From contig JAHIQT010000091.1 in assembly GCA_018903255.1 (NCBI GenBank), positions 1-36,281 on the forward strand: a stretch of DNA of 36,281 nucleotides, read 5' to 3'. The position numbers were made by a program, and so were the translations under genes. The notes beneath the pieces were generated by a model, which was not told the DNA's origin, did no database searches, and saw only the letters and a list, made by a program, of their open reading frames with translations. This stretch comes from Bacillota bacterium. Its GTDB lineage: Bacteria > Bacillota > Clostridia > Eubacteriales > Eubacteriaceae. Shown here in pieces: positions 1-36,281 of this stretch (position 1 is its first letter; each line of letters begins with the position of its first letter).

Positions 1-824
1 CCAGTGATCAAAACAAAGATCATCAGGGCAATAAAAATCCAGGCGTTCTTGTCACTTAACCAGGAAATCCCACGATCCAAACCGGTTGCACTAGAAATCG
101 TATAGGATGCAATAATGACACAGGCGATCACCGCCCATACCACCGGACCTGGTTCAATGCCGAAGACGAAATTAAGTCCGCTACCAATTTGCAGCAGCCC
201 ATATCCCAGCGATCCGGCTACACCACCACAAATGGCGAAAAGAATAATACCATCAATAACTGTATTGATTTTTGAATTGAGCTCTTTACCATCATTTAAA
301 TAAACAAGGCCGGCACTGGCGGTGTAGCTTTTGTTCATATTATAGTAAGCATAACCAATGGCGATTCCCGCTACGGCATAGATGGAATAAGGTGAAAAGG
401 ACCAATGTAAGAAGGATTTACCCATCCCCCAGATAATCGCGTCGAGACTGCCTGCTTCGAGACCGACCGATGGTGGTGGCGCAAAGGCGTGCATCAGTGG
501 CTCGGTCGCTCCCCAGAAAACAATCCCGGTACCAATCCCGGCACAAAGCGAAATCGCCCACCAGATCCAGGTTCGATATTTGGGTTTTGCGTTTGCTCCT
601 CCAAATTTAATACTGCCAAAGGGATGTACAAATAACAACACCATACAACCAACAAAAATTAATACTCCCAGTGAAACCATCCATCCGGCATTTGCCATTA
701 ATGCGATAAAGAAATCGGTCATTATGGTTGTAAATTCATCTGGTGAAAAGAAACCGATAATAAGGATAATTCCCATTAATACGATTGGAATCAAAACTGG
801 TACAATACGTATTCTTTTTAACAT
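1..824 (-). CDS. BCCT family transporter (betaine/carnitine/choline type), C-terminal part outside the window
   Basis: Secondary transporter of the betaine-carnitine-choline family, expected in the cytoplasmic membrane to import a quaternary ammonium compound. The first 274 codons are visible; the rest runs off the left edge. The translation begins MLKRIRIVPVLIPIVLMG and carries hydrophobic segments near residues 8-25, 48-66, 86-104 and 148-163. The glycine-rich stretch AGIGTGIVFWGATEPLMH (about 95-112) matches the BCCT TM3 region (family form GMGIG..FWG.AEP). A good ribosome site, AGAAGGAGAG, lies just before the ATG. The gene diverges from the racemase/mttB genes and has its own sigma-54 promoter, so it is probably the uptake arm of that pathway. 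The Trp-rich BCCT signature would lie beyond the edge, so family is certain but substrate is not. Confidence 0.93.
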   Translation of the reverse strand, partial: MLKRIRIVPVLIPIVLMGIILIIGFFSPDEFTTIMTDFFIALMANAGWMVSLGVLIFVGCMVLLFVHPFGSIKFGGANAKPKYRTWIWWAISLCAGIGTGIVFWGATEPLMHAFAPPPSVGLEAGSLDAIIWGMGKSFLHWSFSPYSIYAVAGIAIGYAYYNMNKSYTASAGLVYLNDGKELNSKINTVIDGIILFAICGGVAGSLGYGLLQIGSGLNFVFGIEPGPVVWAVIACVIIASYTISSATGLDRGISWLSDKNAWIFIALMIFVLIT

Positions 825-974
825 AAACTCTCTCCTTCTGATTTTTAAACTTTTTTTAATCTGTCTGACCTGGTTATCATGATTTCAATCAAACGAACCC
901 CACACATCTCACTTAAACCTAAAATCAACACCTCCCTGTCTGAATTTCACACATTGATAGGATGTCAATAATTA

Positions 975-992
975 AAGCAAGCTTCATGCCAA
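975..992 (-). promoter_or_regulatory. Sigma-54 (-24/-12) promoter for the BCCT transporter
   Basis: Read on the minus strand this is TTGGCATGAAGCTTGCTT, with GG at -24 and GC at -12 separated by exactly 10 bases, the RpoN consensus arrangement. It matches the divergent promoter at 1430-1447 in 16 of 18 positions. It lies about 150 bases before the transporter ATG. Confidence 0.85.
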
Positions 993-1117
993 TTCGTAAA
1001 ATAATCAAATTATTAAAATATCGTGAAAACAAGGGGTATTTGGGGTCTTCGTTTTTGATTTGGAAAAGATCCTGCAAAATATTATGCAGCTAATTAGCCA
1101 AGCTCTTGAAAACCTTT

Positions 1118-1147
1118 GCATAGAATCGGATTGCTATGCGATTCTGC
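1118..1147. promoter_or_regulatory. Interleaved inverted repeat, candidate upstream activator sequence
   Basis: Two perfect inverted repeats interlock here: GCATAG (1118-1123) with CTATGC (1134-1139), and AGAATCG (1122-1128) with CGATTCT (1139-1145). The site lies between two divergent sigma-54 promoters, about 125 bases upstream of the minus-strand one and about 285 upstream of the plus-strand one. These are normal distances for enhancer binding. The likely binder is the activator encoded at 5374-6825 (inference). Confidence 0.5.
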
Positions 1148-1150
1148 TCT

Positions 1151-1189
1151 AATTGTCATTTTATTTTGCATGTCGTCATTTTTTGCAGG
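1151..1189. repeat. Imperfect direct repeat upstream of the racemase gene
   Basis: GTCATTTTATTTTGCA (1155-1170) is followed by GTCATTTTTTGCA (1175-1187), the second copy lacking three bases. It sits just downstream of the candidate activator site. It could be an additional regulatory site or only AT-rich background. Confidence 0.3.
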
Positions 1190-1429
1190 TGTATTTCGCT
1201 TAATTTAAGGCTATTTTTGCCTTTCATCGATATTAATTGGCAATTTTTTGATCAGCACCTTTAATTTCTCACTGATATTGCTTTTCTTATTATACCGTAA
1301 CAGCTGCAAACCTGCACTGATATGATCGTGCCCTGGGATAGTTCTGCTATGATAATTGATCGCTTTTCGTAAAATTTTATTTATCGATATTTCAATGGCA
1401 AATGAGCCGCTTTTTTTCTGATTGTTTTT

Positions 1430-1447
1430 TTGGCATAAACCTTGCTT
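1430..1447 (+). promoter_or_regulatory. Sigma-54 (-24/-12) promoter for the racemase-mttB operon
   Basis: TTGGCATAAACCTTGCTT has GG and GC separated by 10 bases, matching the RpoN consensus (TGGCAC-N5-TTGC). It sits 56 bases before the ATG at 1503, so the transcript should start near 1456. A PAS/AAA+/Fis activator is encoded three genes downstream. Confidence 0.88.
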
Positions 1448-1502
1448 GTTTTAATGTCAACTCGCTACAATTCAAACATCCCAAAATTTTTAGGAGGAAG
1501 AA

Positions 1503-2282
1503 ATGCAAAGAGATTTAAGAATGAATTACATGACGACCCGAAAAAACCATACCTGTTACGGTATGGGTATTGGAATCATGGTATTAGATGATGCTTATCC
1601 AGGTTTTCCAGGCGATGTCCGCAATGCCAGTGCCTGGGGTTTTCCGATTCAATACGAAATAGCCAAGGGTGTTGATAATTACACACTGGTATGGGAACAA
1701 GATAAAAGCCCCTGCCGTGAACCAATTGTCCAGGCTGCCAAAAACCTGGAACGGATGGGCTGTCGTGCGATTGCCGCCGAATGCGGCTATTTTGCCTATT
1801 TCCAACAAGACGTTGCCGCGTCTGTCGATATCCCTGTTTTCATGTCCAGTCTGCTGCAGGTTCCCTTTATTCAACAACTGATTGGACCGACCAATGCGGT
1901 TGGGATCATTTGTGCCCAAAAACGTTTCTTGACCAATACCCATCTGGAAAAAGTGGGGATTGACGTCAATAGTAACTTCTACATTGCCGGCGCCCAGGAC
2001 GAATATGGTTGTCCGCAGTTTGACACCCTTTGGGATCATGAAAAACGACCAGAAATACCAGAAAGCTACTATGAAGAATCGGAGCAGGACATGATTCGGA
2101 TTACCAAAGAATTTATTGCTAAACACCCCGATATTAAGGCGATCATGTTAGAATGTACTGGCATGCAGCCCTTTGCCAGAGCAATTCAACGGGCTGTCGA
2201 TTTACCAGTATTTAGTTGGGGAACCTTGCTTGACTATGCTTATTCATGCGTTGCTCATCGTGATTACTACGGTCATATCTAA
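1503..2282 (+). CDS. Aspartate/glutamate/hydantoin racemase superfamily protein
   Basis: A 259-residue cytoplasmic protein with the features of the Asp/Glu racemase superfamily. It has two candidate catalytic cysteines in symmetric contexts, Cys94 in AAECGYF and Cys218 in LECTGM. Family members use two cysteines for proton transfer at an alpha carbon, or a related isomerisation. The start has a strong AGGAGG site six bases upstream. It is the first gene of the sigma-54 dependent unit, 58 bases ahead of the first mttB-type gene, so it probably acts on the substrate or product of the demethylation pathway, for example to interconvert enantiomers of a betaine or its demethylated product. The exact substrate cannot be read from the sequence; related members are also maleate isomerase-like or arylmalonate decarboxylase-like. 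Confidence 0.8.
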   Translation: MQRDLRMNYMTTRKNHTCYGMGIGIMVLDDAYPGFPGDVRNASAWGFPIQYEIAKGVDNYTLVWEQDKSPCREPIVQAAKNLERMGCRAIAAECGYFAYFQQDVAASVDIPVFMSSLLQVPFIQQLIGPTNAVGIICAQKRFLTNTHLEKVGIDVNSNFYIAGAQDEYGCPQFDTLWDHEKRPEIPESYYEESEQDMIRITKEFIAKHPDIKAIMLECTGMQPFARAIQRAVDLPVFSWGTLLDYAYSCVAHRDYYGHI

Positions 2283-2340
2283 ACTTGTAATGATCGGCTA
2301 AAGTGATCGCTACTCACTACTAAGAAAAGGAAGTAAAACC

Positions 2341-3771
2341 ATGAAACCATATGAAAAATATGTATCAAAATCCGATGTGCAGATCATTCACGAGGAATCA
2401 CTGCGGATCCTAAACGAAGTCGGGATAAAATTTGAACACCCGGAAATTCTCGATATTTTTAAAGCTCACGGTGCTCGGATTGATGGGAATACCGTCTTTC
2501 TCGATGAAAAAATGATCATGACCGCAATTTCAACCATTCCCGAGAGCTTTACGATTGAAAATTCCAAAGGAAATCATACCCTCGGCGGCGGGAGCCTGAT
2601 TCTGATGCCTGGCATCGGCAATATTTTCCGTCTGGAAGAGGGTCATTTACATAAAATGACCAATGATGATACCGTTGATCAGTTTAAACTGTCGGATACC
2701 AGTGATGTCATCAACTGTAACTACTTTAATATTTTCCTCGATGACAAAAGCCTGACCCTGGAAGAACGGGTATTCAGTCCGATTGCGATGATCTTAAAGT
2801 ATTCCAATAAAACCGCCTTGCATTTGATGGCCAATACTTTCCCATTAAAATCAGGGGTTCGGGAGTCCTTTAAAGAAGGTCTGGAGCTGATTGAAAAATT
2901 TGAAGGCCGCAGCGGTGTTTATAATAATATTATCCATGTTAATTCACTATCGCCCTTATGCTTTGACCACGATCCGCTTGATAAGTTCCTGGTTGCTGCA
3001 GAAATGAATCAGCCGGTCTGGTTTTCCCCCTGTGCGATGCCGGTGCTGACTGGTCCGCCATCGGTGGCCGGACTGATTGCGATGACAAATGCTGAAGTTT
3101 TAGCCGGGATGGTCATGTCGCAGTTGGTTAAACCCGGATTGCCAGTCGTATACGGACAGACTTCAGCCTCAACCAACCTGCGGACGGTTCAACTCAGCAT
3201 CGGTGCCCCTGAAACCGCCTTGATTGCTTATGCTACCCGGGGACTGGCAGATTTTTATAAACTTCCCTGCCGTACCGGTGGCGGCTTAAGTGATGCCAAG
3301 GATTTTGATATCCAGGCCGGGATTGAATCCGATATGATGATTCGCTCAACCCTTGAAGCCGCTCCAGATCTGGTGCTCCATTCCTGTGGGATCATGGGTA
3401 GCTTTAATATCCTGAGCTTTGAAAAATTCCTAGTTGATGAAGACACCTACCGAATGAACCGCCGGCTTCTGAGCGGAATCAAAACCGAGGAAAGCTATCT
3501 TTGTCATGATCTGATTGCCAAAATTGGCCCGCGCGGTAACTTCCTCCAGGGTCGTACCCCAAAAATGTTCAAAGAGGAATTTTTTGTTCCTAAATTTTTC
3601 AACAAGGAAGATCCCAATCAATGGCAGGAAAACGGCAGTAAACCGGTTCTCAGAGATGTCCAGGCTGCTGTTAAAGAGCGCTTGGCCAGCTATACCCCAC
3701 CGGATATTACCAGCGAACAAGCTGATCTTTTGAATGACTACATCCCCGCCAATTATCGGGAGCGGATCTAA
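2341..3771 (+). CDS. MttB-family corrinoid methyltransferase, non-pyrrolysine (first paralog)
   Basis: A 476-residue member of the trimethylamine methyltransferase (MttB, COG5598) family. Such enzymes move a methyl group from a methylated amine to the cobalt of a cognate corrinoid protein. Recognisable parts are the N-terminal stretch VQIIHEESLRILNEVGIKFE, the central NAEVLAGMVMSQLVKPG and the GGGLSDAKDFDIQAG loop. The frame is open to a TAA with no internal UAG, so it is not the pyrrolysine trimethylamine enzyme. It belongs with relatives known to demethylate quaternary amines such as glycine betaine (MtgB), proline betaine (MtpB) or carnitine (MtcB). The ribosome site is AAGGAAG. No corrinoid protein or MtxA-type partner lies in the window, so the partner must be encoded elsewhere. 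Substrate unknown. Confidence 0.9.
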   Translation: MKPYEKYVSKSDVQIIHEESLRILNEVGIKFEHPEILDIFKAHGARIDGNTVFLDEKMIMTAISTIPESFTIENSKGNHTLGGGSLILMPGIGNIFRLEEGHLHKMTNDDTVDQFKLSDTSDVINCNYFNIFLDDKSLTLEERVFSPIAMILKYSNKTALHLMANTFPLKSGVRESFKEGLELIEKFEGRSGVYNNIIHVNSLSPLCFDHDPLDKFLVAAEMNQPVWFSPCAMPVLTGPPSVAGLIAMTNAEVLAGMVMSQLVKPGLPVVYGQTSASTNLRTVQLSIGAPETALIAYATRGLADFYKLPCRTGGGLSDAKDFDIQAGIESDMMIRSTLEAAPDLVLHSCGIMGSFNILSFEKFLVDEDTYRMNRRLLSGIKTEESYLCHDLIAKIGPRGNFLQGRTPKMFKEEFFVPKFFNKEDPNQWQENGSKPVLRDVQAAVKERLASYTPPDITSEQADLLNDYIPANYRERI

Positions 3772-3813
3772 ATAAAATCAGATCTAAACAAAATTAATTT
3801 TTAGGAGATAACA

Positions 3814-5229
3814 ATGGAAACAACACAAAGAAATATTGAATTTAATGTTTTAAATCAGACCAAAATTGAAATGATTCATGAAAAGAGCATGGATCTGCTG
3901 GAAAATTTTGGGATGCAGGTTACTGGTGATCGTACCATTGATTGTTTAAAAAAATACGGCTGTACAGTTGACGGTAATCTGGTCAAATTTCCCAAAGCCG
4001 TTGTCGATAAAGCCCTTAATACAATTCCCAAAGAAATAACCCTTTATAACCGCGATGGTCAAAAAAGCATGGTCATCAACAACCAAAACAATGTCTATTT
4101 TGGAACCCACTCCGATCAATTAGAAATTCTGGATTATAAAACAAACACCGCCCGTCCCTTTGTTAAATCGGATATTAAGGACATGTGTAAAATTGCCAGT
4201 GCCTTATCCAATATCAGTTTCGTCTTATCGGTGGGCATGTGTGCCGATGTTGATCCCAAGGTTCAGTCACAGATAACTTTCATCGAAACCCTAAAGAACT
4301 TTGATAAAACGATTAACTTTTCAACCAATGATATCGGGTCGCTCCAGGAAATCATTGATATTGCTGCGATTGTCGCTGGTGGGCACAAGGAGCTGGCTGA
4401 AAAACCCTTCATCTTTAATTACTGTGAACCGATTCCGCCGCTGACTCACCCAGTCGAAAGTACCGAAAAATTATTTATCAGTGCAACCAATAAGATTCCG
4501 GTTGTTTATATGCCATATTCAATGATGGGCGGAACTGCGCCGCTTTCGATCGCCGCGGCCTTGACTCAAAATAATGCTGAAATCCTGGCCGGCGTGGTCA
4601 TTACCCAGGCTGTTAATGAGGGCGCACCAATGATCTACGGTTCGATGCCAACAATTTTTGATATGCAGACCACGATCGGCTCTTATGGTGCCCCTGAATT
4701 CCATAAATCGATCGCTGCCGCCTCTGAACTGGCCAACTACTATAACCTGCCATTTTATGGAACCGCTGGCTGCAGTGATGCTAAAACCATTGATCCCCAG
4801 TCAGTCGCTGAAGTCCAAATGGAACTCTTCTCGACCATCTTAAGCAAGGCTAATCTGATTCACGATGTCGGCGTCTTAGATCATTGTAACTCGGTCGCTC
4901 CGGCAATGGTGGTATTGGCCAATGAAATGATTGATCAACTGTCGGCTTATTCCAAGGGTGTTGAGGTCACCGAAAAAACCCTGGCAATGGATGTTATTAA
5001 AGGGGTCGGCCAGGGCGGTCACTATCTGAACGAAAAACACACCCTTAAAAATTTCCGAACCATCTGGTATCCGGAATTCTTTAAACGTCGGATGGTCAAC
5101 CCCGATCAGTCCGATGTGATGGAAATGGTGAATGCTAAAATTGATACGATTCTAACGTCCCATGTTGTTCCCGCTTTGGATCCAGCGATTCTTGCTGAGA
5201 TTGAAAAGATCGAAAAAAAATATTTGTAG
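3814..5229 (+). CDS. MttB-family corrinoid methyltransferase, non-pyrrolysine (second paralog)
   Basis: A 471-residue paralog of the preceding gene, starting after TTAGGAGATAAC and 42 bases behind it. It aligns along its whole length with the first copy by eye: IEMIHEKSMDLLENFGMQV near the N-terminus, NNAEILAGVVITQAVNEGAP in the middle, and AGCSDAKTIDPQS in the loop matching GLSDAK of paralog one. The two copies are clearly divergent, so they probably take different substrates or successive methyl groups rather than being a recent duplication. The frame contains no internal UAG; its normal stop is itself TAG, followed only by a short open stretch. Its expected role is methyl transfer from a quaternary amine to a corrinoid protein encoded outside the window. 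Confidence 0.9.
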   Translation: METTQRNIEFNVLNQTKIEMIHEKSMDLLENFGMQVTGDRTIDCLKKYGCTVDGNLVKFPKAVVDKALNTIPKEITLYNRDGQKSMVINNQNNVYFGTHSDQLEILDYKTNTARPFVKSDIKDMCKIASALSNISFVLSVGMCADVDPKVQSQITFIETLKNFDKTINFSTNDIGSLQEIIDIAAIVAGGHKELAEKPFIFNYCEPIPPLTHPVESTEKLFISATNKIPVVYMPYSMMGGTAPLSIAAALTQNNAEILAGVVITQAVNEGAPMIYGSMPTIFDMQTTIGSYGAPEFHKSIAAASELANYYNLPFYGTAGCSDAKTIDPQSVAEVQMELFSTILSKANLIHDVGVLDHCNSVAPAMVVLANEMIDQLSAYSKGVEVTEKTLAMDVIKGVGQGGHYLNEKHTLKNFRTIWYPEFFKRRMVNPDQSDVMEMVNAKIDTILTSHVVPALDPAILAEIEKIEKKYL

Positions 5230-5262
5230 GATCTGATCCTTTTAGGCTTTTTAATAACACCC

Positions 5263-5288
5263 AGGCAACCTCGCCATAGAGGTTGCCT
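5263..5288 (+). terminator. Hairpin after the mttB genes
   Basis: A perfect 10-bp stem AGGCAACCTC / GAGGTTGCCT with a six-base loop lies between the second mttB gene and the activator gene. The tail is only weakly U-rich (ATATTGAGTTT), so it may be a leaky terminator or a 3' end stabiliser. Confidence 0.6.
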
Positions 5289-5373
5289 ATATTGAGTTTG
5301 CCTATATAATTTTTGGGGAATTCATGTTATTATATTATCAAAGTCAGCAAACCCCGAAATGGAGGGCTGTGAA

Positions 5374-6825
5374 ATGAGCTCTGAAAAAGAAGCGATTATC
5401 AAGACAAGCCAAACCTTTTTTCCGATTCAGGATGTCGAGCGAATTGAAGATGTCTGTATTCACGTGGTTGATAGTGACGGAAAGATTGTTTGCTATTCAA
5501 AAGGCTGTGAGCTAATCGAAAACATGAAGCGTGAAGATGTGATTGGCAAAAACATGTCAGACATCTATGACTATCTTGAAAACGAATCGATGGAATCGCT
5601 GGTCTTAAAAACCGGTAAAAAGGTCCAGGATGTGCATGTCAAGTATACTTCCCCTTCTGGGAAAATTGCCGATGTGATCAGCAGCACCTATCCAATCTTT
5701 TCAAGAAAAGATCCCAAAAAGGTTTCTGCTGCTATTTGTATCTATCGGGATATTTCTGCCTATATTCATATGTCGAGCACGATTAAAAAACTGCAAAGTG
5801 ATCTAAATACGCAGCAGATTAAAAACAACGGCACCCAATTTACCTTCAAAGACATCATCGGAACTAGCCCTAACCTATTAGAATGTATTCACCATGCCCA
5901 AATCGCCGCTCAGAATACCGCACCGATCCTGATCGCCGGACCTACCGGAACCGGTAAGGAAGTTTTTGCCCAAAGCATTCATAACGCCAGTGCCCAGGTG
6001 AGCAAGCCTTTTGTAGCGATCAACTGTAGTGCAATTCCTGAAAATTTACTGGAAAGCTCACTTTTTGGGACGGTTAAGGGTTCTTTCACCGGGGCCGTCG
6101 ATTCAATCGGACTTTTGGAAACTGCCGAAGGCGGCACCATCTTTCTGGACGAGATCAACTCGATGAATTTAGAACTTCAGTCGAAGCTGCTCCGGGTTCT
6201 GGAAACCGGAAACTACCGAAAAGTCGGCGGTCATAAGGAAATATCTGCTAATGTCCGATTGTTGAGTGCCCTTAATCAGGATCCTTTAAAAGCGATCGAA
6301 GAAAATCGTCTCCGCGCTGATTTGTTTTATCGGCTGGCTGTTTTTTCGATTCATTTACCGGCTCTTAAAGATCGGAAACAGGATATCATCAATCTGGCTC
6401 GAACTTTTTTAACCACCGAAGCCGCCGCTATGGGAAAACAGCTCTTTACTATTTCTTTATCGGCACAGGAGATTCTACTTTACCATGACTGGCCGGGAAA
6501 TATCCGCGAATTGAAACATGCCATTACCCATGCCATCTATCTGTCTAAATACCAGGATACCATCCTGACCCCGGAACTGTTGCCCTCCTATTTGCGAAAA
6601 AACATCAGCGATAAAAAGATCTGCGAAAAGTATCTGGCCGCCAGCAGTGATGATAAAAACCTCAAAAACACCCTCAACAAAATCGAAAAACAAATGATTA
6701 TCGAGGTATTAGAAGACAATCATCAAAACATTTCAAAAAGCGCCAAAGAGCTGGGCATTTCGCGCCAGAATCTGCAGTATAAGATCCGTTTGCATGGCAT
6801 TAAAGATGCTGAAGACAGACTTTAA
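5374..6825 (+). CDS. Sigma-54 interaction activator (PAS - AAA+ - Fis HTH)
   Basis: A 483-residue bacterial enhancer-binding protein. A PAS-like sensor covers about residues 20-130. The AAA+ domain (about 158-400) has Walker A GPTGTGKE (189-196), the sigma-54 contacting loop GSFTGA (236-241, a common variant of GAFTGA), Walker B GTIFLDE (254-260) and an arginine-finger region RADLFYRL. A Fis-type helix-turn-helix lies near 445-475 (ISKSAKELGISRQNLQYKI). An upstream in-frame ATG at 5359 is rejected because the ribosome site GGAGGG (5361-5366) overlaps it and is ideally placed for ATG 5374. There is no receiver domain, so the PAS domain probably senses the inducer or a cellular signal directly. 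It most likely activates the two divergent sigma-54 promoters at 975-992 and 1430-1447. Confidence 0.93.
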   Translation: MSSEKEAIIKTSQTFFPIQDVERIEDVCIHVVDSDGKIVCYSKGCELIENMKREDVIGKNMSDIYDYLENESMESLVLKTGKKVQDVHVKYTSPSGKIADVISSTYPIFSRKDPKKVSAAICIYRDISAYIHMSSTIKKLQSDLNTQQIKNNGTQFTFKDIIGTSPNLLECIHHAQIAAQNTAPILIAGPTGTGKEVFAQSIHNASAQVSKPFVAINCSAIPENLLESSLFGTVKGSFTGAVDSIGLLETAEGGTIFLDEINSMNLELQSKLLRVLETGNYRKVGGHKEISANVRLLSALNQDPLKAIEENRLRADLFYRLAVFSIHLPALKDRKQDIINLARTFLTTEAAAMGKQLFTISLSAQEILLYHDWPGNIRELKHAITHAIYLSKYQDTILTPELLPSYLRKNISDKKICEKYLAASSDDKNLKNTLNKIEKQMIIEVLEDNHQNISKSAKELGISRQNLQYKIRLHGIKDAEDRL

Positions 6826-6862
6826 GAAAGCTAGCCTATAAAAGTTGATGCTCAAAAAAGGT

Positions 6863-6894
6863 TTCCGCTGGAATATTAGCGGAAGTCTTTTTTT
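6863..6894 (+). terminator. Rho-independent terminator after the sigma-54 activator
   Basis: Stem TTCCGCT / AGCGGAA with an eight-base loop followed by GTC and a run of seven T. It separates the activator gene from the convergent esterase gene. Confidence 0.88.
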
Positions 6895-6943
6895 AACTTA
6901 ATATCTCTCAAGCATCTTAACTCCATCGCTTAATAAGTTTACC

Positions 6944-7867
6944 TCAAGGCTCCAGCTTTTTTCTGATAAATTGACTGACCTCTTCCAGGGCTTCGGATGC
7001 TTCTGGAAACATCGGCGCCAGTAGTGGAAAGCAATGAAACATTCCTTTCCAGACTTTAATCTCAACGTCAACACCGGCTGCCTTAGCTTTTTTGGCAAAA
7101 CGGGTTGAATCGTCTCTCAGTGTTTCATTATTTCCAACTTGAATGATAGTCGGCGGTAGACCGCTTAAATCTCCAAAAAGTGGCGATGCATAAGGATGTT
7201 TGGGCTCACCGCCACCAACATAATGGGCCAAATAGGTCTCATTTGCTCCTTTGGGGGTGCAGGGATCAGCCTTTTCCCGGCTTTTATGAGATGCTCCTGA
7301 AAGCGTCATATCGGTACACGGTGAAAGCACCGCACAGACCCCCGGCAAGGGTAGTCCATCATCCTTGCATTTTAGCAGGGTGGCTAAAGCAATCCCGCCG
7401 CCAGCCGAATCTCCGGCAAAAGCGATGTTCTGTGGTTGGTATCCCTCTTCTAGCAGCCAAGAGTAGATCGCTACTGAATCATTGACCGCGGCCGGAGCCG
7501 GATGTTCCGGTGCCAGCCGATAGTTAAAGGCTAATGCCTTGATGCCCAGATGCTTAACAAAGTTCCCGACAATATTTCGATGAGACCTGGCATTGCCCAT
7601 TACGAAACCGCCGCCATGAAAATACAGAACCGCCTTTTCTTTCGGGGTATTTTCTATTTCAACCCATTCTGCGTAAAAATCTTCATAGTCACTGGGTTTA
7701 AAACTGATTCCTGGAATTGGTTTAAAAAAACGTTCAGCCGTTTCATCACAGTCTTGTCGCAGCTTTGCGATTGAGGTCGCTTTATCAATCACTTCCGGGC
7801 GCATCTGCCCTTTAAAGAGATGCCGGTATTTGATGGTGGTGTGGATCATTTTTGCTTTTATACTCAT
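6944..7867 (-). CDS. Alpha/beta hydrolase, hormone-sensitive lipase (HSL, family IV) type esterase
   Basis: A 307-residue cytoplasmic esterase. The oxyanion-hole motif HGGG is at 84-87 and the nucleophile elbow GDSAG gives Ser154. The acid is probably Glu248 in GNNETLRDD (glutamate replaces the usual aspartate, as in some characterised HSL esterases). The base is His278 in GMFHCFP. Length is normal for the family and there is no signal peptide. It is the last gene of the TetR - DUF2087 - esterase operon, six bases behind DUF2087, so its expression probably responds to the ligand of that TetR regulator. The natural ester substrate cannot be deduced. Confidence 0.92.
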   Translation of the reverse strand: MSIKAKMIHTTIKYRHLFKGQMRPEVIDKATSIAKLRQDCDETAERFFKPIPGISFKPSDYEDFYAEWVEIENTPKEKAVLYFHGGGFVMGNARSHRNIVGNFVKHLGIKALAFNYRLAPEHPAPAAVNDSVAIYSWLLEEGYQPQNIAFAGDSAGGGIALATLLKCKDDGLPLPGVCAVLSPCTDMTLSGASHKSREKADPCTPKGANETYLAHYVGGGEPKHPYASPLFGDLSGLPPTIIQVGNNETLRDDSTRFAKKAKAAGVDVEIKVWKGMFHCFPLLAPMFPEASEALEEVSQFIRKKLEP

Positions 7868-7873
7868 GTAAAT

Positions 7874-8143
7874 TTATTCCTTTTCTTTATTTCGCCAATA
7901 CCTACTGCCATCCGGCAATCGACATAAAAATCCGCTTTCCACTAATCCGCGTCTTAAAAGAATACAATCCCCAAAGGTGTGCCACGAATTAATTAATTGA
8001 TTGACAGATCTTTCTGGATATTCCTGATCGTCATCAAACTTTTCTGCCAAGTATTCATATACCAGCATTTTTTTTGATTGCTTGGCAGGAATCTGCTTAA
8101 TTTTCCCTTCTTCATTTAAGAACGGTTTGATTTTTGGGATCAT
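7874..8143 (-). CDS. DUF2087 family small protein
   Basis: An 89-residue protein matching the DUF2087 pattern, with the family-typical end LLRRGLVESGFLCRLPDGSR followed by YWR. In other bacteria the domain occurs alone or attached to winged-helix regulators; its function is not known to me. The start ATG overlaps the TetR stop (ATGA), implying translational coupling, and the esterase follows six bases later. A regulatory or accessory role to the TetR protein is a guess from position only. Confidence 0.8.
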   Translation of the reverse strand: MIPKIKPFLNEEGKIKQIPAKQSKKMLVYEYLAEKFDDDQEYPERSVNQLINSWHTFGDCILLRRGLVESGFLCRLPDGSRYWRNKEKE

Positions 8144-8772
8144 TTTTCTCCCTCTTCTTCTTTTTCATTTTTAATTAAAAACATTGATGCAATCACCCGA
8201 TAATCCAGTTTCACCTCCCGATTATTGTTAGTTGAATAATATATGGCCAGGCCATTGATACTGGTCCAGAAAAAAATCGACAACATTTTGGGATCACCAG
8301 CGACAATGGTTCCTTCTATTTGTCCTGCTGCGATGATTTTTTCGATGACCTGATAGGGGATATTCCTTTTTTCCTGGATAAGAACCTGAGCCTGCTGAGG
8401 AATTGCCGTTGAATTGGTAGCCTGGGTAATCAAGCGACAGGTGTCTAAAAATGTTTGACTGTGCTCAATGGTTTCAACTAGTCTTTCCAGGGCAAAGCGA
8501 ATTTTTTCTCCTGGGCCTGTTTCCATATCCCGTACCGAATAGGATGCTTCAATGGTCTTATCCAATGCATCATTGATGAGGTCTACAAAAATTTCTTCTT
8601 TTGATGGATAATAATGATATAACAGCCCCTGAGCGATTCCAGCTTCTGTTGCAATATCTTGGATCCGGGTGGCAGACAAACCTTGTTTGACAAATTGTAA
8701 CAGGGCGGCGTTGCGAATTTTTTCTTTGCGGGTTTCCCGCATTCTTTCATTTTGTTCCTTTGATCGAGCCAT
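8140..8772 (-). CDS. TetR/AcrR family transcriptional regulator
   Basis: A 210-residue regulator with an N-terminal TetR helix-turn-helix (about 17-60: IRNAALLQFVKQGLSATRIQ, then DIATEAGIAQGLLYHYYPSK) and a C-terminal ligand domain. The longer reading back to 8859 is rejected because it runs through the promoter. ATG 8772 has the site GGGAGGG four to five bases upstream and lies 28 bases after the predicted transcription start. The 44-bp palindrome over its own -10 box implies autorepression. It heads an operon with DUF2087 and an HSL esterase and presumably represses both until a ligand, perhaps an ester or organic solute, binds. Confidence 0.92.
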   Translation of the reverse strand: MARSKEQNERMRETRKEKIRNAALLQFVKQGLSATRIQDIATEAGIAQGLLYHYYPSKEEIFVDLINDALDKTIEASYSVRDMETGPGEKIRFALERLVETIEHSQTFLDTCRLITQATNSTAIPQQAQVLIQEKRNIPYQVIEKIIAAGQIEGTIVAGDPKMLSIFFWTSINGLAIYYSTNNNREVKLDYRVIASMFLIKNEKEEEGEK

Positions 8773-8778
8773 AATCCC

Positions 8779-8822
8779 TCCCGGATGATATATTGAATTT
8801 ATATTCAATATATCATCCGGGA
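8779..8822. promoter_or_regulatory. 44-bp perfect palindrome, TetR operator
   Basis: Two perfect 20-base arms (8779-8798 and 8803-8822, left arm TCCCGGATGATATATTGAAT) around a TTAT spacer. It covers the -10 box of the TetR operon and reaches into the ribosome site of the first gene. A site of this length could hold two regulator dimers. As RNA it could also fold into a hairpin masking the ribosome site, though transcription probably starts inside it. Confidence 0.85.
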
Positions 8823-8835
8823 CAATTTTTGTCAA
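8807..8835 (-). promoter_or_regulatory. Sigma-A promoter of the TetR-DUF2087-esterase operon
   Basis: On the minus strand, -35 TTGACA (8835-8830) and -10 TATATT (8812-8807) are separated by 17 bases. The -10 box lies inside the 44-bp palindrome. Confidence 0.8.
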
Positions 8836-9069
8836 TACACAAATTAGATTTTTGATCAAAATCTGATCCTCATTCTGCTGGAGTTTGCTCAGGAAATGCG
8901 TCTAATTTCTGGCTTTTCTTAAGGAAGCGTTTATTTAACATTTTATGTGGTATCATTAAATTAGTGCATATCGAACTGCCTTTATTCTCAAACACATTAG
9001 GAACATTTAAACTCATCGTTTGACTTGTAAAGAACTTGTTCTTGTCACGCGAAAGGAGTGCTAAACTCT

Positions 9070-10146
9070 ATGAAAGAAAAAGCTTTACTCTACTGTGAAG
9101 GTCAATTTGGTGAATCCGATGGAAAAACTGCCAATGGTTTAATCCGACGTTCTCAAAAATACCAGATCACATGTGTGATAGACAGCACCAAAAGAGGACT
9201 GGATGCCGGAAAAGTATTAGAAGGAATTGACAATGGTATCCCGATTTACCGGGATTTATCCGAAGCCATCGATCAATTAAGCGAAGTCCCCAAGTATTTT
9301 ATTTATGGCATCGCGCCAAAAGATGCGATCTTATCGATCAAGGAACGACGTATTTTTCTCAAGGCGATGTCTTTAGGCATGGATATCGTTAATGGTCTCC
9401 ATGAATTTATTTCTGAAGATGCCGAATTCAAGCAGCAGGCTAAGCGTTATCGGGTTAAACTTTATGATATCCGAAAGCCGCTTGCCAACCGCTACCTGCA
9501 CCTATTCACCGGGGATATTTTGAATGTAAAAACCCCCAAAATCGCCATCCTCGGTACCGATTGCGCCGTCGGTAAACGCACCACCGCGATGATGCTTATT
9601 GCCGCCCTGAAAGAACGGGGTCTGCGGGCCAGCTTTATCGGCACCGGTCAGACCTCATTGATTCAAGGTGAAAAGTACGGTATCGCTCTGGACGCCATTC
9701 CCTCTGAATTTATGACTGGCGAACTCGAAAACGCGGTAGTCGAGGCCAATATCCATGAAAAACCAGATGTGATCATTCTCGAAGGTCAAGGTGCCCTCAG
9801 CCATCCCGCTTTTATCAGCTCTTGTGCGATTATCCGCGGCGGTAAGCCGGATGGCATCGTTGTTCAGCATCCGCCCAAGCGAGAAAAACGGGTCGATTTT
9901 GATTATCTGCCAATGCCCACCCTGGCCAGTGAAATTGAACTAATTGAACGCTTCTCTGAGGCTAAGGTTATTGCAATTACGATCAATCATGATGATATGG
10001 ACGAAAATGAAGTGGCTGATACCATCAAGGCTTATGAGCAAGACTATCTCTTGCCCACGACAGATACACTGATGCATGGCTGTAATAAATTGGTTAAGGC
10101 TGTTTTAGATGCCTTCCCTGAATTAAAAGAAAAAACCACCAATTAA
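9070..10146 (+). CDS. DUF1611 family protein, DgcN-like
   Basis: A 358-residue protein of the DUF1611 family, which includes DgcN, described as a D-amino-acid (D-glutamate) N-acetyltransferase that works with the DgcA epimerase/deacylase. Visible features are an N-terminal Rossmann-like part (about 1-150), a P-loop GTDCAVGKRT (162-171), and the conserved LEGQGALSHPAF near 236-247. The apparent GTG start at 9058 is rejected because it overlaps the ribosome site AAAGGAG; ATG 9070 follows it by 11 bases. The usual DgcA/epimerase neighbour is missing, so the D-glutamate role is an inference from family only. A strong terminator follows. Confidence 0.82.
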   Translation: MKEKALLYCEGQFGESDGKTANGLIRRSQKYQITCVIDSTKRGLDAGKVLEGIDNGIPIYRDLSEAIDQLSEVPKYFIYGIAPKDAILSIKERRIFLKAMSLGMDIVNGLHEFISEDAEFKQQAKRYRVKLYDIRKPLANRYLHLFTGDILNVKTPKIAILGTDCAVGKRTTAMMLIAALKERGLRASFIGTGQTSLIQGEKYGIALDAIPSEFMTGELENAVVEANIHEKPDVIILEGQGALSHPAFISSCAIIRGGKPDGIVVQHPPKREKRVDFDYLPMPTLASEIELIERFSEAKVIAITINHDDMDENEVADTIKAYEQDYLLPTTDTLMHGCNKLVKAVLDAFPELKEKTTN

Positions 10147-10150
10147 AAAA

Positions 10151-10176
10151 AAACCATGCGATTTTTCGCATGGTTT
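10151..10176. terminator. Bidirectional terminator between dgcN-like and rubredoxin genes
   Basis: Stem AAACCATGCGA / TCGCATGGTTT with a TTTT loop, flanked by A-run and T-run, so it serves both convergent genes. Confidence 0.92.
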
Positions 10177-10184
10177 TTTTTATT

Positions 10185-10922
10185 CTATCGGTTAGCGTGA
10201 TAATAAGCATAGGTCATCGGTTCGTCTTTGCTGAATCCGTCGCCGTCAACGACCTTGCCGATAAACATATAGTGGGTGCCCAAATCGATGGTCTGTTCCA
10301 CTTCACATTCAATAAAGCAGAGGGTTTCCAGTAGGCCGGGACAGCCCGTTTTGCCGGTAATATAGCTGAGCGTTTTGAACTTTTCGACATCTCGGCCGCT
10401 CTGATAGCCAAAATGTTTGATCAGCTCAAGATTATCCTTGCCCAGAATGGAGGCTCCAAAGACCCCAGATTCTCTAACATATTCAGCTGTCAAGGTTCCT
10501 TTACCCAGGCAAACGCTGGCTTTTAAAGGGGTATTGGTGACCTGAATAAAGGTATTGGAAACCATCCCATTGAGTTTTTCATCTTTTACTGATGAAACAA
10601 TATATAAGCCATAACTGACATTAAACAATAAGGTCTGCAAGGCCTCTCTTTCTTTATCGGTTAAACCATCATCAACTGCTTCGACTAGCACAAATTTTTC
10701 CGGACCCACGCCGCAAACCGGGCAAACATCGGGAGGGGTTTCACCCACATGGATGTAATTACAAACGGTACAGCGCCATTTTTTTTCTTTAGCAGAATCG
10801 CTGACTTCTGACTCTTCGATTAAAACAAACTTATCCGGTCCCACTCCACAAATCGGGCACTTGTCTGGGGGAGTATCACCTTCATGTACATAATTGCATA
10901 CTGTGCAGCGCCATTTTTTCAT
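10185..10922 (-). CDS. Double rubredoxin - flavin reductase fusion
   Basis: A 245-residue redox protein. Two tandem short rubredoxin domains of the rubrerythrin type occupy about 1-35 (Cys6, Cys9, Cys22, Cys25) and 47-80 (Cys51, Cys54, Cys67, Cys70), each with the order CTVCNY...CP.CGVGP. A flavin reductase-like FMN-binding domain fills about 88-245. Related high-molecular-weight rubredoxins of acetogens pass electrons from NAD(P)H-linked flavin to FprA-type diiron flavoproteins for oxygen or NO reduction, so an oxidative-stress electron carrier role is likely. The duplication of the rubredoxin domain at the N-terminus is unusual, because the known Moorella form has one. The ribosome site is weak. 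Confidence 0.9.
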   Translation of the reverse strand: MKKWRCTVCNYVHEGDTPPDKCPICGVGPDKFVLIEESEVSDSAKEKKWRCTVCNYIHVGETPPDVCPVCGVGPEKFVLVEAVDDGLTDKEREALQTLLFNVSYGLYIVSSVKDEKLNGMVSNTFIQVTNTPLKASVCLGKGTLTAEYVRESGVFGASILGKDNLELIKHFGYQSGRDVEKFKTLSYITGKTGCPGLLETLCFIECEVEQTIDLGTHYMFIGKVVDGDGFSKDEPMTYAYYHANR

Positions 10923-11063
10923 TTAGTTCACCACTTTCTTAGAATTACTATCTGCTTTATAACTATTATAATTTATAAGCAAATTGAAGTACAGGAATAA
11001 ATTGATGTTCTGATTGTCATTATAACCCTTTTTCACCGATATTTATATAGAAATTGCTTTTTT

Positions 11064-11094
11064 TTGTAAAAAAAGGACAATATCAGGTTATAAT
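11064..11094 (+). promoter_or_regulatory. Possible promoter of adenine deaminase gene
   Basis: A perfect -10 TATAAT (11089-11094) sits inside GTTATAATAAC. The best -35 is TTGTAA (11064-11069) with a long 19-base spacer, so strength is uncertain. No purine riboswitch core is visible in the leader. Confidence 0.4.
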
Positions 11095-11154
11095 AACTTA
11101 TCACAACAAGGAAGATTGTTAGTACAAACTTGCTTATTACAGATAGGATGGAAG

Positions 11155-12867
11155 ATGAGAAAATATCAAGAAATGCTCAAAAAAAATATTGCCGTAGCCA
11201 AAGGTTTGGAAAAAGCTGATCTCGTTTTTAAGAACGCTCGGATTCTCAACGTATTTTCTGAAGAAATCACTTTGGCTGATCTGGCTGTCAACAATGGCAC
11301 CATTGTCGGAAGCGGTTCCTATGATGGGGTTGAAGAAGTTGATCTGGCCGGAAAATATCTTGTTCCCGGATTCATTGATGCCCATATGCACATTGAGTCC
11401 AGTATGGTTACCCCCTTTGAACTGGCTCGGGCGATTGTTCCCACCGGTACCACGACCATTATTGCTGATCCCCATGAGATTGTCAACGCGGCCGGAAAAA
11501 AAGGGCTCGACTATCTATTAAACGCCACTAAGCAGCTCCCCTTAACGGTTTTTATGATGCTCCCCTCTTCGGTGCCCGCTACCCCCTTTGAAACAAACGG
11601 TGCCGGTCCTTTTGGAGCCGCTGATATGCATCCCTACCTCGATCATCCGCGGATTCTGGGACTCGGCGAAGTGATGTGTTTTCCCGATGTTTTAAGCGGC
11701 GCGGCGGAAATTCTTGATAAGCTGACGCTGTGCCAGCACATGATTTCTGATGGCCACGGCCCCGGTCTTTCGGAAAAACCACTGCAGGCCTATGCCTGTT
11801 GCGGCATCCACAGTGAACACGAATCGACGACTTTTTGTGAAGCCCTGGAAAAACTGCGGGCTGGTTTTTATATTCTGGTTCGGGAAGGTTCCGCTGCCAA
11901 AAATCTGGATGCGATCATCCGTGGCTTGTTGAAAAAGAATTTACCGATTGATCGGTTCTTATTCTGTACCGACGACAAGCATTTAGACGACATCCATCAG
12001 CAAGGACATATCCGCTGGAATATTAAACAGGCCATTGATCTGGGGCTGTGCCCGATCAAGGCCATCAAGATGGCGACCATCAATACCGCCCGAGCCTACG
12101 GGCTAAAAAAACTTGGCGCCATTGCTCCCGGCTACCAGGCCGATCTGGTGATCCTATCCGATCTCGGAACGATGCAGGTAGAACAGGTCTATCAGAATGG
12201 ACGGCTGGTCGACGAGACCCTCTGGGAAGATCAGCCCGATCATCAGATTGATCCGCAGCTCCTTGATTCCGTTCATATTAAGACTCTCAACCCGGAAAAA
12301 CTGCGCTTAAAGCTGGCCTCCAAAAATCATGTCATTGGCATTGTTAACGGTCAGATTGAAACCTGTCATCTGCTGGAAAGCCTGCCTGGCAAAGACGGCT
12401 TTTTTACCCCTAACGCAACCTACAATAAACTTTGCGTGATTGAACGGCATGGTCATAGCGGCAATGTCGGGGTGGCCGCAATCAAGGGCTTTGGGATTCA
12501 AAACGGTGCCATTGCCACCACTGTCGCTCATGACTCCCATAATATTATTGTGGTTGGCGATAATGATGCCGATATCCTGCTGGCGGTCAATCACCTGGCT
12601 GAAATTGGTGGCGGCTATGTGGTCGTCGGCAATCACCGCATCATTGGAACAGTCCCGCTGACGCTAGCCGGTTTGATCAGTCTTGATTCAGGCGAGGTGG
12701 TTCAAAAAAAGGTCGCTTCGCTTATTTTAAGCGCCCACCAATTAGGGGTCGCAGTTGGGGTTGATCCCTTTATTACCCTCTCCTTTATGGCCTTGCCGGT
12801 GATCCCCGCCCTGCGCCTGACTGATCTGGGGCTTTTTGATGTGGAGGCCTTTCGATTGATTAAGTAA
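11155..12867 (+). CDS. ade: Adenine deaminase
   Basis: A 570-residue amidohydrolase that converts adenine to hypoxanthine and ammonia in purine salvage. The metal-binding motif FIDAHMHIES (His77, His79) and ADPHE (about 104-108), together with the C-terminal Ade-specific domain (HGHSGNVGVA, AHDSHNIIVVG), identify adenine deaminase rather than dihydroorotase or guanine deaminase. The TTG at 11116 opens the frame but has its AAGGAAG site only one base away. ATG 11155, preceded by AGGATGG, gives the normal family N-terminus. It appears monocistronic. Confidence 0.95.
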   Translation: MRKYQEMLKKNIAVAKGLEKADLVFKNARILNVFSEEITLADLAVNNGTIVGSGSYDGVEEVDLAGKYLVPGFIDAHMHIESSMVTPFELARAIVPTGTTTIIADPHEIVNAAGKKGLDYLLNATKQLPLTVFMMLPSSVPATPFETNGAGPFGAADMHPYLDHPRILGLGEVMCFPDVLSGAAEILDKLTLCQHMISDGHGPGLSEKPLQAYACCGIHSEHESTTFCEALEKLRAGFYILVREGSAAKNLDAIIRGLLKKNLPIDRFLFCTDDKHLDDIHQQGHIRWNIKQAIDLGLCPIKAIKMATINTARAYGLKKLGAIAPGYQADLVILSDLGTMQVEQVYQNGRLVDETLWEDQPDHQIDPQLLDSVHIKTLNPEKLRLKLASKNHVIGIVNGQIETCHLLESLPGKDGFFTPNATYNKLCVIERHGHSGNVGVAAIKGFGIQNGAIATTVAHDSHNIIVVGDNDADILLAVNHLAEIGGGYVVVGNHRIIGTVPLTLAGLISLDSGEVVQKKVASLILSAHQLGVAVGVDPFITLSFMALPVIPALRLTDLGLFDVEAFRLIK

Positions 12868-12897
12868 TACCAACGATTGATTCGTCATAACTTAAAA

Positions 12898-12956
12898 AAG
12901 CAACCCACCAGTAAAACAAGGCGAAAGCATCGCCTTGTTTTACTGGTGGGTTGCTT
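12898..12956 (-). terminator. 27-bp perfect hairpin bordering the AT-rich cassette
   Basis: Arms 12898-12924 and 12930-12956 pair perfectly over 27 bases around a five-base loop. On the minus strand the hairpin is followed by TTTTTT, so it can terminate the minus-strand cassette; on the plus strand there is no T tract, but it lies just after ade. The perfection and length are greater than usual for a simple terminator. Confidence 0.75.
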
Positions 12957-13028
12957 CAGCTATGAAACGAGCTGACTTTTTACAAATAACATGACTAATA
13001 ATGCTAAAGTTTCTCTCTCATTTTATTA

Positions 13029-13409
13029 TTAGAGATGAGAACTTTGAGTTAATGACATTTCCTCTCGGTATTTTTTTATACTTTCTTTTCTTGTGATTTT
13101 CATAAAGGAATTGCGTGGCATATTCGACAAATCATTAAAGATAATTTTTATATCACCTACAGCCATTTCACCACCAGGCACCATTAAATCAATAGTTCTT
13201 TCTTTTTTAATCATTCTATTAATCGCTTCATACAACTTTGTAATGTGCTCACTATTCTTTTTTGCGTTCATTTCTAGTCTGAGTAATTTAGAGTTTAATC
13301 TAACTCTATTTACAACTACCATCTCATCATCGTTTAGACTTGACAGTTCAGAAGGTAGTACTCTAACATATTTAACAGGTGATTTGACTTTCGCTACGTA
13401 ATATTTCAT
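13029..13409 (-). CDS. Hypothetical protein in AT-rich cassette
   Basis: A protein of 126 residues that I do not recognise. It is mixed alpha/beta, rich in Lys, Glu, Met and Asn, with no membrane segment. A middle helical part (ITKLYEAINRMIKKER) is followed by a beta-rich stretch (IDLMVPGGEMAVGDIKIIF). An upstream ATG at 13421 lies in ATGGAGAAAGAAATG; the GGAG inside it is the likely ribosome site for ATG 13409, six bases on. It follows the preceding minus-strand ORF with almost no gap, so the two are cotranscribed. The base composition is visibly more AT-rich than flanking metabolic genes, suggesting acquisition. Confidence 0.65.
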   Translation of the reverse strand: MKYYVAKVKSPVKYVRVLPSELSSLNDDEMVVVNRVRLNSKLLRLEMNAKKNSEHITKLYEAINRMIKKERTIDLMVPGGEMAVGDIKIIFNDLSNMPRNSFMKITRKESIKKYREEMSLTQSSHL

Positions 13410-13421
13410 TTCTTTCTCCAT

Positions 13422-14039
13422 TCAAATTTTCGAGTCATTTTCAAGTTCTGAAGTAAACTTACTCTTATATTTTAGATAATCATTAAGTCCTAAATGAAAA
13501 CAGGCTATAAATTTATTTAAAGTGTCTATCAGAATCTTATCAAAGTTTAAATACTCTAAAATAAATAGAATCTTCGATAATTCATTTTTTTGAGAATAAT
13601 TTTCATTCTTTATAGAAATTCCAAAAGTTAGTATCGGTCGTATATAGCTATTTCTTCTATTGTCCAGAGCTTCACGATCCGATTCAAAACACCTTGGAAC
13701 AATTGTCATAAAATCGTCCCACATGATTGGCTCATGTTTATTATATTTTTGATTCACTGAATAAATAAATGGCTTTTTATGCTCGTAGGCTTGCTCAATT
13801 AGCCCTCCCCACGCTAGGTCACTGATACGATTTCCAGTATCTTGATCTCTACTGGAGAACTTGCATAATTGTACATATTTATGTGAATTCCCTTCTGATT
13901 TATACCATCTAAAATGAGCCCTCAAATCACTTTCTTTCGGAAATAACTCCTCAAATTCTTCAACAAAATATCTTGTTATTTCATTTAAAAAGGCTTCAAA
14001 TTGTTCAAAAACAATTTCTGGATTACTTTTAAATATCAC
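13422..14039 (-). CDS. Hypothetical protein, possibly GAF-like; 5' end is probably the broken tail of a fused gene
   Basis: A 205-residue ORF from a GTG codon that lacks a clear ribosome site. No family is recognised with confidence. The C-terminal half (IRPILTFGISIKN, later ILFILEYLNFDKILIDTLNK) has the strand-then-helix pattern of a GAF-like sensor domain. The frame stays open upstream of the GTG and reads SAPEFNTAFSNLYNYFF up to about 14121, where it abuts, out of frame, the end of a metallophosphoesterase N-terminus. The start is therefore an artefact of a frameshift and the ORF may be the downstream part of a chimeric pseudogene. AT-rich like its neighbours. Confidence 0.5.
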   Translation of the reverse strand: MIFKSNPEIVFEQFEAFLNEITRYFVEEFEELFPKESDLRAHFRWYKSEGNSHKYVQLCKFSSRDQDTGNRISDLAWGGLIEQAYEHKKPFIYSVNQKYNKHEPIMWDDFMTIVPRCFESDREALDNRRNSYIRPILTFGISIKNENYSQKNELSKILFILEYLNFDKILIDTLNKFIACFHLGLNDYLKYKSKFTSELENDSKI

Positions 14040-14272
14040 ATCATTCTCGATTGATTGATTTTTAGTTCTTTGAAAAAAGTAATTATAAAGATTACTAAAC
14101 GCTGTATTAAATTCTGGTGCACTTGGTCAATGATATCTCCCGTAACGATGATCATAATTTCTTTAATATCTTTAATCTGAGCAATTGTATCCGTTATTAA
14201 TTTATCTCTAGTATCAGAATTGTCTTCTTTGATGTGTAAATCGGACAGGTGCAAAATCCCAAAATTAGCCAA
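14036..14272 (-). pseudogene. Metallophosphoesterase N-terminal remnant, frameshifted
   Basis: The first 45 or so residues give a calcineurin-like phosphoesterase start: ILHLSDLHI (metal-binding D-x-H) and IIVTGDI (second metal motif). The frame then changes near 14121-14124: it reads VHQNLIQRLVIFI to an early stop, while the next frame continues sensibly as SAPEFNTAFSNLYNYFF and runs into the ORF at 14039. A single-base loss in the AA of GACCAAGTG would explain it. The later motifs GNHD and GHxH are absent from both frames, so an internal deletion is also likely. TTG 14272, seven bases after GAGAGG, is the best start; the TTG at 14287 has no ribosome site. Confidence 0.75.
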
Positions 14273-14375
14273 CTCATCACCTCTCAACTATGATAACACG
14301 GTATATCAATTTAAATGCACACTGACAAGGATTTAATGCAAATTTCGTCTAAAGGATATTAGGTTTGTAATAACC

Positions 14376-15602
14376 CTAAATCAACCCAATCGGGATAATC
14401 AGATTCTCGCTGTCAAAGGCACTTAGTTTTTCGGCCATGCAAAGCACAGCACCAGCGCCACGAAGAAAGGGCGATTTATCAATAACTGAAAAATTTTGAG
14501 TCATTTTTTTTAATGGCGTGGCAGTTTTTTTAATTTCGATTGGATAGAGTTTGCCGTCACCTTCCATAATCAGATCGATTTCTTTGGCGTCTTTGTCGCG
14601 ATAATAATATAAAAATGATTCCCGCCCCTCATTTTGAAAACTCTTCTGAATTTCGCTAACGGCATAGTTTTCCAGGAGAGCGCCACTACTCGCACCATTC
14701 ATAGCTGTTTCGGCACTGCTCCATTTTGTCAGATAACAGACTAATCCGGTATCATAAAAATACAGTTTTGGCGTTTTTACTGTTCGTTTTAAAACGTTAT
14801 TTGAATAAGGGTGCAAATAAAAAATAATCCCCAGGGTTTCTAAGATCCGAAGCCAGTTTTTTGCCGTTATCTGATCGATGTCACAGTCATCGGAGATCCC
14901 CTTGTAATTCACCATTTGAGAGGATCGAGCTGCCACTGTGGTAATAAATCTCAGAAATTTAAGCGAATCGATGGAACCCGATAAATCTCTTACGTCCCTT
15001 TCCAGATAGGTATTAATGTAGCTGGAATAAAAAATATTGCGATCCTCATATCGCTTACTGACCAGAGCCGGCATCCCGCCTCGAAATATCCGGTTAAAAA
15101 TTTGCGGGGTACTGACTGAGCCAATACGCTTCTGCCGTTCGTACAAAACCTCAAAATCAAGGGTAAACACCCCTTCTGGCTGATTATAAATTTCCTGTTG
15201 CGAAAGGGTTGAAAGATGAAGCAACGCCACCCGCCCTGCCAAGGATTCTTGAACCCCACTCATCAGCTTAAAAAGCTGGGAGCCAGTCATCCAAAAATCA
15301 CCGGCCTTATGGTTTTGATCAATACTCATTTTGATATAGGTGAAAAGCTCTGGCGCATACTGAACCTCATCGATGAAAACAGGCGGTTTGTGAAGTTGAA
15401 AGAACATCGCTGGATCTGACTTGGCCAATGATCTTTCATTAAGATCATCCAATGAGACATAATGTCTGCTTCGACCTTCAATCTTCATGAGTTCTTGCAG
15501 CATGGTTGTTTTTCCAACCTGACGGGGACCGGTAATCAAAATGGCCGGATATTGCTGGTTTAATGAGAGAAACACATGCTCCATATTTCTTTTAATATAC
15601 AT
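14376..15602 (-). CDS. AAA+ ATPase with DUF4143 / PD-(D/E)XK-like C-terminus
   Basis: A 408-residue ATPase. Walker A is GPRQVGKT (25-32) and Walker B lies in VFIDEVQYAPEL (about 75-86). A winged-helix/DUF4143 region is in the second half (LERDVRDL, then ILETLGIIFYLHPY and LYFYDTGLVCYL). A nuclease-like core KEIDLIM...LYPIEIKK sits near 335-355. Such genes are widespread, often solitary, often with frequent gain and loss, and their cellular role is unknown. AAAGGAG precedes the ATG by ten bases and overlaps a long inverted repeat, implying tight self-control. It lies beside the decayed cassette in a variable stretch between conserved metabolic genes. Confidence 0.92.
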   Translation of the reverse strand: MYIKRNMEHVFLSLNQQYPAILITGPRQVGKTTMLQELMKIEGRSRHYVSLDDLNERSLAKSDPAMFFQLHKPPVFIDEVQYAPELFTYIKMSIDQNHKAGDFWMTGSQLFKLMSGVQESLAGRVALLHLSTLSQQEIYNQPEGVFTLDFEVLYERQKRIGSVSTPQIFNRIFRGGMPALVSKRYEDRNIFYSSYINTYLERDVRDLSGSIDSLKFLRFITTVAARSSQMVNYKGISDDCDIDQITAKNWLRILETLGIIFYLHPYSNNVLKRTVKTPKLYFYDTGLVCYLTKWSSAETAMNGASSGALLENYAVSEIQKSFQNEGRESFLYYYRDKDAKEIDLIMEGDGKLYPIEIKKTATPLKKMTQNFSVIDKSPFLRGAGAVLCMAEKLSAFDSENLIIPIGLI

Positions 15603-15616
15603 TGTTACATTGCTCC

Positions 15617-15655
15617 TTTCGGCTAAAATATATCATACTCCTATTTTAGCCGAAA
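15617..15655. promoter_or_regulatory. Inverted-repeat operator of the DUF4143 ATPase gene
   Basis: Perfect 14-base arms TTTCGGCTAAAATA (15617-15630) and TATTTTAGCCGAAA (15642-15655) around an 11-base spacer. The near arm abuts the ribosome site and the spacer contains AT-rich -10 like sequence on the minus strand. This fits an operator covering the promoter, or an RNA hairpin just before the ribosome site. Confidence 0.75.
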
Positions 15656-15700
15656 AGCTAGCGATAATCAAGCATGCAAGCCTAATATTATTATGTATTT

Positions 15701-15738
15701 AAAAACGGCTAAACCAAAATGATGGTTTAGCCGTTTTT
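15701..15738 (-). terminator. Terminator after metH
   Basis: Stem AAAAACGGCTAAACCA / TGGTTTAGCCGTTTTT with a six-base loop, giving a T run at the 3' side on the minus strand. It ends the long methionine operon. Confidence 0.9.
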
Positions 15739-15757
15739 ATTTTATTCAAATATGCTT

Positions 15758-18124
15758 TTATTCAAACACCTTTTTGGCAATGCTGGCCCCTTCGCGGGCG
15801 TCTTTGCCGTAATAATCGGCGCCGATGGTTTTGGCATATTCGGGGTTTAATACTGCCCCGCCAACCATGATGGTGGTGGCCGGACAGCCGGCCTTGATTT
15901 CTGTGATGATTTTTTGCATATTTTTAACGGTTGTTGTCATCAGGGCGCTAAGACCCACCAGTTTTATATCTTCTGCCTGAATGGTCGCAATTATCGCTTC
16001 GGCCTTGACATCCTTGCCGAGATCAAGGATTTCGTAACCGTAATTTTCTAAGATAACCTTGAGAATATTCTTGCCAATATCATGGACATCGCCCTCAACC
16101 GTGGCTAAAATAATTTTTCCTTTGGCCACTTGCGCCTGACCATCCTTTAGCATCGTTTCTTTAATCACTTCAAAGGCTTTTTGGGCCGTCTCGGCCGCAA
16201 AAATCAGATGGGGTAAGAAACATTGGCCCGTTTCAAAGGCATCTCCGACGGCATCAAGAGCGGGGACGATCTCGTTGTTGACAATATCCAGGGGTTGTCT
16301 GCTGTTAAGTAGTGTCCGGGTCACTTCGGCCGCCTGATCAGTCAGCCCATCTTCAATGATTTCCTTTAGGCTCAGGGCGGCTTTAGCCGTTTCTGATTTG
16401 GCTTCGCCAAAGCTGCTGTCTTTATAGGCGTTAGCATAAGCAATACACTGGCCATCCAAGCCCCAGAGTGCCCGGAATGCTTTGATGGTGTCCATCATTT
16501 CCTGATCACTGGGGTTGATAATCGGGGTGGTCAGTCCGGCTTCCAGAGCCATGGCTAAAAAGGTTCGATTTAAGAGTTCACGGTTGGGCAGGCCAAAGGA
16601 AATATTAGAAACCCCCAGGACCGTCGGCACCCCCAGCTCAGTGCGAAGCTTTTCCAGGGTTTTGATGGTTTCCCGAACTTCTGCCTGTTGGGCTGAGGCG
16701 GTTAACACCAGGGCGTCAATCAGAATATTTTTTTTACTGATGCCGTGGGACTGGGCAGTTTTGATGATCTTTTCAGCAATCGCAAAACGATCATTAGCCA
16801 GACTGGGAATCCCGCTTTCGTCCATCGTTAGCCCTAGGACTAAGGCCCCGTATTTGTTAGCAATCGGGAAGATCTTATCCATTGATGATTTTTTGCCATT
16901 AACCGAATTAATGATCGCCTTGCCGGGATAGGTCCGCAAGACCGCTTCGATAACTTCCGGATTGGAAGAATCAATCTGCAGCGGACAATCGACTAATCGG
17001 CTGACCGTATCAACCGCCTCCTGCATCATCGCCAGTTCATCAATATCCGGTAACCCGAGATTGATATCCAGAATACTTGCCCCGTCTTTTTTTTGATCGA
17101 CGGCCAATTGGCTTACGACTGAGAGTTGACCCTGCCGTAGCGATGCCTTGAGCACTGGATTGGTGGTGGGATTGATGCATTCGCCAATAATATCAATATC
17201 CTCGCCGAGGATAATCGTTTTGGTGCTGGACGACACTGCTGTAAAACCTTTGTCGGTTACCTTATAAAGCGGCAGATCTTTAGTAGCCTGCTTCATTTTT
17301 TTGATATAGTCTGGCGTAGTGCCACAGCAGCCGCCCAAAATCAAGGCGCCCATTTCAGCAATTTGAACCATATAATCGGTAAACTGATCGATGCTGATGT
17401 CATAGATGGTTTGTCCATCTTTCATCTGCGGCAAGCCGGCATTGGGTTCGACCATCAGCGGTACCGAGGCATAGCGAATCAGATCTTTAATAATCGGCAG
17501 CATCGCATCCGGTCCGGTGGAGCAATTAATGCCGATGGCATCGGCGCCAAGTCCTTCCAGGATGGCAACCACCGTTAAGGCATCACTACCGGTTAGGGTG
17601 CGGCTATTCTCTTCATAGGTCATTGATACAATTACCGGTAAATCCGAGACTTCCTTGGCGGCAATCAGGGCTGCCCGGGCTTCACAGATATCGGTCATCG
17701 TTTCGATGATGATTAAATCCGCTCCGGCTTGATCCCCGGCTTGAATAATTTCCTTGAAATAATCAACGGCTTGGTCAAAGGACACCTCTCCCAGGGCGCC
17801 GATTAGCGTCCCCAGCGGCCCTACATCCAGTGCCGTAAAATCGGGATTCAATGATTTGACATTCTTGACACCAGCCGTAACCAACTGCGCGACCGTATAA
17901 GCACTGCCCTTTAACTTGTAACCATTCACCCCAAAGGTATTGGAAAGAATAATGTTGGCACCGGCATCCATGTATAATTGGTGAATCCCTTTAATTAGTT
18001 CAGGATCGGTCAGGTTTAAGGCCTCCGGAATCGCTCCAATTGATTCCAATTGATGCTGAAGCAGGCTCCCCATTGCCCCATCAAGGTACAGCCGTTTACT
18101 TTTGAGTATTTCTTCTAGTTTCAT
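15758..18124 (-). CDS. metH: Cobalamin-dependent methionine synthase, short form without reactivation domain
   Basis: A 788-residue MetH-type enzyme that methylates homocysteine from methyl-tetrahydrofolate via cobalamin. In order: homocysteine-binding domain (1-285) with zinc ligands Cys201, Cys266 and Cys267 (GINCST, GGCCGTT); pterin domain (about 305-570, starting GEDIDIIGECINPT); B12 cap (about 585-670); and B12-binding domain with EGDVHDIGKN, His681 being the cobalt ligand. The AdoMet-binding reactivation domain found at the C-terminus of the E. coli enzyme (about 1230 residues) is missing, so a separate reductive activator is needed. It is the last gene of the homocysteine operon, 47 bases behind UPF0280, placing it as the final step. 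A corrinoid methyltransferase of another acetogen pathway is less likely because of the complete Hcy domain. Confidence 0.93.
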   Translation of the reverse strand: MKLEEILKSKRLYLDGAMGSLLQHQLESIGAIPEALNLTDPELIKGIHQLYMDAGANIILSNTFGVNGYKLKGSAYTVAQLVTAGVKNVKSLNPDFTALDVGPLGTLIGALGEVSFDQAVDYFKEIIQAGDQAGADLIIIETMTDICEARAALIAAKEVSDLPVIVSMTYEENSRTLTGSDALTVVAILEGLGADAIGINCSTGPDAMLPIIKDLIRYASVPLMVEPNAGLPQMKDGQTIYDISIDQFTDYMVQIAEMGALILGGCCGTTPDYIKKMKQATKDLPLYKVTDKGFTAVSSSTKTIILGEDIDIIGECINPTTNPVLKASLRQGQLSVVSQLAVDQKKDGASILDINLGLPDIDELAMMQEAVDTVSRLVDCPLQIDSSNPEVIEAVLRTYPGKAIINSVNGKKSSMDKIFPIANKYGALVLGLTMDESGIPSLANDRFAIAEKIIKTAQSHGISKKNILIDALVLTASAQQAEVRETIKTLEKLRTELGVPTVLGVSNISFGLPNRELLNRTFLAMALEAGLTTPIINPSDQEMMDTIKAFRALWGLDGQCIAYANAYKDSSFGEAKSETAKAALSLKEIIEDGLTDQAAEVTRTLLNSRQPLDIVNNEIVPALDAVGDAFETGQCFLPHLIFAAETAQKAFEVIKETMLKDGQAQVAKGKIILATVEGDVHDIGKNILKVILENYGYEILDLGKDVKAEAIIATIQAEDIKLVGLSALMTTTVKNMQKIITEIKAGCPATTIMVGGAVLNPEYAKTIGADYYGKDAREGASIAKKVFE

Positions 18125-18171
18125 TGCTTTTCCTTTCCTTTAGATAAAGGCTACGTATTCAATAAAATTAT

Positions 18172-18900
18172 CTAACATAATTCAATTTCACCCCAGGCAC
18201 CCAATTGATCGTCAATGATAATCAGAACGCCCAGGATCCCTGTTATGTTTTTTACCCAGGAAAGACCATTTTTCACATCTTCCGGTTTTTTTATCCGATT
18301 ACCTAGCGCCGTCGCCACAGCATCGGCCAGGGGAATGTTTTCACTGATGACGGTGACCGCATCAGCCTTACCAAAGCTCAAGGAATGACCGATGATCCCG
18401 GATGAGGTGCAGACTCCCAGAGGATTTTCCCGGGGTTTTATTTTTAAGCCCAATTCAGCAAAATGCAAATTTCCGGTATAGAGGGCAATTCGCCGCTCTT
18501 TTTTTGTCTGAATAAACAGATCTCCGCCATTCTCCACGACAATTTCGCTTGAATGGGGCTTTAGCATCCTGCCGATATACTTTGAGACAGCGCCAGCCAC
18601 CGCCGCCATCGGTCCCACCCCGGCTGTTTTTCCAGCTTTTAACATATCTATAACGATTGGCGGCGAATGGGGGCTTAATTCTAACGGTGTTAGTGATTTT
18701 ATAAAATCTGGCTCATCGTGATTATAATTGACAATCGTTTGGCGTAGCCTGTGGAGCTCTTTTTTTAGTCGCTCGGTTAGTTGCGGGGTGATGGTGCCCT
18801 GATCGACCCCAATAAAAAGGTCGGATTCAAATTCGAGGATCTGGAAATAATCCAGATCCTCGGCTTTCATCTCATTTCGATAGGTTCGCGGTTCAAACAT
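18172..18900 (-). CDS. UPF0280 family protein (COG2122), homocysteine biosynthesis accessory
   Basis: A 242-residue protein of the UPF0280 / ApbE-like family. Typical stretches are AGVGPMAAVAGAVSKYIG and VVENGGDLFI (about 100-145), and GVCTSSGIIGHSLSFGKADA near 185-205. In methanogens the COG2122 protein takes part in the aspartate-semialdehyde route to homocysteine together with the DUF39 and NIL-ferredoxin proteins, and all three are adjacent here. A longer frame from 18966 overlaps the ferredoxin. ATG 18900, two bases after the ferredoxin stop, gives the usual MFEPRTYR start and suggests coupled translation. Confidence 0.88.
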   Translation of the reverse strand: MFEPRTYRNEMKAEDLDYFQILEFESDLFIGVDQGTITPQLTERLKKELHRLRQTIVNYNHDEPDFIKSLTPLELSPHSPPIVIDMLKAGKTAGVGPMAAVAGAVSKYIGRMLKPHSSEIVVENGGDLFIQTKKERRIALYTGNLHFAELGLKIKPRENPLGVCTSSGIIGHSLSFGKADAVTVISENIPLADAVATALGNRIKKPEDVKNGLSWVKNITGILGVLIIIDDQLGAWGEIELC

Positions 18901-18902
18901 CT

Positions 18903-19307
18903 TCAGATAATCGCATGGATGGCGCGCATCGGACAGGCTTTTACGCACAGCATACACTCCAGACATTTGTCGTCGTGATGGACTAGCGACCAGTCAGCTG
19001 TCATTTCCAGGGCATCGACAGCACAGACCGCAGTACAGGCGCCACAGGAAACACACTTAGCCTGATCCACCTCAACCACTGATTCGATGTCTCTGACGCC
19101 AATCTGGTGTTCTCTTAAATAAACAATCCCAGCTTCGATATCCGCTTCTGAGCCTTTAATTTCCAGCAGCAGGGTTCCCTTAATATTATCATCGATAAAG
19201 GCCTTAAGAATACTAAAATCGAGATGGTAGGTTTTAATCAGTTCCATCGCCATCGGTTGACCGGCAGCCTTTTGCGGAAAGGATAAGAGTATTTTTTTTG
19301 TCATCAT
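18903..19307 (-). CDS. NIL domain - 2[4Fe-4S] ferredoxin, homocysteine biosynthesis
   Basis: A 134-residue protein with an N-terminal NIL domain (about 5-75) and two [4Fe-4S] motifs, CVSCGACTAVC and CLECMLCVKAC, each completed by the cysteine-proline pattern at the far end. It corresponds to the ferredoxin partner (MA1822 type in Methanosarcina) of the DUF39 sulfurtransferase, thought to supply electrons for sulfur insertion into aspartate semialdehyde. Its ATG overlaps the TGA of the upstream gene by four bases (ATGA), so the two are translationally coupled. The NIL domain otherwise occurs in methionine ABC transporters, which fits a sulfur amino acid context. Confidence 0.9.
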   Translation of the reverse strand: MMTKKILLSFPQKAAGQPMAMELIKTYHLDFSILKAFIDDNIKGTLLLEIKGSEADIEAGIVYLREHQIGVRDIESVVEVDQAKCVSCGACTAVCAVDALEMTADWSLVHHDDKCLECMLCVKACPMRAIHAII

Positions 19308-20470
19308 CGCGATTCTCCTTCTTTGATCTCCAGCCCCTTAATGGCATTTCCCTGAGGGAAGCTCTGAATCGGTTCCTGCAGGAAAAACTGACCTTTTTTA
19401 ATCCAGTTGCCCAGTTCATCGGCAATCTCTCTGGCCATTTTCAGACTGGATAGCGGTGAAGTTTTGATAATTTTGCCATTAATATCGACTGCTCCGCTTC
19501 TGAGCTCGGCATAAGAGACTTTTTTTAGGCTCGGCTTCGCTTTTTTAGGGACACTGTAGTCAATCACATTGGTGTAAAGATCCTTATTTTCAACCGCTAC
19601 AAAGGCCATCATTTCCTCATTGAGAATCGGAATCGGGATTCCCACACCGACAAACATCGAAGTACCATAACCTTCATAAACAGCGCCACGAATATATTTG
19701 GGATTCATTTCTTTCATATTTCCAATTAGCGCCAGGGTCGCACCGGGGGTCTGGGGATAGCCCTTTTCATCGCGCGGACAGGCGCTATTAAATTGGGTTC
19801 CCATCCAGGAGACATGGCCCTGGGCGCCGCCAAAAAAGATCCGGGTGCCCATGCCGATGGTCTTAAGCAGGGGATCATTGAGGAGCGGACTTAATTCCCC
19901 GGCAGTGCTATAGGTGATATTGCCCATATTCGGTTGTAGAATCCCCATGTAGGTATATAGCCGCTCACTGGAGCCATTGATCGCGGCATTATAATTCTGA
20001 TAAACATTTCTGGGATTAAACAGATAGGCTTCATTTAAATCCTCCAGTTTCACCCAGGTATCAATTTCCTTTCTGGGATAACAGTCGGTTCCCTGAGATT
20101 TTGCCAACAGATGCACCGCTTTGCCGGCGATCAGGTCACTGATTACATGTGCCCCGCCATACTCAATGCCTTTATCCTGGGATGGTTGGGTTGCTCCCAG
20201 ATAGGTATCCACAGCGGCCAGACCGCCATAGGCTTCAACCCCATTGATCGTGATCTGACCCATCCGGATCGGTGGATCCGCGTGTCCAAAATTTAAAAAG
20301 GCGCCGGACGAGCACATTGGTCCAAAGGTCGCAGTTGTAACCACGTCTACATATTGTGCCGCTTCTTTAAGGCCCCGTTCTTTAACGATCGCGATGACTT
20401 CTTCAGCAGTGACAACGACAGCCTCGCCGCGGGCGATTTTTTCATTAATTTCCTGATAGCTCTTTGCCAT
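19304..20470 (-). CDS. L-aspartate semialdehyde sulfurtransferase, DUF39 homocysteine biosynthesis protein
   Basis: A 388-residue DUF39 protein of the kind shown in methanogens (MA1821 type) to make homocysteine from aspartate semialdehyde and sulfide without O-acyl-homoserine. Conserved cysteines Cys53 (FGPMCSSGAF) and Cys130 (GTDCYPRKEI) are candidate persulfide carriers. Some relatives carry C-terminal CBS domains, which are not evident here. The frame opens at TTG 20485, but the ribosome site GGAGGGG lies inside that extension and points to ATG 20470. It sits 40 bases behind prfB and heads the DUF39 - ferredoxin - UPF0280 - metH run. Confidence 0.9.
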   Translation of the reverse strand: MAKSYQEINEKIARGEAVVVTAEEVIAIVKERGLKEAAQYVDVVTTATFGPMCSSGAFLNFGHADPPIRMGQITINGVEAYGGLAAVDTYLGATQPSQDKGIEYGGAHVISDLIAGKAVHLLAKSQGTDCYPRKEIDTWVKLEDLNEAYLFNPRNVYQNYNAAINGSSERLYTYMGILQPNMGNITYSTAGELSPLLNDPLLKTIGMGTRIFFGGAQGHVSWMGTQFNSACPRDEKGYPQTPGATLALIGNMKEMNPKYIRGAVYEGYGTSMFVGVGIPIPILNEEMMAFVAVENKDLYTNVIDYSVPKKAKPSLKKVSYAELRSGAVDINGKIIKTSPLSSLKMAREIADELGNWIKKGQFFLQEPIQSFPQGNAIKGLEIKEGESR

Positions 20471-20510
20471 TTTCCCCTCCAACAATTCTTAATTTATACA
20501 GTTTTTTACG

Positions 20511-21603
20511 TTACACCATGGTATTGAGATAGGCGTTCATAAAGCCGTCCAGGTCACCATCCATGACACTTCCGACATTGCCTACTTCGACATTGGTGCG
20601 GTGATCTTTGACCATGTTATAAGGATGAAACACATAGGAACGGATTTGACTGCCCCAGGCGATCTGGCTGTAATCACCCTTGATATCATCGATGTGATCC
20701 ATCTTTTCCTGTTCCATGATTTCGACCAGCTTACCTTTTAGCATGTTCATCGCCACCTCTTTATTCTGGTGCTGTGACCGTTCGTTTTGACACTGAACGA
20801 CAATCCCGGTTTTCAAATGGGTAATTCGAATGGCCGAATCGGTGGTGTTGACATGCTGCCCGCCAGCGCCACTTGAGCGAAAGGTGTCAACCCGAATCTC
20901 TTCTGGTAATATTTCAATTTCTAGCGATTCATCGACCTCGGGCATCACATCCAGCGAGGCAAAGGAGGTATGGCGGCGGCCAGATGAGTCAAAGGGTGAG
21001 ATCCGAACCAGTCGATGCACTCCCCGTTCGGTTTTTAGGTAGCCGTAGGCATTAATCCCTTCAACCAGCAGGGTGACACTTTTGATGCCAGCCACATCAC
21101 CAGGTTGTAGATCCAGGGTTTTAACCTTGAATTTTTTCTTCTCAGCCCACCTGGTATACATTCTTAGTAGCATTGCGGCCCAATCCTGGGACTCCGTTCC
21201 GCCAGCCCCAGGATGGAGCGAAATAATCGCGTTATTGCTGTCAAATTCGCCAGAAAGCAGGGTCTCGGTCCGGAAATTATCGAGCTTCTCGTCAAGTTCC
21301 TTGATCGCTGACCCAAAGCCTTCAAGAAGCTCCCCTTCTTCAGCCAATTCCAGCATCACCATGATATCATCCAGGGCTTCTGCCAGCTCATTAAAATGAT
21401 CGACCTTTATTTTAATCAGCTTCTGCTCTTTTAAAACAAGCTGCGCGCTTTTTTGATCATTCCAGAATTCGGGATTCTCGGTTTTCTTCTCGAGCGCTTC
21501 CAATTCTTTGACAAGCCGTGGCAAGTCAAAGTGAATTCCCCATTTCTTTTAGTTTCGTCGTCATTGCATTGATGATCTGTTTTTCTTCATACAAATCTAT
21601 CAT
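20511..21603 (-). CDS. prfB: Peptide chain release factor 2, with programmed +1 frameshift
   Basis: RF2 recognises UGA and UAA stops and releases the peptide through its GGQ motif (SGAGGQHVNTTDSA). The first 25 codons start at ATG 21603 (MIDLYEEKQIINAMTTKLKE) and run to CTT TGA C. A +1 slip at CTT-T places the ribosome in the frame GAC TTG CCA, giving DLPRLVKELEALEKK and a 363-residue product, close to E. coli RF2 (365). The in-frame TGA is at 21528-21526, codon 26, the classic position for autoregulation by RF2 level. The upstream SD-like GGGG sits six bases before CTT, rather than three as in E. coli. It lies 29 bases behind secA. Confidence 0.95.
21525..21537 (-). promoter_or_regulatory. 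prfB programmed frameshift site
   Basis: On the minus strand the site reads CTTTGAC at 21531-21525, preceded by GGGGAATTCA. The zero-frame stop is TGA at codon 26; the shifted frame encodes the rest of RF2. This is the known RF2 autoregulatory slip, and a reader must join the two frames. Confidence 0.93.
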
Positions 21604-21632
21604 CACGATCACACCCCTTCTATTTTCTATTT

Positions 21633-24143
21633 TTATGCGCCACAGCATTTCTTGTATTTTTTTCCACTGCCGCAAGGACAGGGATCATTTCGACCGACCT
21701 TATTGTGAGCGCTGGCTGAACCCGCCGGTTTGCCCTCGATTTCACTTTCGTTGGTCTTCAGCTGACTGAAATCGACCGTTTTAGGCTGCTCTTCGCCAGC
21801 TGGAGCAACCTGGATATTGAGGTTGAACAGGTATTTCACGGTATCTTCCTGAATCCGCATGATCATGTCGTCAAACATGTCAAAGCCCTCTTTGGTGTAT
21901 TCTTTAACCGGATCATTCTGTCCATAGGCACGCAGTCCAATCCCCTGTTTGAGCTGTTCCATATTGTCGATATGTTCCATCCAGGCGGCATCGACGCTTC
22001 GTAATAAGATCATCCGTTCAATATTCTGAAGCTGTTCTTCACCCAGTTGCGCTCTTTTCTCGGCCAGCACGTCTCGGCACTCGCTAAGAATCGCTTCCAC
22101 CAAAGCTTCCCGAGTTTCCGGTTTTTCCGGCAGGGATAAGCTTTCCTTAGGCAGGACGTTAGCCTCCAGATGCTTATGTAAGCCTTCCAGATCCCAATCA
22201 TCATAGTATTGGCCATCGCCGGTATACATGCTGACATAAGCATTAATCAAGGTTTCAGTCATACTCCAAATTTCATTTTCCATGTCTTTACCGTCGATAA
22301 CCTGTTGCCGTTGTTCGTAAATCAGTTCCCGTTGACGGTTCATCACATTATCATATTGCAGGACATGCTTGCGGATATCAAAGTTACGACCTTCAACCCG
22401 TTTCTGGGAATTCTCAATCCCGCGGGTGAGCATTTTATTTTCGATCGGGGTTTCCTCATCCAGACCAATCGATTCGACCAAGCCCTGGATTTTTTCCGAG
22501 CCAAAAACCCGCATCAGGTCATCTTCCAATGAGACAAAGAATTGCGATGAACCGGGATCGCCCTGACGACCGGCACGACCACGGAGCTGATTGTCAATCC
22601 GACGACTCTCATGGCGTTCGGTCCCGAGAATATGAAGCCCGCCCAATTCAATGACACCTTCGCCAAGTACAATATCAGTCCCACGACCAGCCATATTGGT
22701 TGATATGGTTACCGCGTCTTTTTGACCGGCATTGGCGACAATTTCAGCTTCTTTTTCTAAGAATTTGGCATTTAAGACATTATGCTTAACCCCGGAACGT
22801 TTTAGATAGGTACTCAGCAACTCCGACTTTTCAATTGAAATAGTCCCGATCAAAATCGGCTGGCCAGTGGCATGTCGCCGTTTCACCTCTTCAGTCACGG
22901 CGATGTACTTCCCTTGTTCACTTTTATAAATCAAGTCATTAAGATCTTCTCGAATCAGTGGTTTATTGGTCGGGATGGTTAAGACATTGAGATTATAGAT
23001 GGTCTGGAACTCATCTTCTTCGGTTTTGGCGGTTCCGGTCATTCCCGAAAGCTTATTAAACATTCTAAAGTAGTTTTGAAAGGTCACGGTCGCCAGCGTT
23101 TTAGATTCCCGGTTAACCTTGACATTTTCCTTGGCTTCAATGGCCTGGTGCAGACCATTAGAATAGCGACGTCCCGGCATTAGTCGGCCGGTGAACTCAT
23201 CAACAATGATAATCTCGCCATCCTTCACGACATAATCGCGATCTTTAAACATCAGCGTATTGGCATGAAGCGCCTGGTTGATATGATGGGAAATTTCCAT
23301 GTTTTCCATATCGGCCAGATTGGTCAGGTTAAAATATTTTTCTGCCTTAATGACCCCTTCGTCTGATAACATCACTGATTTTGCTTTTTCATCCTTAATA
23401 TAGTCATCTGCCTTCAGGCTCTTAGCAAAACTGTTGGCTAAAGCATAGAGCTTGGTGCTTTTGTCACCGCTACCAGAAATTATCAGCGGGGTTCGGGCTT
23501 CATCAACCAGGACGCTGTCAACTTCATCGATGATCGCATAATTTAGTTCCCGCTGTACCTGCTGAGCCTTGACTGAGGCCATATTATCTCTGAGGTAGTC
23601 AAAACCGAATTCATTATTGGTTCCGTAAGTAATATCACAGGCGTAAGCATACTGCTTTTCCGCAAAAGACAAGCCATGGACAACCAGACCTACTTTAAGA
23701 CCTAAAAAATCATGAATTTGACCCATCCACTCACTATCACGTCGAGCCAGATAATCATTGACGGTAACAATATAAACGCCGCGGCCATCCAAGGCATTCA
23801 AGTAGGCTGGCAGGGTTGATACCAGGGTTTTACCTTCCCCGGTTTTCATTTCGGCAATATTGCCTTCGTGAAGGGCCATGCCGCCGAGCAGCTGAACCGG
23901 AAAATGCTTCATTCCCAGAACCCGGGCGCCAGTTTCACGAACCGTCGCAAAGGCCTCCACTAATAAATCATCAAGGCTTTCTCCTTGAGCCAGTCGTTCT
24001 TTTAAGATCGGCGTTTGACCTTTTAATTCTTCGTCACTCATCGCCGCGAAACGGCTGTCCAGCTCAAGAATCTGGTCCACCTTTTTTTGCATCCGTTTTA
24101 ATTCTTTTTTATTACTATCAAATATTTGATCTAAAATTCCCAA
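21633..24143 (-). CDS. secA: Preprotein translocase motor ATPase SecA
   Basis: The SecA motor pushes unfolded preproteins through SecYEG. The product is 836 residues from TTG 24143. Motor domain: Walker A MKTGEGKT (about 99-106), DEVDS Walker B region, helicase-like [15 protein letters not shown]. The C-terminal zinc motif [13 protein letters not shown] binds SecB or ribosomes. The first in-frame codon, GTG 24152, overlaps the AAAGGAG ribosome site. TTG 24143 is eight bases after it and gives the usual start MGILDQIF. It is followed by prfB, an order conserved in Firmicutes. A MITE-like element and a DUF5317 gene separate it from hpf. Confidence 0.97.
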
Positions 24144-24192
24144 TCTATTCACTCCTTTGTAACATTCTTGCTGTAATTATACACTAAATTTT

Positions 24193-24201
24193 ATTATAGC
24201 A
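24193..24201 (-). promoter_or_regulatory. Extended -10 promoter of secA
   Basis: The minus strand reads TGCTATAAT, a TGn-extended -10 about 50 bases before the secA start. No good -35 is visible. Confidence 0.5.
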
Positions 24202-24230
24202 TAATCTCTTTAATGAAACTTTATATAATT

Positions 24231-24261
24231 CAAAAGGGACTGTATTTTTTTATACAGTCCC
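24231..24261 (-). terminator. Terminator between DUF5317 gene and secA
   Basis: Stem GGGACTGTAT / ATACAGTCCC around a six-base T/A loop; on the minus strand it is followed by TTTTG. It would end transcription coming through the MITE-like element and lies just upstream of the secA promoter. Confidence 0.75.
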
Positions 24262-24294
24262 TCGTGGTTGTCGCTAAACTACCGGCCCGACCAA

Positions 24295-24482
24295 TGACCA
24301 AGGGGTCAGACCCTTGTTAATCTGTTGTTCGCCGCGCCATGCGAAATTCGCTACGCTCCTTTCGCATTGGTCGCGGGCAGTCGCCAACTATAAGCAAGCT
24401 TATGATTGGCTCGTTGCCTTCGCGAAAATCGGACAGGCGATGCCGTGTCCGCTCCGATGCGTAGGGTCTGACCCCTAGGTCA
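24295..24482. mobile_element. MITE-like / REP-type element, 188 bp
   Basis: Terminal inverted repeats of 20 bases with one mismatch, TGACCAAGGGGTCAGACCCT on the left (24295-24314) and its counterpart at 24463-24482, bound a structured, GC-richer interior without a gene. Inside are a hairpin built on GCGAAA...TTTCGC, the repeat core GTCGCGGGCAGTCGCCAAC, and CGGACA...TGTCCG. GGGGTCAGACCC ends recall REP elements mobilised by Y1 transposases, but no transposase is in the window. The core is shared with the tandem repeat at 31877-32044. Confidence 0.7.
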
Positions 24483-24536
24483 CAACATGATGTAACAATT
24501 GTCGGTTCTGGGTTAGCTTTTCTAACAGTCTGAAAT

Positions 24537-26237
24537 TTATTTTTTCTTGCGCCAAAAGGCTACATCTTTGCCATCCAATTTTAGTTCAACCAGTTCATAG
24601 CCGGCTCGTTTTCTTTCGTCGACGGTTTGCTGAAAGTCTTTGCGTTCATCATCATCCATATTGGCCAGCATTTTTTCCTTATCTTCGTTGGTGCTTTCGT
24701 ATACCCGGCCGACTACGGATTCAGTCACCTCTTCAATTTCCTTGAGCGGGATACCGACCTCGTCTCTGGGCGTTCCGTTGATCAGGGTTTCCGCTTCCTT
24801 ACTGGTTTCGCGCATCAATTGTTTGCGTCGTGCTGCTTTTCGTTTTTCGTCTTCTAGATTGAGTCGCTGCCAAACATTAAGCATCTCATCTTCAGAGAAC
24901 TCCAGATCATCCTCATCCTTGCTTTTTAAGCCGCTATCATAGCTACTATTTTCACTGCGCAAAACAAAGGGCTGGTCAAGATCGGTCAATTTAAAACTTT
25001 CGACAATTCTCAGATCCGATTCCGGAACCGGGTGGGGCTCGCCATCCGGATCACTTAGGGATTTTGCCACCTTGTTTAACTCAATTTCACGCATTTGCAA
25101 AATCAGCCGTTCTTTTTCAACAGCTAGTTTTTCCTCATAATATTTTTTGGTGAAGAAGCCGGCATCATCACTGTTAAGAATCTCTTCCATATCGGCTGCT
25201 TCTAGTTCTTTATCACCCTTAACATAGCTTCCAACTTCCTGGATATTACTGATAATCTTGGTGCTTCCATCATCGACCGGTTCCATGATTCGGGTCTCCT
25301 GGGAGTCATTGCCACTGATCACAATTTCTTCGGTTTCGGTTCCAATTTCTGAATCAATCACGTCCAGATCTGCTGGAATTAGTCTGGTTTGCTCGTTATC
25401 CTTTAATTCTGCCAATTGATTGGATTTAAAACCTTCGGTCGGTATCGCAATCGTGTCATTTTCATCGCGATCGCCGCGAATACCGCCAGTAGCGGCCATA
25501 TCACGGTAGTAATCATCTTCAACTTCATCGACATCTTCTGGTTCATCATAGCCTTCCTGATAGCTGTTTTGATGCGTCGATACCCGATCGATTCCGTTAT
25601 CATCCTCATCACCAAAAATCCCCTCATCTTCACCATATTCACTGCGTTCATCGTGCATGATCGAGGCTTTTTTGTTCATCACATACTGAATAAATCCGAT
25701 TAAACCGATAAGCATTACAATTGTACCAACGGTGATGCCGGCTACCGCTCCATAGAGACTCATAAGCAGGGGTATAAAAGGCACTGGAATCGGCAGATTG
25801 ATGCCTAAAAACCATAACAGGGTATTGGGCTGAATCAGCGAATATATGGGACTCAGTCCCTGGGTAATCTGTTGTCCAAAAACTGCCGGTAAAATATCAA
25901 TGACGCCCTGGGATACAGGCATGTGACCGCCGTTGATAAAAATCACCACAAAATTGGAGGTAATCCCCACGGCCATTAAAATAACCCAGAAGTCATCCAG
26001 ATTAAATACCAGCATGACCAGGATCAGGATATAACTGGCAAAATTCACAATTTCCAGATAGGGTTCAATCAGCGTTATACCGCCGGTGTAGATGTAAAGA
26101 TGCAAGGCAATTTGCAACACCAACCCTAAAATCCCAACCGGTAACAAGGAAATTTTTCTGACTTTGAAACCCCGGAGGCTTCCCCTTCGAATTTTTCCAA
26201 TTAAAAAACCTAACATAATCGCAATAAGTATTAACAT
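24537..26237 (-). CDS. DUF5317 membrane protein with long acidic cytoplasmic tail
   Basis: A 566-residue protein. Residues 1-190 form about five or six membrane segments and contain the DUF5317 hallmark INGGHMPVSQG (about 100-110). Residues about 195-420 are hydrophilic and acidic, with runs such as EDVDEVEDDYYRD and many Asp, Glu and Ser, and are likely disordered. The last 120 residues are charged and helical, ending GYELVELKLDGKDVAFWRKK. The function is unknown; a membrane-anchored scaffold or regulator is a guess. It has its own sigma-A promoter and sits between hpf and secA, which are usually neighbours in Firmicutes. Confidence 0.8.
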   Translation of the reverse strand: MLILIAIMLGFLIGKIRRGSLRGFKVRKISLLPVGILGLVLQIALHLYIYTGGITLIEPYLEIVNFASYILILVMLVFNLDDFWVILMAVGITSNFVVIFINGGHMPVSQGVIDILPAVFGQQITQGLSPIYSLIQPNTLLWFLGINLPIPVPFIPLLMSLYGAVAGITVGTIVMLIGLIGFIQYVMNKKASIMHDERSEYGEDEGIFGDEDDNGIDRVSTHQNSYQEGYDEPEDVDEVEDDYYRDMAATGGIRGDRDENDTIAIPTEGFKSNQLAELKDNEQTRLIPADLDVIDSEIGTETEEIVISGNDSQETRIMEPVDDGSTKIISNIQEVGSYVKGDKELEAADMEEILNSDDAGFFTKKYYEEKLAVEKERLILQMREIELNKVAKSLSDPDGEPHPVPESDLRIVESFKLTDLDQPFVLRSENSSYDSGLKSKDEDDLEFSEDEMLNVWQRLNLEDEKRKAARRKQLMRETSKEAETLINGTPRDEVGIPLKEIEEVTESVVGRVYESTNEDKEKMLANMDDDERKDFQQTVDERKRAGYELVELKLDGKDVAFWRKKK

Positions 26238-26324
26238 ATTAGTTTTAACCCCACTATTTATTTATAATCAGTTCTTAGGTGTTCCTATCTATATAAATGC
26301 TTAGATAATAATGCATATAGGTCT

Positions 26325-26353
26325 ATTTTAAAACAAAAGAAATGTTCTGTCAA
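26325..26353 (-). promoter_or_regulatory. Sigma-A promoter of the DUF5317 gene
   Basis: Minus strand -35 TTGACA (26353-26348) and -10 TAAAAT (26330-26325), spacing 17. The leader is about 85 bases long. Confidence 0.75.
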
Positions 26354-26414
26354 AACTTTATGCCTAAATAATGTATAAATTTGAAAATAAACTGAATTTA
26401 TCAAATAATACCAT

Positions 26415-26450
26415 CAAAAACACCCCTTAAAACTATTTTTCAAGGGGTGT
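26415..26450 (-). terminator. Terminator after hpf
   Basis: Stem ACACCCCTT / AAGGGGTGT with a 13-base loop and TTTTTG on the 3' side of the minus strand. Confidence 0.88.
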
Positions 26451-26482
26451 CCGTCATTATTTACGCTTTTTCTTAAGAATTT

Positions 26483-27013
26483 TTAGAAAGTCGGCTCGAT
26501 TAAACCATAATTCCCATCTTTTCTCATATACACAACGTTGACATCATCGGTATCACCGTTGAGGAATACAAAGAAATCATGTCCTAGCAACTCCATTTGC
26601 AAGGTCGCTTCGTCTACATTCATGGGTTTGACTGCAAATTTTTTAGTTCGGACAACTTTAGGCTGGAAGGCATCATCTTCAACACCTTCAATACCTTCCA
26701 GATTGAATTTGGCTGTTTCGTCCTGATTACGTTTTTGTAATTTTGTTTTATGTTTTCTGAGCTGACCCTCAAGTTTATTTACAACATCCTCAATCGATGT
26801 CACCATATCCTCAGATCTTACTTCTGCCCTTAAAATGGTTTTTCCCACTGGAATAGTTACTTCCAGCATCTGATAATTTTTTTCTTTGCTAAAGGTTGCG
26901 TACACTTCTGTTTCCTGACCAAAGTAACGGTCAAATTTACCTAGCTTCTTTTTTAATGTTTCTTTTAAACCTTCTGATACATGCATATTTTTTCCGTAAA
27001 TTGTGAATCTCAT
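26483..27013 (-). CDS. hpf: Ribosome hibernation promoting factor, long form
   Basis: A 176-residue long-type HPF (RaiA/YfiA family). The N-terminal S30AE domain (about 1-100, MRFTIYGKNMHVSEGLKETL) binds the decoding centre. The C-terminal dimerisation domain (about 118-176, RTKKFAVKPMNVDEATLQME, then LLGHDFFVFLN) joins two ribosomes into 100S particles in stationary phase. The frame opens at 27031, but the site AAAGGAG lies in that part and ATG 27013 follows it by eight bases. It has its own promoter and lies directly downstream of a raiA-type noncoding RNA on the same strand. Confidence 0.95.
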   Translation of the reverse strand: MRFTIYGKNMHVSEGLKETLKKKLGKFDRYFGQETEVYATFSKEKNYQMLEVTIPVGKTILRAEVRSEDMVTSIEDVVNKLEGQLRKHKTKLQKRNQDETAKFNLEGIEGVEDDAFQPKVVRTKKFAVKPMNVDEATLQMELLGHDFFVFLNGDTDDVNVVYMRKDGNYGLIEPTF

Positions 27014-27087
27014 AACGACAACTCCTTTCAAAAGGTCAAACTTACTCGTTTACACTTAACATAAAGTGTTTTGATAAGTATATTCCT

Positions 27088-27117
27088 ATTATACCCAATC
27101 CAATCCCTTTTAGTCAA
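27088..27117 (-). promoter_or_regulatory. Sigma-A promoter of hpf
   Basis: Minus strand -35 TTGACT (27117-27112), -10 TATAAT (27093-27088), spacing 18. It lies between the raiA-type RNA and hpf, so hpf can be transcribed separately. Confidence 0.75.
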
Positions 27118-27140
27118 AATCATTTGTGTCAAATTCTTGT

Positions 27141-27381
27141 CACAAAATATCATCTAAAAGGATGCTCTTTCTAACAATGCTGTCTCAGTTGACCTGGTTT
27201 TTCACCCCACACTCGCCAGCTGGAAGTTTAGCTCAGTGTTCGCATCACAACTCCTTCTCTCGGTCTACCCGGCTGGACTTACTTCTAAGACGCACTATGA
27301 TCAACAACTCTCTATTGAATTGTCTTACGTGGATCGCTTCGCCTGCATCTGGCATCGACTTTCAACCACAAACCTGAGACA
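27141..27381 (-). ncRNA. raiA motif noncoding RNA (candidate)
   Basis: About 240 bases upstream of hpf with no credible gene but a strong dedicated promoter and a closed fold. The 5' segment GTTGTCTCAG pairs with CTGAGACAGC near the 3' end over ten base pairs (one G-U). The interior is rich in short conserved-looking purine stretches, and a weak hairpin CATC/GATG followed by ATATTTTG may end it. The raiA motif RNA is known as a structured RNA of this size placed just upstream of raiA/hpf in Firmicutes and is linked to sporulation and aggregation in Clostridium. The assignment rests on position, size, promoter and the closing helix; no covariance model was run. 6S RNA, SRP RNA, tmRNA and RNase P do not fit. 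Confidence 0.75.
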
Positions 27382-27387
27382 ACGTCT

Positions 27388-27417
27388 ATTATAAGATCAT
27401 GATCGCGAAAATGTCAA
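27388..27417 (-). promoter_or_regulatory. Sigma-A promoter of the raiA-type RNA
   Basis: Minus strand consensus -35 TTGACA (27417-27412) and perfect -10 TATAAT (27393-27388), spacing 18. Transcription should start near 27381, exactly where the closing helix begins. Confidence 0.85.
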
Positions 27418-27495
27418 GTGAAATTCGACAGCTAACCCTTCAAGTATCAAATTCAACACCTTCCATTTCAAGACTATTCCATTCATTACCTTTTA

Positions 27496-27504
27496 TGTTA
27501 TAAT
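27496..27504 (+). promoter_or_regulatory. Extended -10 promoter of cls
   Basis: TGTTATAAT, an extended -10, lies 28 bases before the cls ATG and diverges from the raiA RNA promoter. The -35 is poor. Confidence 0.55.
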
Positions 27505-27531
27505 AGATGAAATAAACTTCCGGAGGTTTTT

Positions 27532-28995
27532 ATGTTATTGGGTATTGCCGCAATCTTAACAACGATTATGTTTATCATCAATATTACGCTGACATTCACC
27601 ATTATTTTTCTGGAACGAAAAAACCCTCAAAGTACCTATGCCTGGTTATTATTCCTGTGGATGGCACCAATTATCGGGTTTTTGTTTTATATCTTTTTTT
27701 CTCAGAATTTAACCAAACGCAAAATTTTCAGATATAACACCCCTGAAAATATTCAATATCAGCATTTATTAAGACAACAGCAACGATCACTTTCACGAAT
27801 TATCGCGATTGATCCGGATAGTCCGATCGAAAAATACCGTCATTCGATCGAATTTCATTTAAATGTCAGCGAATCCCTTTATACCAATGATAACACGGTG
27901 GAAATTTTTACCGATGGCTATCAAAAGTTTGATGCGCTTTTTGATGCCATGGAGCAAGCCCGTACATCGATTCATCTGGAATATTATATTATTAAAAATG
28001 ATAGTCTGGCCATGAAACTTTTTGATACCCTGACCCGGAAAGCCTTGGAAGGAGTGGAAGTAAGGCTGCTTTTTGATGCCATGGGCGGGCGATATATTCC
28101 CCCTTCAACGTTGGCCCGTTTCGAGTCCGCCGGCGGGAAGATCGGTATTTTTTTCCCATCCCGGTTTAAGATGCTCAATCTCCGGGTTAACTACCGTAAC
28201 CACCGAAAAATTGTCATCATCGACGGGGTCATCGGTTTTGTCGGTGGATTTAACATTGGTAACGAATACCTTGGTCTGGAGAAAAAAATGGGATACTGGC
28301 GGGATACCCATTTAAAGGTCGTCGGCTCAGCCGCCTATGAACTGCAACATCGTTTTCTACTGGACTGGCGAGCCAGTTCCAGCGAAGAGTTCCTTGTTGA
28401 TGATAGCAAGCTTAACCAGTACTTTCCGACCATCTCGCAAAAACCCGGGGTCGGCATCCAGATTGTCTCGAGCGGCCCGGACAACATCAACCAGCAAATT
28501 AAGCAGGGATTCCTGCGGATGATTAATAACGCCGAGGATTATATTCTGATTCAATCGCCCTATTTTGTACCGGATGAGAGTATTCTCGAAGCTTTGAAAA
28601 TCGCGCTGTTATCGGGTATCGACGTCCGGATCATGATCCCTAACAAGCCCGATCATATTTTTATTTACTGGGTCACGCTGGCCTACGTCGGTGAGTTGAT
28701 CGAATATGGTGCTAAAATTTTCATCTATGAAAATGGCTTTCTTCATGCTAAAACGATTATCGTCGATGATTCCGTCTGTTCGGTGGGTTCCTGTAACTTT
28801 GATATCCGCAGCTTTAGGCTTAATTTTGAAACCAACGCCTTTATCTATGACCGCAAGGTTGCCACCAAGCTCAAAAAGATCTTTGTGGAAGATATTAAGA
28901 AATGCACCTACTATAACAAAGAACTTTATCGTAACCGCAGCCGCCGGGTCAAAGTCAAAGAATCGATATCCCGGCTATTTTCTCCGTTATTGTGA
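27532..28995 (+). CDS. cls: Cardiolipin synthase (PLD type)
   Basis: A 487-residue membrane enzyme that condenses two phosphatidylglycerol molecules into cardiolipin. Two N-terminal membrane segments (about 2-26 and 36-57, PLDc_N domain) precede two phospholipase D domains with HKD motifs His224-Lys226-Asp231 (HRKIVIID) and His405-Lys407-Asp412 (HAKTIIVD). The length is normal for ClsA-type enzymes. The start has CGGAGG six bases upstream. It is a single gene ended by a bidirectional terminator. Confidence 0.96.
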   Translation: MLLGIAAILTTIMFIINITLTFTIIFLERKNPQSTYAWLLFLWMAPIIGFLFYIFFSQNLTKRKIFRYNTPENIQYQHLLRQQQRSLSRIIAIDPDSPIEKYRHSIEFHLNVSESLYTNDNTVEIFTDGYQKFDALFDAMEQARTSIHLEYYIIKNDSLAMKLFDTLTRKALEGVEVRLLFDAMGGRYIPPSTLARFESAGGKIGIFFPSRFKMLNLRVNYRNHRKIVIIDGVIGFVGGFNIGNEYLGLEKKMGYWRDTHLKVVGSAAYELQHRFLLDWRASSSEEFLVDDSKLNQYFPTISQKPGVGIQIVSSGPDNINQQIKQGFLRMINNAEDYILIQSPYFVPDESILEALKIALLSGIDVRIMIPNKPDHIFIYWVTLAYVGELIEYGAKIFIYENGFLHAKTIIVDDSVCSVGSCNFDIRSFRLNFETNAFIYDRKVATKLKKIFVEDIKKCTYYNKELYRNRSRRVKVKESISRLFSPLL

Positions 28996-29006
28996 AATTC
29001 ACCCAC

Positions 29007-29032
29007 AAAAGCCTCCCTTTTAGGAGGCTTTT
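29007..29032. terminator. Bidirectional terminator between cls and hydG
   Basis: AAAAGCCTCC / GGAGGCTTTT with a six-base loop between the convergent ends of the two genes. Confidence 0.93.
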
Positions 29033-29036
29033 ACAT

Positions 29037-30455
29037 TTAGAATCTAAAATCTCGCTTGCCGGAACTTAGCTCGGTTAGATGGGCCGTGGCAATCCCGCGA
29101 ACCTTATCGTTGGGGATCGAAGCCAGTTCCCGGGCAATCGTTTTTTCACCATTTAACTTGGTTTCTGGGGCAGCATAATCTTCTAAATATTCTTTCAGGG
29201 TCATGATCGCGTTGGGCTGACAGCAATTGGCAATCTGGCCCGATTTGACCAGTTGCATAAAGCGGTCGCCGGTGCGGCCTTCCCGGTAACAGGCGGTGCA
29301 GAAGCTGGGAATATGACCCATTTCTAACAGCCAGTTGACAATTTCATCGAGTTTTCTGGTATCATTTAACTCAAACTGAGCTGAGTTTTGATCTTCCGGT
29401 TCAGGGGTATCATAACCGCCGACACTGGTGCTGGAACCACCGCTGATCTGTGAAATCCCCAGTTTTAACACCCGCTCCCGGCAAGCCTGGGATTCCCGGG
29501 TGGAAATGATCATCCCGGTGTAGGGTACCGCAACGCGCAGCACGGTGACAATTTTTTCAAAAATTTCATCAGAAATGGCATTGGAAAAATCATCGGTGTC
29601 AATATCATCAGCTGGGCAGATCCGCGGCACCGAGATGGTATGGGGACCAACCCCCATGGCGGCTTCTAAATGTTCGGCATGCATCAGCATCCCGACAAAA
29701 TCGTAGCTGTACATGTTCAGGCCAAAGAGCACCCCAATCCCAACATCATCAATACCGCCTGCCATGGCGCGATCCATGGCTTCAGTATGCCAGGCATAAT
29801 CACTCTTGGGCCCGCTGGGATGAAGCATTTCGTAATTTTCCTTGTGGTAGGTTTCCTGGAACAAGATATAGGTGCCGATTCCAGCTTCTTTTAGCTGTCG
29901 ATAGTCATCAACCGTAGTGGCCGCAATGTTTACATTGACGCGGCGGATATCACCATTTTTATGTTTGATGCTATAAATGGTTTTAATGCTCTCTAAAATA
30001 TACTCCAGGGGATTATTTTTAGGATCTTCACCCGCTTCCAGAGCCAAACGCTTATGACCCATGTCCTGAAGGGCAATGACCTCTCTGGCGATTTCTTCCT
30101 GGGTCAATTTCTTGCGGCTGATATTTTTATTTTTTAAATGATACGGGCAATAGACACAACCATTGACACAATAATTCGAGAGGTAAAGCGGTGCAAACAT
30201 AACAATGCGATTGCCATAAAACTTATTTTTGATATCCATGGCCAGTTTTACCAAACGGTCATTTTGTTCTTCTAGCTCACAGGCCAGTAAAACCGCCGCC
30301 TCGCGATGGGTCAATCCCTGATAGGTGCCGGCTTTCTCAATAATCTGATTGATCAGGGTGACATTTGTTTTATTTTCTTCCGCATAGGCCAGGGTATCGA
30401 GGATTTCCTGGTCATCAATAAATTCGACTGCTTTTTTTGACATGATATTATACAT
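29037..30455 (-). CDS. hydG: [FeFe]-hydrogenase maturase HydG (tyrosine lyase)
   Basis: A 472-residue radical SAM enzyme that splits tyrosine to give the CO and cyanide ligands of the hydrogenase H-cluster. The SAM cluster motif CVNGCVYC gives Cys96, Cys100 and Cys103. The C-terminal auxiliary cluster motif begins CTACYREGRTGDRFMQL and ends at the CC pair after QIAN, as in HydG and unlike ThiH. The ribosome site AGGAGAG precedes ATG 30455. hydE lies upstream with a 54-base gap, and the TM1266-type regulator before that. The third maturase, HydF, is not in the window. Confidence 0.95.
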   Translation of the reverse strand: MYNIMSKKAVEFIDDQEILDTLAYAEENKTNVTLINQIIEKAGTYQGLTHREAAVLLACELEEQNDRLVKLAMDIKNKFYGNRIVMFAPLYLSNYCVNGCVYCPYHLKNKNISRKKLTQEEIAREVIALQDMGHKRLALEAGEDPKNNPLEYILESIKTIYSIKHKNGDIRRVNVNIAATTVDDYRQLKEAGIGTYILFQETYHKENYEMLHPSGPKSDYAWHTEAMDRAMAGGIDDVGIGVLFGLNMYSYDFVGMLMHAEHLEAAMGVGPHTISVPRICPADDIDTDDFSNAISDEIFEKIVTVLRVAVPYTGMIISTRESQACRERVLKLGISQISGGSSTSVGGYDTPEPEDQNSAQFELNDTRKLDEIVNWLLEMGHIPSFCTACYREGRTGDRFMQLVKSGQIANCCQPNAIMTLKEYLEDYAAPETKLNGEKTIARELASIPNDKVRGIATAHLTELSSGKRDFRF

Positions 30456-30509
30456 TGTTACTCTCCTAAAGTTTTTATTTTGTTCGGCAAAATGCCTTTA
30501 TTTCAAGTT

Positions 30510-31550
30510 CTAATCTTGAGGATAATCGCCCCGGTGGGTTAAAATTTCGTAACCAATACCTTCGATCCGCTTTGTTAGGCAAACCCGGCATTCAGCGGCT
30601 TCATCGCCAGTGCAAATTTTATTATCATAGAGGCTGTAATCTTTTCGCACTGACACTGGCGACAGGTTGGGCATGACCACATTGGCGCCAGCCAGGATTC
30701 CTAGTTCTCGACCCTTGGGATCAATGGTTCCCAGTGCTGTGGTGGCCGGAATCAGCGCTTTAGGCAGCATCAGCCGCAGGATTGAGATAAGCAGCAGGGT
30801 TTCTTCTAGGGTGCCGGCCTTTGCATCCTTATAAGGGGTGTGCTGATGGGGGATAAAGGGTCCAATCCCAATCATCTGAGGGTTTAGTTCTTTGATAAAG
30901 ACCAGGTCCGCGACCAGATTTTCGACCGTCTGATGGGGCGATCCCACCATAAAGCCGGTGCCGACCTGAAATCCGATTTCTTTGAGATCTTGAAGACATG
31001 CTTTTCTATCTTCTAACCGCAGTTGTTTGGGATGGAGTTTCTGATAGTGGTCTTCGGTAGCGGTCTCGTGCCGCAGTAAATAACGGTTGGCACCGGCGGC
31101 AAAAAATGCTTCGTATACAGCTCGGGGTCGCTCCCCGAGTGACAGGGTGATGGCACAGTCATTGTAGCCACTTCTGATGTTACGAATCAGCTCAAGCATC
31201 TGTTCATCGGAAAAATCGGGATCTTCCCCGCCCTGCAGGACAAAGGTGCGAAAGCCTAAGTCGTATCCGATAGCACAGCAATCGAGAATTTCTGACTCAC
31301 TTAAGCGATAGCGATTGGCCTGTTCATTGCCGCAGCGGATGCCACAGTAATAGCAATCATTTTTGCAATAATTGCTGAATTCGATCAGCCCCCGGACATA
31401 AACCCCGTTTCCAAAGGTTTGACCCGCTACTCTCCTGGCCCGGTTGGAAAGATCCGCCCGTAAGTCAGGGGTGTTATTTTCAAGCAACCATTTAAACTCG
31501 TCTCTTTCCAGAAATTGTTCTTTTTCCAGTTTTTCTGTTATTTTATTCAT
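30510..31550 (-). CDS. hydE: [FeFe]-hydrogenase maturase HydE
   Basis: A 346-residue radical SAM enzyme acting in assembly of the H-cluster diiron unit. The SAM motif CKNDCYYC gives Cys62, Cys66 and Cys69, nearly the same numbering as the Thermotoga enzyme. The distinctive stretch LQGGEDP follows, with the substrate barrel after it. The longest frame from 31616 overlaps the preceding gene. ATG 31550 overlaps that gene's end by a few bases (ATGAATAA) and gives the family length, so translation is coupled. It forms an operon with the TM1266-like gene and hydG. Confidence 0.94.
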   Translation of the reverse strand: MNKITEKLEKEQFLERDEFKWLLENNTPDLRADLSNRARRVAGQTFGNGVYVRGLIEFSNYCKNDCYYCGIRCGNEQANRYRLSESEILDCCAIGYDLGFRTFVLQGGEDPDFSDEQMLELIRNIRSGYNDCAITLSLGERPRAVYEAFFAAGANRYLLRHETATEDHYQKLHPKQLRLEDRKACLQDLKEIGFQVGTGFMVGSPHQTVENLVADLVFIKELNPQMIGIGPFIPHQHTPYKDAKAGTLEETLLLISILRLMLPKALIPATTALGTIDPKGRELGILAGANVVMPNLSPVSVRKDYSLYDNKICTGDEAAECRVCLTKRIEGIGYEILTHRGDYPQD

Positions 31551-31821
31551 CGTTTTCATCCACTTCTTCACCCTTCGGCAGTTTTGAATAGACTGTTTTA
31601 ATATTAACGCCGTCAATCATTCCCAGCTTCCCGGACAAGGAGCTGATGATATTGGTCGAAGCATCGACAACGACACTGATTACCGAAACATTTCGCTGAT
31701 GATAGGGGATTCCCATTCGCCCGACGATATGCTCACCGTAATCATGAAGTACCTTATTGAGTTTCTCTACTGCTTCTTTTTTTTCAACGACAATTGCTAT
31801 CAATCCAATTCTCTTTTCCAT
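31543..31821 (-). CDS. TM1266-type iron-only hydrogenase system regulator (ACT-like)
   Basis: A 92-residue ACT/NikR-C-like protein of the TM1266 family, which is commonly encoded with hydE/hydG and is proposed to regulate the hydrogenase system. Typical are MEKRIGLIAIVVEKKEAVEK and the GRMGIPYHQRNVSVISVVVD core. There is no DNA-binding domain, so any regulation must be through another protein or a ligand. The ribosome site GAGGAG is good. It heads the hyd operon; the 84-bp tandem repeats sit in its leader. Confidence 0.88.
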   Translation of the reverse strand: MEKRIGLIAIVVEKKEAVEKLNKVLHDYGEHIVGRMGIPYHQRNVSVISVVVDASTNIISSLSGKLGMIDGVNIKTVYSKLPKGEEVDENDE

Positions 31822-31876
31822 CTTTAACTCCTCTACTTAACTTCTTTTTAACCAGCTACCCTTAACCAAAAAATTA

Positions 31877-32044
31877 CCTCAATTCCGCTCCGCTTCATTT
31901 CGGTCGCGGGCAGTCGCCAACTGCAAGCAAGCTTGCGATTGGCTCGTTGCCTTAACGAAACCTCAATTCCGCTCCGCTCCATTTCGGTCGCGGGCAGTCG
32001 CCAACTGCAAGCAAGCTTGCGATTGGCTCGTTGCCTTAACGCGA
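31877..32044. repeat. Two tandem copies of an 84-bp palindromic repeat (REP-like)
   Basis: Two nearly identical units start with CCTCAATTCCGCTCCGCT at 31877 and 31961. Each carries the core GTCGCGGGCAGTCGCCAAC, then an inverted pair GCAAG...CTTGC nested in GCCAA...TTGGC and GGCA...TGCC, forming one stem-loop. They differ at only a few positions. The same core, with changed but still paired bases, occurs in the MITE-like element at 24295-24482. The minus strand can be read as the peptide LRQRANRKLACSWRLPATE repeated twice, which is a by-product of the repeat. They lie in the leader of the hyd operon. Confidence 0.85.
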
Positions 32045-32078
32045 AAAATCCCTGTACCGAGATGGCACAGGGAAAAAT
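32044..32078 (-). terminator. Hairpin with T tract upstream of the hyd repeats
   Basis: TCCCTGT / ACAGGGA with an 11-base loop, flanked by A and T runs; on the minus strand it ends TTTTT. It may insulate the hyd operon, or act as a leader attenuator if the hyd promoter lies further upstream. Confidence 0.65.
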
Positions 32079-32084
32079 ACGCAA

Positions 32085-32394
32085 ATAGTCAGACCATTTT
32101 CAAAAAATGATATGAATGAATGACACATGATTCTCTCGCCTTTCCATTAGGGACGAACCCGGATGGCATCAGTACGATAGCTTTTTTTTAATTTTAATAA
32201 CTACGCGTTTAATAACTACGCGTCAATGCTTAGCAATGGTTAGCATTGCCTGTCCAGTTTGCTGTCAGAATCAGAGCTTTCTTCATCTTTTAGTTCACTG
32301 TTGTTGAAAAGGATATCATATCCGATAAAAATCTTCAATGCTTATTATAGGGAAATTTTTGTTCTTTTCCGAACTTTTATAACAACCTGCAAAA
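32085..32394. other. Non-coding stretch with a 15-bp tandem repeat and unassigned hairpins
   Basis: No credible gene is seen. It contains two exact tandem copies of TTTAATAACTACGCG (32193-32207, 32208-32222), an inverted pair CAATGCT/AGCATTG just after them, and a hairpin-like segment CCATTAGGGACGAACCCGG followed by ATGG near 32143-32166. The last looks like part of a structured RNA, but matches no riboswitch I recognise. The hyd promoter is expected in or near this stretch on the minus strand. Confidence 0.5.
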
Positions 32395-32467
32395 AAAACG
32401 GATCATGCGTTATCGCGATCGGGTTTTTGAAACTTCACAAAAACTTAATCGCAATCGCATGGTCCGT
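32391..32467 (-). terminator. Terminator after the serine operon
   Basis: A long imperfect hairpin, ACGGATCATGCG (32398-32409) against CGCATGGTCCGT (32456-32467) with further pairing inside, followed on the minus strand by eight T. Confidence 0.8.
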
Positions 32468-32479
32468 TACTATTTTTAT

Positions 32480-33724
32480 TTACTCTAAATTATGAATAAA
32501 CAATCCACTTCTTAATTTTGGTTCAAACCAAGTCGATTTTGGCGGCATCAACAGATCTGCATCGGCAATATTGATCAGTTCTTCAATCGATGTCGGATAC
32601 ATCGAAAAAGCCAGTCCCATGTCGTCATTGACGCGGCGCTCGAGTTCTTTTAAGCCCCGGATGCCGCCGACAAAGTCGATCCGTTTATCGGTGCGAATAT
32701 CCCCGATTCCCAGAATTGGTACCAGGATATTGTTTTGCAAAATCGCGACATCGAGTGAATTAACCGGATCGGCGGGATCGTAAACCCCTTCTTTGACGGT
32801 TAGTAGATACCATTTTTTATCGACAAATAAACCAAAGCTGCCTTTTTGAGGCGGTGTCACCGGTTCGGCATCCTTAGGGGTCACATCAAATTCTACTGAC
32901 AGTGCTTTTAAAAACTCATCAACACTGAGACCATTAAGATCTTTGACCACCCGGTTGTAATCCATGATATACAGCTGCTCATCGGGAAATAAGACCGAAA
33001 GGAAATAGTTGAATTCCTCTGTACCGGTAAAATCCGGGTTTGCTTCACGACGCATCAGACCAACCTTAACCGCCGAAGCTGAGCGGTGATGACCATCGGC
33101 AATATACAAGCTTTCAACCTGACCAAATTTTTCAACTAAGCCGTTAATTACAGCCTCATCGTCAACAACCCAGGCGCGATGGGTAATCCCATCATCTGCT
33201 ACAAAATCATAAATCGGAGCCTGCTCTTTTTGCCAGCTTGCCACTATCTCATTGATGGTCTCTTGCGCCCGGTAGGTCATAAAAATCGGTCCGGTATTGG
33301 CATTGCAGGCGTCGACATGCTTAATCCGGTCTTCTTCTTTATCGGCGCGTGTCAGCTCATGTTTTTTAATGGTATTATCGAGATACTCGTCAATCGCGGT
33401 ACAAACAACCAGCCCGACCTGGCTGCGGCCATCCATGATCAATTCGTAAATGTATAAACAGTCTTTGGTATCCTGAGTCAAGGCTTTCCGATGAAACAAT
33501 TTTTCCAGGTTTTTTCTGGCGGTTTCATAGACAAAGGGATCGTTGATTTTAATTCTTTCGTCCAGGGTCGTTTCCGGCCGGTCGACCCGTAAAAAAGAAT
33601 CCAGTTTTCCCCGCGTTGCGATTGCAGCTTCTTCCCGGTTATAGACATCATAGGGCAGGGCTGCAACATCCTGAGCTTTTTCAGGAAAGGGACGAACCGC
33701 TTTAAAGGGTTTAATAGTTGCCAT
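32480..33724 (-). CDS. DUF1015 family protein in serine biosynthesis operon
   Basis: A 414-residue soluble protein of the DUF1015 family (starts MATIKPFKAVRPFPEKAQDV). Conserved-looking parts are LPYDVYNREEA (about 23-33), KHELTRADKEEDRIKH (121-136) and YIADGHHRSASA (207-218). The D-G-H-H-R motif resembles that of ParB/Srx-fold free-serine kinases (SerK, SbnI). The enzymatic function of DUF1015 is not established to my knowledge. It follows serC and serA on the same strand, while a standard phosphoserine phosphatase gene is absent, so a role in phosphoserine turnover is a reasonable inference. AGGAGG lies seven bases before the ATG. A hairpin separates it from serA and may tune its expression. 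Confidence 0.85.
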   Translation of the reverse strand: MATIKPFKAVRPFPEKAQDVAALPYDVYNREEAAIATRGKLDSFLRVDRPETTLDERIKINDPFVYETARKNLEKLFHRKALTQDTKDCLYIYELIMDGRSQVGLVVCTAIDEYLDNTIKKHELTRADKEEDRIKHVDACNANTGPIFMTYRAQETINEIVASWQKEQAPIYDFVADDGITHRAWVVDDEAVINGLVEKFGQVESLYIADGHHRSASAVKVGLMRREANPDFTGTEEFNYFLSVLFPDEQLYIMDYNRVVKDLNGLSVDEFLKALSVEFDVTPKDAEPVTPPQKGSFGLFVDKKWYLLTVKEGVYDPADPVNSLDVAILQNNILVPILGIGDIRTDKRIDFVGGIRGLKELERRVNDDMGLAFSMYPTSIEELINIADADLLMPPKSTWFEPKLRSGLFIHNLE

Positions 33725-33746
33725 TTTTTTCCTCCTGTTTTTAAAT

Positions 33747-33783
33747 AAAGAAGTGGCTTCAGCTTAAGGAAGACCACTTCTTT
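33747..33783 (-). terminator. Intra-operon hairpin between serA and DUF1015
   Basis: AAAGAAGTGG / CCACTTCTTT with an inner CTTC/GAAG pairing; on the minus strand it is followed by ATTTAAAAAC, a weak T tract. It is probably a partial terminator or processing site. Confidence 0.6.
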
Positions 33784-33798
33784 GTCAAAATTTTGTTC

Positions 33799-34968
33799 TT
33801 ATTTTAGAATCCGTACCCGAGCGACGCCTTCAATCGCTTCTAAAGCGGTCTTAACCTCTTCACCAACATTGCTGTCCACGTCAATAATGGTATAAGCCCA
33901 AGCACCTCGGTGTTTGTTAGTCATATCCGAAATATTGATATCATGATCGCCAAGTACCTTAGTAATTTGACCCAGCATGTTCTTGACATTGGCATGGTTC
34001 ACGGTTAATCGGTTTACTGCTTCGCAAACTCCCATATTGCAATCTGGATAGTTTACAGAATTGATAATATTACCGTTTTCTAAATATTCTTTTAAAGAAT
34101 AGATAGCCATTTCAGCGCAGTTTTCTTCACTTTCCGGGGTTGAAGCGCCTAAATGCGGAATGTTGATAACATTTTTCATTTTCAGCAAGCGTTCATTGGG
34201 GAAATCAGTTACATAGGTTGCAACGGTATCCGCTTCAATGGCATTTTCCAAGGCATCGTAATTAACCAGTCCACCCCGGGCAAAGTTAAGCAGTCGCAGC
34301 CCTTTTTTGGTGTCTTTAAATAAATTGGCATCAACATAATCTTTTGTTTCATCCATATAAGGAATATGTAGTGAAATATAATCACAGTTTTTAAAGATTT
34401 CTTCTTTGCTGACGGCACGTCTAACTTTTCGGCTTAATCCCCAGGCATTGTCAATTGAAATAAAGGGATCAAATCCATAAACCTTCATTCCAAAATCGAC
34501 TGCCATATTGGCAACCAGGACGCCGATGGCACCTAAGCCGATCACACCCATTTTTTTGCCATATAGTTCCGGGCCGCCAAAAGCACCCTTGCCCTTTTCA
34601 ACCAGAGCAGGGACTTCATCGCCTTTGTCAACCAGGGTGCCTGACCAGGCAATCCCGTCGATCACCTTACGTGAAGAGATCAGCATCCCAGCGATCACCA
34701 GTTCTTTTACTGCATTGGCATTGGCACCAGGAGAGTTGCAGACCACGATTCCCTGTTCTGAACATTTTTCGAGGGGAATATTGTTGACCCCAGCGCCGGC
34801 TCGACCGACAAATTTTACCGACTCCGGAATATCCATATCATGCATTTGAAAGCTTCGTAGGAGAAGCGCATCCGGATTTTCCGGATGATCTAAAACCGTA
34901 TAATTCTCACTTAATATTTTTAACCCTTTTTTTGAAATATTATTCAGGGTCTGTACTTTATAATTCAC
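33799..34968 (-). CDS. serA: D-3-phosphoglycerate dehydrogenase
   Basis: A 389-residue NAD-dependent enzyme that oxidises 3-phosphoglycerate to 3-phosphohydroxypyruvate, the first step of serine synthesis. Nucleotide-binding GLGAIG is at 144-149. Catalytic residues lie in NFARGGLVNYD (Arg) and IPHLGAST (His). A C-terminal ACT domain covers about 318-389 (VNHANVKNMLGQITKVLGDH) and may give serine feedback. The frame opens at 35034, inside serC. GTG 34968 has AAAGGG eight bases upstream and gives the normal N-terminus MNYKVQTLNNISKKGL. It lies 28 bases behind serC. Confidence 0.95.
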   Translation of the reverse strand: MNYKVQTLNNISKKGLKILSENYTVLDHPENPDALLLRSFQMHDMDIPESVKFVGRAGAGVNNIPLEKCSEQGIVVCNSPGANANAVKELVIAGMLISSRKVIDGIAWSGTLVDKGDEVPALVEKGKGAFGGPELYGKKMGVIGLGAIGVLVANMAVDFGMKVYGFDPFISIDNAWGLSRKVRRAVSKEEIFKNCDYISLHIPYMDETKDYVDANLFKDTKKGLRLLNFARGGLVNYDALENAIEADTVATYVTDFPNERLLKMKNVINIPHLGASTPESEENCAEMAIYSLKEYLENGNIINSVNYPDCNMGVCEAVNRLTVNHANVKNMLGQITKVLGDHDINISDMTNKHRGAWAYTIIDVDSNVGEEVKTALEAIEGVARVRILK

Positions 34969-34988
34969 AATCGTTTCCCTTTCTTCAC

Positions 34989-35008
34989 GAAAACGCCTAG
35001 GCGTTTTC
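34989..35008. repeat. 20-bp perfect palindrome over the serC stop codon
   Basis: GAAAACGCCTAGGCGTTTTC reads the same on both strands and spans the serC TAG stop, just before the serA ribosome site. As RNA its centre would need to open into a loop. It could stabilise or process the serC-serA transcript. Confidence 0.5.
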
Positions 35009-36085
35009 TTTTTCAAACTTCTGCATAAAATCAATCAGGGTATCAATCCCTGCCATTGGCATGGCATTGTAAATGCTTGCCCGCATTCCGCCAACGCTGC
35101 GATGACCCTTCAGATTTTCCATTCCAGCTTTTTTGCTTTCTTTAACGAATAGCGCATCTAATTCGTCTGATCCGGTGATAAAAGGTACGTTCATTAGTGA
35201 ACGGTCTTCTGCTACCACAGTTCCTTTATAAAGCTTGCTGTTGTCAATAAAGTCATAGAGCTTTTGAGCTTTTTCTTTATTGACTGCTTCCATTCCGGCA
35301 ACACCACCATTGGCTTTAACCCATTCAAAAACCAGCTTGCAAATATAAATGCTATAGCATGGTGGGGTATTATAGCAGGAATCGTTATCGACGTGGGTTT
35401 TGTAATCCAGCATGGTAGGGGTAAAATCTTTGGCATGACCGAGTAAGTCTTTACGGATAATCACCGCGGTGACACCGGCCGGCCCCATGTTTTTCTGAGC
35501 GCCTGCATAAATCAAGCCAAATTTTTTAACATCATACACTTCGGATAAGATATTAGAGGACATGTCCCCAACTAATGGTACATTTCCCGTATCGGGAATA
35601 TTTTCTGGTTTAAATCGCGTTCCGTAAATGGTGTTATTAACGCAAATATGGAAGAAATCAGCATCGGGTGTAAAATCCTTGGGATCCACTTTCGGGATGT
35701 AGGAAAAGGTTTTATCCTGGGATGATGCAATAACCTTTGCTTCTCCATATCGAGCTGACTCTTGATAAGCCTTTTTTGCCCAAGAGCCGGTAATCATAAA
35801 ATCGGCCTTATTGGTTTTTGAAAAAAGATTGAGTGGTACCATGGCAAACTGAGTTGATGCGCCACCTTGTAAAAACAGGATCTCATAATTATCTGGGACA
35901 TTCATCAATTCTCGGTAAAGACTTTTTGCCGATTGTAAAATATCATCAAAGTAGGATGATCGATGACTCATCTCCATCACGGACATGCCTGCATCTCCAT
36001 AGGATACCATTTCAGACCCAGCTTTTTCGAGGACTTCGAGTGGTAAACAAGATGGTCCAGCTGAAAAATTATAAACTCTTTTCAC
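34997..36085 (-). CDS. serC: Phosphoserine aminotransferase
   Basis: A 362-residue PLP enzyme that converts 3-phosphohydroxypyruvate and glutamate to O-phosphoserine. Typical are the start VYNFSAGPSCLP, the phosphate/PLP contact GGASTQF (74-80), and the PLP lysine Lys198 in AGAQKNMGPAG, the same number as in E. coli SerC. It starts at GTG 36085 behind AAGGAGGAAATT. It is the first gene of serC-serA-DUF1015 and has a sigma-A promoter about 70 bases upstream. Confidence 0.96.
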   Translation of the reverse strand: MKRVYNFSAGPSCLPLEVLEKAGSEMVSYGDAGMSVMEMSHRSSYFDDILQSAKSLYRELMNVPDNYEILFLQGGASTQFAMVPLNLFSKTNKADFMITGSWAKKAYQESARYGEAKVIASSQDKTFSYIPKVDPKDFTPDADFFHICVNNTIYGTRFKPENIPDTGNVPLVGDMSSNILSEVYDVKKFGLIYAGAQKNMGPAGVTAVIIRKDLLGHAKDFTPTMLDYKTHVDNDSCYNTPPCYSIYICKLVFEWVKANGGVAGMEAVNKEKAQKLYDFIDNSKLYKGTVVAEDRSLMNVPFITGSDELDALFVKESKKAGMENLKGHRSVGGMRASIYNAMPMAGIDTLIDFMQKFEKENA

Positions 36086-36153
36086 GTTTAATTTCCTCCT
36101 TAAATAGTGTTTTTGGTGTGATAAATAATTCTCTGAAAAAATTACTTCTTGCT

Positions 36154-36182
36154 ATTATATGTTAAATGTTTGTCAATTGCAA
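36154..36182 (-). promoter_or_regulatory. Sigma-A promoter of the serine operon
   Basis: Minus strand -35 TTGCAA (36182-36177), perfect -10 TATAAT (36159-36154), spacing 17. A better-looking TTGACA overlaps but is only 11 bases from the -10, so it is rejected as the -35. Confidence 0.65.
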
Positions 36183-36281
36183 GATTTTGCATTAAATTTT
36201 ATGTAAATTTTATTGTTGATCCACATTTGTCATTCAATTATTACTGTTGTTTTTGCAGGTGTGATCGATTTAACCAGTGAC

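Follow-up and report, generated by a model that had tools for sequence, protein, structure and literature searches.

A DUF1015 protein encoded behind serC and serA is a candidate for the missing last enzyme of serine synthesis

In many sequenced bacteria, the last step of serine synthesis is without a known gene. A gut survey (PMC9026213) counts 450 genomes, from diverse Firmicutes, that have SerA and SerC and none of four SerB types, and the GapMind paper (PMC7311316) lists serine-synthesis gaps for Desulfovibrio vulgaris and for Clostridium perfringens. The stretch of DNA analysed here, referred to hereafter as the window (36,281 nucleotides, an entire contig of a Bacillota genome), carries a gene of the DUF1015 family beside serC and serA, and raises the question of whether its product supplies that step.

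The three genes lie in the order serC, serA, DUF1015 in the list of open reading frames, and their coordinates bear out an earlier note on this DNA, which had described them as consecutive on one strand, here the minus strand. serC (34997..36085) encodes a phosphoserine aminotransferase of 362 aa that scores over the cut-offs of two equivalog models (NCBIfam NF003764, 545 bits against 253; TIGR01364, 505 against 443.6). It is followed after 28 nt by a serA-like gene for a D-3-phosphoglycerate dehydrogenase of 389 aa (33799..34968), the start of which was re-read as the likely GTG at 34968; the listed TTG at 35034 would run into serC. The product resembles phosphoglycerate dehydrogenase, yet its score with TIGR01327 is 232 bits, under the cut-off of 454; its Pfam match is to 2-Hacid_dh_C, and the ACT match of its ACT-like C-terminal region is weak and sub-threshold. 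The DUF1015 gene (32480..33724) encodes 414 aa, of which residues 4–326 match PF06245 with 380.7 bits (gathering cut-off 25.8, E 6e-114). The earlier note had stated that there is no phosphoserine phosphatase beside serC and serA; this is correct for the side that can be seen, while on the other side the contig stops 196 nt upstream of serC.

The 74 nt between serA and DUF1015 (33725..33798, minus strand) contain a stem-loop (AAAGAAGUGG/CCACUUCUUU; −18.8 kcal/mol, z −2.8), which could limit co-transcription of DUF1015. It is absent from the terminator-like sites found by the terminator scan of the window, and similar stems are present in the same-genus loci L025 and L018. On the 3′ side of DUF1015, a strong stem-loop with a run of T behind it (32395..32479, minus strand; −34.3 kcal/mol, z −7.4) is likely to mark the end of the operon; the same scan missed it, its loop being over the scan's size limit.

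The motif D210-G-H-H-R214 (33083..33097, minus strand), to which the earlier note had drawn attention, was read directly in the sequence and is carried by all 173 aligned relatives, so its occurrence is not a matter of chance. It is equally invariant across the 79 rows of an alignment that contains the window and 78 of 80 loci, the partial L116 and L130 being left out, and whose loci were partly found through the DGHHR motif itself. DGHHR, the phosphate/nucleotide motif of the free serine kinases, includes GxxR, the P motif of the ParB fold. Two further motifs accompany it. H122-E123 (33356..33361, minus strand) is also invariant in 173/173 and lies at the offset expected for E30 of SerK; we propose it as the counterpart of SerK H29-E30 from motif order and offset, hhalign having left it unaligned. 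K396-S-T398 of PPKSTWFEPK (32531..32539, minus strand) falls outside the Pfam match, and K396 and T398 are kept in 171 of the 173 relatives, the remaining two being gaps.

The earlier note had linked the motif to the ParB/Srx-type kinases SerK and SbnI and had suggested a structural comparison with SerK; the likeness proved to extend to the whole fold. An AlphaFold2 model of the DUF1015 protein (pLDDT 96.3, pTM 0.91) has a predicted two-domain SerK fold, and in a Foldseek search of the PDB all nine matches with E <= 0.001 were SerK or SbnI (E 3e-8 to 2e-5), the tenth match having E 0.0098 and probability 0.11. Among the SerK matches is 1vk1, a Pyrococcus homologue that is 88% identical to SerK. 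Comparison by VIA of the predicted model with SerK and SbnI gave Z 11.4–13.1 over 209–223 residues with rmsd 4.0–5.8. Profile comparison by hhalign agrees (E 5.9e-7, probability 92), and pairs DGHHR with VDGHHR of SerK (D69-G-H-H-R73) and PPKST with SPKTT of SerK (K221-T-T). The relation is visible by fold and profile comparison only: a search of the PDB by sequence found nothing relevant, and SerK itself matches Pfam SerK_C and ParB_N, neither of which the DUF1015 protein matches at E <= 1. At that threshold its sole Pfam match is DUF1015, with no HAD or histidine-phosphatase family, and no NCBIfam family, TIGR00338 included, matches at E <= 0.001.

SerK of Thermococcus kodakarensis (PDB 5x0b) is an ADP-dependent kinase of free serine. 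The fold is shared over almost all of the SerK chain (residues 8–239), together with the aligned DGHHR and PK-[ST]-T motifs and, probably, an H-E motif ahead of the next helix; the crystal structures of SerK include E30A and E30Q mutants, according to their PDB titles. The DUF1015 protein differs in having about 88 additional N-terminal residues, and K121 where SerK has P28. SbnI (PDB 5uje, 5ujd, 6nr6) has the same fold (Z 11.4–12.3 over 212–213 residues); a reference title places it in the synthesis of the siderophore staphyloferrin B, whereas the DUF1015 proteins of the window's type sit in serine operons. ParB CTPases appear to share the small ParB-like subdomain, and have GxxR, but a ParB-N domain matches the model weakly and over 82 residues only (Z 3.5). 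One relative of subfamily A1 (see below), L120, has a sub-threshold ParBc_2 match (E 0.063). The characterised members of the SerK/SbnI fold are kinases that produce phosphoserine.

The family was divided by a C-terminal motif into subfamilies A1, to which the window protein belongs, and A2, which has the same motifs yet co-occurs with SerB; the idea for the division came from 40 loci, and it was later extended to the full set of 131, those 40 included. In 148 genomes of the phylum of G200, probably Bacteroidota, where A1 is found in 62, serA or serC lies within about 4 kb on either strand in 58 of the 62 A1 genomes and in none of 48 A2 genomes. Of the 196 genomes of the window's class, 160 have DUF1015 of any type, and a SerA-like gene, of two unlike types, adjoins DUF1015 in 26 of 30 loci of the class, the window among them. 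In the window's phylum, DUF1015 accompanies SerC1 in 26 of 36 genomes and is found in 34 of 83 without SerC1 (p 0.0025), an association given little weight because other SerC types exist. Of 80 named A1 loci, 41 have serA or serC no more than 3.5 kb away on the same strand; the other 39 have neither nearby, some of them ending early at a contig edge, and in 36 A1 loci without serA or serC there was no recurrent partner (commonest neighbour family, 6/36).

SerB, taken as a match over the cut-off of the HAD-superfamily model TIGR00338, was found in none of the 62 A1 genomes and in 35 of the 48 A2 genomes; the comparison of A1 with the other 86 genomes gives a Fisher p of 1e-12, which treats related genomes as independent and is not counted as proof. 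Taking phylogeny into account, the support for mutual exclusion is weak. In a RecA phylogeny covering 69 genomes (70 of the 148 were sampled; G340 had no pattern-picked RecA, and G460 was left out as having no RecA match), SerB and A1 each change only six times, zero overlap arose in 9 of the 305 independent simulations, out of 6000, that matched the count condition, and a Pagel-type likelihood-ratio test was not significant (p 0.16). In the phylum of G201, SerB over the cut-off was absent from all 18 genomes with A1-like proteins, SerB occurring in just 7 of 156 (p = 1), while weak HAD matches were present in 1/18 of these and 44/138 of the others (p 0.024). An anticorrelation of SerB with DUF1015 as a whole was rejected in the phylum of G200 (DUF1015 in 39/41 genomes with SerB and 92/107 without, p 0.15), which spoke against the proposed role as long as the family had not been divided by the C-terminal motif. 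The control genomes of Bacteroides and Methanosarcina have both DUF1015 and SerB.

The earlier note had also suggested looking for serB elsewhere in the genome. None was found over the TIGR00338 cut-off in the window's genome (83% complete; best E 1e-5), in two same-genus genomes that are each listed as 100% complete in one contig (G079 and G159), in 196 genomes of the class, in 119 of the phylum, or in the 22 genomes to which named A1 loci belong, nine of these having records titled neither Firmicutes nor Clostridia. Phosphatases of other families may be present, and the sub-threshold HAD matches in 195 of the 196 class genomes could conceal one.

Regulatory sequences ahead of the operon were also surveyed. 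T-boxes precede it in 4 of 122 loci by pattern and in 3 of 42 by an Rfam scan in which 20 loci had 1.5-kb flanks only: L061, L062 and L066 by Rfam, and L088 by pattern only. The specifier was read as UCC (Ser) in all four, which implies induction of the operon at serine shortage and points to biosynthesis. A further T-box in L042 (1794–2020, minus strand) is not upstream of the DUF1015 gene and was not counted. A passage in PMC2211319 reports a glycine riboswitch upstream of COG4198 genes in metagenomes; the window has none, and a scan of 42 loci found none either.

Taken together, the neighbourhood, the absence of SerB alongside A1 and the serine T-boxes support the proposal of the earlier note that DUF1015 may be the missing last enzyme of serine synthesis. 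We consider it rather probable that A1 DUF1015 converts O-phosphoserine to serine in place of SerB, on a SerK/SbnI fold extended at its N terminus by about 88 residues. The proposed reaction is that of SerB and of the alternative SerB2–SerB4 named in PMC9026213; the SerB family is unrelated to DUF1015. SerA and SerC would supply the serine/O-phosphoserine pair on which the enzyme acts, with phosphoserine as the presumed substrate and serine as the presumed product, E123 would serve as catalytic acid/base, and DGHHR with K396/T398 would hold the phosphate. The acceptor would be water, as in a phosphatase, and not a nucleotide; the reaction is probably a hydrolysis. The earlier note had alternatively envisaged a kinase working in reverse with ADP. 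Hydrolysis of a phosphomonoester yields about −10 to −13 kJ/mol and that of ATP about −31 kJ/mol. By these textbook values, phosphoserine + ADP → serine + ATP is unfavourable by about +20 kJ/mol and would need a phosphoserine:serine ratio in the thousands, which makes transfer to water or to a different acceptor more plausible.

The linkage of A1 to serA and serC without SerB suggests a direction opposite to that of SerK. A1 DUF1015 might nevertheless phosphorylate serine, as SerK and SbnI do, with SerC and SerA running in reverse to bring serine carbon into 3-phosphoglycerate or with phosphoserine passing to cysteine synthesis. Its fold and motifs, GxxR included, are those of measured serine kinases, and in three species of Desulfurococcales the genes in the vicinity of serK include serA-like and aminotransferase genes, a neighbourhood interpreted by the authors as serine assimilation (PMC5120207). 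We regard this as unlikely: the serine T-boxes of four relatives imply induction at serine shortage, and serine synthesis in A1 genomes, which have no SerB over the cut-off, would be left without its last step. In addition, Acetobacterium woodii raises the serine pathway on fructose relative to H2 + CO2, as stated in a part of PMC8407422, where the pathway includes a gene called phosphoserine phosphatase by the authors and not named in that passage.

It is distinctly unlikely that the substrate of A1 DUF1015 is some related amino or hydroxy acid in phosphorylated form, needed with the serine operon, while an unrecognised HAD or histidine phosphatase dephosphorylates phosphoserine. Promiscuous phosphatases are common, nearly all class genomes have sub-threshold HAD matches, and serA and serC do not adjoin about half of the named A1 loci (39/80). 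The tight linkage in 58 of 62 A1 genomes speaks against it, as does the chemistry of the fold, SerK being specific for free serine according to the abstract of PMC5120207 and phosphoserine being the product of SbnI according to a reference title in PMC12704722.

We give little credence to transfer of the phosphate of O-phosphoserine to Pi, forming pyrophosphate, or to some other acceptor, by which many anaerobes would make serine and save energy. Least probable is a non-catalytic role, in which the protein would regulate by binding phosphoserine or would partner SerA and SerC in assembly, for although part of PMC12704722 allows ParB-fold proteins a nucleotide-switch role, invariance of H122, E123 and DGHHR in 173/173 would be unusual without catalysis and the linkage persists across unlike SerA types; no positive evidence came to light for the regulator of phosphoserine level envisaged by the earlier note. 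The same survey of ParB CTPases includes a 'DU1015' fusion in its 50 selected proteins, and does not place it among the binders in its section 8.

If A1 DUF1015 does convert O-phosphoserine to serine, a family of unknown function would gain a role, predictions of auxotrophy would change, and a kinase fold would be shown to serve the opposite direction.

The serC (34997-36085), serA (33799-34968, starting at a GTG) and DUF1015 (32480-33724) genes lie in that order on the minus strand of the window, as the earlier note had read them, with gaps of 28 nt and 74 nt, respectively. Given these gaps and the strong stem-loop (z -7.4) plus T run 3' of DUF1015, the three genes look like a single unit with DUF1015 last. 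The serA-DUF1015 gap holds a further stem-loop (33725-33798, minus strand; z -2.8), with similar stems of altered loop sequence in two same-genus loci; it is a possible attenuator or processing site, and read-through into DUF1015 is perhaps reduced. Neither stem-loop was among the sites returned by a simple terminator scan of the window. The contig, and with it the view of serC's upstream neighbours, ends 196 nt upstream of serC, and no T-box was found in these 196 nt.

Two identical 61-base direct repeats (31897-31957 and 31981-32041, minus strand) occur in the intergenic stretch that separates DUF1015 from the [FeFe]-hydrogenase maturation genes that adjoin the serine operon, where HydG, HydE and a TM1266-family putative hydrogenase regulator are encoded in series (29037-31821, minus strand). 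The minus strand also carries a structured RNA, raiA (27180-27382; RF03072, 175 bits), and the gene for a MetH-like protein of 788 aa (15758-18124), which covers model positions 32-838 of 1182, under the model cut-off, and by its sequence apparently lacks the C-terminal reactivation domain.

A SerA-like gene adjoins DUF1015 in 26 of the 30 best loci of the window's class, the window's included, and is of two unlike types (about 350-870 versus 78-104 bits against the window's SerA). Among 80 named loci, some of which end early at contig ends, 41 carry a same-strand serA or serC no more than 3.5 kb away: serA is upstream in 38, L106 has serC only, and the gene is downstream in L091 and L127. No recurrent partner was found in the 39 others, the commonest neighbour family occurring in 6 of 36 checked. 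In two Porphyromonas species DUF1015 adjoins serC and an NAD(P)-binding protein gene (PMC11316588). The relevant passages of that paper and of PMC2211319, where glycine riboswitches precede COG4198 genes, mention the family without giving a function; a 'DU1015' fusion is among 50 ParB-fold proteins picked for nucleotide binding in PMC12704722, in a section that gives no result for it. Full-text searching for DUF1015 and COG4198 led to these two papers and to PMC12828279, and the family's other names (PF06245, IPR008323, PIRSF033563 and UCP033563) led to none; preprints and most subscription papers fall outside its scope, and an assignment there is possible. Missing phosphoserine phosphatases are described in passages of PMC5764234, PMC7311316 and PMC9026213.

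For the DUF1015 protein, sequence searches of the PDB gave no relevant match. With an AlphaFold2 model built from 79 sequences (mean pLDDT 96.3), Foldseek returned nine PDB matches with E <= 0.001, each the free serine kinase SerK (Thermococcus, and the Pyrococcus homologue 1vk1) or SbnI; an elongation factor came tenth (E 0.0098, probability 0.11). By VIA-align, all nine scored Z 11.4 to 13.1 (209-223 residues aligned), and a ParB-N domain Z 3.5. Since the match, in seven of the nine rows, begins at model residue 88-103 and ends at 414, and since it spans nearly the whole SerK chain, DUF1015 is, on this model, SerK-like, with about 88 additional residues at its N-terminus. The rmsd is 4.0-5.8 Å, and domain angles or details therefore differ from those of SerK and SbnI. 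The ParB/SerK-like relation that the earlier note drew from a motif is thus borne out by structure comparison, which places DUF1015 as a predicted distant branch of the SerK/SbnI fold; by Pfam it is not a member.

That motif, D210-G-H-H-R214, was found unchanged in the protein. SerK has KPH-E30, VDGHHR (D69 to R73) and SPK221-T-T in its PDB sequence, and PDB entry titles list crystals of its E30A and E30Q mutants with phosphoserine and AMP. When 173 DUF1015 sequences were compared with SerK profile to profile (E 5.9e-7, probability 92), DGHHR and PPKST were paired with SerK, in agreement with runs using fewer sequences, and H122-E123 was not paired with H29-E30. We infer that these two are counterparts, because H122-E123 lies between a strand and the next helix, at roughly the offset implied by the structural ranges. 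All 173 sequences have H122, E123 and DGHHR unchanged; R258 is kept in 172, and K396 and T398 in 171 (two gaps). A proline precedes H-E in SerK and in 49 of 55 proteins of subfamily A2, whereas position 121 is K or R in all 95 proteins of the window's subfamily, A1 (33 from the window's class and 62 from the phylum of genome G200, which we infer from its Ignavibacteriae record to be Bacteroidota).

The earlier note had proposed checking whether serB is absent from the genome. No SerB above the TIGR00338 cut-off was found in 196 genomes of the window's class, in 119 of its phylum, or in the 22 behind named A1 loci, whose completeness is not stated and which include some labelled Gemmatimonadetes, Cloacimonadota, Ignavibacteriae, Phycisphaeraceae, Elusimicrobiales and WOR-3; among 14 control genomes, 7 gave a score over that cut-off. 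With all types counted together, DUF1015 occurs in 160 of the 196 and 60 of the 119. The Thermotoga maritima control has DUF1015 and no SerB over the cut-off; the Bacteroides and Methanosarcina controls have both, which counts against a simple replacement of SerB by DUF1015. This conflict was resolved in part by splitting the family.

Subfamilies were set by C-terminal motif, and linkage to serA/serC was scored on either strand within the ~4 kb fetched flank. In 148 genomes of the G200 phylum (DUF1015 in 131, SerB over cut-off in 41), A1 (PPKSTWFEPK, the window's type) occurred in 62, none with SerB (weak HAD matches in 2) and 58 with linkage; A2 (PQKST) occurred in 48, 35 with SerB and none with linkage. 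Subfamily A1c (10 genomes) had SerB in 4 and linkage in 2, unclassified DUF1015 (11 genomes) SerB in 0 and linkage in 4, and genomes without DUF1015 had SerB in 2 of 17. A second phylum, that of G201 and probably Planctomycetota, contributed 156 genomes: A1-like proteins (300 bits or more with a 79-row alignment) occurred in 18 and SerB in 7, never together, numbers too small to carry weight; when weak HAD matches are also counted, the figures are 1 of 18 A1-like genomes versus 44 of 138 others. These are counts per genome, and shared ancestry makes them non-independent. In a tree of RecA from 69 genomes (SerB 23, A1 18, both 0), SerB and A1 change 6 times each; zero overlap arose in 9 of 305 simulations with the two traits independent, and the result of a Pagel-type test was not significant (p 0.16). 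We regard the exclusion as real and its statistical weight as modest.

Subfamily A2 loci (L175-L188, L192 and L194 in the G200 phylum; L038, L039, L041, L042, L045, L046 and L048 in the window's class) keep the SerK motifs and, in most, the SerK-like proline; in L042, serA-serC adjoins DUF1015 convergently. Genuine serine kinase activity is possible for A2, as is a role elsewhere. A second, divergent DUF1015 subfamily in the window's class (L049-L056, e.g. L049:4950-6308, plus strand), over the Pfam cut-off in both members checked, has TEGT or TEKT, GDGNHS and LPRKTFSMG versus HE-T, ADGHHR and P-KST-F of the A types; it belongs to the same family, with an altered active site. Some genomes have two DUF1015 matches.

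Rfam placed T-box leaders in 3 of 42 loci (20 of the 42 represented by 1.5-kb flanks only): in L061 and L066 the leader is upstream of aminotransferase-serA-DUF1015, in L062 upstream of serA-DUF1015. A pattern search of 122 loci brought in L088 as well and, in both L061 and L066, a second T-box-like motif. In a T-box, the specifier codon is found at the base of stem I, followed by a purine; by this rule and the Rfam alignment, the specifier in all four loci reads as UCC, a serine codon. An operon induced by uncharged serine tRNA should be serine-making, and the UCC T-boxes therefore favour conversion of phosphoserine to serine and oppose serine assimilation, the role that SerK's authors propose for archaea in a passage of PMC5120207.

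A1 would bind phosphoserine as SerK does, with E123 as a general acid/base and with DGHHR and K396/T398 holding the phosphate. Water would be the likeliest acceptor, because transfer of the phosphate to ADP costs about +20 kJ/mol. Inorganic phosphate as acceptor, making pyrophosphate, is energetically possible and the boldest reading; a kinase running in reverse with ADP, as the earlier note suggested, is disfavoured by the same energy value. That note's proposal that DUF1015 is the missing last enzyme of serine synthesis gains from the serA/serC linkage, the lack of SerB over the cut-off in genomes with A1 and the serine T-boxes, and is held back by the modest statistical weight of the A1/SerB exclusion on the tree. 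On balance, we lean towards A1 DUF1015 proteins being the missing enzyme of serine synthesis.
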